From contig NZ_AP012330.1 of the NCBI RefSeq assembly GCF_001025215.1, positions 372,001 through 436,000 of the forward strand: DNA of 64,000 bases, given 5' to 3'. This stretch comes from Bifidobacterium pseudocatenulatum DSM 20438 = JCM 1200 = LMG 10505. GTDB lineage: Bacteria; Actinomycetota; Actinomycetes; Actinomycetales; Bifidobacteriaceae. The notes under the pieces were generated by a model, which did no database searches, was not told the DNA's origin, and saw nothing but the letters and a program-made list of their open reading frames with translations. The stretch's first letter is position 1. Every line of letters starts with the position of its first letter. Shown here piece by piece: positions 1-64,000 of the stretch. Made by a program: the position numbers and the translations under genes.

Positions 1-7
1 TGACGCT

Positions 8-1084
8 GTGTTTCCGGAGACCGTGGATGTCAATATTCGACAGTTGGACCCGATTCCCGCCCCTCGATATTTTCTGAAGGAAATCCCGCTTACCGACGAG
101 ATGAGCGATCTGGTGTTGAAGTCCCGTCAAGAAATCCGCGATGTGCTGAATGGCAAAGACGACCGTCTGCTTGCCATCGTCGGCCCCTGCTCGATTCATG
201 ATCCGAAAGCCGCGCACGAATACGCCGAAAAGCTCGCGGCCGTCAAAAAAGAGCTGGAAGACCGGCTGGTCATCGTGATGCGCGTGTATTTCGAAAAGCC
301 GCGCACCACCATCGGTTGGAAGGGTCTGATCAACGATCCTGATCTCGACGGCCAGTTCAACATTCGCAAGGGCATGTGGCTCGCACGCAAGGTGCTGGCC
401 GATGTGCTGGGTCTTGGACTCCCAGCAGCCACGGAATGGCTTGACCCGATCACCCCGCAGTACATCTGCGACCTGATCAGCTGGGGTGCGATCGGCGCTC
501 GCAACACCGAAAGCCAAGTGCATCGCGAGCTCGCGTCGGGCATGTCGATGCCGATTGGGTTCAAGAACGCCACCGACGGTTCGGTCAAGCCGGCAGCGGA
601 CTCCTGCTTCGCGGCCGCCTTCGAGCATCATTTCCTGTCCATCAATCTTGACGGACGTGTGATTTCCGCCGAAACCAAGGGCAATCCCGATTGCCACCTG
701 GTGTTGCGCGGTTCTTCGCACGGTCCGAACTACGACACCGAATCCGTGGCGAAGGCGTTGGCCGATCTGAAGGTTTCCAAGGCTTCCGGACCGAGCGAAC
801 ACGGCATCGTCATCGACGCGGCGCACGGCAACTGCGGCAAGAACGAAGTGCGCGAAGCTGAAGTGGTCGAAAACATCGCATCCCGCATCGCAACAGGCGA
901 ACAGGGCATCAGCGGCATTATGATGGAAAGCTTCCTGAAAGCCGGCAATCAGAAGCCCGCTCCGCTCGACCAGCTGGAATACGGCAAGTCCATCACTGAC
1001 GCCTGCGTGCCGTGGGAACGTACCGAACAGCTGCTGCACACGCTTGCCGAAGCGGTTGAAAGCCGCCGCAAGCTTGCCGAATAA
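8..1084 (+). CDS. aroG: 3-deoxy-7-phosphoheptulonate (DAHP) synthase, AroF/G/H type, copy 1
   Basis: Condenses phosphoenolpyruvate with erythrose 4-phosphate, the first step of the shikimate pathway. Family hallmarks visible are DDRLLAIVGPCSIHDP near residue 55, KPRTTIGWKGLINDP, GARNTESQVHRELASG, GFKNATDGS and IMMESFLKAGNQ. The length of about 358 residues is normal for the class I AroG/AroF family. A GTG at 8 would be an acceptable start by comparison with E. coli AroG, but the frame is open to the left edge and no ribosome binding site is visible, so the true start may lie outside the window. A second, divergent copy follows 146 bases downstream. The family is certain; feedback specificity cannot be read from the sequence. 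Confidence 0.93.
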   Translation: MFPETVDVNIRQLDPIPAPRYFLKEIPLTDEMSDLVLKSRQEIRDVLNGKDDRLLAIVGPCSIHDPKAAHEYAEKLAAVKKELEDRLVIVMRVYFEKPRTTIGWKGLINDPDLDGQFNIRKGMWLARKVLADVLGLGLPAATEWLDPITPQYICDLISWGAIGARNTESQVHRELASGMSMPIGFKNATDGSVKPAADSCFAAAFEHHFLSINLDGRVISAETKGNPDCHLVLRGSSHGPNYDTESVAKALADLKVSKASGPSEHGIVIDAAHGNCGKNEVREAEVVENIASRIATGEQGISGIMMESFLKAGNQKPAPLDQLEYGKSITDACVPWERTEQLLHTLAEAVESRRKLAE

Positions 1085-1114
1085 TCGCAAATAAGCGTAA
1101 ATAATCGTCAATAG

Positions 1115-1160
1115 AAAAACCGTGCAAAAACCGCGTAATCTGCGTGATCGCACGGTTTTT
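1115..1160 (+). terminator. Rho-independent terminator after the first DAHP synthase
   Basis: Arms AAAAACCGTGC (1115-1125) and GCACGGTTTTT (1150-1160) pair perfectly and end in a T run. It separates the two DAHP synthase genes, so the second copy probably has its own promoter. Confidence 0.75.
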
Positions 1161-1230
1161 GCATTGTGATTGCTATTCTTGGGAAAGATAGTGATTTGGA
1201 AAGATAGTGATTTCCAAGGAGAGCAGTGAG

Positions 1231-2415
1231 ATGCAGCAGCAGCTGAACACGCCTGAAGAGCTTCGTGCCATCCGTCAGGCCATGGATGAAGGTAAGAATC
1301 CGCTGGTGGTTACGGATGTGCCGCGATGGGAAGATCAGGTTGGCATCAGTCGCATCGTGAACCGCCGAGTGCTTGAATTTGAGGTGCTTCCCACACCGGC
1401 GCAGGTGTTGGGCGATCTGCCGCTCAGCGATCAGGCGCAGGAAATCGTCGCCTATTCTCGAGATGAGATTCGCGCCTGCCTATATGGTCAGGATGATCGA
1501 TTGCTGGTGATTGTAGGCCCATGTTCCGTGCATGATCCTGCTGCAGCGCTCGATTATGCCCGTCGTTTGGCCGCGTTGAAAGACGAGTTGGGCGGCGAAT
1601 TGCTGATTGTGATGCGCGTGTATTTCGAAAAGCCGCGTACCACAGTCGGCTGGAAAGGTCTGATTAACGATCCCGACATCGATGGCAGCTGCAATATCAA
1701 GAAGGGTTTGCTATTGGCCCGCCGTACACTGCTTGGCGTATTGGACGCCGGTTTGGCTGCGGCCACGGAATTCCTGGAACCAACCAGCCCGCAGTACATT
1801 TCCGACGCGGTCAGCTGGGGTGCGGTCGGCGCTCGCAACACCGAAAGCCAGGTGCACCGTCAGCTCGCTTCGGGCATGTCGATGCCGATCGGCTTCAAAA
1901 ACGCCACCGATGGTTCCATCAAAGCGCCGACCGATTCATGTTTTGCTTCGGCGCAACAGCACACGTTCTTCGGCGTCGATCACATGGGCCGCGCAGCCGT
2001 GGTCAAAACGCTCGGCAACCCCGACTGCCATGTGGTGTTGCGCGGTTCGAGCAGCGGTCCGAACTATGACGCCGAATCCGTGGCGAACGCCATGAAGCTG
2101 ATTCGTGAGAAAATGCCGGCAGAATCCGCGGCCGCGCACGGCCTGATCGTGGACTGTTCGCATGGAAATTCCGGCAAAGACGAGCATCGTCAGGCCGAAG
2201 TGGTGCGCAATATCGCAAGTCGCATCGCCGACGGTGAAGAGGGCATCACCGGCATTATGATGGAAAGCTTCATCGAGGGTGGCAGCCAAAAACCGGCACC
2301 GCTTGCCGAACTGACGTACGGTCAATCCATCACCGACAAATGCTTAAGCTGGCAGACCACGGAACAGCTGCTGCGCGAACTCGCGCAAGCCGTGGGCAAG
2401 CGCCGCTGGAAGTGA
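1231..2415 (+). CDS. aroG: DAHP synthase, AroF/G/H type, copy 2
   Basis: Second class I DAHP synthase (394 residues), catalysing the same first shikimate step as its neighbour. The same motifs are present: DDRLLVIVGPCSVHDP, KPRTTVGWKGLINDP, GARNTESQVHRQLASG, GFKNATDGS and IMMESFIEGGSQKP. It has an N-terminal extension of about 40 residues relative to copy 1 (LNTPEELRAIRQAMDEG and onward), which may carry regulation. ATG 1231 was preferred over an upstream in-frame GTG at 1207 because AAGGAGAG (1216-1223) lies 7 bases before it. Tandem isozymes of this type usually differ in inhibition by aromatic amino acids; which is which is unknown here. Confidence 0.95.
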   Translation: MQQQLNTPEELRAIRQAMDEGKNPLVVTDVPRWEDQVGISRIVNRRVLEFEVLPTPAQVLGDLPLSDQAQEIVAYSRDEIRACLYGQDDRLLVIVGPCSVHDPAAALDYARRLAALKDELGGELLIVMRVYFEKPRTTVGWKGLINDPDIDGSCNIKKGLLLARRTLLGVLDAGLAAATEFLEPTSPQYISDAVSWGAVGARNTESQVHRQLASGMSMPIGFKNATDGSIKAPTDSCFASAQQHTFFGVDHMGRAAVVKTLGNPDCHVVLRGSSSGPNYDAESVANAMKLIREKMPAESAAAHGLIVDCSHGNSGKDEHRQAEVVRNIASRIADGEEGITGIMMESFIEGGSQKPAPLAELTYGQSITDKCLSWQTTEQLLRELAQAVGKRRWK

Positions 2416-2475
2416 GCGAAGCGAAAAGAAGCGAAACCGAGCGAAAAGCGTGAAGCAATCGAAAGGAACGAACGC

Positions 2476-3183
2476 ATGAGCACAATCGCCATCATCGGCG
2501 CCATGGACGAGGAAGTTGCCAATATCGCATCCGCATTGAGCGACATTACCGTAACGGAGGAAGCCGGCGTCAGCGTGACGCGCGGTACCATCGAAACCAA
2601 CAAGGACACGCGTGTAAACGTTGCTGCAACGGTTGGCGGCATGGGCACCGTCAATATCGCCGCCACCACGCAGCATCTCATCGACGCGGACCAGCCTGAC
2701 GCCGTGATTTTCTCCGGCATCGCAGGCAATCTCAACACGCATCTGCACATCAACGACGTGGTGCTTGGCGGCACGCTGCGCTACCTCGACACTGACATGC
2801 GTCTCGTCGGCCAGTGGAAGCCAGGAACTGCGGACCAGCCAGTGGAGGAATTCCACTCCGACGACCGCCTGATCGAAGTTGCCGATAAGGTGCTGACCGA
2901 TCTGAACGTGCATCACATTACCGGCATCATCGCCACCGGCAACTATTTCGTGGACGGTCCGAAGAAAGTGGAGCAGGTGATTCGCGAAACCGGCGCGGAC
3001 GCGGTCGAAATGGAAGGCGCCGCGGTGGCACATATCGCGGCACGCAACGACCTGCCCGTGCTAGTCATTCGCGCGTTGAGCGACAATGCCGACACGGATT
3101 ACGTGGAATTCAAGGAATTCGACATTTCAGAATATGCCGATACTGCGGCGAAAATCGCAGTGAATATCGTCAAGCGCATGTAA
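2476..3183 (+). CDS. mtnN: 5'-methylthioadenosine/S-adenosylhomocysteine nucleosidase
   Basis: Hydrolyses methylthioadenosine and S-adenosylhomocysteine to adenine plus the thioribose or S-ribosylhomocysteine, recycling methyl-cycle waste and feeding LuxS-type AI-2 formation. The 235-residue length fits the family. The predicted catalytic Glu is E12 (AMDEEV) and the catalytic Asp is D203 (RALSDNAD). FSGIAGNL and VEMEGAAVAHIA are the phosphorylase-superfamily binding motifs. AAAGGAAC precedes the ATG. It lies 60 bases after the DAHP synthase and could share its transcript. Confidence 0.95.
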   Translation: MSTIAIIGAMDEEVANIASALSDITVTEEAGVSVTRGTIETNKDTRVNVAATVGGMGTVNIAATTQHLIDADQPDAVIFSGIAGNLNTHLHINDVVLGGTLRYLDTDMRLVGQWKPGTADQPVEEFHSDDRLIEVADKVLTDLNVHHITGIIATGNYFVDGPKKVEQVIRETGADAVEMEGAAVAHIAARNDLPVLVIRALSDNADTDYVEFKEFDISEYADTAAKIAVNIVKRM

Positions 3184-3190
3184 GCGCAGC

Positions 3191-3227
3191 ACGGCCCGTC
3201 CAGCGCATCGATTGCTGGACGGGCCGT
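3191..3227 (+). terminator. Hairpin after mtnN
   Basis: A 14-bp perfect stem (ACGGCCCGTCCAGC at 3191-3204, complement at 3214-3227) with a 9-base loop starts 8 bases past the mtnN stop. The T run is weak, so termination efficiency is uncertain. Confidence 0.65.
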
Positions 3228-3365
3228 CTCATATTTCGGTATGGCGAATCTCATGAAAGTGAACTGCAGGGAAACTTCCGATGGCGTGAGGGAATCGCGC
3301 ACGGGAATCACTTTCGGGAACCGCTACTGTTGAAGAAGAATGACGGATTATCGGAAGGTTAACGT

Positions 3366-4730
3366 ATGACGCTGGAGCACGTGGCGATGGCGATGGCGAT
3401 TGCGATGGCGATGGCGATTGTGGTTGTCGCAGTGGTCGCCTTTCTGCTGGGGCGTGTCCGGGGCGTGCGGCTCGAGGAGGATGAGATCGACTCGAACGAT
3501 CCAAGCCTGTTCGGCGCGCAGAAGAACATGTCGCTGTTCGGTCCGCACGTGCCTGTGCAGCCCACGGAACGCCAGCTTATTGCCGTCATGCCGGAGGCGT
3601 TGATCGTCGTCGATTCGCTGGCGTCGGTCAAATATGTGTCCCCGGGCGCGCAACGTTTCGGCATTGTTGAAGACCATGCGATGACGCTCGCCGAAATCCG
3701 AGATATTCTGCGATTGGTGTCGACCGACAGCGTGGTGCGTGAGCGTGAATTGTCGATTCCGTTGGATCGCGCCGCTCGCGCCGCCGCAAAGAACACCGAC
3801 GGCAAGGGCATTGAGGCAGGCAAGTTCCGCCCTTCCGACACGCTGTATCTGCATGTGCGCGTCGGCCAGATTTCCGATGATCTGTTTGCGATTTTCATTT
3901 CCGACATGAGCGAGCAGCGTCGTTTCGAAATCATGCGTCGTGATTTCGTGACCAATGTTTCGCACGAATTGAAAACTCCGGCAGGTGCGATTTCTCTGCT
4001 TGCCGAAACGATTGGCGATGCTGCAGACGATCCCGATATGGTGAAGTATTTCGCAGGCCGCGTGTCCAAGGAATCCGAACGATTGACGGAATTGGTGCAT
4101 CGTTTGATCGACTTGCAGAAGGCGCAAAGCGCGGCTGCGGTGCTGAATGCGGAACGGCTTTCCGTGCTTGCTTTGGCACGCGAGGCGATTGTCGAAAACC
4201 AAGTGAATGCTGAATCGAAGCATATCAGCATGGTGCTTTCGCTGAATGGCAAGCAGAAGCTGGTGCACGTCGAGGGTGCCGAAAACGCTGTTGACCGGGA
4301 TGACGTGTTCATCAACGCCGACCATGAAACCATCAAAACCGCGGTGAAGAACTTGGTGGAGAACGCCATCAACTATTCTCCGGAACACACCACCGTTGCG
4401 GTAGGTGTCGGCAGTGGCGATGGCAAGGTCTCGATTCGTGTCGTCGACCAGGGCATCGGCATTCCGGAATCCTCGTTGGATCGTATTTTCGAGCGATTCT
4501 ACCGTGTCGATCCCGCGCGCTCCCGCGAAACAGGGGGTACAGGATTGGGTTTGGCCATTACCAAGCATTGCGTGCAGGATTGCGGAGGCACTATCGCCGT
4601 GTGGTCGCGTGAAGGGGAGGGATCGACCTTCACCATCACCTTGCCCCAGGCGAAATCGGAGCAAGACGAGGAATCTGCGAAATCTGAAACCGCGGAAATT
4701 AGTGAATCAGCGCAGCTTCCAATCGAATAA
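3366..4730 (+). CDS. senX3: Sensor histidine kinase, SenX3/PhoR type
   Basis: Membrane histidine kinase of the phosphate-sensing SenX3/PhoR type, 454 residues. One N-terminal membrane segment (about 6-29) is made largely of an Ala-Met repeat. A PAS-like region follows (about 62-180, TERQLIAVMPEALIVVDS), then the HisKA box with H200 in FVTNVSHELKTP, the N box NLVENAINYSPEHT, G1 DQGIGIP and G2 GGTGLGLAI. The C-terminus is acidic. The short periplasmic part suggests signalling through Pst/PhoU rather than a ligand. The cognate regulator starts 82 bases downstream and pstSCAB follows, which supports the assignment. SD GGAAGG lies before ATG 3366. Confidence 0.92.
   Translation: MTLEHVAMAMAIAMAMAIVVVAVVAFLLGRVRGVRLEEDEIDSNDPSLFGAQKNMSLFGPHVPVQPTERQLIAVMPEALIVVDSLASVKYVSPGAQRFGIVEDHAMTLAEIRDILRLVSTDSVVRERELSIPLDRAARAAAKNTDGKGIEAGKFRPSDTLYLHVRVGQISDDLFAIFISDMSEQRRFEIMRRDFVTNVSHELKTPAGAISLLAETIGDAADDPDMVKYFAGRVSKESERLTELVHRLIDLQKAQSAAAVLNAERLSVLALAREAIVENQVNAESKHISMVLSLNGKQKLVHVEGAENAVDRDDVFINADHETIKTAVKNLVENAINYSPEHTTVAVGVGSGDGKVSIRVVDQGIGIPESSLDRIFERFYRVDPARSRETGGTGLGLAITKHCVQDCGGTIAVWSREGEGSTFTITLPQAKSEQDEESAKSETAEISESAQLPIE
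3381..3420 (+). repeat. Imperfect hexanucleotide repeat in the kinase membrane segment
   Basis: The membrane-segment codons are built from repeated GCGATG units (GTGGCGATGGCGATGGCG, then GATT variants), giving the peptide AMAMAIAMAMAI. Gain or loss of units would lengthen or shorten the helix without a frameshift. Confidence 0.6.
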
Positions 4731-4758
4731 TTCAAGCAAAACGAATAATTCAAGCAAA
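4724..4758 (+). repeat. Tandem 17-bp duplication over the kinase stop codon
   Basis: CGAATAATTCAAGCAAA occurs at 4724-4740 and again at 4742-4758, an 18-bp period. The first copy contains the TAA stop (4728-4730), so the duplication is mostly in the intergenic spacer. Confidence 0.85.
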
Positions 4759-4812
4759 TAACCAAATCAATCAACGTTCCAATCAACAAGAGCACACAGA
4801 GGAGAAGCACCA

Positions 4813-5517
4813 ATGACGCGCATTCTGATCGTCGAGGACGAGGAATCGTATCGAGAGCCGCTGGTCTACCAGCTCACCCGCGAAGGCTACGACGTGTCCG
4901 CCGCTGCCACCGGTGAGGAAGGATTGGAACTGTTCACCAAAGGAGGCATCGATCTGGTGCTGCTCGATCTGATGCTGCCCGGGCTTGACGGCACTGCGCT
5001 ATGCCGCAGAATTCGTGAGCAAAGCCGTGTGCCGATCATCATGCTCACTGCGAAAAGCGCGGAAATCGACAAGGTGGTCGGTTTGGAAATCGGCGCGGAC
5101 GACTACATCACCAAGCCGTACTCGTTCCGCGAGCTGCTGGCGCGGGTGCGTGCGGTGCTGCGACGCAACCAGATGGTGGCCGACGCGACGGAATCCTCCG
5201 ATGACGATATTCCGCTGATCTGCGGCGACATTTCCATGAAGATCGGCCAGCATGAGGTGATGGTGCGCGGAGAGAACGTGTTCTTCCCGCTGAAGGAATT
5301 CGAGCTTCTCGAATATCTCATGCAGAACAAGGGCCGTGTGATGACTCGCCACCAGCTGATCGACCGTATCTGGGGGTCCGATTACGTTGGCGACACCAAA
5401 ACGTTGGATGTGCACGTCAAGCGTGTCCGCTCCAAAATCGAGGAGGATCCGGCGCATCCGAAATATCTGACCACCGTGCGCGGTTTGGGATACAAAATCG
5501 ACGTTCCTGCGGAATAA
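4813..5517 (+). CDS. regX3: Response regulator, OmpR family, RegX3/PhoP type
   Basis: DNA-binding response regulator of 234 residues. The receiver domain (1-118) has the acidic pocket E8/D9, the phosphoacceptor D52 (LVLLDLMLPG), the switch T in IIMLTAKS and K in YITKPYS. The winged-helix effector (about 132-232) ends with VHVKRVRSKIEEDP and TVRGLGYK. It is the partner of the upstream kinase and the likely activator of the pst genes; a PHO-box-like direct repeat sits before pstS. GAGGAGAAG precedes the ATG. Confidence 0.94.
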   Translation: MTRILIVEDEESYREPLVYQLTREGYDVSAAATGEEGLELFTKGGIDLVLLDLMLPGLDGTALCRRIREQSRVPIIMLTAKSAEIDKVVGLEIGADDYITKPYSFRELLARVRAVLRRNQMVADATESSDDDIPLICGDISMKIGQHEVMVRGENVFFPLKEFELLEYLMQNKGRVMTRHQLIDRIWGSDYVGDTKTLDVHVKRVRSKIEEDPAHPKYLTTVRGLGYKIDVPAE

Positions 5518-5695
5518 AGCGGAAATATCGCGATAGCTGGAAATATATAAGATAAAATATTGCGATTCCAGTAATCATCGTAATTTACCGAATAATTGAT
5601 TATCGATTGATAACTGAATATAAGACCGTGGTATCACGATAGTCGCCGAAGATCGGTGAATGGAAATGACGAAAACGTCCGAAGTGTCGTAGAGT

Positions 5696-5717
5696 GTTCA
5701 TCTTCCGTTCACCGATT
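5696..5717 (+). promoter_or_regulatory. PHO-box-like direct repeat upstream of pstS
   Basis: Two head-to-tail 11-mers, GTTCATCTTCC (5696-5706) and GTTCACCGATT (5707-5717), match the actinobacterial PHO box layout (GTTCACC-type units with an 11-base period). They lie 122 bases before pstS and downstream of the regulator gene, so they are the probable RegX3/PhoP binding site. The rest of the 5518-5838 gap is AT-rich; it holds a weak stem at 5718-5737 and no convincing gene. Confidence 0.65.
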
Positions 5718-5838
5718 TTGGTTTTGCAGGACCAAAACCACCAATAGGCTTGACATTGTCATGAAGAACGATGGCGACAACAGAATATGAAATGTCAGAA
5801 ACATACGCCATCAGAATGTTGACAGAGGGAAAAGAATA

Positions 5839-6969
5839 ATGCGTAATTCCATTCTCGTACGCTCCATTGCAGCTGTGTCCGGCATTGTGATGCTGGCTTC
5901 CGTCGCGGCTTGCGGCGACAACACTGCTTCCAACACTGATTCTTCGGCTAGCACCGACACCAAGACCACCGAAACCGTGTCTGGCAACTTCTCCGGCGCT
6001 GGCGCTTCCTCCCAGCAGGCTGCTGTGGAAGCTTGGATCGCCGGCTTCCAGGGCACCAACCCGGATGCCAAGGTCGCTTACAACCCGTCTGGTTCCGGCG
6101 CTGGCGTTTCCACCTTCCTGACCGGCGCCACCGCATGGGCCGGCTCCGATGCCGCCCTGTCCAATGACGAGGTCGAGCAGTCCAAGAGCGTGTGCGCTTC
6201 CGGCAACGCCTTCGACATCCCGGTCTACGTCTCCCCGATCGCAGTGGTCTTCAACCTCAACGGTATCTCTGGCAAGGGCAAGACCCTGAACATGGACGCC
6301 GACACCATCGCCAAGATCTTCGACGGCAAGATCACCAAGTGGAACGATGACGCCATCAAGCAGCAGAACCCGAAGGTTGACCTGCCTGATCTCGACATCA
6401 CCGTGGTGCACCGCTCCGACAAGTCCGGCACCACCAAGAACTTCCTGAGCTACGTCAAGGATGCCGCTGGCGACGCTTGGGGCTATGAGCTCGGCGAGAA
6501 CTGGCCGAACGAGGTTGGCCAAGGCGCCAAGGGCACCTCCGGCGTGATCTCCACCGTGCAGCAGGCTGACGGCACCATCGGCTACGCCGATGCCTCCCAG
6601 GCTGGCGAGCTCGGCACCGTTGCAGTGAAGGTCGGCGACAATTACGTGCCGTTCTCCGCTGAGGCTGCCGCCAAGGTTGTGGATGCCTCCCCGCTCGACG
6701 AATCCGCCACTGGCGACAACCGTGTGGTCGTCAAGCTCGATCACAACACCACCGAGGCCGGCGCCTACCCGATCGTGCTTGTCTCCTACGACATCGCCTG
6801 CCCGGCATACAAGGATGCCAACACCGCCAAGTTCGTCAAGTCCTGGCTCACCTACGTGGTCAGCGACGAGGGCCAGCAGACCGCTGCCTCCGCTGCAGGC
6901 TCCGCTCCGCTGTCCGACACCATGCGCCAGAAGGTCCTCAAGTCCATCGACGCCATCGAAACCAAGTGA
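5839..6969 (+). CDS. pstS: Phosphate ABC transporter substrate-binding lipoprotein
   Basis: Binds extracellular phosphate and delivers it to PstCA. A lipoprotein signal peptide ends with the lipobox LASVAAC, lipidated Cys at C25, followed by a Thr/Ser-rich linker. The phosphate-binding fold shows GAGASSQQAA, NPSGSGAG, FDGKITKWND and HRSDKSGTTKNFL, the last being the phosphate-contacting loop. The length of 376 residues is typical. It is the first gene of pstSCAB, behind the two-component system and the PHO-box-like repeat, so phosphate starvation should induce it. The ATG follows an AAAGAA purine tract. Confidence 0.96.
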   Translation: MRNSILVRSIAAVSGIVMLASVAACGDNTASNTDSSASTDTKTTETVSGNFSGAGASSQQAAVEAWIAGFQGTNPDAKVAYNPSGSGAGVSTFLTGATAWAGSDAALSNDEVEQSKSVCASGNAFDIPVYVSPIAVVFNLNGISGKGKTLNMDADTIAKIFDGKITKWNDDAIKQQNPKVDLPDLDITVVHRSDKSGTTKNFLSYVKDAAGDAWGYELGENWPNEVGQGAKGTSGVISTVQQADGTIGYADASQAGELGTVAVKVGDNYVPFSAEAAAKVVDASPLDESATGDNRVVVKLDHNTTEAGAYPIVLVSYDIACPAYKDANTAKFVKSWLTYVVSDEGQQTAASAAGSAPLSDTMRQKVLKSIDAIETK

Positions 6970-7019
6970 GCTTTGGTACAGTAAACGATAAGCTCTCGGT
7001 GAACGGCAACTGACCGTCT

Positions 7020-7064
7020 GTTTCAGGCCGCAGCCGCAACATGAAAGCGGGTGCGGCCTGAAAC
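7020..7064 (+). terminator. Intercistronic hairpin between pstS and pstC
   Basis: A 13-bp perfect stem (GTTTCAGGCCGCA at 7020-7032, complement at 7052-7064) without a following T run. Such a hairpin can protect pstS mRNA or partly attenuate readthrough, matching the usual excess of the binding protein. Two copies of CATCGAACGTCATC (7095-7108 and 7130-7143) follow it. Confidence 0.6.
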
Positions 7065-7181
7065 GGTACTTGTAGGTGAAACGGAAAACGTAACCATCGA
7101 ACGTCATCATGACGCAAGTCATCGCAAGTCATCGAACGTCATCGTAGACCTGTTCAAGTAATCGCAAGTTAAGGAGAACCC

Positions 7182-8135
7182 GTGAGTTCGCAAAGCAAAA
7201 CGGCACAGCAGCCGGTGAGCGGCAAAAACGCGGACAAGGTGTTCAAGGGCGTGGCCTACGCCTGCGGCATCCTGATCCTCGTGGTGCTCGCCGCCGTCGC
7301 GCTGTTCCTGCTGTTCCGCGCATGGCCGTTGATCGGCGGCGATCAGCAGGCCAATAGCGAAACCATCAGCAACTTCACCGGCGGCAAGGCCTCCAGCTTC
7401 TGGGGCTACGTCGGACCGCTGCTGTTCGGCACCGTGCTGATCTCCGCGCTGGCACTGTTGATTTCCTTCTTCGTGTCGGTCGGCATCGCACTGTTCATCT
7501 CGCACTATGCGCCGAAGAAGCTCGCCACCGCCTTGAGCTATGTGGTCGATCTGCTTGCCGCAATCCCGTCTGTTATCTACGGTCTGTGGGGCGGCTTGGT
7601 GCTGGTGCCCGCCATCTACCCGTTCTGGAATTGGGTGGCCAAGTATCTTGGCTGGATTCCGCTGTTCGCAGGTCCTGCCGCCAATCCTTCCCGTACCGTC
7701 GCCACTGTGGGCGTGGTGCTCGCAGTCATGATTCTGCCGATCATCACCTCCATGTCTCGCGATATCTTCCTGCAGACCCCGCGCCTTCAGGAAGAGGCAG
7801 CGCTCGCCTTGGGTGCCACTCGTTGGGAAATGGTCAAGCTTGCGGTGCTGCCATTCGGCAAGTCCGGTGTGGTGTCTGCTTCGATGTTGGGCTTGGGTCG
7901 TGCCCTTGGCGAAACCATGGCCGTGCTCATGATCCTGTCTCCGGGCCTCAACTACTCCATCAAGCTGCTGCAGGCCTCGCAGAATCAAACGATTGCAGCC
8001 AACATCGCCGCGCAGTATCCGGAAGCCAACGATCTCGGCGTGTCCGTGCTGATCGGCACCGGCCTGGTGCTGTTCCTCATTACTTTCGTGGTGAATTTCA
8101 TCGCCCGTAAGCTTACCGAGAAAGCGAGTGCGTGA
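7182..8135 (+). CDS. pstC: Phosphate ABC transporter permease PstC
   Basis: One of the two membrane subunits of the high-affinity phosphate importer, 317 residues with six predicted membrane segments. The EAA-type loop EEAALALGATRWEMVKLAVLP docks with PstB. GTG start at 7182 is fixed by AAGGAG at 7171-7176. Its stop overlaps the ATG of pstA (ATGA), so the two permeases are translationally coupled. Confidence 0.95.
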   Translation: MSSQSKTAQQPVSGKNADKVFKGVAYACGILILVVLAAVALFLLFRAWPLIGGDQQANSETISNFTGGKASSFWGYVGPLLFGTVLISALALLISFFVSVGIALFISHYAPKKLATALSYVVDLLAAIPSVIYGLWGGLVLVPAIYPFWNWVAKYLGWIPLFAGPAANPSRTVATVGVVLAVMILPIITSMSRDIFLQTPRLQEEAALALGATRWEMVKLAVLPFGKSGVVSASMLGLGRALGETMAVLMILSPGLNYSIKLLQASQNQTIAANIAAQYPEANDLGVSVLIGTGLVLFLITFVVNFIARKLTEKASA

Positions 8136-9130
8136 TGACCGCAGTGAATAACAACGCTTCTCCGATGGACGGTGCCCCCGTCATCGATTTTGACAAGTTC
8201 AAGCCGACGCGTTCCTTTACCGCTGCACGTAAGCGCAAGGACCTCGCGATGCGCGTGCTGATCGCGCTTGCATTCATTGTGGCGCTGATTCCGCTGTTCT
8301 CGGTGCTGCTCACCACCATCGTCAACGGTGTCAAAAGGCTGAACCTCAACTTCCTGAGCTATAACATGACCGGCGTGGTCGGTGGCAATCCGACGCCGTC
8401 CGGTGGTTACGGCGGTATTCAGCACGCCATCATCGGTACGCTGGAAATCACGTTCGGCGCTATGGTCATTTCCATTCCGATCGGTCTGATGTGCGCCGTG
8501 TACTTGGTGGAATATTCCAACCGCGGCAAGCTGGCTCGCGTCATCACCCTGCTGGTCGACGTGATGAGCGGTATCCCATCCATCGTTGCCGGTTTGTTCG
8601 CATTCTCGATGTTCACGATTCTGATTGGACCTGGCACCATCAACGGTTTCGAAGGTTCCGTGGCACTGTCGCTGCTGATGCTGCCGACCGTGGTCAAGTC
8701 TTCTGAAGAAATGTTGAAGATCGTGCCTCACGATTTGCGTGAAGCGTCGTATGCTTTGGGTGTTACCAAGCAGCGCACGATTACGAAGATCGTGTTGCGT
8801 ACCGCTTTGCCGGGCATTGTTTCCGGTGCGATTCTCGCCGTCGCCCGTGTGATTGGTGAAACCGCTCCGTTGCTGATGACCGCAGGCTACATCGCCTCCA
8901 CGAACGTCAACCTCTTCTCCGGCCAGATGACCACCCTTCCGGTGTACGTCTACCAGGAGTACTCCAAGCTCAACGCGAACTGCCCGGCTTCCGCCGACGC
9001 TTCCTGCGTGACCACCATCCCGATGGAACGCGCATGGGCCGCAGCTCTCGTGCTGATCCTCATCGTGCTGATCCTCAACCTTATCGGTCGACTCGTGGCG
9101 AAGATCTTCGCCGTCAAGTCGGAACGATGA
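8135..9130 (+). CDS. pstA: Phosphate ABC transporter permease PstA
   Basis: Second membrane subunit of the phosphate importer, 331 residues. A cytoplasmic N-terminus of about 40 residues is followed by six membrane segments; the coupling loop DLREASYALGVTKQRTITKIV and the ARVIGETAPLL segment are typical of PstA. ATG 8135 overlaps the pstC stop. A GTG three bases earlier is in frame, but the overlapping ATG is the likelier start. Confidence 0.95.
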   Translation: MTAVNNNASPMDGAPVIDFDKFKPTRSFTAARKRKDLAMRVLIALAFIVALIPLFSVLLTTIVNGVKRLNLNFLSYNMTGVVGGNPTPSGGYGGIQHAIIGTLEITFGAMVISIPIGLMCAVYLVEYSNRGKLARVITLLVDVMSGIPSIVAGLFAFSMFTILIGPGTINGFEGSVALSLLMLPTVVKSSEEMLKIVPHDLREASYALGVTKQRTITKIVLRTALPGIVSGAILAVARVIGETAPLLMTAGYIASTNVNLFSGQMTTLPVYVYQEYSKLNANCPASADASCVTTIPMERAWAAALVLILIVLILNLIGRLVAKIFAVKSER

Positions 9131-9171
9131 GCGGTAGTCTTACATACAGAAACAACATATAAGGAACCAAA

Positions 9172-9940
<769 letters not shown>

Positions 9941-9951
<11 letters not shown>

Positions 9952-10250
9952 TCGGCAAAAGCCGATCCGCCAAAGCGTAGCGTTGACCCAGTGGGTCAAC
10001 GCAAGCGAGCTTTAGCGAGCCAGCAAATTATGTTTCGCTTTGCGAAGCTCCTTAATTGCACGCGGCTGATCGGCAAAGCCGATCTGCCAAAGCGTAGCTT
10101 CGGTCCAGGGCGACGCCGTTAAGCAAACAGTCCAGTGGACTGTTTGTAGGCGGCGCCGAGATGCGACAGTATCGAGGCAGGAAATATTGCCTTGCCTTGG
10201 CAAGGCTCCTTTTCCTGCGAGCTTGCACGCGGCTGATCGGCAAATCATTT
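9941..10250 (+). repeat. Mosaic of palindromic intergenic repeats after pstB
   Basis: The module GGCTGATCGGCAAA occurs three times (9946-9960 with one extra A, 10064-10077, 10231-10244); the last two sit in an identical 22-base block (10056-10077 and 10223-10244). Copies 1 and 2 fold as hairpins ending GCCAAAGCGTAGC. Between them lie perfect palindromes: 9980-10002 and 10124-10146, both centred on CCAGTGG with 11-bp stems; TTCGC-TTT-GCGAA at 10034-10046; and a nested stem at 10177-10218. GCTCCTT follows two of the hairpins. Copy 1 includes the pstB stop codon. No credible gene is present. Confidence 0.85.
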
Positions 10251-10253
10251 CTT

Positions 10254-10361
10254 ACTCCCGCTTGCGGTGGATTGTCGCACGAATGTGTGGTCGAAAGTGG
10301 TTGTTTCGCTAACCATTTCGATCTCATTCGTGGCGGCCGTTCTCCTGAGCGGGAGTTTTTT
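10254..10361 (+). ncRNA. Candidate branched structured RNA ending in a terminator
   Basis: ACTCCCGCT (10254-10262) pairs with AGCGGGAGT (10348-10356), followed by T6. Enclosed are a small stem TGCG/CGCA (10263-10279) and a long arm, CGAATG (10280-10285) with CATTCG (10325-10330), inside which GGTCGAAAGTGGTT (10289-10302) nearly matches AACCATTTCGATC (10311-10323). The multibranch shape closed by a terminator stem suggests a small RNA or a leader attenuator. It carries no SRP, 6S or tmRNA signature. It could instead be only the pst operon terminator. Confidence 0.45.
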
Positions 10362-10391
10362 GTATGTGATGTCTGATCGCGACACGCTCTA

Positions 10392-10420
10392 TTGATAATG
10401 ATTCTCAATTAGGTTATGAT
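10392..10420 (+). promoter_or_regulatory. Promoter with overlapping Fur/Zur-type operator
   Basis: TTGATA (10392-10397), 17-base spacer, TATGAT (10415-10420). The 7-1-7 inverted repeat TGATAATGATTCTCA (10393-10407) overlaps the -35 and resembles Fur-family operators. It lies 31 bases before a metal-binding lipoprotein gene, which fits metal-dependent repression. Zn, Mn and Fe cannot be told apart. Confidence 0.65.
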
Positions 10421-10450
10421 GGCGTTATATCACGTTAGAGAGGATCTATC

Positions 10451-11344
10451 ATGCACCGTATTACGAGAATTGCGATTGCCGCACTTGCTTCTGTAGGAAT
10501 GCTTGCGTCGGTTGCTGCGTGTGGAAGCGGCCAATCAACATCCGAAAAAAACGGAACCATCGAAGTGGTCGCTTCCGTGAATCAGTGGGGTACCGTGGCG
10601 AAAACCCTGGGCGGCGACAACGTCAACGTAACCAGCATCATCAATTCCACCAATGTGGATGCGCATGATTACGAGCCGACCACGTCGGATATCGCCAAAC
10701 TGCAGAAAGCGCAAGTCATCATCGTCAATGGAGCCGGCTACGACGCATGGGCGGTCAAAGCGGCGCAAACCGCCAACGCAACCATCGTCAACGCCGCTGA
10801 AGTCGGCGGGGTGAACGACGGTGAGAATCCGCATGTCTGGTTCTCCGCCGAGGTGCGCAAGGCAGTGGCACAGGCGATCACCAAAGCGTACGAACAGGTC
10901 GACGCCGCGAAAAAGAACGATTTCGACAAGATGAACGACCAATGGACGGCTGAAGAAAACAACGTCGAAAGCAAAATCGCCGAAGTGAGACAGAAAACGG
11001 ATGGATTGGCATACGCTGCAACGGAATCCGTGGCAAGCTATCTGGCGGAAGACATGGGGCTGACCGACGCAACGCCAAGCGGGTACGCGCGAGCCACCGC
11101 GAACGAAAGCGAGCCGACGCCAACGGATATCAAGCAGTTCACCGATGCGTTGAAGGCGGGCGAAATCAAACTGTTGGTGGTCAACACGCAAGAGGAAAGC
11201 GAGTTGACAGGCAAAATCACGGACGCTGCGAAATCCGTGGAAGTGCCCATGGTCGAACTGACCGAGCAAATGCCGGAACAATATGATTCCCTGACGGCGT
11301 GGATGGAAGGTCTTGTTGACGCCTTTTCGCAAGCCATTGCGTAG
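10451..11344 (+). CDS. Metal ABC transporter substrate-binding lipoprotein (ZnuA/TroA family)
   Basis: Extracellular metal-binding protein of the cluster A-I family, 297 residues. The lipobox LASVAAC puts the lipidated Cys at C24. Expected metal ligands appear in VDAHDYEPT and ENPHVWFS. The third ligand site reads YAATESVASYL, with Glu where many ZnuA proteins have His, a variant seen in other actinobacteria. The late acidic ligand would be in VVNTQEESE. No permease or ATPase gene is adjacent, so this is an orphan binding protein that must use a transporter encoded elsewhere. The Fur/Zur-like operator supports a metal role. Confidence 0.85.
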   Translation: MHRITRIAIAALASVGMLASVAACGSGQSTSEKNGTIEVVASVNQWGTVAKTLGGDNVNVTSIINSTNVDAHDYEPTTSDIAKLQKAQVIIVNGAGYDAWAVKAAQTANATIVNAAEVGGVNDGENPHVWFSAEVRKAVAQAITKAYEQVDAAKKNDFDKMNDQWTAEENNVESKIAEVRQKTDGLAYAATESVASYLAEDMGLTDATPSGYARATANESEPTPTDIKQFTDALKAGEIKLLVVNTQEESELTGKITDAAKSVEVPMVELTEQMPEQYDSLTAWMEGLVDAFSQAIA

Positions 11345-11393
11345 GTCAGTTACATAACAAGTAATACGAAAGCAAGCAAAACGGGATAACAAG

Positions 11394-11428
11394 AGGGGCG
11401 ACTCCGCAGTGAAAGCGGAATCGCCCCT
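11394..11428. terminator. Bidirectional terminator between convergent genes
   Basis: AGGGGCGACTCCGC (11394-11407) and GCGGAATCGCCCCT (11415-11428) form a 14-bp stem with one mismatch. It lies between the lipoprotein gene and the convergent purine permease gene. Confidence 0.7.
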
Positions 11429-11482
11429 AGTATTTTCACATCAGTCGTTTGCATGGATACCGATGTGAACCGACATTCGGAA

Positions 11483-12871
11483 TTACAGGATTGCGGTGAT
11501 GATGAAGTCCAGAATGAACAGCAGCGACACAACCCAGATCACCGGATGCACTTCCTTGGCCTTGCCCTTGCAGGTCTTGATCAGGCAGTAGGTGATGAAG
11601 CCGCCGGCGATGCCGTAGGAGATGGAGTAGCTGAACGCCATGAATACGGAGGCGAAGAACGCCGGTACGGCCTCGGAGATATCGCCCCAGTCGATTTCCT
11701 TCAGCGAGGACGCCATCATGCAGCCCACCACCACGAGCACGCCTGCGGTTGCGGCGGACGGAATGGCGGAGATGACCGGGGAGAGGAAGGCGGACAGGGC
11801 GAAGCAGATAGCCACGACCACGGAGGTCAAGCCGGTGCGGCCGCCAGCGGCGATACCTGCGGAGGATTCCACATACGTGGTGGTGTTGGAGGTGCCGCAG
11901 ATGGCGCCGATGGAGGTTGCGATCGAATCGGCGAACAGGGCCTTGTCCATCTTGGAGGAGAAGCCGGAACCGTTTTCGAGGGCTTGCTCGTCTTCCGCGG
12001 AGAAGATGCCGGTGCGGCGGCCGGTGCCGATGAACGTGCCGATGGTGTCGAAGGTGTCGGACATGGAGAACGCGAAGATCGTCAGCAGGATGATCGGCAG
12101 CTTCGACATGTCGGAGAACAGCGATGGGAAGCCTTCGGCGCTGAAGATAGCGCCAAAGGTCTGCGGCAGCTGGGCGAAAGTGTCGCCGATGGAGAGGGAG
12201 TTGGCCATGGTGGTCTGACCCATTGGAATGCCGGCGACGGCGGTGACCGCGATGGCGATCAGCATGCCGCCGCGCACCTTGAGCACGGTGAGGATGATGG
12301 CGAGGAACAGGCCGATGATGAACAGCCAGATGGTCGGATTGTTCATGACGGCCAGACCTGGGGTGGCCTGCACGGTATCGCCGTTCTTGGCGTCGGCCTT
12401 GGTGGTGAAGGTGAAGAAGCCGACGTTCAGAAAGCCGACGTAGGCCACGAACAGGCCGATGCCGCCGCCGATGGCGTTCTGCAGCACTTCCGGAATGGCT
12501 TGGATGATGATCTTACGAATCTTGGTGACGGTGATCAGAATGTTGATCAGGCCGCACAGGAACACCATGCACAGGGTCTGCTGCCAGGTGAAGCCGAGGC
12601 CGAAGCAAACGGTGTAGGTGAAGAACGCGTTGAGGCCCATGCCGGCGGCCTGAGCGTACGGAACGTTGGCGAACAGGCCCATGACAAGCGTGCCCGCGAT
12701 GGCTGCGATGATGGTTGCGAGGAACACGCCGCCCCACGGCATGCCCGTTTGCGACAGGATCTGTGGGTTGACGATGATGATGTACGACATTGCGAAGAAC
12801 GTGGTCAGACCGGCCATGACCTCAGTGGACACGGTGGTGCCGTTCTCCTTAAGATGGAAGAACTTTTCCAT
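11483..12871 (-). CDS. NCS2-family purine (guanine/hypoxanthine/adenine) permease, AzgA/PbuG type
   Basis: Proton-coupled purine base importer of the AzgA-like branch of nucleobase-cation symporter 2, 462 residues with about 12-13 membrane segments. Family motifs include FFAMSYIIIVNPQIL near the N-terminus, AAGMGLNAFFTY, NTTTYVESSAGIAAGGRTGL and LGFTWQQTLCMVF. The start lies after the purine-rich leader AGAGAGATAGAGAGAT. It is convergent with the metal-binding lipoprotein gene and has a long structured leader (up to about 12970) but no recognisable purine riboswitch. The exact base specificity is not determined. Confidence 0.9.
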   Translation of the reverse strand: MEKFFHLKENGTTVSTEVMAGLTTFFAMSYIIIVNPQILSQTGMPWGGVFLATIIAAIAGTLVMGLFANVPYAQAAGMGLNAFFTYTVCFGLGFTWQQTLCMVFLCGLINILITVTKIRKIIIQAIPEVLQNAIGGGIGLFVAYVGFLNVGFFTFTTKADAKNGDTVQATPGLAVMNNPTIWLFIIGLFLAIILTVLKVRGGMLIAIAVTAVAGIPMGQTTMANSLSIGDTFAQLPQTFGAIFSAEGFPSLFSDMSKLPIILLTIFAFSMSDTFDTIGTFIGTGRRTGIFSAEDEQALENGSGFSSKMDKALFADSIATSIGAICGTSNTTTYVESSAGIAAGGRTGLTSVVVAICFALSAFLSPVISAIPSAATAGVLVVVGCMMASSLKEIDWGDISEAVPAFFASVFMAFSYSISYGIAGGFITYCLIKTCKGKAKEVHPVIWVVSLLFILDFIITAIL

Positions 12872-12897
12872 ATCTCTCTATCTCTCTTGGGTTGGTA

Positions 12898-12970
12898 GGA
12901 ACGTTCCGACTGTTGCGCGGCGCGTTCCGGCGAGAATTGCGACTCGCCTTATGGAATCGTGGGATTCCGA
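12898..12970 (-). promoter_or_regulatory. Structured 5' leader of the purine permease gene
   Basis: Three inverted repeats lie just upstream of the permease start: GGAACGTTCC (12898-12907), GGCGAG/CTCGCC (12929-12948) and GGAATC/GATTCC (12953-12968). They could fold as consecutive hairpins in the leader RNA. No conserved purine-riboswitch core was found. The stretch from 12970 to about 13030 shows nothing further. Confidence 0.4.
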
Positions 12971-13067
12971 ACAAAGACTAACCGTAACACTTAAGCAAGT
13001 CATGAAGATTTCGTGAAGTGCGACACGCCCGGATCTTCGCAAGTCCAAGCATGGTCGTAGGTTATTC

Positions 13068-13217
13068 ACCTGTAAACCACAGACCGTTGGTTGGAGTGCG
13101 CAAGCGCTCATGAAGTTTGGTTCGCCAAGCCAACGCAGGTTGAAGAACATACGCCCACCAAGGGCTTTCCGCTTAGCGGTCGAATGTTGCTCTGCCTGTG
13201 TGCAGGGCTTTTTTGTT
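13068..13217 (+). promoter_or_regulatory. Ribosomal protein L10 leader with attenuator
   Basis: The 200-base leader of rplJ contains several stems (for example GCGCAAGCGC, and a stem around GGTTCGCCAAGCC) and ends in GCTCTGC-CTGT-GTGCAGGGC followed by T6 (13190-13217), an intrinsic terminator. This is the usual layout of the L10 leader, where free L10(L12) complex binds the RNA and favours termination. A plausible promoter is TTCGCA (13036-13041), 16 bases, TAGGTT (13058-13063). Confidence 0.7.
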
Positions 13218-13271
13218 GCCCGGCGAAACGTTCCTGCTTCACAGTCAATGGTTGACTAAGGAAGGAACGCC

Positions 13272-13793
13272 ATGAAGAGGCCCGAAAAGGAAGCGGTGAT
13301 CGCCCAGCTTACGGATAAGTTCCGTGACGCTGATGCTATCTACCTGACCGAGTACCGCGGGCTTACCGTTCCGCAGATCTCTGAACTGCGCGAAAAGCTA
13401 GGCCGCGATACTTCCTACACTGTGGCTAAGAACACGCTGATTCGCATCGCAGCCAAGGAAGCTGGCGTCGAAGGTCTCGATGAGATCCTCGCTGGTCCGA
13501 CCGCTGTGACCTTCGTGAAGGGTGACTTCATCGAAGCTGCGAAGACCCTGCGTGACTTCGCCAAGACCAACAAGGCACTGATCATCAAGGGCGGCTTCGC
13601 TGATGGCACCGTCTACGATGCTGAAGGCGCCAAGAAGCTGGCAGACCTCAAGTCTCGCCCGCAGCTGCTCGCCGAGTTCGCCGGCGACATCAAGGCTACG
13701 ATGTCCAAGGCCGCGTACCTGTTCAACGCTCTGCCGACCAAGGCCGTGCGTACGATCGATGCGCTCCGCGAGAAGCAGGAAAAGGCCGCCTGA
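13272..13793 (+). CDS. rplJ: 50S ribosomal protein L10
   Basis: Stalk base protein that anchors L7/L12 dimers on 23S rRNA, 173 residues. Typical features are the N-terminal KEAVIAQLTDKFRDADAIYL, the RNA-binding YTVAKNTLIRIA and the C-terminal helix region IDALREKQEKAA that carries L7/L12. AAGGAAGGAACG precedes the ATG. It is cotranscribed with rplL and probably regulated through the upstream L10 leader. Confidence 0.98.
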   Translation: MKRPEKEAVIAQLTDKFRDADAIYLTEYRGLTVPQISELREKLGRDTSYTVAKNTLIRIAAKEAGVEGLDEILAGPTAVTFVKGDFIEAAKTLRDFAKTNKALIIKGGFADGTVYDAEGAKKLADLKSRPQLLAEFAGDIKATMSKAAYLFNALPTKAVRTIDALREKQEKAA

Positions 13794-13903
13794 TTTCATT
13801 GCGGTTAGCCGCATGAATGATAGTGACCACAAAAGAAAATAATTGTTTTAGGTGACGGTCACCTCTTCAATCAAGCCGTTGCCAAGAATGAAAGGAAGCC
13901 ATT

Positions 13904-14284
13904 ATGGCTAAGTACACCAACGATGAGCTGCTCGAAGCTTTCGGTGAGATGACCCTGGTTGAGCTCTCCGAGTTCGTCAAGGCTTTCGAAGAGAAGTTCG
14001 ACGTCGAGGCTGCCGCTCCGGCTGCTGTCGCCGTTGCCGCTCCGGGCGCTGCTGCTCCGGCTGAGGAAGAGAAGGACGAGTTCGACGTCATCCTCTCCGC
14101 CGTTGGCGACAAGAAGATCCAGGTCATCAAGGCCGTCCGCGCTATCACCTCCCTGGGTCTGGCTGAGGCCAAGGCTCTGGTCGACGGCGCTCCGAAGGCT
14201 GTCCTGGAGAAGGCCAAGAAGGAAGACGCTGAGAAGGCTAAGTCCCAGCTCGAAGAAGCCGGCGCTACCGTCGAGCTCAAGTGA
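13904..14284 (+). CDS. rplL: 50S ribosomal protein L7/L12
   Basis: Flexible stalk protein that recruits and stimulates translational GTPases, 126 residues. The N-terminal dimerisation domain ([20 protein letters not shown]) is followed by an Ala-rich hinge (about 37-56) and the C-terminal factor-binding domain ([34 protein letters not shown]). GAAAGGAAG precedes the ATG. It is 110 bases after rplJ. Confidence 0.98.
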
Positions 14285-14321
14285 TTCGCGCGGCTTGAAG
14301 CCGCATATCACGATCTTGAGT

Positions 14322-14356
14322 GGAAACCCCGTTCGCCACAAGGCGGCGGGGTTTCC
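14322..14356 (+). terminator. Terminator after rplL
   Basis: GGAAACCCCG (14322-14331) pairs with CGGGGTTTCC (14347-14356), with an additional inner GCC/GGC pairing. Confidence 0.75.
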
Positions 14357-14547
14357 GCATATTCTCAGGTTTTTCTTTCGCTGACAATCCAATAAAACCC
14401 GATTTGGGCGTGAACGCTTCCATATCGTGCCATACAATGGGGGAAATAGGCGAAAGTTGTCAATTAATCGCGTCATAATCCTGAAATACGTGGCAAGGCA
14501 TGACACAATGGCAAAGAGTGTTGTGTGTGAAAGGAAGGCCGACAACG

Positions 14548-15957
14548 GTGAGCGAAGATCAACGAACGGCGCAGCAGTGGACCGTCAAGGTTGATGGAAC
14601 CGAACTCAAGAAGCTGGACAGCGGCGAAAGCGTGGAAATCGGCCGTAAGCCGTTACGTCCTCTGGTGGATGATGGATTCGCGCGACTTGACATTATGGAC
14701 GCAAACAAATCCATGTCGAAACGGCATGCCATTTTTTCAGTTGATGCGCAGGGCAATGCTTCCGTGCGTGATCTCAAGTCGACCAATGGTTCGTTCGTGG
14801 TGGCCGACAATGGCCAATTGATGCGTCTGCCGGCGGATGAGGATTTCCAATTGCCGACCACACCGATGACGCTGCAATTCGGTGACGTGCGCGTCACCTT
14901 CGAACGAGACATCGCACAGACAGTGCCTGAGACTGAGAGCCATGCGTCGGCTTCGGTCTCCAACCTGTTCTCCTACGCAGTGTCCGACGAGGTGCCGCAG
15001 GAGCCTGATGCGGTGGATATGTCGGTCGATGATATTCTCAACCTGCGTGCCGGCGAGCCGACCGCATTGTTCAACGCGCGCAACGTCGCCAATCGTGTTA
15101 ATTTCATGCAACTTGCCGAGCGTCAGTCTTTTGCTCCCGTCCGTTCCAACGAGCCGGATTATGGAGATTTGCCGTCTGTTTCGCTGGTGCAGCATAACGT
15201 GGTCGCAGACAATACTCCGCGCGACCTGTTCGCGGATGCCGTGGCGGAACAGCAGGCCGCGGAGGAAGCCGCCAAGAAAAACGCTGCGGAAAACGAACAT
15301 GAAGCGAATCAGCCGGAATCCGTGCAGGAAGTCGCATTGCCGACGCAAACCGCAACAGGTAACGAAACCGAGCATGACACGATTCCCGTGAGCAAGCTGT
15401 TCAGCGCGCATCCGAGTAAACCGATTATCGTGGCGTTGCCGGCTGAAGACAACAATATGTCGGAACAGCAGACAGAAGCATCGCACGAGCAGTCCAACGA
15501 AATAGGGGAGCAGTCTGCCACGATCGTGGAGCAGACAAACGACGAAACTCCAAGCCAAGAGGAAACAGCGTTGCAGCAGGCCGATGATGAGCGCTTCAGG
15601 CCACATGCTACACAATCGCAGGTTGCGAGCGAACCGTCGCCGGACGAAACCAGCGCGTTCAAGCCTGTTTTCGAACCCGGATCAGTGTTCGACCGCGTTT
15701 CCAAGGGCGAGCTCGTCAAGCAGGAGCAGACCATCGAAGTCGACGGGCTGACTTCGGATGATGCCAAGCGCACCGACGATTTCACCGTGCAGTTCGAGAT
15801 GGCGCGTCATCCGGAACTGCTGCCATTCCTTGCCATGAACCCGTCACTATATGACGATCTGTATGCATGGCTGGGCGCATTGGGCAATACAGACATCGAC
15901 GCGGCCCTGTCACATAATCCGGGGTATACGGAATACCGTAAAGCGGTAGGGAAGTGA
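14548..15957 (+). CDS. FHA-domain protein with C-terminal variant leucine-rich region
   Basis: Cytoplasmic protein of 469 residues. The N-terminal forkhead-associated domain (about 10-120) has the phosphothreonine-binding signature GR at 32-33, S57 and H60 (SMSKRH), and STNG at 78-81, so it should bind a phosphothreonine partner. The middle (about 150-400) is acidic, Gln/Glu-rich and probably disordered. The C-terminus (ARHPELLPFLAMNPSLYDDL) resembles the actinobacterial LRV_2 repeat. GTG 14548 was chosen because AAGGAAGG lies 9 bases before it; a longer frame starts at 14500. The stop overlaps the GTG of the helicase-like gene. The function is unknown; a Ser/Thr-kinase-regulated adaptor for the next gene is an inference. 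Confidence 0.8.
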   Translation: MSEDQRTAQQWTVKVDGTELKKLDSGESVEIGRKPLRPLVDDGFARLDIMDANKSMSKRHAIFSVDAQGNASVRDLKSTNGSFVVADNGQLMRLPADEDFQLPTTPMTLQFGDVRVTFERDIAQTVPETESHASASVSNLFSYAVSDEVPQEPDAVDMSVDDILNLRAGEPTALFNARNVANRVNFMQLAERQSFAPVRSNEPDYGDLPSVSLVQHNVVADNTPRDLFADAVAEQQAAEEAAKKNAAENEHEANQPESVQEVALPTQTATGNETEHDTIPVSKLFSAHPSKPIIVALPAEDNNMSEQQTEASHEQSNEIGEQSATIVEQTNDETPSQEETALQQADDERFRPHATQSQVASEPSPDETSAFKPVFEPGSVFDRVSKGELVKQEQTIEVDGLTSDDAKRTDDFTVQFEMARHPELLPFLAMNPSLYDDLYAWLGALGNTDIDAALSHNPGYTEYRKAVGK

Positions 15958-18900
15958 GCCAACACATGAGCGAAAGCAAAGAGAACGTCACTGAGCTGGA
16001 TCGTATTCGTGGGTGGCGTGAGAAGTATCGTCTTGGCCTGTCGCCGTCGCCGCTTGAGGATGTGACGCAGCTGAGTGCCCAACTTGATATGACGCACGCG
16101 CACCCGTCCGGCATCGCGCAGCTATTCGCCAGCGGGCATGTTCAGCTCAATTCCTTGTTCCGTGACAATGGCATGTTACGTGCCGCGGGTCGTCGTGTGG
16201 AACGTGTGCTTGATGACCGTGAGGCGAAAAGCCGTGTCAGCGGCGTGGGCGAATTGTCTTTGGTGGTCGGCGTGGCCATTTGGAAGGGCAATCAGATGCC
16301 GGTGCTCATGTACCCGGTCGAAGTGCGCAAAGAAGGCCGCAATATCGAAAACGGCACGGTGATCGCATTCACAGGGCGTGTACGTCTGAACGCGGCTTTC
16401 GCGGCCGTGCTGCGCGAGAACAACGTCATATTGGATGAGGCCAAGCTGTTTGACGGTTCGAACTATGAGAGCGGCACGCCAGAGACGTCCGCGGTGTTCG
16501 CGGCCATTACGGATCGTGCGGCCAACGCGTTCCCCGATTTTGAGATCGAACGGCACATTATTCTCGGGTGCTTTATGGATCCGGCGTCGCAGATGCTGGT
16601 GGAAAGCCAGAAAATCATCGATCAGTTGGCCCAAGGTCCGACCGGCAACACCGCTTTGGACGCTTTGGCTGGAGACAAGGCCGCCGCTGAAGCATTGGAG
16701 GGGGCTGAGATTCCGGAATACAGCCCGTTCGATGCCGATCCGCATGGCGAGTATGAGGTCGGCGATATCGACAATACCGTCCGATACGCTTCGCAACTTG
16801 CGTCCGCGGGCCATTCGTTGTTTGTGGATAGCTCGATTGCTAACAATACCGCCGAGCAGGCTGCCGCGATCGCATCCCGTTGTGTGATGAACGGGCGTTC
16901 CGTGCTTTATGTGCCGTGCGTGACCGATCAGAAACGTCGATTTGTGCAGGCCGTCGCCGCGAATGAGATGAGTGGACAGTTGTTGGATATCGCCGATGAC
17001 GGTGCCAATGCGGCTATTGATCGTCAATTGATTGCCGCTGTTGGATTCCAATCCGGTGTTGCTTCGTCTCGATTTGATCAGATTTCCGACGAATTGGTTG
17101 GTGTGCGCTCCCGTTTGACCCGTTATCTGGGCGATCTTCATGGCGTGAGCCAGGAGTGGGGCGTATCCGCCTACCAGACGATTCAGAATCTCGCTCAGAT
17201 CGCGGCGCTACCCACCCATCCGACCACGCACGTGCGTTTGAGTAAGCAGACTGCGCATTCCATTGCGGACAAGATCGAGGATTGGGCTGCGAAACTGCAG
17301 CGTGCGGGTGAGCTTGGCGAATACACCATCACGGAGAACGACACCGCATGGTACAAGGCTTCGCTGTATTCCGAAGAGGAAGCGGTGAGTGCTTACCAGC
17401 GTGTGGTCGAACTGTTGCGCAAGGTGCTGCCCGCCACCCGTGAGCAGGTGGCCAGCACGGTGCAGACCTGCGGATTCCCGATTCCAACGACCGCACAGGA
17501 GTGGGGGCGCCAGGTCATGGTGCTGAAGAACCTGCGCCGAGTGCTTGACGTGTTCCAGCCGGAAATCTTCGAACGTGACATCGCATCCATGATTGAGGCG
17601 ACCAAGCCGAAGGCCGAACGCAAGGCCGAAGGCAGTTCCATGGGATTCTGGGAGCGTCGCCGCCACATCAAGGAAGCCAAGGGCATGCTGCGCGTCGGTG
17701 CCCAAGTGGAGAACCTGCACGAGGCGTTGCTTGTGGTGTCCAAGCAGGCCGATCAGTGGCATATGTTCGTGCCTCATGGCGGCTGGCCGGTGCTGCCCAC
17801 CAAGCTGGATGACATCATCGAAACGCAGGAGAATCTCAATCGGGATATGACCGCGTTGAATGCGGTGCTTGCCACAACCCCGCAGGGAGGCAATCTCGAA
17901 ACCATTGACTTCAACCAGGTCGAAGAGCGTTTGAAGGCCCTGTATGACGACAAGCAGGCGCTTGACAATCTGCCGGAGCGCGCCCGTTTGGAGCGTGACT
18001 TCCACTCGGTTGGTCTTGACGAGCTGATTGAGGATTTGAACAATCGTGGTATTCCCAACGATGCCGTTGCAGGGGAACTGCAGTTGGCATGGTGGACCAC
18101 GGCGTTCGAGGATATTGTGAAATCCTCCGCCATTATCTCCAACCAGGATGGTTCGGCATTGCAGGGCGCTGCGGAACGCTTCGCCCAAGTCGACGTGGAG
18201 CACGTGCGTTCGATCGGGCCGATGGTGGCACAGGAATCCATGCGTCGCCTGTGCGACATGCTGTTCTCGCGTACGCAGGAAGCCAATCTGCTGCATACCA
18301 TGCTTGCCGGCTCCCACAACGTTTCGTTGAATCGCCTGCACAAGGAGCATCCGCAGATTCTCGCAGCGGCGAAACCGATTCTTGTTGCGACGCCCGCCAC
18401 ACTTGCAGCGATCACCGATCCGGCGCCGTTAGCTGACGTCGTCATCATCGATGCAGCCGCGCATATCCAGTCCATCGAATTGCTGAGCATCATCAGCCGT
18501 GCCAAGCAGGTGGTGGTGATCGCACATCGTGAAACAGTCACATCCGATGGTCTGAAGCGTCTTATCGCACTGCTACCGAGCGTAAAAATCGCCAATCGTC
18601 CTGTTCGACGCGCTCCGAAGCTCAATGCGTTCCTGGAATCGGAAGGCTATGGCTCCGTACCTTTCGACGTGGCAAGAGAAGGCGCGCAAGGCGAGATCGC
18701 CTACCATTTCGTACCTGACGCCAACGGTGTGCCGGTCATCACTTCGGGACTGGTGGAAAGCAGCCAGCAGGAGATCGACGAGGTGGTCAGGCTGATCACC
18801 AAGCGCGCCGCCGGTTTTACCATTGTGCCCGCATCATACATGCTTACGGTGGTGACGCTTACGCATACGTTCCGCACCCGACTGGGGGCAGAGCTCAAGG

Positions 18901-19586
18901 CCATCGCCAACAAGAACAAGGCCATGGGCATGTTCCTTCGCCATGTGCGCATCGTGGATATCTCCGACGTGGCCGGAGCGCATGCCACTGATGCGATTCT
19001 TGCGATGTGCTATGCGAAAACCTCCCATGGGCGCCTACTGCAGCAGTTCGGAGCGTTGGAATCCGAAGGCGGGCGAGGCATGCTGCTGGACGCATTGGCC
19101 GTGCCGGACCGCCATCTTGACATCGTGTCCGCGTTCTCGTCGTCCGACATGGATGACGAACGTCTGCATCAGGCTGGTCCGAAGATGCTGAAGACCGTGC
19201 TTCGTTGGATGGAACAGCTTGATGACAGCGTGGTGCGTCCCGCCGTCAAGATGACCGGCTCGAACGTGCTTCTCAACGATCTTGCCGATCGCATTCGAGC
19301 CCGTGGGCTGAATGTGGCCGTCGATTATGGTTTCGACAATGGATCCAAGCTGCCGCTGGTGGTTGGTCTGAACGACAAGCCGTTCGCGTTGGCGGTGCTC
19401 ACCGACGATGCGCAATTCATGGGATTGCAGTCCACCAGGGAACGTCACCGTGTGCTTTTGCAGAACATCGAATCGCTTGGCTGGTCTGTTATGACCGTGT
19501 GGAGCGTTGGCGCGTTCGTGAATCCAGACAAGGAAGTGGACCGTATCGTGGCACGCCTGAGCGACCTGTATCAGGAGGTCAAGTGA
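15954..19586 (+). CDS. Large helicase-like protein with degenerate ATPase and nuclease motifs
   Basis: 1210 residues, unrecognised by name. The overall plan resembles DUF4011/AAA_11-type superfamily 1 helicases with a C-terminal Vsr-like (MTES_1575) nuclease domain. The N-terminal GELSLVVGVAIWKGNQMPVL and the RLNAAFAAVLRE segment match their N-domain. However, the expected Walker A is replaced by GHSLFVDSSIANNTAEQ (about residue 284), Walker B is VVIIDAAAH (about 829), and the C-terminal fold (about 1120-1200, ending LESLGW-like IESLGWSVMTVWSVGAF) lacks an evident catalytic Asp/Glu-Lys set. It is thus probably a pseudo-helicase scaffold. The start overlaps the FHA gene stop; ATG 15966 is an alternative. 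Confidence 0.7.
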   Translation: MSQHMSESKENVTELDRIRGWREKYRLGLSPSPLEDVTQLSAQLDMTHAHPSGIAQLFASGHVQLNSLFRDNGMLRAAGRRVERVLDDREAKSRVSGVGELSLVVGVAIWKGNQMPVLMYPVEVRKEGRNIENGTVIAFTGRVRLNAAFAAVLRENNVILDEAKLFDGSNYESGTPETSAVFAAITDRAANAFPDFEIERHIILGCFMDPASQMLVESQKIIDQLAQGPTGNTALDALAGDKAAAEALEGAEIPEYSPFDADPHGEYEVGDIDNTVRYASQLASAGHSLFVDSSIANNTAEQAAAIASRCVMNGRSVLYVPCVTDQKRRFVQAVAANEMSGQLLDIADDGANAAIDRQLIAAVGFQSGVASSRFDQISDELVGVRSRLTRYLGDLHGVSQEWGVSAYQTIQNLAQIAALPTHPTTHVRLSKQTAHSIADKIEDWAAKLQRAGELGEYTITENDTAWYKASLYSEEEAVSAYQRVVELLRKVLPATREQVASTVQTCGFPIPTTAQEWGRQVMVLKNLRRVLDVFQPEIFERDIASMIEATKPKAERKAEGSSMGFWERRRHIKEAKGMLRVGAQVENLHEALLVVSKQADQWHMFVPHGGWPVLPTKLDDIIETQENLNRDMTALNAVLATTPQGGNLETIDFNQVEERLKALYDDKQALDNLPERARLERDFHSVGLDELIEDLNNRGIPNDAVAGELQLAWWTTAFEDIVKSSAIISNQDGSALQGAAERFAQVDVEHVRSIGPMVAQESMRRLCDMLFSRTQEANLLHTMLAGSHNVSLNRLHKEHPQILAAAKPILVATPATLAAITDPAPLADVVIIDAAAHIQSIELLSIISRAKQVVVIAHRETVTSDGLKRLIALLPSVKIANRPVRRAPKLNAFLESEGYGSVPFDVAREGAQGEIAYHFVPDANGVPVITSGLVESSQQEIDEVVRLITKRAAGFTIVPASYMLTVVTLTHTFRTRLGAELKAIANKNKAMGMFLRHVRIVDISDVAGAHATDAILAMCYAKTSHGRLLQQFGALESEGGRGMLLDALAVPDRHLDIVSAFSSSDMDDERLHQAGPKMLKTVLRWMEQLDDSVVRPAVKMTGSNVLLNDLADRIRARGLNVAVDYGFDNGSKLPLVVGLNDKPFALAVLTDDAQFMGLQSTRERHRVLLQNIESLGWSVMTVWSVGAFVNPDKEVDRIVARLSDLYQEVK

Positions 19587-19852
19587 GCGTCGACGAGCAT
19601 TCTCCGCAGGAGTCTTCCCAGGAAACTGACCAGCCTGCCGTTCGCGTGGTGTCCGGCTATTGCGCCACTCGCCGAACGGCACGCAGGCACAAGCGTGTGA
19701 TCCGCCAGGGCACTGAGCTGTTCGATGCGGACGGCGTTAAGCTCGAACCGTCCGATGTGCTCACCGAACGTCAGCGCAATGCGGATGACGACAAGCGTAT
19801 TCTGGGTGAACTGCCGCCGCATTGGGGCGTGTTCTCCGAGAGGGGACGCTGA
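19583..19852 (+). CDS. Small basic hypothetical protein, third gene of the FHA operon
   Basis: 89 residues, not recognised. An acidic N-terminus (VDEHSPQESSQETDQPA) is followed by a basic patch (ATRRTARRHKRVIRQG) and a C-terminal LGELPPHWGVFSERGR. GTG 19583 overlaps the stop of the helicase-like gene and follows AGGAGG (19573-19578), which fixes the start and shows translational coupling. The basic patch suggests nucleic acid or acidic-protein contact, but no function can be assigned. Its coupling to the FHA and helicase-like genes implies a shared process. Confidence 0.75.
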   Translation: MSVDEHSPQESSQETDQPAVRVVSGYCATRRTARRHKRVIRQGTELFDADGVKLEPSDVLTERQRNADDDKRILGELPPHWGVFSERGR

Positions 19853-19880
19853 CATTCGCTTGGGATTTGCTTCGTTGTCG

Positions 19881-20570
19881 TCACGAACTGACGATGGCGA
19901 TAATCGCGCTGTTCTCTTGAGCCTGCAAAACGGTCGCCGCTTCATGAGGAGGCATGGCAAACACCGCAAGGGTGTTGCCGTCCGCATCGCGCGAGGGTTT
20001 CGCGGTCAGGATCGCGCCCGAGCATAATTCGCGCAGCGTCACGGCATCTGTATCCGGGGATGTTTCCGGTGTTGCCTCGCCGAATATCGTGGCGCTGGAA
20101 AGTGTCACGACATCGCCAAGCGACAGATTGTCGGCGGAACTTGCCAATCGCACTTCGATTACCGTGTATCCTTCGGAAACAACGGGAGAGGCACGCGCCA
20201 TGGTCGACGTGACGATGCCGCCTTCCGCAACGTCCACTTGGGCGATTAGCCCGACGGCATCGGCGCAATCATGGAAAACGTTACGTAAGGCCTTGTCATA
20301 CGGAAGATCGCGCAATGCGAGCGAATCCGCGGTAATCACGCTGCCTTTCGCAATGGGCTGCGCTGCGATGACAACCGGTTGCGTGGAAATCGTCAATCGC
20401 ACGCACTGCAGGGCTGCGAACATGGCAAGTCCGGCACAGACCGCGGCGAGCAGCCGGTGCAATCGTGCATTCTTCCGTCGCCGATGGGGCGCAGTCCTCG
20501 TGCCATCGGTCGTTCGCCTGCCATCCATGCCCTGCAGACGTTGCAACAAATCATGAAAAAAGGTCACCAT
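19881..20570 (-). CDS. SAF-domain membrane-anchored protein (CpaB/FlgA-like)
   Basis: 229 residues with a basic cytoplasmic head (about 1-40, RRRKNARLHR), one membrane segment (about 41-60, LLAAVCAGLAMFAALQ) and an extracytoplasmic SAF domain (VVIAAQPIAKGSVITADSLALRDLP) like that of CpaB/RcpC and FlgA. The C-terminus has a second beta-rich part. The actinobacterial homologue is commonly next to FmdB and 5-FCL genes, as here. No pilus genes are nearby, so a pilus role is not supported. A start at internal Met15 is possible. Confidence 0.75.
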   Translation of the reverse strand: MVTFFHDLLQRLQGMDGRRTTDGTRTAPHRRRKNARLHRLLAAVCAGLAMFAALQCVRLTISTQPVVIAAQPIAKGSVITADSLALRDLPYDKALRNVFHDCADAVGLIAQVDVAEGGIVTSTMARASPVVSEGYTVIEVRLASSADNLSLGDVVTLSSATIFGEATPETSPDTDAVTLRELCSGAILTAKPSRDADGNTLAVFAMPPHEAATVLQAQENSAIIAIVSS

Positions 20571-20708
20571 GCATGCATGATGACCTTACGAATAGCTGTT
20601 ACGCAAGCCGAATCAAGGGTTGTGGTCGGAGGATGTAAGTTATCCACAGGCTTCGGCATGTCGCCTTGTTTTCCAAGGGTTGAGCTTGTTTGAATTATGT
20701 GATTGAGC

Positions 20709-20891
20709 TCACTTGGATTTGTCGGTGCGGTAGAAACCGGATCCCTTGAATTCGATCGGCGGTGCGGAATACACCTTGCGGACCTGTTCCTCGCCGCATT
20801 CGGGGCAGATGGTGATCGGGTCGTCGGTGAACGACTGCTGCTCGGTGAAATCGTAGTTGCAGTTCTTGCAACGGTAATGATAAGTAGGCAA
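20709..20891 (-). CDS. FmdB-family zinc-ribbon protein
   Basis: 60 residues with the FmdB/CxxC_CxxC_SSSS signature: MPTYHYRCKNCNYDFTE, then ICPECGEEQVRKVYSAPP, giving two CxxC knuckles for one Zn ion. In mycobacteria the homologue Ruc (Rv0991c) is a redox-regulated chaperone with a disordered C-terminal tail; here the protein stops soon after the ribbon (FYRTDKSK), so the tail is nearly absent. It lies in the conserved cluster with the SAF protein and 5-FCL. Confidence 0.88.
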   Translation of the reverse strand: MPTYHYRCKNCNYDFTEQQSFTDDPITICPECGEEQVRKVYSAPPIEFKGSGFYRTDKSK

Positions 20892-20988
20892 AGTATCCTC
20901 GCTTCAACCAGGTTCTCAAATTTCTTAACGGGACATATCCTAGTACGCTCCCTGAGACGGCCGCATGAACGTCTTGTTCACGAATGGT

Positions 20989-21651
20989 TTATTGGCGAAC
21001 CTCCGTGAATCCATCCGGCGTAAGCACTCCGTCAACGGGAATGTCGTGCGCTTCATGTGGCACCGGCTTGTCGGTCGGCTCCCAGGGCCAGCAGACCGCT
21101 ACCACGCGCGATCCGACCGCACGGTATTCAAGCGCCCGGTCGTACCATCCTCCGCCACGACCCAAACGGAATCCCTCATGATCGACGGCAAAAGCGGGAA
21201 CGATGATCAGTCCAGCGTTTTTCAACGCTTCGGGCCCGCATACGCTGTTGCTGGGTTCCTGCGGACGATGTGTGTTGGTGGAGCCGTCGCTGTTGGTCTG
21301 ATCGCGCAGATCGTGGACGCTGTCAAGTTCGCTCCAACCAATATCCATGCCTTCTCCAAGACGTGGAACGAGTACGCGGCAGTTCGAATCGAAAAGCGCC
21401 TGCAGCATTGGTGTCATCGACATTTCGCTGCCCATGGATGCGAATGCGGCCACCGTGGTGAATGAATGGATGAGATTCGCCTGCCGTGCCTGCTCTGCCA
21501 GTTTTTGACCGGCTTTCATCCGTTCCTCAGGGCTTGTCCGTTTTCTTCTTGCGATTGCGTTCTTGCGCCATTGCCGTTTCAGCTCGCGTTGCGTTGCGGT
21601 TTCGTCACGCGTGCTGTCTCCTGCGACATCGGTTTGCATATTCTGGGTCAT
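20989..21651 (-). CDS. 5-formyltetrahydrofolate cyclo-ligase
   Basis: Converts 5-formyl-THF plus ATP to 5,10-methenyl-THF. The hallmark FRLGRGGGWYDRAL (ATP/folate site) and the basic N-terminal RQWRKNAIARRKRTSPEER are present. ATG 21651 gives 220 residues, near the family norm; the frame extends upstream but overlaps the divergent acetyltransferase gene. A TACAAC element at 21664-21659 on this strand ends 7 bases before the expected transcription start, suggesting a leaderless mRNA. An insert rich in Asn/Ser/Thr (DQTNSDGSTNTHRPQEPSNS) is unusual. Confidence 0.88.
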   Translation of the reverse strand: MTQNMQTDVAGDSTRDETATQRELKRQWRKNAIARRKRTSPEERMKAGQKLAEQARQANLIHSFTTVAAFASMGSEMSMTPMLQALFDSNCRVLVPRLGEGMDIGWSELDSVHDLRDQTNSDGSTNTHRPQEPSNSVCGPEALKNAGLIIVPAFAVDHEGFRLGRGGGWYDRALEYRAVGSRVVAVCWPWEPTDKPVPHEAHDIPVDGVLTPDGFTEVRQ

Positions 21652-21718
21652 ATCGCATGTTGTACCACGGGATGGTTGCGCGAAAACGAAAGTGTTATGC
21701 GCATGGCAGAATGAAAGC

Positions 21719-22369
21719 GTGACGATTTTGCAATCTTTGCGCGGCATGATGCGTTCGGAATCCAATGCCATCGATGTTCCGCGGTTTATCCAATCGCACG
21801 GGCTCCACGTTCCCATAATCCTGCGGCCGCTGACCTTCGACGACTGTGACGAATGGAACGACATCCGTTGGCGTAATGACGACTGGCTGAAGCCGTGGGA
21901 ATCCGGAGACCCGTTGCATGGTGCGTCGATGTCGTTCAATGAGTGGGTGCGTGCGATGCGGCGCAACGAGCGAAACGGCACCGGAGTGGTGTTCGCCATT
22001 GAGCAGCATGGGCGTATCATCGGCCAGATTTCGCTGGGAGCGATCTGTTATGGCGCCATGCGTACTGGTGTGGTCGGCTACTGGATCGACGAACGCTGCG
22101 CAGGTCGTGGATATGCTCCTATGGCCGTCGCGTTATTGGCTGATTGGGCGATGTTTGATCCTTCCGGACCGCAATTGCATCGTATGGAAATCGACCTGCT
22201 TCCCGAAAACGAGCGTTCCCGCAAGGTCGCGCTCAAGGTGGGAGCATGTTATGAGGGTGTGCGCACATCGTACATGTTCGTCAACGGGCAATGGCGTGAT
22301 CATGAATCGTATGCGCTGCTACCGGAGTGCGCACCAAACGGTTTCACCGCGCGGTTGATGGACGAGTGA
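21719..22369 (+). CDS. GNAT-family N-acetyltransferase, RimJ/RimL type
   Basis: 216 residues. Motifs of RimJ-like acetyltransferases are visible: VPIILRPLTFDDCDEWNDIR, IIGQISLGAI, GYWIDERCAGRGYAPMAVALL (acetyl-CoA pyrophosphate loop R-x-x-G-x-A) and HRMEIDLLPENERSRKVALK. It probably acetylates a protein N-terminus, possibly a ribosomal protein. GTG 21719 is proposed because upstream sequence overlaps the divergent cyclo-ligase promoter; ATG 21746 or 21749 are alternatives. In Mycobacterium the corresponding gene (Rv0995) precedes the membrane protein Rv0996, as here. Confidence 0.82.
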   Translation: MTILQSLRGMMRSESNAIDVPRFIQSHGLHVPIILRPLTFDDCDEWNDIRWRNDDWLKPWESGDPLHGASMSFNEWVRAMRRNERNGTGVVFAIEQHGRIIGQISLGAICYGAMRTGVVGYWIDERCAGRGYAPMAVALLADWAMFDPSGPQLHRMEIDLLPENERSRKVALKVGACYEGVRTSYMFVNGQWRDHESYALLPECAPNGFTARLMDE

Positions 22370-22468
22370 GCCGTTGACGAGGTTCAACACGCGCTTTCGA
22401 CGCACATGTTCGACACGCGGGGGCGTGTGCCCCGGAGAATGTCGGAATGTCACCTATTCTTATGAGTT

Positions 22469-23671
22469 ATGGGTTATGAATCGTTAAGCACGGTTGTGGT
22501 GCTTGCGATTGTGATTATTCTCATGGCTTTCTGGCTGCCCAAACGGACGGTCAAAGGCATGAAGCGGGTAATCGAGCACCGAGAGGACCGCTTTTCGCCG
22601 TCGCTGCATCTGGTGGATGCCGACAGCGGAACGCGATTCTCCGATGAGACCGCCGCAAAGGCGAAAGGGGCAATAATGCAGTCCAACGAGACGCATGAGG
22701 GCAAGCTGACCGACGAAAGGATCGCGCATGTCCGTGCCTTTCGTCGTGCCGCGATCCGCAGAAGGCGGATTATTGTTGTCTCGATGCTGGTGATCACAAT
22801 CGTCGTGTTGATGTGCGCGTTTGTGTTGCATTTCAGTCCGTTGTTTGCTTTGATTCCCGCATCGCTGCTTGCTGGAGTGCTTGCTTTGGGGGTGAGGGCC
22901 GCCAAGCAGGCCGCAGCGTGGGAGCGTAAGGTCGCCAAGTATCGTTCCAAGATGAGGAAGCGGGCTGCGGCGGAGCGCAAGCGTGCCCAAGAGGAACAGG
23001 CGGAGCGCTCGCGTTTGCGGGAGCAGGAGCTTGAGGAAATTCGTAGAATCGCCGAATCTCAGGTGCCGACCGATGTTATGCCGGAAGGTGAGATTCGTCA
23101 GGCGATCGATCGCGGCAAGGTCGACCGCGATGCTGCCGTAAGCAAGCGTAAGGAGACGCCTGAGGCGAAAACCGATACGGAAGTGAATGTTGTGGATGCG
23201 CAAGTCGTGCCGAGCGAGACGAACGGTCTGTCCATCCACGATGAGCGGGATGAAATCGCCAAAACCGAGAATGTGGACGCCCGTGACGATATGTCGTCGC
23301 CCACTGTGGTGAACGCGTCGCAAGATCTGATTTCGTTTTCGCTGGGTACGCCGCGCAATGGCGACGATATTGTGCAGGCCGCTCCGGAAAGCATGGAGAT
23401 TAAATCCACCCGTCAGGTGGCCAAGGCCGTGCCTTCGACTGCGAGTACGGTTTCCGACAATGTCGAGCCGTTGATTGTGCCGACCGATGCGATCAGCAGC
23501 ATGGATTCCGATGAGGCCGCCGCCCGCGTGGAGGCTGGTGTGCATCTGCGGGACGTGGATGCCGTGGGATTCCATGACGCCGAGGTCAGCGCCGACGTCG
23601 AGGCTCCCAGCGTTACCTCCGATTCTCTGGGTGTGGGCTTGGCATCCATTATGGCCCGTCGTGGTGCATGA
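22469..23671 (+). CDS. Membrane protein in GlpR/SepX position (candidate divisome protein)
   Basis: 400 residues. A membrane segment lies at the very N-terminus (about 7-25, LSTVVVLAIVIILMAFWLP). A cytoplasmic loop is followed by a pair of membrane helices (about 107-150), a highly charged coiled coil (about 155-195, KRAAAERKRAQEEQAERSR) and a long acidic, probably disordered tail. No enzymatic motif is seen. The order FmdB, 5-FCL, RimJ, then this gene matches Rv0991c, Rv0992c, Rv0995, Rv0996; Rv0996 homologues are GlpR of Corynebacterium and SepX of Streptomyces. The assignment rests on synteny and topology. TATTCT at 22455-22460 implies a leaderless start. Confidence 0.65.
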   Translation: MGYESLSTVVVLAIVIILMAFWLPKRTVKGMKRVIEHREDRFSPSLHLVDADSGTRFSDETAAKAKGAIMQSNETHEGKLTDERIAHVRAFRRAAIRRRRIIVVSMLVITIVVLMCAFVLHFSPLFALIPASLLAGVLALGVRAAKQAAAWERKVAKYRSKMRKRAAAERKRAQEEQAERSRLREQELEEIRRIAESQVPTDVMPEGEIRQAIDRGKVDRDAAVSKRKETPEAKTDTEVNVVDAQVVPSETNGLSIHDERDEIAKTENVDARDDMSSPTVVNASQDLISFSLGTPRNGDDIVQAAPESMEIKSTRQVAKAVPSTASTVSDNVEPLIVPTDAISSMDSDEAAARVEAGVHLRDVDAVGFHDAEVSADVEAPSVTSDSLGVGLASIMARRGA

Positions 23672-23729
23672 CGGAGGGAAAGCGAACGTACGAAACGCAC
23701 GAAACGTGCAAACAAGCGTAAAGAACATC

Positions 23730-23759
23730 AGCCTGAAACCGAATGGTTTCAGGCTTTTT
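23730..23759 (+). terminator. Terminator after the GlpR/SepX-like gene
   Basis: AGCCTGAAACC (23730-23740) and GGTTTCAGGCT (23745-23755) form a perfect 11-bp stem followed by TTTT. Confidence 0.85.
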
Positions 23760-23779
23760 CGTATATTTTGCTCTCAGCG

Positions 23780-23806
23780 TTAGCACTCGAGTTGGCAGAG
23801 TGCTAA
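23780..23806 (+). promoter_or_regulatory. CIRCE element (HrcA operator) of groES
   Basis: TTAGCACTC (23780-23788), 9 bases, GAGTGCTAA (23798-23806) is a perfect CIRCE inverted repeat. It lies 119 bases before groES, so HrcA repression of the co-chaperonin is expected. Confidence 0.95.
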
Positions 23807-23924
23807 TAATCGCGCTAGGATATGTCTCAGCGCGGAAGGACGACGCCGTAAGTGATCGTCAGCCTCTTGCAAGCGGGTCCCGGCGCGGTAAGTAACGATT
23901 TCTCTTAGAAAGAGGAGGTCCACA

Positions 23925-24218
23925 GTGTCGATCTCACTCACACCGTTGGAAGACAAGATCATCGTCAAGCAGGCGGAAGCCGAGACCCAGACCGCATCCG
24001 GTCTGTTCATTCCGGACAACGCCAAGGAGAAGCCGCAGCAGGGTGAAGTCCTGGCTGTCGGCCCGGGCCGTCGTAACGACGCCGGCGAGCGCATTCCGGT
24101 CGACGTCAAGGTCGGCGACAAGGTGCTGTACTCCAAGTATGGTGGCACCGAGGTGCACTATCAGGGTGAGGATTACCTGATCGTCTCCGCCCGCGATATT
24201 CTGGCCATTCTCGGCTGA
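23925..24218 (+). CDS. groES: Co-chaperonin GroES
   Basis: Heptameric lid of the GroEL folding chamber, 97 residues. Typical features are the N-terminal [17 protein letters not shown], the mobile loop [20 protein letters not shown] and the C-terminal [31 protein letters not shown] start after AGAAAGAGGAGG. No groEL follows: a terminator and tRNA genes come next, so the chaperonin pair is split. Confidence 0.97.
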
Positions 24219-24240
24219 GCGTAGCGCGTAGCTGTTTGAA

Positions 24241-24290
24241 GACCCCGTCAGCGAACGATTGGTGAACAATCGTTGCCGTTGGCGGGGTCT
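24241..24290 (+). terminator. Terminator after groES
   Basis: GACCCCG (24241-24247) pairs with CGGGGTC (24283-24289), enclosing AACGATTG/CAATCGTT (24254-24274), followed by TTGTTG. Confidence 0.8.
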
Positions 24291-24338
24291 TGTTGATTTC
24301 AAGCGCTTGAAGTTCCTGCAATAGGCTGTGCGCGGTCG

Positions 24339-24428
24339 ATGCGCGCCATGTTCATCGGCATTGGCGTGCTGTTGTTGGCGTCGCTGTTCAAATGGTCTGC
24401 AGGGAAAGTCCAGAAAAAATACTCATGA
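24339..24428 (+). pseudogene. Short hydrophobic reading frame, possible gene remnant
   Basis: A 29-residue frame, MRAMFIGIGVLLLASLFKWS and onward, reads as one membrane helix with a basic end. The frame stays open upstream to the groES terminator and has no ribosome binding site, so a 3' remnant of a lost membrane-protein gene is likelier than a functional microprotein. A hairpin with TTTT (24409-24447) overlaps its end. The rest of 24219-24621 shows only the flanking terminator and the tRNA promoter. Confidence 0.25.
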
Positions 24429-24447
24429 TTTTTCTTTTCTGGATTTT
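24409..24447 (+). terminator. Terminator-like hairpin in the groES-tRNA gap
   Basis: TCCAGAAAA (24409-24417) pairs with TTTTCTGGA (24435-24443), then TTTT. It may insulate the tRNA operon from readthrough. Confidence 0.5.
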
Positions 24448-24551
24448 CTCATGAGGATTTGCTCTGATTGGCGCTGACATGTAGCTGATAGTGGAAAAAC
24501 GTTGGAATTTCAACGATTTGGAGCTTTTTAGGCAATCGCGACACGCCGTAT

Positions 24552-24581
24552 TTGCATTAGTCACATGGTCTGTGGCATACT
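24552..24581 (+). promoter_or_regulatory. Promoter of the Tyr-Thr-Met tRNA operon
   Basis: TTGCAT (24552-24557), an 18-base spacer and CATACT (24576-24581) lie 41 bases before tRNA-Tyr. Confidence 0.5.
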
Positions 24582-24621
24582 AAACGGGTTGCCGGTTCGG
24601 GTTCAACCAAACAGGCAGCAC

Positions 24622-24703
24622 GGCGGATTTCCCAAGCGGTCAAAGGGAACTGACTGTAAATCAGTCGCCTCGTGCTTCAGTGGTTCGAATCCACTATCCG
24701 CCA
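24622..24703 (+). tRNA. tRNA-Tyr (GTA)
   Basis: Acceptor arms GGCGGAT (24622-24628) and ATCCGCC (24696-24702), class II variable arm, anticodon GTA at 24656-24658, T loop GGTTCGAAT. The full CCA is not encoded. Confidence 0.96.
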
Positions 24704-24704
24704 C

Positions 24705-24776
<72 letters not shown>

Positions 24777-24781
24777 CTCAT

Positions 24782-24855
24782 GGCGGGATAGCTCAGCTGG
24801 CTAGAGCGTACGACTCATAATCGTAAGGTCAAGAGTTCGAGTCTCTTTCTCGCTA
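24782..24855 (+). tRNA. tRNA-Met (CAT), elongator type
   Basis: Acceptor GGCGGGA (24782-24788) pairs with TCTCGCT (24848-24854) including wobbles; the anticodon CAT is at 24826-24828. The D-arm and the absence of the three G-C anticodon-stem pairs typical of initiators favour elongator Met. Confidence 0.93.
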
Positions 24856-24907
24856 CAAAGGTCGACGGAACGTCGGCATAGCAACGAACCACAAGAGGTG
24901 AACTTAG

Positions 24908-25078
24908 ATGGCAAGCAAGAGCGCCGACATTCGTCCGGGCATCACGCTGGCATGCACCGAGTGCAAGGAGCGTAACTACATCACGACGAAGAACCGCCGT
25001 AACACGCCGGATCGTCTTGAGCTGAAGAAGTTCTGCTCCCGCTGCGGCAAGCAGACCGTGCATCGCGAGACCCGCTGA
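24908..25078 (+). CDS. rpmG: 50S ribosomal protein L33
   Basis: 56-residue ribosomal protein of the large subunit, reading [20 protein letters not shown] and onward. Two CxxC pairs (CTEC, CSRC) make this the zinc-binding C+ form. GAGGTGA precedes the ATG. It is probably cotranscribed with the three tRNAs immediately upstream and ends at a strong terminator. Confidence 0.97.
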
Positions 25079-25095
25079 GCGAGTTCAAAGCTTTC

Positions 25096-25122
25096 AACCC
25101 GACCAATTGGTCGGGTTTTTTT
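25096..25122 (+). terminator. Terminator after rpmG
   Basis: AACCCGACC (25096-25104), AATT loop, GGTCGGGTT (25109-25117) and a run of seven T. Confidence 0.92.
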
Positions 25123-25186
25123 GTTTTCTCCGAAACCCCTCTTGACACCTTTTCAGCTGCCTTCCCCGCACGCTAAGCTAATCACC

Positions 25187-26386
25187 ATGACTAATTTCGC
25201 AGATCTCACCACTATTGCCGTAGGCGGGCCAATCGCATCCTTTATTGAACCGACCTCGCGTGTCGGCGTTATTGAAGCCGTTGAAGATGCTGACGCCAAA
25301 GGCTTGCCGTTGTGCGTGATCGGAGGCGGATCCAACATGCTCGTGGCCGACACGCCGTTCGATGGCGTCGTGGTCCGTGATGCGCGACACGCCGTAAGTG
25401 TGCTTGATGAGGCAGCGCCTGCCGAAAACGACGAAAAAATCGTGCACGTCAACGCCGAAGCCGGATGCAATTGGGATGATTTCGTCGACTACTGCGTCGG
25501 GCTTGGCCTGGAAGGCGTGGAAGGACTTTCCGGCATTCCGGGCACCGTCGGCGCGTCGGTGGTGCAGAATATTGGCGCATACGGCCAAGAGGTCGCATCC
25601 AGCGTCGAAAGCGTGGAAGTCTGGGACCGCAAAGACAAGCAAACCAAAGAGCTCACCAATCAGGAACTGCATTTCGGTTACCGTATGAGTGCGCTCAAAG
25701 CCAGCATGTACAGCGCTCCGGCCACACCCGCAGCCGACTTCTTCCCGACGCCGCGTTACGTGGTGCTGTCCGTCACCTTCGCACTGCATCACAGCGCAAC
25801 CGGCGTGGTCGGCTACGGGCAGCTCGCCAAGGCATTGGGCGTGGAAGTGGGCGAACGCATGTCGACAACGGATATTCGCAACGCGGTATTGAACGTACGT
25901 GCCTCCAAGGGCATGCTTGAGGATTCCCACCGTTACTTGACCGAAGCCATGCGCGGCACCAAAAAAAGCGAACTGGTCGCCATCGCGCATAATGCGCAGC
26001 GTACACAGGCAGGCAATGACGAACCCGACTATAATCGCCATAGCTGTGGCAGCTTCTTCATGAATCCGATTCTCACCAAAGAGCAGGCGGCAAAGCTTCC
26101 CGAAGATGCGCCGCGATTCAGCGCTACCCTGCCGGATGGCACGCCTGGAGTCAAAACGTCCGCAGCATGGCTTATCGATCATGCAGGCTTCCATAAAGGC
26201 TACAAAACCAGCGAAAACGCTACTGCGGGACTGTCCACCATGCATACGTTGGCGTTGACCAACCGAGGAGGAGCCTCAGCAGCCGATATCGTGAACCTTG
26301 CCAAAACCGTGCAGGATGGTGTCGAGCGGGCGTACGACATCCGTCTCGTTCCAGAGCCGGTCGTCATCGGCATGAGCCTCAAGTAA
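25187..26386 (+). CDS. murB: UDP-N-acetylenolpyruvoylglucosamine reductase
   Basis: FAD-dependent reductase making UDP-N-acetylmuramate, a peptidoglycan precursor; 399 residues, longer than E. coli MurB (342). FAD-binding motifs are GGGSNMLVAD and SGIPGTVGASVVQNIGAYGQ; the catalytic Ser lies in RHSCGSFFMNP and the catalytic Glu in VPEPVVIG. The Tyr-containing insert of type I enzymes is present (HFGYRMSALK). ATG 25187 replaces a longer frame from 25121: TAAGCT (25174-25179) places the transcription start at about 25186, indicating a leaderless mRNA. Confidence 0.94.
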   Translation: MTNFADLTTIAVGGPIASFIEPTSRVGVIEAVEDADAKGLPLCVIGGGSNMLVADTPFDGVVVRDARHAVSVLDEAAPAENDEKIVHVNAEAGCNWDDFVDYCVGLGLEGVEGLSGIPGTVGASVVQNIGAYGQEVASSVESVEVWDRKDKQTKELTNQELHFGYRMSALKASMYSAPATPAADFFPTPRYVVLSVTFALHHSATGVVGYGQLAKALGVEVGERMSTTDIRNAVLNVRASKGMLEDSHRYLTEAMRGTKKSELVAIAHNAQRTQAGNDEPDYNRHSCGSFFMNPILTKEQAAKLPEDAPRFSATLPDGTPGVKTSAAWLIDHAGFHKGYKTSENATAGLSTMHTLALTNRGGASAADIVNLAKTVQDGVERAYDIRLVPEPVVIGMSLK

Positions 26387-26416
26387 ACGTAAGAACGAAG
26401 GGAGAAGGGAAACGTA

Positions 26417-27907
26417 ATGAACGTATTACGCAAGAAATCCGTCGAGCAGACGCTGGCGGAAACAGAGGAGTCGGGGCATTCTCTGAAACGAGACCTGACC
26501 TGGTGGGATTTGGCCATTATGGGCGTGGCCGTGGCAGTCGGCGCGGGCATCTTCTCCATCGGAGCCCAGGCGGCAGCCTTCCATGCGGGTCCGGCCGTAA
26601 TCATCAGCTTCCTCATCGCCGGCGTGGTGTGCGGTGCGGCCGTAATGTGCTATGCCGAATTCGCGTCCATGATTCCGGTTGCGGGATCCGCCTACACCTT
26701 CACCTACACCACCGTCGGTGAGATCGTCGCGTGGGTGATCGGCTGGGATCTGATCCTTGAAATGCTGATGGCAGGCTCCGTCGTCTCCAAATATTGGGGC
26801 GTCTATCTCAACGATTTCTTCCGGCTGGTTGGTTGGAATATCAACACCAACGTCACCATCGGATCATTCAATTTCGATTTCGCGCCAATCATCGTCGTAG
26901 CTTTCTTCACGGCACTTTTGGTGTGCGGTACGAAAATCGGCGCACGAGTCGACGGCGCGCTCACCATACTGAAAATCGCCATCGTGCTATTCGTTGTAAT
27001 CGTCGGATTCTTCTACGTCAAAGCCGAGAACTTCACCCCATTCATTCCACCGAGCGAACCGGCGACCGCCACCGGATCCGGGTTGGCCGCAACCATGGAG
27101 CAGCCATTATGGCAGTGGGCCACCGGCATGACCCCCAGCATTTACGGCATTGCCGGCATCATCTCTGGAGCCGCGCTCGTGTTCTTCGCGTTCCTCGGCT
27201 TCGATGTGGTCGCCACCACCTCCGAAGAAACCGTCAATCCGAAGAAGAATGTTCCGCTGGGCATCGGCGTGGGCATGGGACTGATCATCGTGCTCTACAC
27301 CCTCGTTGCCATTGTCACCACCGGCATGGTCTCCTACAAAGACCTCGCCAAGCAGAAAGACCCGTCGCTCGCCACGGCATTCGAAATGGTCGGCGCTGAC
27401 TGGGCCGCCAAAATCATCAGTTTCGGCATTGTGATCGGCCTGGCAACCGTGGTTATGGTGCTGCTGCTCGGCCTGACCCGCGTGGTGTTCGCCATGAGCC
27501 GAGATGGCCTGCTGCCGCGCTCGCTCAGTCACACGGGCAAGCACGGCACTCCAGTACGTCTGCAGATTGCCGTCGGCGTGGTCATGGCACTCATCGCAGC
27601 CAGCTGCAACGTTAGTATCCTTGCCGACATGGTGAACATCGGCACGCTGTCGGCATTCACCCTTGTTTCAATCTCTATTCCAATCATGCGCAAGAAGCGC
27701 CCCGACCTGAAGCGAGTCTTCAAAATCCCCGGCAATCCATGGGTGCCTATCATCATCGCGCTCGCCAACATCTGGCTCATGCTCAACCTGAGCGTGCTCA
27801 CCTGGATTCGATTCGTGGTCTGGCTTGCGGTCGGCTTCTGCATCTACTTCGGCTACGGCTACCGCCACGCCCGGCTCGGCACGGGAGAGCTGGAAGTTGG
27901 CAATTAA
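26417..27907 (+). CDS. APC-superfamily amino-acid permease, cationic amino-acid transporter type
   Basis: Secondary transporter of 496 residues with about 12 membrane segments. The first helix carries the APC substrate motif GVAVAVGAGIFSIG, followed by CYAEFASMIPVAGSAYTFTY and FFAFLGFDVVATTSEETVNP, diagnostic of the CAT/YfnA-like branch. It would import amino acids with protons; the individual substrate cannot be read from sequence. GGGAGAAGGGA precedes the ATG. It follows murB by 30 bases and precedes fdxA by 36, so cotranscription is possible. Confidence 0.88.
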   Translation: MNVLRKKSVEQTLAETEESGHSLKRDLTWWDLAIMGVAVAVGAGIFSIGAQAAAFHAGPAVIISFLIAGVVCGAAVMCYAEFASMIPVAGSAYTFTYTTVGEIVAWVIGWDLILEMLMAGSVVSKYWGVYLNDFFRLVGWNINTNVTIGSFNFDFAPIIVVAFFTALLVCGTKIGARVDGALTILKIAIVLFVVIVGFFYVKAENFTPFIPPSEPATATGSGLAATMEQPLWQWATGMTPSIYGIAGIISGAALVFFAFLGFDVVATTSEETVNPKKNVPLGIGVGMGLIIVLYTLVAIVTTGMVSYKDLAKQKDPSLATAFEMVGADWAAKIISFGIVIGLATVVMVLLLGLTRVVFAMSRDGLLPRSLSHTGKHGTPVRLQIAVGVVMALIAASCNVSILADMVNIGTLSAFTLVSISIPIMRKKRPDLKRVFKIPGNPWVPIIIALANIWLMLNLSVLTWIRFVVWLAVGFCIYFGYGYRHARLGTGELEVGN

Positions 27908-27943
27908 GAGTAGTCTTGAACGGTAAGTGTTAAGGAGGTAACC

Positions 27944-28264
27944 ATGCCATACGTTGTCGCTCAGCCGTGCGTCGATGTCAAAGACAAGGCCTGCGTGGAC
28001 GAATGCCCGGTCGATTGCATCTACGAGGGCTCCCGTTCCCTGTATATCAATCCGAACGAATGCGTGGATTGCGGTGCATGCGAACCGGTGTGCCCAACCG
28101 AAGCCATCTTCTATGAAGACGATCTGCCAGACGAGTGGGCTTGGTACAAGGATGCCGCGGTCAGCTTCTTTGCCGAAGTTGGTGATATGGGCGGCGCTTC
28201 CGCAGCCGGCCCGATCGGCAAGGATCCGGAGCAAGTAGCTGCTCTGCCGCCGCAAAATCAGTGA
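27944..28264 (+). CDS. fdxA: Ferredoxin, 3Fe-4S/4Fe-4S type
   Basis: Small electron carrier, 106 residues. The first cluster site is [17 protein letters not shown] and the second is [12 protein letters not shown], the FdxA seven-iron pattern of actinobacteria. Conserved YVVAQPC N-terminus and [14 protein letters not shown] [12 protein letters not shown] follow. AAGGAGGT lies before the ATG. The fdxA-dapC order is conserved in actinobacteria. Confidence 0.95.
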
Positions 28265-28277
28265 TTGGCATTTGAAA

Positions 28278-28312
28278 GCGGCCTTTTCCCGTTGGAAGAG
28301 GCCGCATATTTT
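28278..28312 (+). terminator. Hairpin between fdxA and dapC
   Basis: GCGGCCTTTTCC (28278-28289) pairs with GGAAGAGGCCGC (28294-28305) with one G-T pair, followed by ATATTTTG. Confidence 0.65.
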
Positions 28313-28343
28313 GTTTATAGAGGATTATTAAGGAGTTTTCACG

Positions 28344-29498
28344 ATGGGCTTTCATGAGTTTTCTTCGCCATACGATTGGTCGCGTATCGCAGCATACAAG
28401 CGCACGGCAAAAGCTGCGTTCGGAGGCATGATCGACCTGTCCGTGGGATCTCCCGTCGATCCTGTGCCCGACTCGGTGCGCAAGGCGCTCGCAGCGGCGG
28501 CGAATGATCCGAATGCGTATGGATATCCGGCTACTGCAGGTACTGCCGATTTACGTACTGCGATTGCTGAATGGTTTTCGGCGACTCGCAATGTTGATTT
28601 GCAGGCGATTCATGCTGATGTGGTGCCTACCGTCGGCTCCAAAGAGGGTGTTGCGTTGATGGCGTCGCTACTGCATTTCGGTGAGGATGATGTTGTGGTG
28701 CAGCCGAAGGTTTCGTACCCGACGTATGAGATCGGCACGCAGTTGGCTGGGGCGAAGGTGCTTAAGGTCGACGATGTGGCTGATGTTGCGTCGTGGCGCA
28801 ATGTGCCTGGTGTCAAAGCGGTGTGGGTGAATTCCCCTTGCAATCCGACGGGCGAGGTGTATTCGGCCGAGCGGATGGCTGGCATTGTCGCAGCTGCGCG
28901 TGAGATCGGCGCGGTGGTGCTTTCCGACGAATGCTATGCGCTGATGCAGTGGAGGGGTGCTGTGAATGGCGCTGAAGGTGAAGCTGATTCACTTGCGTCG
29001 ACGCCGTGCGCGCTTTGTGACGATGTGTGTTTGGGCTCCGCCGAGGGCGTGCTGGTGCTTTATTCGTTGAGCAAGCAAAGCAATATGGCTGGGTATCGTA
29101 CCGCGTTCATTGCCGGAGATGAGTCTTTGATTGCATCGATGAGTGCATATCGCAAGCAAATTGGTCAGATTATTCCTGGTCCGGTGCAGGCTGCGATGGC
29201 TGCCGGATTGCGTGATCTGGAATCCGTCAAGGTTCAGCATGCGCGCTATCGGGAACGTCTCAGCGTGTTGGTGAGCGCGTTGCGTGCTTACGGATACTGC
29301 ACCGACATGCCGGATGGTGCATTGTATGTGTGGGTGAGAGCCAAGTCGGGCGATTGTTGGACCGATATGGAGCAGCTTGCCAAGATTGGCATCATCGCCA
29401 GCCCCGGCGAGTTCTATGGTGCGCCGGAATGTCTGCGTTTCTCCGCCACCGCCAGCGACGAGGCGATCGCTTCCGCTGCTGAACGTTTGGCGCGCTAA
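28344..29498 (+). CDS. dapC: Succinyldiaminopimelate transaminase
   Basis: PLP-dependent class I/II aminotransferase of the lysine/diaminopimelate pathway, 384 residues. The PLP lysine is K244 in YSLSKQSNMAGYRTAF. The N-terminal FPYDWSRIAAYK-like segment (SSPYDWSRIAAYKRTAKA) and DLSVGSPVDPVP are typical of actinobacterial DapC. Its position after fdxA supports the assignment. AAGGAG precedes the ATG. Confidence 0.92.
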   Translation: MGFHEFSSPYDWSRIAAYKRTAKAAFGGMIDLSVGSPVDPVPDSVRKALAAAANDPNAYGYPATAGTADLRTAIAEWFSATRNVDLQAIHADVVPTVGSKEGVALMASLLHFGEDDVVVQPKVSYPTYEIGTQLAGAKVLKVDDVADVASWRNVPGVKAVWVNSPCNPTGEVYSAERMAGIVAAAREIGAVVLSDECYALMQWRGAVNGAEGEADSLASTPCALCDDVCLGSAEGVLVLYSLSKQSNMAGYRTAFIAGDESLIASMSAYRKQIGQIIPGPVQAAMAAGLRDLESVKVQHARYRERLSVLVSALRAYGYCTDMPDGALYVWVRAKSGDCWTDMEQLAKIGIIASPGEFYGAPECLRFSATASDEAIASAAERLAR

Positions 29499-29510
29499 GC
29501 CGATATGCAA

Positions 29511-29543
29511 AAGGGGCTTCCGGCAATCGCTGGAAGCCCCTTT
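29511..29543. terminator. Terminator after dapC
   Basis: AAGGGGCTTCC (29511-29521) pairs with GGAAGCCCCTT (29532-29542). Flanking A and T runs make it usable on both strands. Confidence 0.8.
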
Positions 29544-29547
29544 ATCT

Positions 29548-29577
29548 GCGGAGTCAGGGGGAGTCCAACGCCCATGC
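29548..29577 (-). repeat. Possible decayed tRNA-Ser 3' end (attachment-site remnant)
   Basis: GCGGAGTCAG (29548-29557) is identical to the 3' acceptor end of the tRNA-Ser at 43812-43821, and about 22 of the first 29 bases agree. Both copies also lie 21-24 bases after AAGGGCTTCCGG-like terminator sequence. Orientation and position fit an integration duplicate bounding the locus between them. The similarity is short and could be fortuitous. Confidence 0.35.
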
Positions 29578-29740
29578 GTCTTATGGCTATGCGCAGCTGT
29601 TGATGTCGCTGATGGCAAAGTGAACGGCGTAGGCTAGGCCGCAGGGCGTCGTCCCTGGTTTACTTAAATCTATTCAAAAGTTTCGTAAATATTTGCATAT
29701 AGAGCTTTCGTAACAAAAAATTTTAAGTATTTAGTTAAGT

Positions 29741-29804
29741 GACTTGACTTTCTTGAAAATCAAGTCATATAATCAAGCAGTGCTTTAACTGAAATGCTAA
29801 AGCA
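29741..29804 (+). promoter_or_regulatory. Strong promoter with two inverted-repeat operators
   Basis: TTGACT (29744-29749), 18 bases, TATAAT (29768-29773). One inverted repeat, GACTTGA (29741-29747) and TCAAGTC (29760-29766), spans the -35 and spacer; a second, TGCTTTA (29781-29787) and TAAAGCA (29798-29804), covers the start region. They probably bind a repressor; none is encoded next to the locus. The stretch 29580-29740 is AT-rich with nothing else recognised. Confidence 0.65.
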
Positions 29805-29855
29805 TTTATGAAACATGACGATGTGTGTTCATGCATGTCACCAAAGGAGAAAGAC

Positions 29856-31547
29856 ATGATGAGGTCAAGAACTTGGAAACGAGTGCTTGCTGCTGTTTGC
29901 GCTGGTGTAGCGGCCGTTTCAATGGCTGCTTGCGGCGGAGGTACTAATAACACCGCGAAGGACGGAGTCATTATCAACAGTGTTATGAATTCAACTTCGC
30001 AGGCGTCGTTGAATTATAATCCGTTCTCTTCTACAGCTTTGACCGGTGTGGTCGGTGCTCTGTACGAGCCATTGTTCTATATGAACAACCTTAAGGACGA
30101 CCCTACTAAGCTGGAACCGCTAATGGGTAAATCCTACACTATCAGTGACGATGCGAAAACTATTGATGTAACGATTCGTGACGGTGAAAAGTGGTCTGAT
30201 GGCGAACCTTACACTACCGAAGATGTTGCATACACATTCAACCTCCTTAATTCCAACAAGGCTTTGAATACCAGTGGCTTTGCTGGCTCTGCCAAGGTCC
30301 TTAGCGATACGGAAGTTCGTATCACTTTGGACAAGCCTGAATCGGTGAATGCTCTGTCGTATCTGTCCGGCACGATGATTGTTCCGAAGCATGTGTGGGA
30401 AAAGATCGATGATCCGGTGACCTATACCAATAAAGACGCTGTTGGCTCTGGGCCTTTCACAGTTAAGGGCGGGAACTTTTCCCCAACCGCTTACACGTTT
30501 AAGAAGAATCCGTACTACTGGGATGAAGGTAAGCCTGAAATTGATGGCGTCCGTTATGTTCTGATCACCGGTGGCACCCAAGCTTCTCAAAATGCCTTGA
30601 CCGCTGGCGATGTGGACTGGATGTCTGCGATCTTCCCGAATATGGATGATGTGCTGTCGGGATATCCTGATATTAAGACGGTTAACGTTCCTTCTAGTCA
30701 GTTGGCATTCATGACCTGTTCGAACAAAGAACTCGGCTGCAGTGGTCCTACCACTGATCCGGCAGTGCGCAAGGCTATCTATTACGCTCTTGATCGTAAT
30801 CAGATTAATAAACTCGCTCTGAATGGCCAGTACAGTGAGCTGGCTGGTTCTCTCTATCCGTATGGACAGTTCACCAAGTACGCTTCGGATGATGTCCCGG
30901 ATTCACCTATTCCGGGTAAAGGACGTACGGATGAAGCCGTCAAGGTACTGGAAGACGCCGGCTATACGAAGGGTGATGACGGCATCTATCAGAAGGACGG
31001 AGTTAAGCTGAGCATCAAAGTCGCTGTTATGAGTGATGTCTCTGACTGGATCAACGCGATTAACGTCGCCTCGCAGCAGCTGAAAAAGATCGGTATTGAT
31101 CTGCATGCGGACCAAATGTCTTCTAATGAATGGACTCAGGCGATGCAGCAGGGCCAGTTTGAAATGTCCATTTATGGTCTGTGGGTCGCAGGTGCCGAAC
31201 CATGGATGTTCTACAACCAGTTCTATTCCACTGCCAGTACGGCTGCAGTGGGTAAGAGCGCTTGGCCTAATTACGCTCGCTACAGCAATAAGACCGTGGA
31301 TGATGCTCTTAATGCCATCAATACCACCACTGATGTGGCGACCAAGAAGTCTGAATATGAGAAGATTCAGACTCAGGTGTTTGAGGACATGCCGTATATC
31401 CCGATTCTGCGTCAATCCGGTCTGAGCGAAATGTGGAGCGACAAGGTTACCGGTTGGCCGACAGACGATAACGTCTATGCTAATCCGCAGACTTGGGCAA
31501 ATCCTGATTTGGGCATTGTCCTGAAGAACCTGAAGGTTAAGAAGTAA
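29856..31547 (+). CDS. ABC transporter substrate-binding lipoprotein, family 5 (peptide/oligosaccharide)
   Basis: 563 residues. Lipoprotein signal with lipobox SMAAC, Cys C26, then the SBP_bac_5 fold: LEPLMGKSYTISDDAKTIDV, IRDGEKWSDGEPYTTEDVAYTF, GSGPFTVKG and DPAVRKAIYYALDRNQI. Family 5 proteins bind peptides, but some bind plant oligosaccharides. Here the gene leads an Opp-type importer followed by xylan-acting glycosidases, which favours an oligosaccharide ligand. ATG 29856 follows AAAGGAGA (29843-29850); an upstream ATG at 29808 would precede the signal peptide and is less likely. Codon use is more AT-rich than in flanking genes. Confidence 0.9.
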   Translation: MMRSRTWKRVLAAVCAGVAAVSMAACGGGTNNTAKDGVIINSVMNSTSQASLNYNPFSSTALTGVVGALYEPLFYMNNLKDDPTKLEPLMGKSYTISDDAKTIDVTIRDGEKWSDGEPYTTEDVAYTFNLLNSNKALNTSGFAGSAKVLSDTEVRITLDKPESVNALSYLSGTMIVPKHVWEKIDDPVTYTNKDAVGSGPFTVKGGNFSPTAYTFKKNPYYWDEGKPEIDGVRYVLITGGTQASQNALTAGDVDWMSAIFPNMDDVLSGYPDIKTVNVPSSQLAFMTCSNKELGCSGPTTDPAVRKAIYYALDRNQINKLALNGQYSELAGSLYPYGQFTKYASDDVPDSPIPGKGRTDEAVKVLEDAGYTKGDDGIYQKDGVKLSIKVAVMSDVSDWINAINVASQQLKKIGIDLHADQMSSNEWTQAMQQGQFEMSIYGLWVAGAEPWMFYNQFYSTASTAAVGKSAWPNYARYSNKTVDDALNAINTTTDVATKKSEYEKIQTQVFEDMPYIPILRQSGLSEMWSDKVTGWPTDDNVYANPQTWANPDLGIVLKNLKVKK

Positions 31548-31570
31548 CCTGACGGATTTTATGAATCAAC

Positions 31571-31613
31571 GGTGCACAAGGCGTTTTAGCTGTGCGTTTT
31601 GTGCACCATTTTT
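31571..31613 (+). terminator. Attenuator-like hairpin between binding protein and permease
   Basis: GGTGCACAA (31571-31579) pairs with TTGTGCACC (31599-31607), followed by ATTTTT. Partial termination here would give excess binding protein over membrane components. Confidence 0.7.
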
Positions 31614-31633
31614 CCATGTAGAAATGAGGTAAC

Positions 31634-32626
31634 ATGAGGTTCTACCTGAAAAAGATAGGATTTTACCTTGTTGCATTGTTTGCGGCTTTGACATTGAACT
31701 TTGCCATCCCGCGACTGATGCCAGGTGATCCGGTTTCAGCTGTTCTTACCAGGCTCGCATCGCGAGGTGGTACTGTTGCGCCCGAAACAAGGGAAGCGAT
31801 TACTGCAATGCTGGGACAAGATGGAGGCAACATCTTCCAGCAGTATATTGGTTATCTGAAGAATATCTTCACCGGCAACTGGGGCGTATCTGTAACGTAT
31901 TTCCCCAACCAAGTTACAACGTCCATTGCTTCTGCACTGCCTTGGACCATTTGTCTTGTCGGCACAACCACGATTATATCGTTCTTTGTTCAACAGGCTC
32001 TTGGTATCTGGGCTGGTTGGCGTCGTGGTGGCGCTTTTGATAACATCATTTCCCCTGTGTCCACCATTTTCCAAGCTGTTCCTTACTTCTGGCTTGCACT
32101 CATCTTCATTTGGGTGTTTGCCCGTACGCTGCATTGGTTCCCTCAGTCAGGCGGATACAATTATCGTGAAGTTGTGCCCGGCTTCACTTGGGAATTCTTC
32201 TCGAGCGCAGTGCAGTATGCAATCTTGCCGGCCTTGACGATTCTTGTCAGCTCTCTGGGCATGGGTGTTGTCGGTATGCGTAATATGATGGTCTCCACGT
32301 TGTCTGAGGACTACATTGTTACTGCTGAGGCCAAGGGTTTAAGTCCTAAACGCGTTATGATGTGCTACGCAGCTCGTAATGCAGTGTTGCCATCCATTTC
32401 TGGCTTTGGCACGTCTATCGGTGCAGTGGTGGGTGGATCGCTGCTTACTGAACAGGTGTTCTCCTATCCAGGTGTTGGTCAGATGCTTTTGCAAGCGGTG
32501 ACCAGTAACGATTACGCGCTGATGCAAGGTATCTTCCTGATTATTACCGTTACTGTTCTAGTCGTGAACTTTATCATTGATTTGCTTTACGGCATTATCG
32601 ATCCACGTACGCGGCAACAGGATTGA
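31634..32626 (+). CDS. ABC transporter permease, DppB/OppB type
   Basis: 330-residue membrane subunit with six segments. The N-terminal LKKIGFYLVALFAALTLNFAIPRLMPGDP is the OppB/DppB signature, and the coupling loop is ITAEAKGLSPKRVMMCYAARNA-like (VTAEAKGLSPKRV). The gene is between the binding protein and the second permease; GAGGT precedes the ATG. Confidence 0.92.
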   Translation: MRFYLKKIGFYLVALFAALTLNFAIPRLMPGDPVSAVLTRLASRGGTVAPETREAITAMLGQDGGNIFQQYIGYLKNIFTGNWGVSVTYFPNQVTTSIASALPWTICLVGTTTIISFFVQQALGIWAGWRRGGAFDNIISPVSTIFQAVPYFWLALIFIWVFARTLHWFPQSGGYNYREVVPGFTWEFFSSAVQYAILPALTILVSSLGMGVVGMRNMMVSTLSEDYIVTAEAKGLSPKRVMMCYAARNAVLPSISGFGTSIGAVVGGSLLTEQVFSYPGVGQMLLQAVTSNDYALMQGIFLIITVTVLVVNFIIDLLYGIIDPRTRQQD

Positions 32627-32634
32627 GGTTAAAT

Positions 32635-33564
32635 ATGTCTGCAACAAATTCTTCTGCTGCTGTGGCTCGTAGCCAAGCTAAACGTCGTCGCTCCGCTTTG
32701 GATTCTCTCAAGCGAGTTCTTCCTGAGCGTTCTGCAAAATTGACGGCTGGATTAACCATTGTGATCGCAATGGTTTTGTTCGCCATTATTGTTCCTATCT
32801 TCACGAAGGATCCTAATAAGATCAATGACATTGGCTTGTCTGCGCCATCTGCCCAGCATTGGTTGGGCACTACGCAGTCTGGCCAGGATGTTTTCACTCA
32901 GCTTGGCTATTCTGTCCGTGGCTCTCTGATTATTGGCTTTGCTGTTGGCTTGATTGCAACTGCGTTGTCGTTCATTTTCGGTGTTTTGGGCACATATATT
33001 GGCGGAATTTGGGATGATTTGTTCTCTCTGATTACCAATATCATGCTGGTGATTCCGGGGTTGCCTCTGACCATCGTGATTTCTGCATTGATGCCTTCCA
33101 AGGGCACGATGATGTTGGTCATTGTTATTTCAATCACTGCATGGGCTGGCGGTGCCCGTGTACTGCGGGCGCAAACATTGTCGATGCGTGGGCGTGATTA
33201 TGTTCTTGCCGCAAAAATTGCAGGTGAACGTCCGTGGCGCGTGATTACCGTTGAAATTCTGCCTAATCTGTTGCCTGTGATGGGATCGCAGTTTGTGTTC
33301 TCCGTTATTATGGCAATCCTGAGTGAGTCTTCGTTGTCCTTCATTGGCCTGGGGTCGACCCAATCCTTCTCGCTGGGAACCATGCTGTATTACGCGCAGA
33401 ACGGTTCTGCTCTGAACACGGGCGCATGGTGGTGGTTCCTGCCACCGGGACTGATGATCGCTATCATCGGCGCCGGATTGTCCTTCATTAATTTCTCCAT
33501 CGATGAAGTCATCAATCCGCGACTACGTAAGCCTACCAAGAAAAGCAAGGGAAGGAAAGGGTGA
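32635..33564 (+). CDS. ABC transporter permease, DppC/OppC type
   Basis: 309-residue membrane subunit. The N-terminal cytoplasmic part is basic. HWLGTTQSGQDVFTQLGY is the DppC signature preceding the transmembrane domain, and the loop DYVLAAKIAGERPWRVI docks with the ATPase. ATG 32635 was preferred to TTG 32623 because GAGG lies just upstream. It starts 8 bases after the DppB-type gene. Confidence 0.92.
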   Translation: MSATNSSAAVARSQAKRRRSALDSLKRVLPERSAKLTAGLTIVIAMVLFAIIVPIFTKDPNKINDIGLSAPSAQHWLGTTQSGQDVFTQLGYSVRGSLIIGFAVGLIATALSFIFGVLGTYIGGIWDDLFSLITNIMLVIPGLPLTIVISALMPSKGTMMLVIVISITAWAGGARVLRAQTLSMRGRDYVLAAKIAGERPWRVITVEILPNLLPVMGSQFVFSVIMAILSESSLSFIGLGSTQSFSLGTMLYYAQNGSALNTGAWWWFLPPGLMIAIIGAGLSFINFSIDEVINPRLRKPTKKSKGRKG

Positions 33565-33569
33565 ACACG

Positions 33570-34421
33570 ATGGCGACTCAGAATTCTGATATCCTGCTTT
33601 CGGTCGATAACCTCGACGTTATCTACGATACGGATAATCCGGTGCACGCCGTGCAGAACGCTACATTCGAATTGCGTCGCGGTGAGATGCTTGGTTTGGC
33701 TGGTGAATCCGGTTGCGGCAAGAGTACATTGGCGTATAGCATCAATCAAATGCTGAAAGCTCCGGGTAAGATTAACTCTGGCTCTGTGATTTTCCATGAT
33801 AAGTCAGGGAAAGATATTGATATCCGTGCTTTGTCGGGGCGTTCATTGCGTGAATACCGTTGGGAGAAAACCTCCATGGTGTTTCAGGGCGCCATGAATT
33901 CATTAAGTCCTGTAACTAAGATTGGTAAGCAACTTGCCGATATTTATAAAACTCATCGTCCTCAGATGGCGAAGAGCGAACGACAAGACCGTTGCGCACA
34001 TTTGCTTGAGATGGTGCATGTTGATCCGAATCGTCTAGCTGCTTACCCGTTTGAACTTTCCGGCGGCATGCGTCAGCGTGTGATGATTGCCATGGCTTTG
34101 GCTCTTGAGCCGCAGCTGATTATTATGGATGAACCGACCACGGCGTTGGACGTTGTTGTACAGCGTGAAATCATCGAGGAAATTTCGGAATTGCGCCGTG
34201 ACAAGGGCTTCTCTGTTATTTTTATTACGCATGATTTGCCGATGCTCTTGGAGATCACGGACAAAATTGCTGTGATGAAAGATGGTGTCATCGTAGAACA
34301 AGGCGTTTCTGAAGACGTGTATTTCAATCCGAAGCATCCGTATACACAACGGTTGCTGAGCTCGTTCCCATCTTTGACAGGAGATCGTGGCTCATTCGTT
34401 CGTGTTCCACGCCATGCGTGA
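33570..34421 (+). CDS. ABC transporter ATP-binding protein, DppD/OppD type
   Basis: 283 residues. Walker A GESGCGKS, signature LSGGMRQR, Walker B LIIMDEPTTALDV, switch His in FITHDLPML; the C-terminal oligopeptide extension (NPKHPYTQRLLSSFPS) is the DppD/OppD hallmark. SD GGAAGGAAAGG precedes both GTG 33561, which overlaps the previous stop, and ATG 33570; the ATG has the better spacing. The usual Cys cluster of some OppD proteins is not seen. Confidence 0.92.
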   Translation: MATQNSDILLSVDNLDVIYDTDNPVHAVQNATFELRRGEMLGLAGESGCGKSTLAYSINQMLKAPGKINSGSVIFHDKSGKDIDIRALSGRSLREYRWEKTSMVFQGAMNSLSPVTKIGKQLADIYKTHRPQMAKSERQDRCAHLLEMVHVDPNRLAAYPFELSGGMRQRVMIAMALALEPQLIIMDEPTTALDVVVQREIIEEISELRRDKGFSVIFITHDLPMLLEITDKIAVMKDGVIVEQGVSEDVYFNPKHPYTQRLLSSFPSLTGDRGSFVRVPRHA

Positions 34422-34432
34422 AAGGAATAATC

Positions 34433-35254
34433 ATGTCAGTATTGAAGCTTGAACATGTGAAAAAAGATTTTACCCTGCGTAATGGTTTGAAAACCACGAC
34501 GATTCATGCGGTGAAGGATGCATCATTCGAGTTAGCTTCGGATAAGACCATTGCTCTTGTTGGTGAGTCTGGTTCCGGTAAATCGACAATCGCCCGAATG
34601 ATTACATGTTTGGAGACGCCGACTTCTGGAAGCATCACGTTGGACGGCAAGCCTGTCCCTACGCATGGTAAGGATTTGTACGAATACCGTCATAATGTGC
34701 AAATGGTATTTCAGGATCCGTTCGCTTCCTTGAATCCATATCATACGATTTTCCACCATATTCTTCGTCCTCTTATGATTAATCACATGGCAAATAGCCA
34801 AGAGGAATATGAGCAGAAGGTTATCGAACTGCTGGAACGCGTTGAATTAACGCCTGCCGTCAATTTCATGTATCGACGCCCTCATGAGCTGTCTGGCGGA
34901 CAGCGTCAGCGCGTCGCAATTGCACGTGCATTGGCTCCTAAGCCAAAGGTTCTAATTGCGGATGAGCCTGTTTCGATGTTGGATGTTTCTTTGCGGTTAG
35001 GCGTGCTTAACCTGCTGTCTAGAATTCAGCAGGAAGAACACATCGGCATGCTGTACATTACCCATGATCTGGCGACTGCTCGCCATTTTTCGGATGAGAT
35101 TATGGTGATGTGTCATGGAGACATTATTGAACATGGTCCTTCTGATGATGTGATTTTGAATCCGCAGCAAGACTACACGAAAGTGTTGCTTAATGCCGCG
35201 CCTGATCCGGAGAAGCATTTCGCGAAGATTCGTGACGAGCGTAGCCGTCAGTAA
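34433..35254 (+). CDS. ABC transporter ATP-binding protein, DppF/OppF type
   Basis: 273 residues. Walker A GESGSGKS, DPFASLNP motif characteristic of OppF, signature LSGGQRQR, Walker B VLIADEPVSMLDV, switch His in YITHDLATA. It starts 11 bases after its partner, with AAAGGA at 34421-34426 fixing ATG 34433. It completes a five-gene importer; two distinct ATPases indicate a heterodimeric motor. Confidence 0.93.
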   Translation: MSVLKLEHVKKDFTLRNGLKTTTIHAVKDASFELASDKTIALVGESGSGKSTIARMITCLETPTSGSITLDGKPVPTHGKDLYEYRHNVQMVFQDPFASLNPYHTIFHHILRPLMINHMANSQEEYEQKVIELLERVELTPAVNFMYRRPHELSGGQRQRVAIARALAPKPKVLIADEPVSMLDVSLRLGVLNLLSRIQQEEHIGMLYITHDLATARHFSDEIMVMCHGDIIEHGPSDDVILNPQQDYTKVLLNAAPDPEKHFAKIRDERSRQ

Positions 35255-35298
35255 TGCCGCATGGAATACGTCTGATCATCATCTGATTGCTTGCAACT

Positions 35299-35319
35299 CC
35301 CTCGGCCTATGGCCGAGGG
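35299..35319 (+). terminator. Hairpin between transporter and GH43 genes
   Basis: CCCTCGGCC (35299-35307), TAT loop, GGCCGAGGG (35311-35319). There is no T run, so it may mark an mRNA boundary or stabilise an end rather than terminate. Possible readthrough would join transporter and glycosidases. Confidence 0.5.
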
Positions 35320-35340
35320 TTCCATATAAAGGAGTACTTT

Positions 35341-36972
35341 ATGCAAATCGCAAACCCCGTTCTCCCGGGATTCAATGCCGATCCCTCGATGATTCGGGTC
35401 GGGGATACCTACTACATCGCCAATTCCACGTTCGAATGGTTCCCAGGTGTCCGTCTGCACGAGTCCAAGGACATGGTCCATTGGAACCTGTTGCCGAGTC
35501 CACTGAGCCGCACGAGCCAGCTTGACATGCGCGGCAATCCGTCATCCGGTGGCATCTGGGCTCCGGATCTTTCCTATGCGGATGGCAAATTCTGGCTGAT
35601 CTACACGGACGTGAAGGTCGTGAATGGTGCGTTCAAGGATTGCACGAACTATTTGGTCACTGCCGAAAGTATCCATGGTCCGTGGAGCGAGCCGATTCGC
35701 GTGAACGGTGTCGGCTTCGACGCAAGCCTGTTCCATGACGACGATGGTCGCAAGTATCTGGTGCAGCAGACTTGGGATTTTCGTGAGTACCATCATGGCT
35801 TCGACGGCATCACACTGACCGAATTCGATGTGAAGACGATGAAGCTCAAGCCGGAAACTGAACGTACGATTTGGCGCGGTACGGACGTCAAACTCACCGA
35901 GGGACCACATCTGTACAAGATCAATGGCTATTACTACCTGTTCGCCGCTGAAGGCGGTACCGTGTATACGCATCAGGAAGTCGTGGCCCGATCCAAGTCT
36001 TTGGACGCGTTGTCCTTCGAAGGCATGCCGTCGAATCCGTTCATCACGAATTTCGACACGCCGCGTTCCTATCTGCAAAAGCAGGGGCATGGCGCGCTGG
36101 TCGATACCCCGTCCGGCGAATGGTATTACGCCTCGCTGTGCGGTCGTCCGTGGCATCACGACAATGAATCCTTCACTGATCCGCGCGGCTGGTGCACGCT
36201 GGGGCGTGAAACCTCCATCCAGAAGGTCGAATGGACCGAGGATGGCTGGCCGTATATTGTCGGAGGCCATGGCGGACAGCGTTATGTGGATGCTCCGAAG
36301 GATGCCATCGAGACCGAGGCACCTGCGGATCACAGCCAGCATGACGATTTCATGTCCGATACGTTGGATTTGAATTGGAATACGCTGCGTGTGCCGTTCG
36401 ATGGCGAGATGGGCAAGGTCGGTGGCGGCGTGTTGGAACTGCGTGGCCAGGGCTCGCTGTGCAACCTTTTCGATCTGTCGTTGGTGGCACGTCGTTGGCA
36501 GGCGTTCAACTTCGATGCGACCGTAAAGGTTGAGTTCGATCCGAAGAACTACCGCCAGATGGCCGGCCTGACGAACTACTACGATGATTTATGCTGGTCG
36601 TGGGTGTTCGTGACTTGGGACGAGCGGCGGCAATGCCGCGTGATTGAGGTCGCTCAGAACGATTTCAACAACTACACGTCGTTCCTGCGGGATACCGCTC
36701 CAGCAGTGCCGGATGACGTGAAGTCCGTGTGGCTGCGCACGAAGGTGCGCAAGCAGTGGTATTCGTATGAATATTCGTTTGATGGGACTTCATGGGTCGA
36801 TTTGGGCGTGAAACTGGACGCGAAGATCCTGTCGGACGACTATATCCTGCGTCGATACGGCGGATTCTTCACCGGAGCATTCGTCGGTTTGGCTGCAGTC
36901 GATCTTTCTGGATACGACAGGGTTGCGAAATTCAGCGAATTCGATTATCGGGAATTGCCCGATAACGAGTAG
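35341..36972 (+). CDS. GH43 beta-xylosidase (family 11-like) with C-terminal sandwich domain
   Basis: 543 residues, no signal peptide, so intracellular. The five-bladed propeller (about 1-320) has the catalytic set D14 (PGFNADPS), D127 (GFDASLFHDD) and E187 (KLTEGPHLYK), nearly identical in numbering to Selenomonas beta-xylosidase (D14, D127, E186). The C-terminal domain (about 330-543) is the concanavalin-like lectin fold that closes the active site of GH43_11 enzymes. It releases xylose from the non-reducing end of xylo-oligosaccharides, possibly also arabinose. AAAGGAG fixes ATG 35341; a longer frame begins at 35287. Confidence 0.93.
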   Translation: MQIANPVLPGFNADPSMIRVGDTYYIANSTFEWFPGVRLHESKDMVHWNLLPSPLSRTSQLDMRGNPSSGGIWAPDLSYADGKFWLIYTDVKVVNGAFKDCTNYLVTAESIHGPWSEPIRVNGVGFDASLFHDDDGRKYLVQQTWDFREYHHGFDGITLTEFDVKTMKLKPETERTIWRGTDVKLTEGPHLYKINGYYYLFAAEGGTVYTHQEVVARSKSLDALSFEGMPSNPFITNFDTPRSYLQKQGHGALVDTPSGEWYYASLCGRPWHHDNESFTDPRGWCTLGRETSIQKVEWTEDGWPYIVGGHGGQRYVDAPKDAIETEAPADHSQHDDFMSDTLDLNWNTLRVPFDGEMGKVGGGVLELRGQGSLCNLFDLSLVARRWQAFNFDATVKVEFDPKNYRQMAGLTNYYDDLCWSWVFVTWDERRQCRVIEVAQNDFNNYTSFLRDTAPAVPDDVKSVWLRTKVRKQWYSYEYSFDGTSWVDLGVKLDAKILSDDYILRRYGGFFTGAFVGLAAVDLSGYDRVAKFSEFDYRELPDNE

Positions 36973-37089
36973 GTGTTTTGGTGGCGACGGGAGCTGTGTT
37001 TTCGTCGCCACTGACGTATGCAAGCCGTCATGAATCGTATACGGAGGCTTTATGTGGACTTGTCAAAGATGGAAGAAGGAAGAGCAACG

Positions 37090-37200
37090 ATGCTTGCGAT
37101 GCCGAAGATTTTCGATGACGGATGTGTGCTGCAATCCGGGCAGGACGTACCGGCATGGGGCTGGTGCGAACCATGGCGGAGCGTTACTGTCACGGCTTAG
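37090..37200 (+). pseudogene. Truncated sialate O-acetylesterase-like / acetylxylan esterase gene
   Basis: 36 codons starting MLAMPKIFDDGCVLQSGQDV and continuing PAWGWCEPWRSVTVTA before TAG. This matches only the N-terminal strand pair of SGNH-type sialate O-acetylesterases (consensus like MVLQRDKPVPVWGWAEPG). AAGGAAGAG lies before the ATG, so the translation start is intact but the rest of the enzyme is gone. The next glycosidase begins 29 bases later. It is probably a deletion remnant. Confidence 0.7.
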
Positions 37201-37228
37201 GAACATGTGTGAATAAGGAGATTCAGCA

Positions 37229-39271
37229 ATGAAGTTTGAATACCACGTCAAACCAACCGGCAGCGATGCTGCGTGCGGCGACGCGGAGCATCCGTTCGCC
37301 ACGATTTCCAAGGCCGCGCAGATGGCCTCTCCGGGTGATACGGTAATCGTGCATGAAGGCGTATACCGCGAACAAGTCGATCCGAGACGCGGCGGTCTGA
37401 GTGAACATGAGCGCATCACCTACTGCGGAGCCGAAGGCGAAGCACGGCCGGTTATCAAAGGCTCGGAATGCGTGCAGGGCTGGACGGAATTGGCCGATCA
37501 TCCGCATGTGTGGACGGTGATGCTTGATAATACGATGTTCGGGGATTTCAATCCATTCGCGACCCCGATTTTCGGCGACTGGCTGGAAATGCCCAAGTTC
37601 GGCAAGGATCCGGACAAACATCTTGGCGATGTGTATCTCAACGGTGTTTCCTTCTTCGAATCGACGACGTTGGAAGGCGTATACGATCCGCAGCCGCGTG
37701 ATACGGATGAGGATTTCGCGTTGAAGATTCCCTGCCCCGTGCCGGATGTGGACCGTACACGTTATGTATGGCATGCCGAAGTGGACGAGAATGCCGGCAC
37801 CACAACGATCTGGGCGAATTTCCAAGGTGCCGATCCGAATGAGGAACTGGTGGAGGTCAGTGTTCGTCGCACATGCTTCTTCCCTTCCCGCAACCATGTC
37901 AACTACATCACCGTGCGTGGCTTTGAAATGGCGCAGGCCACTGGAGATTGGGCGCCGCCTACCTCGCAGCAGTGGGGCATGATCGGCCCGAACTGGTCGT
38001 ATGGCTGGATCATCGAAGACAACGTGTTGCATGACGCCAAATTCTCCGCGGTGTCATTGGGCAAGGAAATCTCATCCGGCGACAACGAGTGGGCGAAAAC
38101 CGAGCGCAAGACCGGTTACCAGTACCAGTTGGAGGCCGTGTTCAAGGCCCGTCGCATCGGCTGGGAAAAGGGGCTGATCGGCGGTCATATCGTACGCAAC
38201 AACGACATCTACGAGTGCGGACAGAATGCCATCGTCGGACATATGGGCAGCGCATTCTGCCGTATCGAGCATAACCATGTCCATCACATTGCGTTGAAGC
38301 GTGAATTCTTCGGATGGGAGGTCGCTGGCATCAAATTCCATGCCGCATTGGATACGGTCATTGCCAACAACAACATCCACGACTGCTCGCTGGGCATGTG
38401 GATGGATTGGCAGACGCAGGGCACGCGCATCACGCGCAATGTGTTCCACGATAACGTCCGTGACCTCATGATTGAAGTGAGTCATGGGCCGTATCTGGTG
38501 GACAATAACGTTTTCGCCTCGCCGGTGATGTTCCAGAACTGGTCGCAAGGTGGTGCTTTCGTCAACAATCTGATTTGCGGCGGCATTGAACCGCATACCG
38601 TCCCCGACCGTTCCACGCCGTATCACTATCCGCACACCACCGAGGTGGCCGGGTGCGCTGTGGTATCCGGCGGCGATGAGCGTTGGCTGAACAACATGTT
38701 CGCGCCGCAACCGGTGAAACCGACCGTCGGTGAATATGGTTTGTCCGCCTACAGCGATTGTCCGATGTCGATGCATGAATACTTGGAACGCCAGCGGGGC
38801 ATGTGGGCAGATTCTTCGCAGGGTGGTGACGAGCGCAATCCTCTGCAGTCTCTATACGCGGGCGGCAACATCTATCTGTCCGGCGCACAGGGGCTGAACA
38901 AGCAGGAAGGTACAGCCGATGATTCGGAGCGCATGCAGGAGGACGCCCCGTTCTTCGGCGGCACCGCCTCCACGAGCGTTGCGTGTGATGAGCCCATGCC
39001 GGTGACATTGGTCGAAGAACCCGATGGACTGTACCTGCAGTGCACTGTGCCACAGGCCGTCGCCGATACCAGGATGCAGGTCGTCACCAGCGATATGCTC
39101 GGCGTGCCTCGCATCGTGGAGGAACGCTATGAACAGCCCGATGGCAGTGACTATGTGCTGGACACCGACTTGCTGGGACAAGCCTTGACGACAACGGAAC
39201 GCAAGGCCGGGTCGTTGAATGGTCTTGTCTCCGGAGAGAATCACATCCGAATCTGGGAATGGAACAACTGA
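37229..39271 (+). CDS. GH120 beta-xylosidase
   Basis: 680 residues of right-handed parallel beta-helix, no signal peptide. The N-terminus KPTGSDAACGDAEHPFATIS begins the helix. D393 (MWMDWQTQG) and E416 (LMIEVSHG) are 23 residues apart, exactly the spacing of the nucleophile D382 and acid/base E405 in the Thermoanaerobacterium XylC structure, the type enzyme of GH120. It hydrolyses short xylo-oligosaccharides. A homologue is described in B. adolescentis (XylB). It is the first of four closely packed genes: its stop is one base from the next ATG. AAGGAG precedes ATG 37229. Confidence 0.92.
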   Translation: MKFEYHVKPTGSDAACGDAEHPFATISKAAQMASPGDTVIVHEGVYREQVDPRRGGLSEHERITYCGAEGEARPVIKGSECVQGWTELADHPHVWTVMLDNTMFGDFNPFATPIFGDWLEMPKFGKDPDKHLGDVYLNGVSFFESTTLEGVYDPQPRDTDEDFALKIPCPVPDVDRTRYVWHAEVDENAGTTTIWANFQGADPNEELVEVSVRRTCFFPSRNHVNYITVRGFEMAQATGDWAPPTSQQWGMIGPNWSYGWIIEDNVLHDAKFSAVSLGKEISSGDNEWAKTERKTGYQYQLEAVFKARRIGWEKGLIGGHIVRNNDIYECGQNAIVGHMGSAFCRIEHNHVHHIALKREFFGWEVAGIKFHAALDTVIANNNIHDCSLGMWMDWQTQGTRITRNVFHDNVRDLMIEVSHGPYLVDNNVFASPVMFQNWSQGGAFVNNLICGGIEPHTVPDRSTPYHYPHTTEVAGCAVVSGGDERWLNNMFAPQPVKPTVGEYGLSAYSDCPMSMHEYLERQRGMWADSSQGGDERNPLQSLYAGGNIYLSGAQGLNKQEGTADDSERMQEDAPFFGGTASTSVACDEPMPVTLVEEPDGLYLQCTVPQAVADTRMQVVTSDMLGVPRIVEERYEQPDGSDYVLDTDLLGQALTTTERKAGSLNGLVSGENHIRIWEWNN

Positions 39272-39272
39272 T

Positions 39273-40412
39273 ATGACAAATGCAACCGATACCAACAAGA
39301 CATTGGGCGAGTCCATGTTCGCACAGTGCGGATATGCCCAGGACGCCATCGATAAGCGCGTGTCACAGGTCTGGCATGAAATTTTCGAAGGTCCGAACAA
39401 ATTCTATTGGGAGAACGACGAAGGTCTTGCCTATGTGATGGACACCGGCAACAACGATGTACGTACCGAGGGTATGAGCTATGCGATGATGATCGCCCTG
39501 CAATACGACCGTAAGGACGTATTCGACAAGCTGTGGGGCTGGGTAATGCGTCACATGTACATGAAGGACGGTCATCATGCGCATTATTTCGCATGGTCGG
39601 TCGCGCCGGACGGTACGCCGAACTCGAATGGTCCTGCACCTGACGGCGAGGAATATTTCGCGATGGACCTGTTCCTCGCCTCCCGTCGCTGGGGTGATGG
39701 CGAGGATATCTATGAATATTCCGCATGGGGACGCGAGATCTTGAGATATTGCGTTCATAAGGGTGAACGCTACGACGGCGAGCCCATGTGGAATCCCGAC
39801 AACAAGCTCATCAAGTTCATTCCGGAAACCGAGTGGAGCGATCCGTCCTACCATCTGCCGCACTTCTATGAAGTATTCGCCGAAGAAGCTGACGAAGAAG
39901 ACCGTCCATTTTGGCATGAGGCAGCCGCCGCAAGCCGTCGCTATCTGCAGGCGGCCTGCGACGAGCGGACCGGCATGAACGCTGAATACGCGGATTATGA
40001 CGGAAAGCCGCATGTCGACGAGTCCAATCATTGGCATTTCTATTCCGACGCCTACCGTACCGCGGCGAATATCGGACTGGATGCAGCCTGGAACGGTCCT
40101 CAGGAAGTGCTGTGCGACCGCGTCGCCGCACTGCAGCGATTCTTCCTGACCCACGACCGTACTAGCGTCTACGCCATCGACGGCACCGCCGTGGACGAGG
40201 TCGTGCTTCATCCGGTCGGATTCCTGGCCGCGACCGCGCAAGGCGCACTTGCGGCGGTGCATTCGGCCCAGCCCGACGCGGAACATAATGCCCGTGAATG
40301 GGTGCGCATGCTGTGGAATACGCCGATGCGAACCGGCACGCGTCGTTACTATGACAATTTCCTCTATGCTTTCGCCATGCTGGCGTTGAGCGGAAAGTAT
40401 CGGTATGAATGA
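39273..40412 (+). CDS. rexA: GH8 reducing-end xylose-releasing exo-oligoxylanase
   Basis: 379 residues, cytoplasmic (alpha/alpha)6 barrel. The general acid E66 (VRTEGMSYAMM) and base D259 (FYSDAYRT) are 193 residues apart, the same as E70 and D263 of Bacillus halodurans Rex. It removes xylose from the reducing end of xylotriose and longer oligomers, complementing the non-reducing-end GH43 and GH120 enzymes. B. adolescentis RexA is a characterised member. ATG 39273 comes one base after the GH120 stop, and its own stop overlaps the next gene's ATG. Confidence 0.92.
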   Translation: MTNATDTNKTLGESMFAQCGYAQDAIDKRVSQVWHEIFEGPNKFYWENDEGLAYVMDTGNNDVRTEGMSYAMMIALQYDRKDVFDKLWGWVMRHMYMKDGHHAHYFAWSVAPDGTPNSNGPAPDGEEYFAMDLFLASRRWGDGEDIYEYSAWGREILRYCVHKGERYDGEPMWNPDNKLIKFIPETEWSDPSYHLPHFYEVFAEEADEEDRPFWHEAAAASRRYLQAACDERTGMNAEYADYDGKPHVDESNHWHFYSDAYRTAANIGLDAAWNGPQEVLCDRVAALQRFFLTHDRTSVYAIDGTAVDEVVLHPVGFLAATAQGALAAVHSAQPDAEHNAREWVRMLWNTPMRTGTRRYYDNFLYAFAMLALSGKYRYE

Positions 40413-41998
40413 TGATTACCTCAACTAATCCTATGGTCTACACGGATTTTCCTGATCCAGACATCATCCGGGTCGGGGACGTGTATTACATGGCCACTAC
40501 GACTATGCATTTCACACCCGGGTGCGATATTCTGCGCAGCTATGACCTAGTGCATTGGGAATTCATTGCGCACGCATTGAATATCGTGGCGGATACCCCT
40601 GAAGAACGTTTGGAATGTGAAGGTGCCAACGCCTACGGTCGAGGCATGTGGGCGCCGTCACTGCGTTACCATCGGGGCACCTGGTATGTGTTGTTTGCCG
40701 CCAACGATACGCATACCAGCTATCTGCTGACGGCGGACGATCCATGCGGCCCATGGCGAAAGCGTGAGCTTGACGGCTTCTATTACGACAGCGGACTGTT
40801 CTTTGACGACGATGATCGAGCCTATGTCGTACATGGGCAGTCGACATTGCGCATCACGGAGTTGAATCCTGAATTAAGCGGGCCGATGCCGGGTGGGCTC
40901 GACCGGGTCATCGTGCAGGACGATCCGCAGGCTGACCTTGGTTATGAGGGCAGTCACCTGTACAAGCATGATGGACGCTATTACGTCTTCACCTGTCACT
41001 TCCCGCAAGGCAAGGGCAAAACAGAAGCCTGCTTGATGGCCGAATCCTTGGATGGCGCTTTCGAAGTGCGTGAAATTATCGAAGACGACCTGTCCTTCCA
41101 CGGTTACGGAGTCGCGCAAGGCGGTATGGTGGACACTCCGGACGGCGACTGGTATGCATTCATGATGCAGGACCGCGGCGGTGTGGGACGCGTGCCGATA
41201 CTGATGCCGATGCGGTTCGGCGAGGACGGATTCCCCGTTGTCGGCGAGAACGGCAAAGTGCCGCAGTCGGTCAGCGTGCCGGCTGCGAGCTGTGCCGAAC
41301 CTGTCACACCCATCAACGGCAGCGAATTCATAGCCCGGTATAACGCCGAAGGCGGAGTCGATGCCAACTGTCTGCAGCCATACTGGCAGTTCAATCACAT
41401 TTCACATAACGAATACTGGTCACTGACGGAACGTCCGGGAGCATTCCGCCTGCATTCCGGACGCATCAGCTCGAATCTCAATCATGCATGGAACACGCTG
41501 ACGCAGCGCACGATGGGGCCTGTGACGGTGGCCGAAGTCACCGTCGACGCGTCGACATTGCATGATGGCGACTTCGCCGGATTGGCGGCGTTCCAAGGAT
41601 GCTATTCCTACATCGCGCTTACGCGAAGGAACGGCCGCACGATGCTGACCGTCCAATACAAGCCGGTGAATGACGATTCCATCTTCTCCGACGATGATTG
41701 GGACAGTCCAGCCGTAACGGATGCGGAAATCATGGCGGATGCGGATTGCATGCGCCTGCGCGCGGTATATGATTTCACCGATTGCAAGGATGAAGTGACG
41801 TTCTTCTACCGCGATGCGGATACGCCGGAATCCGAATGGTGTCCATTGGGGACAGCGCACCGGATGGTCTTCAAAATGGATCATTTCACAGGTTGCCGTA
41901 TCGGATTGTTCCTGTATTCGACAAAAGAGACCGGTGGAATCGCCGATTTTTACGACTTTGCGTATTCGACGCCGGATACGAAGGAAAGAGAGCAATGA
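40409..41998 (+). CDS. GH43 glycosidase (beta-xylosidase/arabinofuranosidase), second copy
   Basis: 529 residues, no signal peptide. The propeller domain has the catalytic Asp in YTDFPDPDIIRV, the second Asp in FYYDSGLFFDDD and the acid Glu in LGYEGSHLYK. The C-terminal sandwich domain (about 310-525) resembles that of GH43_12 enzymes, a different subfamily from the GH43 at 35341. It probably acts on xylosyl or arabinosyl ends. ATG 40409 overlaps the GH8 stop (ATGA), and its stop overlaps the esterase ATG. Confidence 0.88.
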   Translation: MMITSTNPMVYTDFPDPDIIRVGDVYYMATTTMHFTPGCDILRSYDLVHWEFIAHALNIVADTPEERLECEGANAYGRGMWAPSLRYHRGTWYVLFAANDTHTSYLLTADDPCGPWRKRELDGFYYDSGLFFDDDDRAYVVHGQSTLRITELNPELSGPMPGGLDRVIVQDDPQADLGYEGSHLYKHDGRYYVFTCHFPQGKGKTEACLMAESLDGAFEVREIIEDDLSFHGYGVAQGGMVDTPDGDWYAFMMQDRGGVGRVPILMPMRFGEDGFPVVGENGKVPQSVSVPAASCAEPVTPINGSEFIARYNAEGGVDANCLQPYWQFNHISHNEYWSLTERPGAFRLHSGRISSNLNHAWNTLTQRTMGPVTVAEVTVDASTLHDGDFAGLAAFQGCYSYIALTRRNGRTMLTVQYKPVNDDSIFSDDDWDSPAVTDAEIMADADCMRLRAVYDFTDCKDEVTFFYRDADTPESEWCPLGTAHRMVFKMDHFTGCRIGLFLYSTKETGGIADFYDFAYSTPDTKEREQ

Positions 41999-43446
41999 AG
42001 CGACAGGTCATAGTGTCGCAAGGAACTGTCGAAGGCTTGGCGGCTGAAGATCAGGGCATCACCGTGTTCCGAGGGGTCCCGTTCGCCCAGCCTCCCGTCG
42101 GCGGTCTGCGCTGGCGTGCGCCGCAGCCAGCCCTGCCATGGGATGGTGTGCTGCAAGCCTTCGATTTCGGGCCTACCGCGATGCAGCCGACGCCGGGCGC
42201 CTCCGATGATTTCTATGATCGTGAATGGGGCACTGATCCGGCCGTGCCGATGAGCGAGGATTGCCTCTACCTGAATATTTGGACTCCGGCATTACGCGGA
42301 TATGGCGCGGATAGCATGGTAGCCTCCGAAAAGCTGCCAGTCATGGTCTGGATTTACGGCGGAGCCTATCAATGCGGCGGCACATTTGAAAAGGAATTCG
42401 ACGGCACACATCTCGCCGCGAACGGCGTCGTTGTGGTCAGTGTGGCCTATCGTCTGAATGCATTTGGGTTTATGACGCACCCTTTGCTGCATGAGGAGGC
42501 CGTAGAACGCGGCGACGGCGAGCCATATGCGAATTTCGGATTCCTGGATCAGCGTGCCGGAATCCAATGGGTGAAGGAAAACATCGCGAAGTTTGGCGGA
42601 GATCCGGAAAACATCACGGTTTTCGGCCAATCGGCCGGTGCCGCCAGCGTCTTGGCCCAGATCTGCTCGCCGATGAATCATGGCCTGTTTCAGAAAGCCA
42701 TCATGCAATCCGGCGCAGGCTTAGGGTATTTCAATGCGCGGCAGGACACGCTGGAGCATGCGCAGGCCAACGGAATCCGTCTGTTCGAAGCATTGGGTGT
42801 CTCCACGCTGGAGCAGGCCCGTGCAATCCCGGCCCGAACGGTATTGGAAGCCGCCGAGTCCCTGCCTGTTCCACCGGACAGCGGACGTGAAGATGACTGG
42901 TCGATGATTGTCAATTGGGTGCCATGCGTGGACGGCCTGTTCCTTCCCGATCAGGAGGAGCGTATCGTCGGGGGCTGCAAGGCCAACAACGTTGACATGC
43001 TGGTCGGCAACACGACCAATGAGTTCATCGCTTCGACTGAAGATGGGAAGCCTGTGCATGTCGGCCAGCTCGGCAATCTCACGCTGATCCGTAAATGGAC
43101 CGCAAGCGGTGGGACCGCGCCATACTACTATCATTTCGATGTCGCTATGCCGGGGGATGATGCCGGAGCCTTCCACTCGTCCGATCTGTGGTTCTCCTTT
43201 GGAAGCCTTGCGAAATGCTGGCGTCCGTTCGTTGGATGGCATTACGATCTGGCAAGGCGAATGGGGCTGTATTGGACCAATTTCGCCGCCAATGGCGATC
43301 CCAACGGAACGGACCGTGACGGAACGCCGCTTCCTGTATGGGATCCTTGCATCGGTGAGGAATGTCCCGCCATGCATTTGTGCCAAGAACCGGGCATGCG
43401 GACGGATTGGCTTACCGAAACGGATCGAAAAGCATTTGGCCTGTGA
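41995..43446 (+). CDS. Type-B carboxylesterase
   Basis: 483 residues, alpha/beta hydrolase. The nucleophile is S213 in FGQSAGAAS, with the oxyanion motif WIYGGAYQCGG and the EDCLYLNIWTP signature. Last gene of the overlapping glycosidase operon (ATG overlaps the GH43 stop, SD AAGGAAAGAG), which suggests removal of acetyl or feruloyl esters from imported xylo-oligosaccharides; this is inferred from context. A longer frame from 41836 overlaps the GH43 gene and is not used. Confidence 0.88.
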   Translation: MKRQVIVSQGTVEGLAAEDQGITVFRGVPFAQPPVGGLRWRAPQPALPWDGVLQAFDFGPTAMQPTPGASDDFYDREWGTDPAVPMSEDCLYLNIWTPALRGYGADSMVASEKLPVMVWIYGGAYQCGGTFEKEFDGTHLAANGVVVVSVAYRLNAFGFMTHPLLHEEAVERGDGEPYANFGFLDQRAGIQWVKENIAKFGGDPENITVFGQSAGAASVLAQICSPMNHGLFQKAIMQSGAGLGYFNARQDTLEHAQANGIRLFEALGVSTLEQARAIPARTVLEAAESLPVPPDSGREDDWSMIVNWVPCVDGLFLPDQEERIVGGCKANNVDMLVGNTTNEFIASTEDGKPVHVGQLGNLTLIRKWTASGGTAPYYYHFDVAMPGDDAGAFHSSDLWFSFGSLAKCWRPFVGWHYDLARRMGLYWTNFAANGDPNGTDRDGTPLPVWDPCIGEECPAMHLCQEPGMRTDWLTETDRKAFGL

Positions 43447-43481
43447 CGGCATGCCGTTGATGTATAAATGCTGATATGTAA

Positions 43482-43511
43482 ACAGGGACGGTCTTTGTGG
43501 ATCGTCCCTGT
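43482..43511 (+). terminator. Hairpin after the esterase gene
   Basis: ACAGGGACG (43482-43490) pairs with CGTCCCTGT (43503-43511). It has no T run but lies at the end of the glycosidase operon. Confidence 0.55.
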
Positions 43512-43569
43512 CGCATAATGGTTTGCCGTTGCGCGTGCAGGAGGATTTCGAGACTGATTATCCGACTTT

Positions 43570-43773
43570 TCACCGTTTCCGTCGTCTGGTTCGTCGGTGG
43601 CATCTCGCGGAGGCTCGGGCCGTTAAAGACCCTGTTCGGCGTCGTGCGGATATCACGTAGTCGGTAGGAGCCTTGCCGTTTATCTGCTGTTTGAGCATGT
43701 CGGTCATGGCGTCGCCCATGTGTATCGTCGCGTTGGATGCCTTGAAATCGTTGGTATTCCATCGTTTTGGCAT
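43570..43773 (-). pseudogene. Short hypothetical reading frame, probable remnant
   Basis: 67 codons starting MPKRWNTNDFKASNATIHMG, with a very basic end (RCHRRTRRRKR). It is not recognised. The first 45 residues look protein-like while the end looks like out-of-frame sequence, so a frameshifted remnant is possible. It lies between the glycosidase operon and the tRNA-Ser, where an island would carry mobility genes, but no integrase motif is visible. Elsewhere in 43447-43812 only hairpins are seen. Confidence 0.25.
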
Positions 43774-43781
43774 GAAAAAAG

Positions 43782-43811
43782 GGCTTCCGGATTTCTCCGA
43801 AAACCCTCAAG
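43782..43811 (-). terminator. Terminator of tRNA-Ser
   Basis: On the minus strand GGGTTTTCGGA, GAAA, TCCGGAAGCCC then a T run; plus-strand arms 43783-43793 and 43798-43808 approximately. Confidence 0.65.
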
Positions 43812-43812
43812 G

Positions 43813-43900
43813 CGGAGTCAGAGGGATTCGAACCCTCGAGCCGCTAAAAACGACTAACACCTTAGCAGGGTGCCCCTATCGGCCACTCAGGCATGACTCC
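43813..43900 (-). tRNA. tRNA-Ser (GCT)
   Basis: On the minus strand the acceptor GGAGTCA pairs with TGACTCC; the anticodon GCT sits in CACCCTGCTAAGGTG, and a long class II variable arm is present. The T loop is GGTTCGAATCC. Its 3' end faces the glycosidase locus. A possible -10 TATAGT lies at 43941-43936. Confidence 0.95.
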
Positions 43901-44087
43901 ACTGTTTTACCGTTTTCACGGCGCAACAGCATGTAACTATACCATCCATTTGCGGGCAAAACACCATATCTCGAAAAAAAGATGAAAGAACGTTGAAATA
44001 TCGGGAAAAATCCGTGCTGTATGCATGTGCGTGCCTTATGAAATCGCAACTGTCGACACGCCGTTTTCATAAGATAAACTGCGATAT

Positions 44088-44128
44088 TCGAACATTTGTT
44101 TCAAAGGAACGTGAAAAACAGCTATCAT
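44088..44128 (+). promoter_or_regulatory. LexA-like box and promoter of dinB
   Basis: TCGAACATTTGTTTCA (44088-44103) matches 14 of 16 positions around the actinobacterial SOS consensus TCGAAC-N4-GTTCGA. It overlaps the -35 TTTCAA (44099-44104), which is 18 bases from TATCAT (44123-44128). The start is then at about 44135, the ATG itself. Confidence 0.6.
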
Positions 44129-44134
44129 GGAATC

Positions 44135-45439
44135 ATGAGTACCGCACCGAGAATCGCAGCAGCCAAACGTGACTGGGGCCATGACGAGGCTGGGTGCACG
44201 GTGCTGCATATCGACATGGATGCTTTCTATGCGTCTTTGGAAGTGGCCCGGCACCCGGAATACCGCGGCAGGCCGGTGATCATCGGCGTGGGCAATCGTT
44301 CGGTGGTGTCCGCGGCCAGCTACGAGGCACGGCAATACGGCATCAACTCGGCCATGGCAAGTTCCAGGGCGCAAAAGCTATGCCCGAACGGCATTTTCCT
44401 TCCGGTCGACATGAGTTACTATCGCGCGATGTCGCATCGCATTTTCAAGGAAGTGCTCAGTCGGATTACCGGCCGCATCGAACAGGTATCGGTTGACGAA
44501 TGCTATATGGACGTTTCCGGAGCGTTGCTGCGGTGGGGCAGTCCCAGTGCCATTGGAGCGTGGATACGAGAACAGGTGGCCTTGCGCTACAACATCACCT
44601 GTTCCGTCGGCATCGCGGCGAACAAGCTGGTCGCCAAAATGGCATCCACCAATGCCAAGCCCAACGGCATGTTGATGATTCCCGTGGCGCGGCATGCGCA
44701 ATTCGTGCAGATGATGCCATTGCGTGGCATTCCCGGCATCGGACCTTCTCTGGAAAAGCGTCTGAACGCGTGGGGCATCGACTCGGTCGCCGACCTTGCA
44801 CGCATGAGTCTCGAATCTCTGGAGCGGGCCACCGGATCTGCTATCTCCGCACACGGCCTGTATCAGGCGGCCCGAGGCCTGGACGATAGGCCCGTCGTAC
44901 CGTACACGCAGGAAAAATCGATTGGTGCGGAACGCACCTTCGAAGCAGACACACAAGACATGCGACAGGTGTGTTCTATGCTTCGCTGGTGTTGCGATGA
45001 CGTGGCTACGTCGTTGCGTAAGCGTGGTTTCCTCGCACGCAAGGTCATGGTCAAACTCCGATTTCCGGACTTGAGTTATGCGACGAAAGGGCGCACGCTG
45101 GACTGTCCTACGGACGCGGCGAGCGTGCTTTACCCGCAATGCGTAGACCTGCTGCTCGCCATGATGGGCATGGTTCCGGAGTCCGTGCATGCCATTTCCC
45201 TTGCTCGACCCGTGCGTTTGGCGGGAATGAGCACCAGTGGACTTGTGCTTGCCGAAGAGACTGCGATCCAGCCCTCACTGGATGATCTGCTGGAAGAAAA
45301 CGAAGCCGAACGGCATGCGGCGGTTCAGGCAAAACCTGCGCAAATGCAGACCCACGCAAAACGTTTGCGTGGTGCGGAAGCGGCACTGGATGCGGTGCGT
45401 CAAAAATACGGCAACGACATCGCCAGTTTCGGAGTGTAG
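44135..45439 (+). CDS. dinB: DNA polymerase IV (Y family)
   Basis: Error-prone translesion polymerase, 434 residues. Catalytic acidic residues are D27 (LHIDMDAFYASLE) and D121/E122 (QVSVDECYMDVSG). The helix-hairpin-helix is GIPGIGPSLEKRLNAWGI and the little-finger domain follows. ATG 44135 coincides with the predicted transcription start, so the mRNA is probably leaderless. An upstream start at 44096 is unlikely because it would lie in the promoter. SOS control is suggested by the LexA-like box. Confidence 0.94.
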   Translation: MSTAPRIAAAKRDWGHDEAGCTVLHIDMDAFYASLEVARHPEYRGRPVIIGVGNRSVVSAASYEARQYGINSAMASSRAQKLCPNGIFLPVDMSYYRAMSHRIFKEVLSRITGRIEQVSVDECYMDVSGALLRWGSPSAIGAWIREQVALRYNITCSVGIAANKLVAKMASTNAKPNGMLMIPVARHAQFVQMMPLRGIPGIGPSLEKRLNAWGIDSVADLARMSLESLERATGSAISAHGLYQAARGLDDRPVVPYTQEKSIGAERTFEADTQDMRQVCSMLRWCCDDVATSLRKRGFLARKVMVKLRFPDLSYATKGRTLDCPTDAASVLYPQCVDLLLAMMGMVPESVHAISLARPVRLAGMSTSGLVLAEETAIQPSLDDLLEENEAERHAAVQAKPAQMQTHAKRLRGAEAALDAVRQKYGNDIASFGV

Positions 45440-45506
45440 AAACCGTGGTGCGTCCGTTATTCTTGAATTGAAGAGTTGAGAAGGTTTCAGAGGAAGGCGG
45501 GGTGCC

Positions 45507-46871
45507 ATGAAATACAGAAAAGAGGCAGTGCACGCAACCAACACGGAAGTGCTTGCAGCCGGCCGACGCAGGCTCGCGTTCGCGGCGTTGGCCGTGCTTG
45601 CCGTCGTGCTTGTTGCGGGAATATGGCTGCTGGTGCATAGCCTTCAATCAAAGCAGCGTGATGCCGATACGAAGCCGGCAACAACGGTGAACGAGCCAAA
45701 AACGGTTGAAAAGAAACAAGTGACCGAACCTGCGGAGCATCATGGCAATTCCCCGGATTGCCCCGATACCGATTGCATCGCCATGCTTGTCAACGGTGAT
45801 CTGCTGTTCCATGAGGGATTGTGGAACCAGTATGCCAGCGCCAACACCGCGGCCACCGACGGCACCGCATTCGATTTCACCGGTCTGTTCGAGCCGATGC
45901 GCAAATATATCGAAGCTTCCGACATCGCCGTATGTGAATTCGAAACACCTATCGCACAACGTGGCGGTCCATATTCCGCCTATCCGATTTTCAATATTCC
46001 TCCAGAAGTGGCCGATGCCGCGAAAAATGTGGGATATCATGCCTGCACTCATGCTTCGAATCATTCTTGGGATCAAGGTGCCGACGGCATCGCACGTTTG
46101 TGGGACACGCTTGAACAGGACGGCATAGCGCAAACCGGTTCCTATAAAACCGAAAAGGATTCGTATGAGCCGTTGGTCATCGATTCGCCGACGGGCGGCG
46201 GCAAAATCGGACTCGTTGCGGGAACCGTATCGTTGAATGCGCAAACGCCTGACTACGACTGGCGTGTGGATCGCCTTCGCGAATCCGGAGATCCGAACCA
46301 TCAGGCCGATATAGACAAGGCCGTGGCCAAGGCGAAGGCCGCTCGAGAACAAGGTGCCGACGTGGTGGCCATGGCCATGCATTCCGTGCAGGAATACTTG
46401 GACTACGCCGATTCCTGGCAGCAGGATGAAGCGCACGAGCTAGCTGATACGGGCGCATTTGATGTGATCTATGGTGCAGGTTGCCATTGCGCGCAGCCGA
46501 TCGAGAACTATAACGGCACTTGGATCATCTACGGTTTGGGTAATGCCGTAACCGAATCGGCCAATACTGCAGACACCATCGTAAACAACCAAGGTGTGAC
46601 CGCGCGCATTCAATTCGCAGGCAAAAAAGGCGTGGCAGACTCGTGGCGCGTCAACCGTATCGACTGGGTGCCCAGCGCCAATGTGACGCAAGGCAAATAC
46701 CAATGGTGTTCGCTGGCAAGCGACCATCCGGACGGCCCCTGCTGGGATGAAACGCAAGACGCGAATGTGCGCCAACGCATCTGGGACGTGCTCTATTCCA
46801 TGGGCGCCGATCAGAACGTGGTCAAGGAATGGAATATTACCGCGGAGCAAACGAGTTCATCTGGCCAGTAG
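45507..46871 (+). CDS. CapA-family membrane-anchored metallophosphatase-like protein
   Basis: 454 residues. One membrane segment (about 18-43) leads to an extracytoplasmic CapA/PgsA domain of the calcineurin-like fold: AMLVNGDLLFHEG, CEFETPIAQ, THASNHSWDQGADG and MAMHSVQEY carry likely metal ligands, and VIYGAGCHCAQPIE is the last block. CapA proteins are linked to poly-gamma-glutamate capsules in bacilli; no other capsule genes are nearby, so the role here is open. AGGAAGGCGGGG precedes the ATG. Confidence 0.85.
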   Translation: MKYRKEAVHATNTEVLAAGRRRLAFAALAVLAVVLVAGIWLLVHSLQSKQRDADTKPATTVNEPKTVEKKQVTEPAEHHGNSPDCPDTDCIAMLVNGDLLFHEGLWNQYASANTAATDGTAFDFTGLFEPMRKYIEASDIAVCEFETPIAQRGGPYSAYPIFNIPPEVADAAKNVGYHACTHASNHSWDQGADGIARLWDTLEQDGIAQTGSYKTEKDSYEPLVIDSPTGGGKIGLVAGTVSLNAQTPDYDWRVDRLRESGDPNHQADIDKAVAKAKAAREQGADVVAMAMHSVQEYLDYADSWQQDEAHELADTGAFDVIYGAGCHCAQPIENYNGTWIIYGLGNAVTESANTADTIVNNQGVTARIQFAGKKGVADSWRVNRIDWVPSANVTQGKYQWCSLASDHPDGPCWDETQDANVRQRIWDVLYSMGADQNVVKEWNITAEQTSSSGQ

Positions 46872-46950
46872 TTTTCCGTGGCACAATATGCCTCATGCCG
46901 TGAGTCGCATATGCGTAAGAACTCTCGAACATACAATGTGAGGTGAAAAC

Positions 46951-47937
46951 ATGGAAATCTACGAAACCCAACCGGAACGCACCGATCTGCCACTGGTGGT
47001 CATGCCCGTCATCATCGAATCGATGATCGAACCGTTCGAAAAGAACTTCGAACTGCTCAAAGACATTGCCCGCGTGCGCATGTACAAGGATTTCACGCTT
47101 GACGAAGACACCATCGTCGAACGTTGCGCCGAAGCTGACGTCATCATGGTGATCGGATTCCACTGCGCCGATTCCATCCTCGATCGGTTGAACGCCAAAT
47201 GCTATGCATTCGGCGGCACCGGCGTGGCCAGTTACATCGATCTCGACAAAGCCAAGGAACGTGGAATCCGCGTATGCAATGTGGTGCACTATGGCGACCA
47301 TGCCGTGGCCGAACACACCATCGCACTGCTTATGGAACTCGCCAGACAGGTCGGCAAACTCGACAGGCAAGTCAAAACAGGCGATTGGGACGGTGCCGAC
47401 GGCTACGAGCTGTACGGCAAGAAGCTTGGCATCATCGGCCTTGGCGGCATCGGTCAGACCGTGGCACGCATCGCCGGAGCTTTGGGCATGAACGTGTCCG
47501 CATGGAACTCCCATGTGCCGGAGCAGGTGTTCGCCGATCTGAATATCACTCCAGTCAACGATATGAACGAGCTGATTGCCGGTTCCGACGTGGTATCCAT
47601 CCATATGCCGCTGCTGGACTCCACAAAAGGCATCGTCACTGCGGAAAACCTCGAAGCTCTGAAACCGGGAACCATGTTCATCAACACGGCCCGTGCGGAA
47701 ATCATCGAACCGGGCGCATTGCTCGCCAGACTCCAGCGAGGCGACATTCCTGCGGCGCTCGATGTGTTCGAACACGAGCCGCTCACTGCCGACGATCCGC
47801 TCTGTTCGATTCCAGGCATCATCCTCACCCCGCACACCGCGTGGCGCACCGATGGCGCCTATGTGGGCATCACCAGACAGGTGGTCCAATCCGTTGCGGC
47901 ATTCTGCAAGGGCGAGGATTTCAACGTCGTCGTGTGA
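46951..47937 (+). CDS. D-isomer-specific 2-hydroxyacid dehydrogenase
   Basis: 328 residues. The NAD-binding motif LGIIGLGGIGQTVARI is followed by the catalytic triad: Arg in INTARAEIIEPG, Glu in VFEHEPL and His in LTPHTAWRTDG. The substrate is not evident; phosphoglycerate, glycerate or lactate-type acids are possible. GAGGTGAAAAC precedes the ATG. It sits alone between the CapA-like gene and the YigZ gene. Confidence 0.88.
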   Translation: MEIYETQPERTDLPLVVMPVIIESMIEPFEKNFELLKDIARVRMYKDFTLDEDTIVERCAEADVIMVIGFHCADSILDRLNAKCYAFGGTGVASYIDLDKAKERGIRVCNVVHYGDHAVAEHTIALLMELARQVGKLDRQVKTGDWDGADGYELYGKKLGIIGLGGIGQTVARIAGALGMNVSAWNSHVPEQVFADLNITPVNDMNELIAGSDVVSIHMPLLDSTKGIVTAENLEALKPGTMFINTARAEIIEPGALLARLQRGDIPAALDVFEHEPLTADDPLCSIPGIILTPHTAWRTDGAYVGITRQVVQSVAAFCKGEDFNVVV

Positions 47938-48002
47938 ATAACCGCAAAACCGGTATGGGCAAAACATGTGGACGGTCGGCGTGATTGGGTAGGTTGAAAG
48001 AC

Positions 48003-48641
48003 ATGCAGACCATACTCGATTCCGCCGATCAGCCCGCGCATGATGCGTTCGCCGAGAAAAAATCGGAATTCATCGGCGACGCCTGTCATATCGACTCCTT
48101 GGATGAGGCGCTCGCGTTTGTGCAGACGATTCGCGACCAGCATCCGAAAGCGCGTCATGTCGCCTATGCTGCGGTGTGCGGCGGTTCCGACGGTCGTTTG
48201 GCCGAACGCATGAGCGATGACGGCGAGCCATCGGGCACGGCGGGCAAACCGATTCTTGACGTGTTGCGCGCCAACGAGATGACGGATTGCGTGGTTGCCG
48301 TCACCCGATATTTCGGAGGTATTCTACTGGGTTCCGGAGGCCTGATCCGCGCATATTCCACGGGTGCGTCCATTACGGTCAAAGCGGCGAACAAAGCGAA
48401 GATCGTGCCATGTTGCGAATATCAGGTGACGCTTGACTATCCGCAATTGGGAAGCTTTCAGAATCTGCTTGCGTCAGTGGACGGCGAGCAGGCGGATGCG
48501 CAATATACCGATCGCATCGTGCTGTCAATTATCGTTCCGCAGGAACAATCGCAGAAATTCAAATCACGAATTATCGAAACGTTCAATGCGACCGTCACGC
48601 CGCGGCAAACGGGCACGTCCAATCGCCCGGTGCGATACTGA
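48003..48641 (+). CDS. YigZ/IMPACT-family protein
   Basis: 212 residues. The N-terminal IMPACT domain has ERMSDDGEPSGTAGKPIL and VTRYFGGILLGSGGLIRAYS; a small C-terminal DUF1949 domain follows. Yeast Yih1/IMPACT affects translation control, but the bacterial role is unknown. ATG 48003 was chosen over TTG 47985, although the ribosome binding site is weak for both. Confidence 0.87.
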   Translation: MQTILDSADQPAHDAFAEKKSEFIGDACHIDSLDEALAFVQTIRDQHPKARHVAYAAVCGGSDGRLAERMSDDGEPSGTAGKPILDVLRANEMTDCVVAVTRYFGGILLGSGGLIRAYSTGASITVKAANKAKIVPCCEYQVTLDYPQLGSFQNLLASVDGEQADAQYTDRIVLSIIVPQEQSQKFKSRIIETFNATVTPRQTGTSNRPVRY

Positions 48642-48695
48642 AATCCAACGATGACGAATGGAATATTGAGCAGAACATAACGTAAGGTGGAACGC

Positions 48696-49403
48696 ATGAC
48701 CGAAGATATGAGCTCGCAAGACACTACTGCCGTGGAAACCGCCGAAAATACCGTCGAAACCGTTGTGGGGAACGCCGACGAACAAGCATCAAACCAAGAG
48801 GTTCCTTCGGATTTCGAGCCTTTGACCGCAACCTACGAGCGGTTGCGTCACTCCACGGATGCCGCCGAATTGAGCGAATTCGCGCGCCGTCCGCTGCCTG
48901 ACCGTTCCGAACAGGCCGCTTTCTCGCGTGCCACGGCATTGCTGGAAGCCGTCGCCGGCAATGCGCATACACCGTTGGAAGATCGCGTTTTTCTTGCGGA
49001 AACCATGCCGTTTCCGAATATTCTCGTCAAACTGTCCACCGACGAATCCGTTGAGGTGCGTAAAGCTGTTGCGGGCAATGCCAATGATAAGAATTGGCTG
49101 GTGGGGCGTCTCACCAAGGATGAGTCCCTCGAAGTGCGCGATGTCGCGTTGCGCAACAAGCAGACGTCTTGGAAGATGCGGCTCGAAGGCGCGCAGGATC
49201 CGGGTATGGATTCCACGGCCCTTGATTTTCTGGGATCTTTGGGGGTCGACGTCGAGCCGAATGCTCCTGCCGTGCTTGCTTCCATGGTACGTAGGGCCGT
49301 TGCTTTGAACCCGAACACGTCTGATCAGATGTTGGAAAAACTTGCGCAGGATGCGTCAGGAGAGGTGAAAAGGGCCGCTGAACGGCATCTTTCGGAAAAA
49401 TAA
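48696..49403 (+). CDS. Variant leucine-rich/HEAT-like repeat protein
   Basis: 235 residues. An acidic N-terminus is followed by repeats of the LRV type: LVKLSTDESVEVRKAVAGNA, LVGRLTKDESLEVRDVALRN and MLEKLAQDASGEVKRAAERH. Such helical arrays bind proteins. TAAGGTGG at 48683-48690 fixes ATG 48696. No catalytic motif is seen and no function can be assigned. Confidence 0.72.
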   Translation: MTEDMSSQDTTAVETAENTVETVVGNADEQASNQEVPSDFEPLTATYERLRHSTDAAELSEFARRPLPDRSEQAAFSRATALLEAVAGNAHTPLEDRVFLAETMPFPNILVKLSTDESVEVRKAVAGNANDKNWLVGRLTKDESLEVRDVALRNKQTSWKMRLEGAQDPGMDSTALDFLGSLGVDVEPNAPAVLASMVRRAVALNPNTSDQMLEKLAQDASGEVKRAAERHLSEK

Positions 49404-49472
49404 TTGCATACGTTGTCATTTTTATGAGATTTTTGCGCGTGGTGCATGTGATTGGGGCATAGACTGTTGTTT

Positions 49473-51635
49473 ATGACAGAACAGACCGAAAATGCAACGC
49501 GTCTAGCCCGTCCGATCATTCGCCTGGCAAAGTTGGTGGGTATCGCCACCAGTTACGTCGGCATGAGCCGCGACTACCACGAAATCGAAGACGATGTTCT
49601 CGTGGCGGTGCTCAAGGCGCTCGGAATCGACGCTTCCAACGATGGGGCGATCGAGCAGTCCATCACCACCATTCAGCGCGAACGCGACACACGTATCGTT
49701 CCTCCGACCGTGCTGCACGTTGTCGGCAAGGAAAGCAAGGTTGAGGTTCACGGCGGAGCGCTTGACGTTCCTGAAGCTTCCATCATGCTGGAAGACGGTG
49801 GGGCGTATGCCGGCAAAATCGAGCTCGAGGGTGGCAGCGATACCGTGGTCGAGGTCGACGGCGGCTTCGTGTGCACCTCATATCTGGTGCTTCCGGCAGA
49901 TCTTCCCGAGGGGTATCACACCCTTGAAGTCACCGTTGGTGGCAAGACGGAGATTGCAACCGTTATCAGCGCTCCGGAAAAGATCGAGCTGCTTGACGAC
50001 ATGAAGGAAGGCTCCCTGTGGGGCTGGATGAGCCAGCTCTACTCCATTCGTTCCAGCGGTTCCTGGGGCATCGGCGACTATGAGGATCTGAAGACCCTGC
50101 TCGTCGAGTCCAAGAAGAAGACCGGCGCCGACTTCATGCTGATCAATCCGCTGCATGCCGCCGAACCGGTGCCGCCGATCGAGCCATCGCCGTATCTGCC
50201 GATTTCGCGCCGTTTCATTAATTTCAGCTATATTCGACCGGAATCCATGCCGGAATATGCCGTGCTTTCGCCGGAAGACAAGGCGAAAGTGGATGAACTG
50301 CATGAGCAGGTCAAGCCGCTCAACGGCAATGCGCGGATCTTGGATCGCGAAACCATGTGGCGTACCAAGATGCAGGCGTTGTGGATCATCTACAAGTCCG
50401 GCCTTTCCGCACAGCGTCAAGCCGAGTTCGACCAGTATCTCGCCGAAGTGGGCGATGAGATCGAATCCTATGCCACATGGTGCCTGTGCTACGACAAGTG
50501 GGGCGCCTCGAATGGCAGCGACGACGATTGGGTGCGCAAGTACAATCGTGATTCCGAGGAAGTCGCGCAGCTTCGCGCACAGTACCCGGACACGCTTGAA
50601 TTCTATCGTTGGCTCGAATGGGTCGCCACCGAGCAGCTGCATGCGGCCCAGCAGGCGGCGCGCGAGGCCGGCATGAAGATCGGCATCGTCGCCGACATGG
50701 CTGTGGGCGTGCATCCGGCCGGTTCCGACGTGTGGTGGAACCCGGAGCGTTTTGCCAAGGGCGCCACGGTCGGCGCTCCGCCGGACATGTTCAACCAGCA
50801 GGGTCAGGATTGGAGTCAGCCGCCGCTGAATCCAATCGCTCTCGAACAGACCGGCTACAAGGTGTACCGAGATATGGTGCACGGCATGTTCTCCAATGCG
50901 GGCGCGGTACGTATTGACCATATTCTCGGCTTGTTCCGCTTGTGGTGGATTCCGGAAGGCAAGAAAGCCATGGACGGCACCTACGTGCATTACGATTCTG
51001 ACATCATGCTCGGCATTCTCGCATTGGAAGCATCCCGCGCCGGTGGTGTGGTCGTGGGCGAGGATCTCGGCGTGGTTCCGGCATACGTGTCCAAGTCGCT
51101 GTCCGAGCACGGCATTCTCGGTTGCGCTGTGGAATGGTTCGAGCAGTTCGACGGCGAATTCCGTGCGCCGAAGGATTGGCGTCCGTATGCGTTGGCATCC
51201 GTCAACACGCACGATTTGCCTCCGGCAGCCGGCTACTTGGAGTACGGGCATGTCAAATTGCGTGAACAGCTTGGACTGCTGTCCGGTCCGGTCGAAGAAT
51301 TCCAGAAGTCCACGGAAGCCGAACATAACGCCATGCTGAGCATGCTTGTTGACGAAGGCTATCTCGACGCTTCCGCGCTGGAAGACGAGCTTGCCAACGA
51401 AAACGAGATCATCGACGCGCTGTACCGCGGTTTGAAGGGATCGCCATGCAAGCTCATGGCGGCGTCCATCGTCGACGCGGTCGGCGAAAAGCGCACGCAG
51501 AACCAGCCGGGCACCAGCAACGAATATCCGAACTGGCGTATTCCGCTGGCTGACGGCGATGGCAATGTCGTGCCGCTGGAGCAGTTGTTCGACAATACTC
51601 GACTGCAGGAGATCGCAGCGATTATGCGCGGCTGA
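49473..51635 (+). CDS. malQ: 4-alpha-glucanotransferase (amylomaltase), GH77
   Basis: 720 residues, cytoplasmic. It transfers maltodextrin units between glucans. The N-terminal extension (about 1-150) is typical of actinobacterial MalQ. GH77 motifs include IGDYEDLKTLL, VRIDHILGLFRLWWIPEG (nucleophile Asp), GEDLGVVPAYV (acid Glu) and VNTHDLPPAAGYL (third Asp). TAGACT (49460-49465) ends 7 bases before ATG 49473, so the mRNA is probably leaderless. Confidence 0.95.
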   Translation: MTEQTENATRLARPIIRLAKLVGIATSYVGMSRDYHEIEDDVLVAVLKALGIDASNDGAIEQSITTIQRERDTRIVPPTVLHVVGKESKVEVHGGALDVPEASIMLEDGGAYAGKIELEGGSDTVVEVDGGFVCTSYLVLPADLPEGYHTLEVTVGGKTEIATVISAPEKIELLDDMKEGSLWGWMSQLYSIRSSGSWGIGDYEDLKTLLVESKKKTGADFMLINPLHAAEPVPPIEPSPYLPISRRFINFSYIRPESMPEYAVLSPEDKAKVDELHEQVKPLNGNARILDRETMWRTKMQALWIIYKSGLSAQRQAEFDQYLAEVGDEIESYATWCLCYDKWGASNGSDDDWVRKYNRDSEEVAQLRAQYPDTLEFYRWLEWVATEQLHAAQQAAREAGMKIGIVADMAVGVHPAGSDVWWNPERFAKGATVGAPPDMFNQQGQDWSQPPLNPIALEQTGYKVYRDMVHGMFSNAGAVRIDHILGLFRLWWIPEGKKAMDGTYVHYDSDIMLGILALEASRAGGVVVGEDLGVVPAYVSKSLSEHGILGCAVEWFEQFDGEFRAPKDWRPYALASVNTHDLPPAAGYLEYGHVKLREQLGLLSGPVEEFQKSTEAEHNAMLSMLVDEGYLDASALEDELANENEIIDALYRGLKGSPCKLMAASIVDAVGEKRTQNQPGTSNEYPNWRIPLADGDGNVVPLEQLFDNTRLQEIAAIMRG

Positions 51636-51681
51636 GCTTGCAGCGGATTGAGGCTGATTGCAGCTGATTTCGATTGGCGGA

Positions 51682-51729
51682 AGGCCGGCGATGCAAGGTA
51701 GGGAGACCTGCCAAGCGTCGCCGGCTTTT
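51682..51729 (+). terminator. Terminator after malQ
   Basis: GCCGGCGA (51684-51691) pairs with TCGCCGGC (51718-51725), followed by TTTTG; an inner pairing of GGTAGG and CCTGCC is possible. Confidence 0.75.
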
Positions 51730-51801
51730 GCGTGTCGATTGCTGTGTTTCCGTATTCGCAAGTACTAGGGGTTGATGTGTCGCGAATGTCAAGGCTGGCG
51801 A

Positions 51802-51980
51802 TATACTAGTAGATTGTTGTGTTTCCCTACGGGGTCCTTCAAAGCGCTTTTCCCACTCGCCATCGAGGACTTTCAGGGAGCCCACGGATAATGAGACCTG
51901 AAAAAGGCATCATTCCGCGCCTAACCAACGCAGAGATGTTGATGGAAGGTCCGGAACACAATATATAGAAAAGGTACATC
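51802..51980 (+). promoter_or_regulatory. Promoter and long leader of rplM-rpsI
   Basis: TATACT (51802-51807) is a good -10 without a clear -35. About 165 bases of leader follow before rplM, long enough for autogenous control, but no known L13 or S9 leader motif was recognised. Nothing else was seen between malQ and rplM. Confidence 0.4.
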
Positions 51981-52430
51981 GTGAAAACTTTCACTCCGAA
52001 GCCAGCTGATCTGACTCACGACTGGTACGTCATCGACGCCACCGACGTGGTGCTCGGCCGTCTCGCTTCCCAGGCAGCCATCCTGCTGCGTGGCAAGAAC
52101 AAGCCGACCTACGCTCCGCACGCCGATTCCGGCAACCACGTGATCATTCTCAACGCCGATAAGATCGCTCTGACCGGCAATAAGTTGGGCAAGGAACTGT
52201 ACATGCACTCCGGTCGTCCGGGTGGCCTGCGTCGCGATAGCTACGGCAAGCTGCTCAAGACCAACCCTGAGCGCATCATCAAGTCCGCTATCAAGGGCAT
52301 GCTGCCGAAGAATCGTCTGGCCAAGGTCCAGCTGGATCGCCTCCACATCATCTGTGGCACCGAGCATCCGTACGCTGGCCAGAAGCCGCAGGTTTTCGAG
52401 ATCGCTCAGGTCTCGCAGCAGGCTAAGTGA
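51981..52430 (+). CDS. rplM: 50S ribosomal protein L13
   Basis: 149-residue early-assembly protein of the large subunit. Diagnostic segments are [37 protein letters not shown] and [21 protein letters not shown] start at 51981 after AAAAGGTA. It is followed 20 bases later by rpsI. Confidence 0.98.
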
Positions 52431-52450
52431 ACCGAAGGGAGATAAGAAAC

Positions 52451-52942
52451 ATGGCTGAAAACACCAACAACTCCGCGGTTCTCGAGACCGAAGAGGAGCT
52501 CACCTCGTACACCACCGAGACCAACGCTGGCGCTGGCACCGGTACTTCCGCTATCGCTCCGGGCTATGGCACCGGTCGTCGTAAGGAAGCCGTCGCTCGT
52601 GTCCGCCTGGTTCCGGGCACCGGCAAGTGGACCATCAATGGTCGCACCCTGGAAGAGTACTTCCCGGCCAAGCTGCTGCAGCGTGAGGTCAACTCCCCGA
52701 TCGTGCTTCTCAAGCTCGAAGGCAAGTTCGACGCTATCGTCCTCGTTGACGGTGGCGGCACCACCGGCCAGGCTGGCGCAATCCGCCTGGGCGTTGCCCG
52801 CGCTCTGAACGCTATCGATCGTGATGCGAACCGCGCAGCCCTGAAGAAGGCTGGCTTCCTGACCCGCGACGCTCGCGTCGTGGAACGCAAGAAGGCCGGT
52901 CTGCACAAGGCTCGTCGCGCTCCGCAGTTCTCGAAGCGCTAA
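52451..52942 (+). CDS. rpsI: 30S ribosomal protein S9
   Basis: 163 residues: an N-terminal acidic extension (about 1-37) typical of actinobacteria, then [19 protein letters not shown] and the C-terminal [17 protein letters not shown] that reaches the P site. ATG 52451 follows GAAGGGAGA; an upstream GTG at 52427 is less likely. Confidence 0.97.
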
Positions 52943-52959
52943 AGCTTTACGGCTTATAC

Positions 52960-52994
52960 GAAACCCCTCGGAAATTCGACTTCCGAGGGGTTTC
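52960..52994. terminator. Terminator between rpsI and convergent glgX
   Basis: GAAACCCCTCGGAA (52960-52973) and TTCCGAGGGGTTTC (52981-52994) form a perfect 14-bp stem. Confidence 0.85.
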
Positions 52995-53025
52995 TTGGTA
53001 TTCCAGACGGTATTTTGACTGGCGT

Positions 53026-55473
53026 TTAGATGGTTGGCATCTGCTTCATCGCGCTGATGCTCAATGCCGGAAGCGTCCACAATGTCGGATCATCTTCCGA
53101 CAGCCCATCATCGGCGGATTGCAGATTGTCCGCATCGTCTTTCATTTGCCAGTACATCATGTTGATGCGGTGCAGATGGTTGCGGAGCCTGCCCGCGGGC
53201 TTGCTTTCCGATTCTTCGTCGAATTCCGACACCCGTTCGATGGACGTTCCCAATCCCGGATATTCGCCGACAATCTCCGATGAGGACCAGACCATCTCCC
53301 ATTCGATGTCTTTCGGCAGATGAAAACGCGTGACCTCATCGGAACCGTTGATCAGAATCAGCAGACTTGGCTCGTCGGGGGATAGCAGCTGCATGGCGAA
53401 CGAACGGACGGAAGGATTCGTCCAATCCGCATCATTTGGCATCTGTCCATTCGGCAAATACCAATGCACGCGATCGGATTTCTTCAGCAAACCGATTTCG
53501 CTCAGGCGAGTGAAGAAATCCTCATGATTGTACAAATCGCGGGATTTACGCAATGTGATTAAACGGGAAGTGAGATTGAACTGCTTCAATTCCGGCGTTT
53601 GTTCGGTACTGTACAGCCAATCCCAATCAAGCCAGGTGGTGTCGTTATCCTGCGTGTAGGCGTTGTTGTTGCCGTTCTGCGAATTGCCGAATTCGTCGCC
53701 GGCAAGCAGCATTGGCGTGCCTAGCGAAAGCAGCAGCGTACCCAGCAGGTTCATGGTGGCGCGTTGCCGTTGCTGCACGATGATTTGATCGCCGCTGGGG
53801 CCCTCGTGACCGAAGTTGACGGAATGATTGTCGTTTGTTCCGTCGCGGTTGTTTTCGCCGTTGGTCTCGTTATGCTTGGTTTTGTACATGGTCAGATCGG
53901 CTGTGGTGAAGCCGTCATGGCATGCCACGTAATTCACGGACGCGGTCGAACCGCGGCCTGGATCGGTGGCGAACAGGTCGGATGATCCGCACAAACGTGT
54001 GGCCATCTCCTGCATGGTCATTTCGCCGTATTCTCCACCGCGCATGCGATCCACGTCGGTCAGCCAGAATTTGCGTGTGCAATCGCGGAACCTGTCGTTC
54101 CATTCGGCGAAGGGGATGCCGAATTCGCCGGTGCGCCAGCCATTTGGACCGCAATCCCAAGGTTCCATGATCATTTTGAGATTGCCGAGCAGCATGTCGG
54201 AACGCAATGCATACAGGAACGGATGGTAGCGGGTGAATTCACCGTCGAGACGTGCCAGCGTCGCCGCGAGATCGAATCGGAATCCGTCGATGCCAATGCG
54301 TTTGGCCCAATAGCGCAACGAATCCACGGCGAATGTGGTGACGTGCGTGTTGGTGAAATCAAGCGTGTTGCCGCAGCCGGTGGTGTCGTACAGGCGGCTG
54401 ATCTTATCTTTGGTGCGTCGATAATATGCCAGATTGTCGAGTCCGCGCCAGCATACGGTCGGTCCTTCCGGACCGGATTCGCAGGTGTGGTTGTAGACCA
54501 CGTCCATAATCACTTCGAATCCGGCCTCATGCAAGGCTCGTACCATGTCGATGACTTCCTGGCGTACTGCGGCCGCACCGGCCTCCTGGGAGCGCTTGGT
54601 GGCGTATGAGGCTTCCGGCGCGAAATAGCCGAGCGTCGAATATCCCCAATAGTTGACGCGTCCGCGTTCCTGCAGAAACAGTTCGGATTGCTTGGCTTGA
54701 ATCGGCAGCAGCTCAATGGAAGTGACGCCCAAATCCTGCAGGTAGGAGAGCGTCGCCGGATGTGCCAAACCTGCATAGGTGCCGCGAAGCTCTTTGGGAA
54801 GCCAAGGCGCGTTGGCTGTGAAGCCTTTGACATGCAGCTCGTAGATCACGGTTTTGCTCCATGCTACATGCGGGTGTGATGGCTCACCGTCATGCTTGTT
54901 GGTGGCACGATCGTCTATCGCCACGGAAACGGGAACATGCCCCACGGAGTCGATGGTGCTCATCGGGCCGAATGGCGAACCTTTGACTTTGCCGTTCACG
55001 ATCTCGCATTCATAGGAGAACGCTCCGGGATCAAGCTCCATTGATCCTTCGATGCCTTTGGCATAGGGGTCGAGCAACAGTTTGTACGGGTTGAAGCTCA
55101 CGCCGTGGTCGGGGTCCCATGGGCCGTTGACGCGGTATCCGTATTGCATGCCGTCCCATGCTTGCGGCACGTGCACGTACCACAGTCCGTAATTGGGCCC
55201 GTCCATGCGGAATAGTGTTTCGCGAAGATTGAGCGAGGGGATTCGCCGAGTGCAGATGCGCTGTTTCATCGCCTGATCGATGAAGGTCAGCCCCGGCTCG
55301 TTGAACAATCGTACTGCGTCGGCATAGAAGGCACTGGGTTGGTCGAGCGGCTCAAGTACGCAAAACCACACTTGGTCCGCTGTTTCCGAGCGGACGATGG
55401 CATCCGCCCCACCATCATCGGTGAAGTAGAGACCTGGACGAGTTGCATAACGGTGCAAAGACGGGTTCTTCAT
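53026..55473 (-). CDS. glgX: Glycogen debranching enzyme GlgX (GH13_11, isoamylase type)
   Basis: 815 residues with an N-terminal CBM48 (about 1-130, GLYFTDDGGADAIV, YGLWYVHVPQAWDGMQYGYR) and a TIM barrel. The catalytic Asp is in GIDGFRFDLAATLA, the Glu in MIMEPWDCGPNGW and the transition-state Asp in ACHDGFTTADL. It cleaves alpha-1,6 branches of limit dextrin or glycogen. It extends about 100 residues beyond E. coli GlgX, with an acidic C-terminal tail. Together with malQ it points to intracellular alpha-glucan turnover. Confidence 0.94.
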   Translation of the reverse strand: MKNPSLHRYATRPGLYFTDDGGADAIVRSETADQVWFCVLEPLDQPSAFYADAVRLFNEPGLTFIDQAMKQRICTRRIPSLNLRETLFRMDGPNYGLWYVHVPQAWDGMQYGYRVNGPWDPDHGVSFNPYKLLLDPYAKGIEGSMELDPGAFSYECEIVNGKVKGSPFGPMSTIDSVGHVPVSVAIDDRATNKHDGEPSHPHVAWSKTVIYELHVKGFTANAPWLPKELRGTYAGLAHPATLSYLQDLGVTSIELLPIQAKQSELFLQERGRVNYWGYSTLGYFAPEASYATKRSQEAGAAAVRQEVIDMVRALHEAGFEVIMDVVYNHTCESGPEGPTVCWRGLDNLAYYRRTKDKISRLYDTTGCGNTLDFTNTHVTTFAVDSLRYWAKRIGIDGFRFDLAATLARLDGEFTRYHPFLYALRSDMLLGNLKMIMEPWDCGPNGWRTGEFGIPFAEWNDRFRDCTRKFWLTDVDRMRGGEYGEMTMQEMATRLCGSSDLFATDPGRGSTASVNYVACHDGFTTADLTMYKTKHNETNGENNRDGTNDNHSVNFGHEGPSGDQIIVQQRQRATMNLLGTLLLSLGTPMLLAGDEFGNSQNGNNNAYTQDNDTTWLDWDWLYSTEQTPELKQFNLTSRLITLRKSRDLYNHEDFFTRLSEIGLLKKSDRVHWYLPNGQMPNDADWTNPSVRSFAMQLLSPDEPSLLILINGSDEVTRFHLPKDIEWEMVWSSSEIVGEYPGLGTSIERVSEFDEESESKPAGRLRNHLHRINMMYWQMKDDADNLQSADDGLSEDDPTLWTLPALSISAMKQMPTI

Positions 55474-55529
55474 AACCTCATTCTAAACACTTTGAAATTA
55501 TCTGTTGACTTACTATGTCGAGGCTGTCG

Positions 55530-55665
55530 ACGCTCGTGCCGGTCTGATCCGGCCGTGAGCTTGAACTCGAGCAGGTGCAGGACTTCCTCGACGGCAAAAT
55601 CGCCGCCGCTTCCAAGGCTGTCGTCAAAATCGGTGCTGACGCTGTTTATTCGTCCTGAACAGCCT
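55530..55665 (+). pseudogene. Degenerate coding remnant between glgX and the VOC gene
   Basis: Plus-strand translation gives YYVEAVDARAGLIRP up to a TGA, then, in a shifted frame, ELELEQVQDFLDGKIAAASK and VVKIGADAVYSS with a stop. Both parts look protein-like and adjoin at a frameshift near 55553, so a decayed gene end is plausible. No family could be named and no start is visible. Confidence 0.35.
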
Positions 55666-55785
55666 GGAATTAGCAAAAAAGTGTCACGATATGACGGCAA
55701 ATGCGCCGCTGACATCGCCGCATAGCGCATATCCTAATCACAAAAGGGAAAAACGTATCGTACCAACCATCACAAGGAGGGTATT

Positions 55786-56187
55786 ATGACCAAACCAATG
55801 TCTGAATTCACCACCGATCTGCAGCATTCCGGCATGCCGGCGAAAGATCTGGACGAAACCATCGAATTCTATACCAAGAAACTCGGTTTCGAGTTGGCGG
55901 GACTGTTCCATAACGGTGAAAACCGTTGCGCATTCCTGCGTTACGGCCATCTGACCATCGAAACCTGGGAAGGCGACCCAGCGCCGCTGACCACCGGTGC
56001 CATCAACCACTGGGCGTTCGATACTCCCGACATTGAAGCCGCGTTCGAAAACGCGAAGGAACTCGGACTGAATTTCAAAGACACTGAAATTCAGCATATC
56101 GACAGCTTCTGGGAGCACGGCATTCGCTACTTCAATGTATACGGACCGAACGGCGAAACCATCGAATTCTGCCAGATTGTCAAATAA
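55786..56187 (+). CDS. VOC-family (glyoxalase/bleomycin-resistance fold) protein
   Basis: 133 residues. Paired beta-alpha-beta-beta-beta units begin DLQHSGMPAKDLDETIEFYT and INHWAFDTPDIEAAFENA; the C-terminus IRYFNVYGPNGETIEFCQ matches the VOC metal-ligand Glu. It is close to lactoylglutathione-lyase-like proteins, but the substrate is unknown. AAGGAGGG precedes the ATG. Confidence 0.85.
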   Translation: MTKPMSEFTTDLQHSGMPAKDLDETIEFYTKKLGFELAGLFHNGENRCAFLRYGHLTIETWEGDPAPLTTGAINHWAFDTPDIEAAFENAKELGLNFKDTEIQHIDSFWEHGIRYFNVYGPNGETIEFCQIVK

Positions 56188-56257
56188 CTATCATTAGATG
56201 ATTACCGTCAAATAATCGCTGAAAAAATACAACAAGTGAAGCAGACGGAAGCGAACA

Positions 56258-56307
56258 AAGAAGCGTGCGTTGAACCTTATATACGGGTTCGGCAACACGC
56301 TTCTTTT
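56258..56307. terminator. Bidirectional terminator between VOC gene and ROK regulator
   Basis: AAGAAGCGTG (56258-56267) pairs with CACGCTTCTT (56296-56305); an inner GAACC/GGGTTC pairing adds stability, with T runs on both strands. Confidence 0.75.
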
Positions 56308-56355
56308 GTTATGCAAGCGATGCGATTAATGCGATTAATATATGTGTAAAAGCGG

Positions 56356-57486
56356 TCACATATCGCATAGTTCGCGTACGTACGGTTCCACAAAACGCAG
56401 GGCCGCGCCGATAATGTCTTGATGGTCGAGCGCCATTCCCTTGCGCAGGGTGAAATCCGTGGTGCCGAATGGCGTATGTTCCACCACGCGTTCGCGTAGT
56501 CCGGCCATATCGTCATCATCGAGATATTGTGCTGCCTCACCGCTGATGATCACGTCACCGGCCAGCACCGAGCGAATGTTCGTTACCGCCAGCGCCACAT
56601 AATCCAGCCATTGCGAGAATCGTTTGCGGTGCTCCTGCTCGCCTTGTTCCAATACCGAGAAGAAGCCGGGCAGGCTTTCGCCGTCCTCCATCAGCGTTTC
56701 CGGCGAGCAATACGTGTCCATGCATCCCAATTGCCCGCAATAGCAAGGGTTTCCGCCCGGAATCAGCGTCATATGTTCGATTGAGCCATTGCATTGGTTC
56801 GGCCCTTGGTAGAGCGATCCGTCCACGATGACCGCGCCTCCTGGGCGTCGTTCGAGGTAGATGCAGACGGCATCCTTCAGATTGTGGTCGAACCAGAGTT
56901 CCGCCATGGCAGAAGCGTCGGAATCGTGAATCATCAGCGACGGATAGTTGAGACCATGGCTGAGTTCGCTGAGTTTCAGGCCGGTGTTGCCCATGATTTT
57001 GCCGAAAGTGATCGACTGGCCGTCCGCCGACACGATGCCTTGCATGCAGAAGGCCACGCCGAGTACCGTGCTGCCTTGTTTCGCCAGTTCTTGCGCGAAA
57101 TCGTTGATGATGCCATTCATGCGCTGGTAGTAGGCGTCGTTGTTGCGATAGGGGAGTGTGCGCTGTCTGGTGGCTACGGATTTGCCGTTCAGATCAATGG
57201 CGATGGCCGTGATTTGTGTGGTTTGGATGCGCACGCCGATCGCCACGCTGGAGTGTGCCGCGAATTCGTAGATTTGCGCTTTGCGTCCACCGGTGGATTG
57301 CTGCATCTCGCCTTTGACGATGAGCCCGTCGGCCTCCATGGCGCGCAGATTCTGCGTGATGGTTGGCAGGCTGAGCCCTAATTCGTGTTCGAACATCTGC
57401 TTGGTGGCTGAACCTTGGGTATAGATGAACGCGGTCATGGCCTTGAGATTGGCTTCTTTGACTGATAGGGCGGATTGGGCTTTCAC
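56356..57486 (-). CDS. ROK-family transcriptional regulator
   Basis: 376 residues. An N-terminal winged helix (about 10-70, ATKQMFEHELGLSLPTITQN) is joined to a ROK sugar-kinase-like domain with the zinc motif GGNPCYCGQLGCMDTYC. The gene diverges from an MFS polyol permease gene and probably represses it in response to a sugar or polyol. GTG 57486 was chosen because AGGAAGG lies just upstream; a frame extending to TTG 57519 includes the ribosome binding site itself. Confidence 0.88.
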   Translation of the reverse strand: MKAQSALSVKEANLKAMTAFIYTQGSATKQMFEHELGLSLPTITQNLRAMEADGLIVKGEMQQSTGGRKAQIYEFAAHSSVAIGVRIQTTQITAIAIDLNGKSVATRQRTLPYRNNDAYYQRMNGIINDFAQELAKQGSTVLGVAFCMQGIVSADGQSITFGKIMGNTGLKLSELSHGLNYPSLMIHDSDASAMAELWFDHNLKDAVCIYLERRPGGAVIVDGSLYQGPNQCNGSIEHMTLIPGGNPCYCGQLGCMDTYCSPETLMEDGESLPGFFSVLEQGEQEHRKRFSQWLDYVALAVTNIRSVLAGDVIISGEAAQYLDDDDMAGLRERVVEHTPFGTTDFTLRKGMALDHQDIIGAALRFVEPYVRELCDM

Positions 57487-57703
57487 TGGTTGATCCTTCC
57501 TGCACAACTTCTTTTTCAAGACTACTTCATAAAAGTCCTTTCCTTATGTCTCGTGTTGGTCTGAGATATCAGGTATTGCAAAAAAGTATCAAAAATAGCT
57601 GTGCATAAAGGATTTTCTGCCACTTTTCTGCGTCGAAAATATGTTTATCAACAAAAAAGTTGAGACGGTGACAACGACGTTCTACCAAGAAAAGAGACAT
57701 GTT

Positions 57704-58972
57704 ATGAAGATAGGTCTGCCGCGCACGCTATTGGCCGGCTTGGTCGCCATAGCGGTGTTCATGACTGGCGATGGCTTTGAATTGACTTTTTTGTCCAAAT
57801 ACATCGTGGACCAGGGATTCAGTTCTTCACAATCGTCGCTGATGTTCACCATGTACGGGCTGATGGCTGCGCTTGCTGGCTGGGCGTCCGGTGTGCTAGC
57901 TGAAATGTTCGGTGCCAAACGCATCATGCTGATCGGCGCGAGCGCCTGGGTCGTTTTGCACCTGCTGTTCGTTGGTGTGGCGCTGCCGAGCGGCGTCTAT
58001 CCGCTGATGTTAGGCGTGTATGCGTTGCGGGGTGTTGGCTACCCGCTGTTCATCTACTCGTTCGTGGTGTTGATGGCGCAAACCATCGATACTGCCAAGC
58101 TCGCGTCGGCCATGGGGTGGTTTTGGGCCGCCTACTCGTTCGGCATTGGCGTGTTCGGCGCATATTTGCCGAGTTTCACCATTCCGCTGGTGGGCGAGTA
58201 CTACTCGCTGTGGCTTTCGTTGCCTTTTTCTATAGCTGGACTGCTGATTTGCCTGCTGATGGTGCCGAAAAGCAAGGGTGCTGACACCTCTTCCATGAGC
58301 AATGCCGACAAGCTGCGCGAGCTTAGTCGAGGAGTCACCATTCTGGTGCATAATCGCCAAATCGCTTTGGCTGCGGTGGTGCGTGTGATCTGCAATCTGA
58401 CGTTGTACGGCTTTCCCGTCATCATGCCACTCTACTTGGCCACTACCAACAATGGTGGCGGCGCTTGGTTTAAGGTTTCGCAATGGAGTCAGATTTGGGG
58501 ATTCCAGTTTGTGGTCACCATTTTCGGCAATGTGTTCTGGGGTCGTATGGGCGATTCGCATGGTTGGATGCGGCAAATGCGCTGGTTTGGCTGCTGGTTC
58601 TGTGTGATCGGCACGCTGGGCATGTATTACATTCCGCAGTTTTTCGGGGCGAATATGGTGCTTATGTGTGCTGATGCGGTTGTTCTTGGATTGGGAATTT
58701 CCGCTTTCGTTCCTATGGGAGCCGTGTTTCCCGCGTTGGCGTCGGAACATAAGGGTGCTGCGATTTCCGCGCATAATCTCGCTTCCGGCCTGACTACGTT
58801 TTTCGGTCCGCTGATTGCGACGGTGCTGATTTCCACTATCGGATTCGGCGGCGTGTGCTGGACGTATGCGATCTGCTATGCGATCGGATCGTTGGTCACG
58901 CTCGGCATTCATCCTCATCAACCCGGATTTGACGATCGTGGCCATCGCATTACCGCGGTCGAACGTAACTAA
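57704..58972 (+). CDS. MFS transporter, polyol permease type (RbtT/DalT-like)
   Basis: 422 residues with 12 membrane segments. [20 protein letters not shown] and the loop [14 protein letters not shown] are typical of the ribitol/arabitol permease branch of the major facilitators. It is grouped with a xylitol/sorbitol-type dehydrogenase and two regulators, which supports import of a pentitol or hexitol. ATG 57704 was chosen with AAAAGAGA upstream; an ATG at 57641 would add 21 residues. Confidence 0.82.
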
Positions 58973-58974
58973 TC

Positions 58975-58993
58975 GCAATTGAATATCAATTGC
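58975..58993 (+). terminator. Hairpin between the MFS gene and the dehydrogenase
   Basis: GCAATTGA (58975-58982), ATA loop... TCAATTGC (58986-58993). It has no T run and may be a stabilising intercistronic hairpin rather than a stop. Confidence 0.45.
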
Positions 58994-59045
58994 TCAATCA
59001 TCATTTTTCTCAAAAAAATATCATTATCCACAAAGGAGAATAATC

Positions 59046-60086
59046 ATGAAGGCAGTCGTTCTCGAAGAGCAGGGCGTCATCAATGTGCGTGAGGTGCCGG
59101 ACGCCCCCGCACCTGGTCTAGGCGAGCTGAAGATCGCGCCACATACCGTTGGTGTGTGCGGTTCCGACCTGCATTATTACACTCATGGTCGCGTGGGTAA
59201 ATATGTGGTGGAGCAGCCGATGATTCTCGGTCATGAGGCTTCCGGCACGGTGGTTGAGGTCGGTCCTGGCGTCGAAGGCTTCAAGGTGGGCGATCGTGTG
59301 GCCATGGAGCCCGGCATTCCGGATATGAGTTCGCGTGCCAGCAAACTGGGCATGTATAACGTCGATCCTGCGGTGCGTTTCTTTGCCACTCCGCCGATTG
59401 ATGGCTGCCTGTGCGAAACGGTGAACCATCCTGCGGCGTTCACCTACAAGCTGCCCGACAATGTGAGCTTCGGTGAGGGTGCGCTGCTTGAACCGTTGGC
59501 TGTGGGCATGTGGTCCGCCACCAAGGCTCGTATCAAGCCGGGCGATGTCTGCGTGGTCACCGGATCAGGCACGGTCGGCATGCTGACCGCGTCGTGCGCG
59601 TTGGCGGGTGGCGCTTCCAAGGTGCTGATCTCCGATGTGTCGGCAATCAAACTGGCGATTGCGGCTCAGATTCCAGGTATTATTCCGGTGGATCTCACCA
59701 AAGAGGATCTGGTGGAGCGCGTCCGTGAGGAAACGGGGGGCTGGGGTGCTGATGTGGCTTTCGAGTGCTCGGGCTCGCCGAAGTCATACGAGACATTCTG
59801 GAAGCTGATTGCTCCCGGTGGCGCTGCCGTTATCGTTGGCATTCCGGTCAATCCGGTGGCCATCGACATTACGGAACTGCAGGCTACCGAGGTGCGCATC
59901 GAAAATATCTTCCGTTATGCCAATGTGTATCAGAAGGCCATTGACCTCGTGGCTAACGGTAAACTGAATCTGAAGCCATTCATCACCGACACCTATGCGA
60001 TGGAGGATGCCCAGGCGGCGTTCGATCGCATGGCTGAGGGGCGTCCTGGAGACATTAAGCTGCAGATTACCGTGAAAAACGACTGA
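59046..60086 (+). CDS. Zinc-dependent xylitol/sorbitol-type dehydrogenase (MDR superfamily)
   Basis: 346 residues. Catalytic zinc ligands C38 ([10 protein letters not shown]), H63 and E64 (LGHEASG) are present, and the nucleotide motif is [10 protein letters not shown]. The structural-zinc Cys cluster of most family members is absent: the segment reads [20 protein letters not shown] without cysteines, as in alphaproteobacterial xylitol dehydrogenases. It would oxidise a polyol to the ketose with NAD(P). AAAGGAGAA precedes the ATG. It is likely an operon with the permease. Confidence 0.88.
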
Positions 60087-60125
60087 CGTTACGCACGTTA
60101 CGGAACGACGAAAGGGGTCTGTGTC

Positions 60126-61097
60126 ATGGGTGCTGTTGCACAAGTCAACGATAATCGGCATGGGAAGGCGGCTTTGGCTCAGACCTCTTTTGGTGGATTC
60201 GTGCCGAAAGGTGGAAGTCCGAACGATTCCGGCGTATTGGAGATCATTGTGCCGGACGCGCAGGCTTCGGTGCGTTGGGCGAAGCATGGCTACCCAAGCT
60301 CGTTGGCGAAATGGCATCATCATCCTCATATTGAAATTCATCTGATTCGGGAAGGTACCGGATTGATGATGGCGGGCAATGCCGTTGTTCCGTATGAGGC
60401 CGGGCAGGTTGCGCTGATTGGTTCAAATCTTCCGCATAATTGGGTGTCCGACATCGCTCCGGGGGAGCGGCTTCGTCAGCGTGATGTGGTGTGCCATGTG
60501 CGTCCGGAAACCATGCGTCTGCTGATGTCTGGATTTCCGGAAACGTCTGGTTTTGCAATGGTGTTGAAACGTGCGGGGCAGGCATTGGTGCTGAGCGGTG
60601 AATCCGCTCGTCAGGCCGGTTCGATTCTGGAAAACATGGAGGAACATAGTCTTGCTTGCCGTGTCAGTGATCTGATTCGTGTGTTGGATGTGTTCGCGCA
60701 TGCCCCCGCAGATGAATCCTATACGGTGGTTGCGTCCGGATACGATCCGGCTGTATGCAGTGGTGCGGAACGTGTGGTCAATGATGCCATCGAGTACATT
60801 TCATCGCATCTGAGCGGTGAAATTAGCATGGATTTGGCCGCCCGCCAGGCCGGAATGAGCGTTTCGGCTTTCTCTCGTCTGTTCAAAAGGGCTGCAGGAA
60901 TAGGGTTTTCGGATTTTGTTCGACGATTGCGTATCGGGCATGCATGCAGATTGCTGACGACCACGAATCAAAGCGTCGCTTCGATTCGTCGCGCTTGCGG
61001 ATATGGTAACGCTTCGAATTTCAATCGTCGCTTCTTTGAAGAAACAGGCGAAACTCCTACTGGCTGGCGGAAAAAATACATTGAACGAACAAGATAA
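60126..61097 (+). CDS. AraC-family transcriptional regulator
   Basis: 323 residues. An N-terminal cupin domain (about 35-120, KWHHHPHIEIHLIREGTGLM) senses the inducer; the C-terminal double helix-turn-helix (about 220-323) has EISMDLAARQAGMSVSAFSR and ASIRRACGYGNASNFNRRF. It is the last gene of the polyol cluster and probably its activator. GAAAGGGG precedes the ATG. Confidence 0.88.
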   Translation: MGAVAQVNDNRHGKAALAQTSFGGFVPKGGSPNDSGVLEIIVPDAQASVRWAKHGYPSSLAKWHHHPHIEIHLIREGTGLMMAGNAVVPYEAGQVALIGSNLPHNWVSDIAPGERLRQRDVVCHVRPETMRLLMSGFPETSGFAMVLKRAGQALVLSGESARQAGSILENMEEHSLACRVSDLIRVLDVFAHAPADESYTVVASGYDPAVCSGAERVVNDAIEYISSHLSGEISMDLAARQAGMSVSAFSRLFKRAAGIGFSDFVRRLRIGHACRLLTTTNQSVASIRRACGYGNASNFNRRFFEETGETPTGWRKKYIERTR

Positions 61098-61216
61098 ATA
61101 AATCGACTTTGTAAAAGCTCGATATGATTGATATCATATAGAAGATACTTTTATAAAAGATATGGAGGTGAGACTTGAGAAAGTGTGTGTGATTTATGAT
61201 AAAAAGCAACAAAAAC

Positions 61217-61244
61217 GCTCAAAATGATGTTTTTGAGGCTTTTT
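61217..61244 (+). terminator. Terminator after the AraC-family gene
   Basis: CTCAAAA (61218-61224) pairs with TTTTGAG (61231-61237), followed by GCTTTTT. Confidence 0.7.
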
Positions 61245-61327
61245 GATTCCATAAAAGAACGCAATCTAAACATTAAATGAACAGAAGATAACATTTCTCT
61301 TGCGACACGACACAGTGGAACATCATA

Positions 61328-61400
61328 TTGCATACTCACTAAAGTGTGTCCTAGGTCACAAAAGACCAGCAACGCGTCCATCCGCTTCGAGGCGGATGGA
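61328..61400 (+). promoter_or_regulatory. adhE promoter region with Rex-like site
   Basis: TTGCAT (61328-61333), 18 bases, TAGGTC (61352-61357) is a weak promoter. TGTGTCCTAGGTCACA (61345-61360) is a near-palindrome of the TGTGA-N6-TCACA Rex type and overlaps the -10, suggesting NADH-linked repression. A leader hairpin TCCATCCGC/GCGGATGGA lies at 61377-61400. The rest of 61098-61327 is AT-rich with no gene. Confidence 0.5.
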
Positions 61401-61450
61401 ATAACGGGAAACTACTTTGCAAACCCCCAAAGAATCGAGGAGGACTTCAA

Positions 61451-64000
61451 GTGGCAGACGCAAAGAAGGAAGAGCCGACCAAGCCGACTCCGGAAGAGAA
61501 GCTCGCCGCAGCTGAGGCTGAGGTCGACGCTCTGGTCAAGAAGGGCCTGAAGGCTCTTGACGATTTCGAAAAGCTCGATCAGAAGCAGGTTGACCGTATC
61601 GTCGCCAAGGCTTCCGTCGCAGCACTGAACAAGCATCTGGTGCTCGCCAAGATGGCCGTTGAGGAAACCGGCCGTGGTTTGGTGGAAGACAAGGCCACCA
61701 AGAACATCTTCGCCTGCGAGCACGTCACCAACTATCTGGCCGGTCAGAAGACCGTCGGCATCATTCGTGAAGACGATGTCATGGGCATCGACGAGATCGC
61801 CGAACCGGTCGGTGTCGTCGCCGGCGTGACCCCGGTCACCAACCCAACCTCCACCGCCATCTTCAAGTCGCTGATCGCGCTGAAGACCCGCTGCCCGATC
61901 ATCTTCGGCTTCCACCCGGGCGCACAGAAGTGCTCCGTCGAAGCCGCCAAGATCGTGCGCGACGCAGCCATCGCGGCAGGCGCTCCTGAGAACTGTATCC
62001 AGTGGATCGAGCACCCGTCCATCGAAGCCACCGGCGCCCTGATGAAGCATGATGGTATCGCCACCATCCTCGCCACCGGTGGCCCGGGCATGGTCAAGGC
62101 GGCATATTCCTCCGGCAAGCCGGCCCTCGGCGTCGGCGCTGGCAACGCTCCGGCATATGTCGACAAGAACGTCGACATCGTGCGCGCCGCCAACGATCTG
62201 GTGCTCTCCAAGCACTTCGATTACGGCATGATCTGCGCCACCGAGCAGGCCATCATCGCCGACAAGGAAGTCTACGCTCCGCTGATCAAGGAACTCAAGC
62301 GCCGCAAGGCCTACTTCGTGAACGACGAAGAGAAGGCCAAGCTCGAGCAGTACATGTTCGGCTGCACCGCATATTCCGGCCAGACCCCGAAGCTCAACTC
62401 TGTGGTGCCGGGCAAGTCCCCGCAGTACATCGCCAAGGCCGCAGGTTTTGAGATTCCGGAAGACGCCACCATTCTTGCCGCCGAGTGCAAGGAAGTCGGC
62501 GAGAACGAGCCGTTGACCATGGAGAAGCTCGCTCCGGTCCAGGCCGTACTGAAGTCCGACAACAAGGAACAGGCCTTCGAAATGTGCGAAGCCATGCTCA
62601 AGCATGGTGCAGGCCACACCGCAGCCATCCACACCAACGATCAGGCTCTGGTCCGCGAATACGGCCAGCGCATGCACGCATGCCGCATCATCTGGAACTC
62701 TCCGAGCTCCCTCGGCGGCGTGGGCGACATCTACAACGCCATCGCACCGTCGCTGACCCTCGGCTGCGGCTCCTACGGCGGCAACTCCGTGTCTGGCAAC
62801 GTTCAGGCAGTTAACCTTCTCAACATCAAGCGCATCGCTCGGAGGAACAACAACATGCAGTGGTTCAAGATTCCGGCCAAGACTTACTTCGAGCCGAACG
62901 CCATCAAGTACCTGCGCGACATGTACGGCATCGAGAGGGCCGTCATCGTGTGCGATAAGGTCATGGAGCAGCTCGGTGTGGTCGACAAGATCATCGACCA
63001 GCTCCGCGCACGTTCCAACCGTGTGACCTTCCGCATCATCGACTACGTCGAGCCGGAACCGAGCGTCGAAACCGTCGAGCGCGGTGCCACCATGATGCGT
63101 GAGGAGTTCGAGCCGGACACCATCATCGCCGTCGGCGGTGGTTCCCCGATGGACGCCTCCAAGATCATGTGGCTGCTGTACGAGCACCCGGAAATCTCCT
63201 TCTCCGACGTGCGTGAGAAGTTCTTCGATATCCGTAAGCGCGCCTTCAAGATCCCGCCGCTGGGCAAGAAGGCCAAGCTCGTGTGCATCCCGACCTCTTC
63301 CGGCACCGGTTCCGAAGTCACGCCGTTCGCTGTGATCACCGATCACAAGACCGGCTACAAGTACCCGATCACCGATTACGCGCTGACCCCGTCCGTCGCC
63401 ATCGTCGATCCGGTGCTGGCGCGTACCCAGCCGCGCAAGCTCGCATCCGATGCTGGCTTCGACGCCCTGACCCACTCCTTCGAGGCTTACGTCTCCGTCT
63501 ATGCCAACGATTTCACCGATGGCATGGCGTTGCACGCGGCCAAGTTGATTTGGGACAACCTCGCCGAGTCCGTCAACGGCGAGCCGGGTGAAGACAAGAT
63601 CAAGGCCCAGGAGAAGATGCACAACGCCGCCACCATGGCCGGCATGGCATTCGGCTCCGCATTCCTCGGCATGTGCCACGGCATGGCCCACACCATCGGT
63701 GCCCTGTGCCACGTTGCCCATGGTCGTACCAACTCCATCCTGCTGCCGTACGTCATCCGCTACAACGGCTCCATTCCGGAGGAACCGACCAGCTGGCCGA
63801 AGTACAACAAGTACATCGCTCCGGAACGTTACCAGGAGATCGCCAAGAACCTTGGCGTGAACCCGGGCAAGACTCCGGAAGAGGGCGTTGAGAACCTGGC
63901 CAAGGCCGTCGAGGACTACCGCGACAACAAGCTCGGCATGAACAAGAGCTTCCAGGAGTGCGGTGTGGACGAGGACTACTTCTGGTCCATCCTCGATCAG
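61451..64000 (+). CDS. adhE: Bifunctional acetaldehyde-CoA/alcohol dehydrogenase, 3' end outside window
   Basis: Reduces acetyl-CoA to acetaldehyde and then ethanol, regenerating NAD during fermentation. GTG 61451 follows GAGGAGGA. The window holds 850 codons of an expected 900 or so. The N-terminal aldehyde dehydrogenase (about 1-440) has the catalytic Cys C262 in GMICATEQA; a linker follows; the C-terminal iron-dependent alcohol dehydrogenase has GGGSPMDASKIMW (NAD), SDAGFDALTHSFEAY and CHGMAHTIGALCHVAHGRTN (iron ligands). The frame is open to the right edge. Confidence 0.97.
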   Translation, partial: MADAKKEEPTKPTPEEKLAAAEAEVDALVKKGLKALDDFEKLDQKQVDRIVAKASVAALNKHLVLAKMAVEETGRGLVEDKATKNIFACEHVTNYLAGQKTVGIIREDDVMGIDEIAEPVGVVAGVTPVTNPTSTAIFKSLIALKTRCPIIFGFHPGAQKCSVEAAKIVRDAAIAAGAPENCIQWIEHPSIEATGALMKHDGIATILATGGPGMVKAAYSSGKPALGVGAGNAPAYVDKNVDIVRAANDLVLSKHFDYGMICATEQAIIADKEVYAPLIKELKRRKAYFVNDEEKAKLEQYMFGCTAYSGQTPKLNSVVPGKSPQYIAKAAGFEIPEDATILAAECKEVGENEPLTMEKLAPVQAVLKSDNKEQAFEMCEAMLKHGAGHTAAIHTNDQALVREYGQRMHACRIIWNSPSSLGGVGDIYNAIAPSLTLGCGSYGGNSVSGNVQAVNLLNIKRIARRNNNMQWFKIPAKTYFEPNAIKYLRDMYGIERAVIVCDKVMEQLGVVDKIIDQLRARSNRVTFRIIDYVEPEPSVETVERGATMMREEFEPDTIIAVGGGSPMDASKIMWLLYEHPEISFSDVREKFFDIRKRAFKIPPLGKKAKLVCIPTSSGTGSEVTPFAVITDHKTGYKYPITDYALTPSVAIVDPVLARTQPRKLASDAGFDALTHSFEAYVSVYANDFTDGMALHAAKLIWDNLAESVNGEPGEDKIKAQEKMHNAATMAGMAFGSAFLGMCHGMAHTIGALCHVAHGRTNSILLPYVIRYNGSIPEEPTSWPKYNKYIAPERYQEIAKNLGVNPGKTPEEGVENLAKAVEDYRDNKLGMNKSFQECGVDEDYFWSILDQ

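Follow-up and report, generated by a model that had tools for sequence, protein, structure and literature searches.

Anti-phage proteins of the PDC-S37 (PADLOC), Hhe and ProA (NCBIfam) type carry a DUF4011 region, an SF1 helicase and a Vsr-like nuclease in that order, and a conserved DUF4011 gene flanks a defence hotspot of Pseudomonas aeruginosa, as described in passages of PMC10250203. Pseudohelicases are rare in print, with the term occurring in three papers of the literature searched. The described examples, Deinococcus radiodurans PriA and yeast Utp25, have a helicase fold without an ATPase according to excerpts of the sources; PriA still binds DNA, with evidence for a DnaB contact (PMC4504706, in part), and on these excerpts it is the nearest worked bacterial pseudohelicase that we found.

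Here we describe PH, an SF1B helicase-like and Vsr-like nuclease-like protein encoded in a 64,000-nucleotide stretch of Bifidobacterium pseudocatenulatum DNA (the window). PH is a helicase-nuclease-shaped protein without its working parts that is yet strongly conserved in bifidobacteria and in many related bacteria. Its homology with PDC-S37, Hhe and ProA runs over nearly the whole protein and the domain layout is homologous, the intact relatives of PH having the same order of domains. PH differs from the three in lacking the catalytic sites, with no intact Walker A or Walker B and no D ... E-x-D-G, and in its syntenic single-locus inheritance, its coupled PPHW miniprotein and its FHA partner. 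Intact relatives match PDC-S37 (8.3e-242 for relative L038), Hhe and ProA, and the window PH matches PDC-S37 at 1.2e-50. PH scores far below the curated cut-offs of ProA (156.3 of 1500 bits) and Hhe (61 of 2000 bits), cut-offs that the intact relatives L038, L120 and L134 likewise do not reach. Because it fails both these cut-offs and the catalytic features, PH is, on sequence comparison, not filed under the anti-phage type.

Compared with the SF1B helicases UPF1, IGHMBP2, DNA2 and Senataxin, PH is without the Walker A lysine, the Walker B glutamate and the motif VI arginine. PriA and Utp25 belong to other helicase families, and the excerpts on them speak of neither a remnant nuclease nor a miniprotein nor a partner with an FHA domain. 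Literature searches on MTES_1575 nucleases, PPHW, PDC-S37, the mscL/SAF/FTHFS cluster and degenerate Walker A sites returned, among the records listed, no paper describing the module; the sections consulted of the main text on B. breve UCC2003 essentiality (PMC5514069) hold no statement on the FHA gene, PH or their neighbours.

A helicase-nuclease fold that has lost its catalytic residues

The FHA gene, PH and the miniprotein gene lie on the same strand downstream of rplJ-rplL (Table 1). The reading frame of the FHA gene is open from its ATG, and the GTG from which the earlier note had started the gene is in frame. The stop-to-start GTGA overlaps described in that note, at 15954 (FHA gene/PH) and 19583 (PH/miniprotein), are present in the sequence. 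An in-frame ATG at 15966 matches the ORF start of several relatives, so that 15954 and 15966 are both candidates for the exact start of PH. At the second overlap, a Shine-Dalgarno-like AGGAGG ends four bases upstream of the GTG of the miniprotein.

Table 1. Coordinates of the three genes and their features in the window
Feature	Position	Strand	Remarks
FHA-LRV_2 protein	14500..15957	+	485 aa; alternative in-frame GTG start at 14548
FHA domain	14635..14826	+	residues 46-109; pocket G-R / S-x-x-H / S-T-N-G kept
LRV_2 domain (PF25591)	15790..15915	+	residues 431-472; E 9.3e-12
PH	15954..19586	+	1210 aa; helicase-like and nuclease-like, without catalytic residues
Degenerate Walker A	16827..16856	+	residues 292-301, DSSIANNTAE; intact relatives have GPPGTGKSQ at the aligned place
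Degenerate Walker B	18438..18464	+	residues 829-837, VVIIDAAAH; D kept, E lost
MTES_1575/Vsr-like domain	19278..19559	+	residues 1109-1202
Shine-Dalgarno-like AGGAGG of miniprotein	19573..19578	+	within the last codons of PH
PPHW miniprotein	19583..19852	+	89 aa; start overlaps PH stop (GTGA)
Basic patch of miniprotein, RRTARRHKRVIR	19670..19705	+	
PPHW tail, DDDKRILGELPPHWGVF	19784..19834	+	resembles C-terminal tail of fused PH relatives

We found that the SF1B helicase fold is present in PH and that the SF1B ATPase motifs are absent from it. Motif columns were read from an alignment of relatives against the intact member L038 (150 rows, a chosen sample of PH matches with repeat loci removed and the window's genome included). 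In this alignment GHSLFVDSSIANNTAEQ of PH pairs with the P-loop GPPGTGKSQ of the intact relatives and VVIIDAAAH pairs with FDEASQ. Furthermore, a profile-profile alignment of the family, Bifidobacteriaceae, with the intact members (probability 100, E 8e-115, 1178 columns) matches VDSSIANNTAE to KGPPGTGKSQ. GK[ST] and DE are both found in the same eight of the 149 rows with data at motif I (L038, L090, L120, L129, L134, L135, L147 and L155) and are missing from the other 141. In the 65 family rows, T, S, A or N stands in place of the Walker A lysine, and none of these rows has that lysine, the Walker B glutamate, the motif III glutamine or the first nuclease aspartate (P in all 65); the motif VI arginine is retained in five and the Walker B aspartate in 62.

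The C-terminal domain of PH scores 37.7 bits against MTES_1575 (PF18741, Vsr-like), just below the gathering cut-off of 38.2, and that of relative L032 scores 44.8. The glutamate of the nuclease ExD is kept in one of the 65 family rows, being otherwise mostly L or F, and the G of E-x-D-G is mostly D; the second aspartate is kept in all 65 and in 82 of the 85 other rows. DUF4011 gives no Pfam match in the window PH, and the N-terminus aligns with the DUF4011-bearing part of the intact relatives. The earlier note had read an SF1 helicase layout with a Vsr-like C-terminal domain, degenerate Walker A and Walker B sites and a missing nuclease catalytic set. The fold and the nuclease-like domain are both there, the alignment with intact relatives bears out the two degenerate sites, and the catalytic set of the nuclease is gone save for its second aspartate. 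A P-loop pattern elsewhere in the protein was looked for: the window PH contains none, and the 65 family rows contain one stray match, in the divergent L104.

PH is under purifying selection, with a dN/dS of 0.03-0.18 over eight pairs (a simple counting method, dS being high in the distant pairs), and the family-genome matches listed contain no internal stop codon. Across 62 family rows, the former P-loop varies more than the protein as a whole (entropy 1.88, family mean 1.31), a few other blocks varying still more, and conservation is among the highest in blocks 261-280, 381-420, 521-540, 561-580, 601-620 and 1181-1200. Entropy is also below the mean in the motif VI stretch (0.78) and in the nuclease E-TDD stretch (0.98), both of them conserved in altered form, so the former active-site stretches do not all drift, which weighs against the scaffold role proposed below. 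These two stretches, together with the kept Walker B aspartate and second nuclease aspartate, could reflect residual chemistry or ligand binding.

Distribution, gene neighbourhood and repeated loss of the ATPase motifs

PH matches were found in 39 of 39 relatives, in 143 of 151 Bifidobacteriaceae genomes (128 of the 130 good ones) and in 61 of 296 class genomes, where part of the matches are weak or partial; a search started from the intact L038 protein matched 117 of 119 order genomes, paralogues included. One of the 62 plasmid records with a PH match covers at least 80% of the query, and phage records gave one weak match and none covering 80%. The two good family genomes without PH (G045 and G092) have no miniprotein and weak FHA matches only. 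A joint loss of all three genes was rejected for them, since both also lack a match to rplL and an assembly gap is likelier, in a search for rplL that had no positive-control genome.

In 27 of 34 longer non-family loci, PH has one or more of the genes mscL, SAF and 5-FTHF cyclo-ligase downstream of it, the seven others being L036, L039, L043, L044, L120, L121 and L129, and this neighbourhood is common to intact (L038, L134 and L135) and dead members. The Actinomyces oris locus, where the P-loop is dead and the small protein has a PPHWG tail, is annotated in the order DNA helicase, hypothetical protein, mscL, SAF, FTHFS, Glp and GNAT. A scan of named contigs sought GTGKSQTI and LFVAEKRA, seeds that favour intact P-loops by design, and kept the best 80 of 582. 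Within these 80, an intact P-loop followed by a PPH tail and mscL occurs in seven loci, from Knoellia sinensis, two Nostocoides, an Intrasporangiaceae MAG, Luteipulveratus, Flexivirga caeni and Pedococcus cremeus (tail fused). Others, among them Phycicoccus elongatus, Dactylosporangium, Actinomadura and Nonomuraea, show no PPH tail and no mscL nearby.

A quick tree built from 101 rows places the dead rows in three maximal clades, of 82, 9 and 2 rows, which persist after collapsing forks under 80 or 95; the tree leaves out the motif columns, has an assumed root on L120/L129 and no bootstrap, and its long branches were flagged. An earlier tree, built from 85 rows, called for three changes of state. 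The ATPase thus appears, on the tree built here, to have been lost at least three times, where the direction from active to dead is taken from the canonical motifs of the intact relatives. As these relatives match PDC-S37, Hhe and ProA, the ancestor of PH was probably of the anti-phage type. PH is kept across many families of one actinomycete order and orthologues in the same gene order retain the motifs, which provides a natural comparison with and without ATPase (for example Knoellia or Luteipulveratus against Bifidobacterium or Actinomyces) and opens the question of the role of a helicase-nuclease once unwinding and cutting stop.

The coupled miniprotein and the FHA-LRV_2 protein

In 114 of 149 rows, PH is followed by an ORF that has a PPH[WHYF] tail and can start no more than 130 nt from the PH stop, and in 13 the tail is fused to PH; the control gave such a follower for 3 of 922 ORFs of at least 250 aa, not all of them necessarily genes. 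Together with purifying selection and the matches in every relative, this makes the PH signal more than chance. Of the 22 rows in which this rule finds no PPH tail, nine do carry a PPH-tailed ORF at a greater distance or narrowly missed by the rule, among them five loci of family f35 in which it lies 0.5-4.3 kb from PH. The same 4-nt overlap is a possible start for 65 of the 114 separate copies, taking the possible start nearest the expected place, a choice that favours overlap. Among 82 labelled rows the fused or separate state changes six times.

The basic patch pointed out in the earlier note is present, and at least four R/K in 12 residues are found in 60 of 60 family miniproteins and in 41 of 54 others. 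The dN/dS of the miniprotein is 0.10-0.37 where defined, some of the ORFs compared being taken from an upstream start. The window copy has no Pfam match at E <= 1, and in NCBIfam SLATT_2 only (11.7 of 40 bits); three copies from the order and class have no Pfam or NCBIfam match at E <= 0.5. The structure model was poor (pLDDT 66.7, pTM 0.29) and we drew no conclusion from it.

Miniprotein matches at E <= 1e-4 occur in 28 genomes, 20 of them outside the 61 PH-matching class genomes, and 13 of these 20 have mscL or SAF in the surrounding locus of 2.3-3.1 kb. The tie to PH is therefore not exclusive, and chance gene order may explain part of the adjacency of the two genes. Occurring without PH, mostly near mscL or SAF, the miniprotein probably predates its pairing with PH. 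The fused tails had suggested that the miniprotein might be a fragment split off PH in Bifidobacteriaceae, an idea that we rejected because separate copies are found across the order and class. Also rejected was the PPHW tail as a genome-wide C-terminal signal: the own genome has 20 matches to CCNCCNCAYTGG against 9 for the reversed control, and the DDxxIL..LPPHW context occurs in the miniprotein only.

The FHA domain (32.7 bits against 20.7) and LRV_2 (45.2 bits against 27) both pass their Pfam cut-offs; Fascin and further Pfam matches below threshold were disregarded. R, S-x-x-H and N make up the pocket pattern of FHA domains, and G-R ... S-x-x-H ... S-T-N-G is retained in every listed family row covering that region, in agreement with the intact phosphothreonine pocket and C-terminal LRV_2-like region noticed earlier. 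From the kept pocket, we infer that the FHA protein is a phosphothreonine reader. Its gene, with a dN/dS of 0.18-0.28 by the simple counting method, is present in 63 of 66 Bifidobacteriaceae loci (absent from L102, from L103, where the tail is fused, and from L104). It overlaps PH by 4 nt in 33 of 67 family loci, a count that takes in repeat loci of a genome, and lies at most 20 nt away in 31 of the remaining 34. All three genes occur together in 60 of the 66 loci by the rules used, so the earlier view of a set conserved across Bifidobacteriaceae holds, and the pairing of PH with the miniprotein extends far outside the family. In passages of PMC4921777, an FHA domain protein is among the signatures of the Scardovia clade.

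Possible roles of the PH module

Building on the established fold, catalytic loss, constraint, co-inheritance and coupling of the PH module, we propose that PH would go back to an active fusion of an SF1B helicase of the DUF4011 type with a Vsr-like nuclease, which became fixed beside mscL/SAF/5-FTHF cyclo-ligase in the ancestor of Actinomycetales and some related actinomycetes and afterwards lost its ATPase residues, at least three times, and its nuclease residues. Selection would act on the fold and on surfaces outside the ATP site, and PH would on that account most likely be a non-catalytic scaffold binding nucleic acid, be it DNA or RNA, or a protein complex. The miniprotein, with its basic patch and PPHW tail, would be made in step with PH or fused to it and, judging from overlap and fusion, probably serves that complex as a docking arm. 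Bifidobacteriaceae would then have added the coupled FHA-LRV_2 protein, whose kept pocket suggests that it probably brings or removes a threonine-phosphorylated partner. We consider this proposal as a whole, a dead helicase-nuclease turned scaffold with a miniprotein arm and a bifidobacterial FHA partner, to have an even chance of being right. The earlier note had placed the module under phospho-signalling: this may hold for Bifidobacteriaceae, where the pocket is kept, and is unlikely as the ancestral role of PH, since the FHA gene was found only within that family and in none of the 34 longer non-family loci when the loci around PH were searched. A more specific version of the proposal is tentative and clearly less probable than the whole: an old housekeeping hub of actinomycetes, in which the mscL locus took in a helicase-nuclease of the anti-phage type that, after losing both activities on several occasions, came to serve as a scaffold presenting the PPHW arm to a conserved partner, with Ser/Thr-kinase control gained in bifidobacteria through the FHA-LRV_2 adaptor. 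The locus also draws attention to a small protein that is widely conserved yet has no name, and to a possible link with kinases in gut commensals.

The main competitor on the side of the miniprotein, which we rate as somewhat unlikely, is that it is an independent protein of the mscL locus and that its overlap and fusion with PH are gene packing only. This would account for the PH-less genomes that carry it near mscL or SAF and for the distant copies of family f35; the shared 4-nt overlap (with the start choice that favours it), the repeated fusion or splitting and the basic patch in every family copy speak against it. Rather unlikely too is a role on RNA, RNA polymerase or ribosomes and not on DNA, in the manner of UPF1 or HelD without ATP.

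PH could also still be anti-phage, as a sensor or decoy that has gone dead, stems from the PDC-S37/Hhe/ProA type and is activated through partners, as the matches of the intact relatives and of PH itself to such systems would suggest. Defence genes are usually sporadic, however, and PH is found in all 39 relatives and nearly all good family genomes, next to conserved housekeeping-type neighbours, with a single plasmid record and no phage record covering most of the query; we regard this reading as doubtful. Activity by non-canonical chemistry, through another ATP site or the kept aspartate of the nuclease domain, would fit the retention of that residue and of the Walker B aspartate, but seems very improbable given the loss of the Walker A, Walker B glutamate, motif III and first nuclease residues from every family row, the rarity of the motif VI arginine and nuclease glutamate, and the single stray P-loop pattern. 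That PH is a decaying gene without function is barely credible: the catalytic residues are lost, but its dN/dS is low, the matches listed are free of internal stops and 82 of the 101 tree rows fall in one dead clade.

The interval from rplL to the FHA gene contains an inverted repeat (14322-14356), spotted by eye and absent from the output of a scan, with a T-rich stretch about 14 bases beyond it. Given this repeat and T-rich stretch, the FHA gene, PH and the miniprotein gene may form a transcription unit of their own.

Small acidic PPHW-tailed proteins and the mscL/SAF block

We found that a small acidic protein with a PPHW tail, encoded near mscL/SAF, is widespread among actinomycetes, including genomes that lack the pseudo-helicase (class genomes, loci L224-L241). 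At these loci the gene lies close to mscL/SAF and the protein ends in ...DDTDxGWGExP...DDDERLxRExPPHW; no family in the libraries searched matched it. The SAF/CpaB-like gene of the window belongs to the conserved neighbour block (mscL, SAF, 5-FTHF cyclo-ligase). In Actinomyces oris (locus L244, NZ_CP116225.1), this block is found on a 415-kb record labelled plasmid, which may mean that the replicon is split or may have to do with the assembly.

Features of the window beside the three genes
Feature	Position	Strand	Remark
SAF/CpaB-like protein	19881-20570	-	convergent with the miniprotein gene
Inverted repeat	14322-14356		3' of rplL; identified by eye

The inverted repeat looks like part of a terminator.

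Related genes at other loci

An intact helicase-nuclease (L120:6707-10714) is located away from the mscL locus. Beside it are what we take to be two genes, one exonuclease-like and one P-loop NTPase-like, and together these may constitute a defence island.

A second FHA gene was observed at G000:C1:1767491-1768572, with an LRV_2-bearing ORF adjoining it on the opposite strand. Adjoining FHA and LRV matches on opposed strands were also found in genomes G045, G048, G050, G072, G092 and G096.
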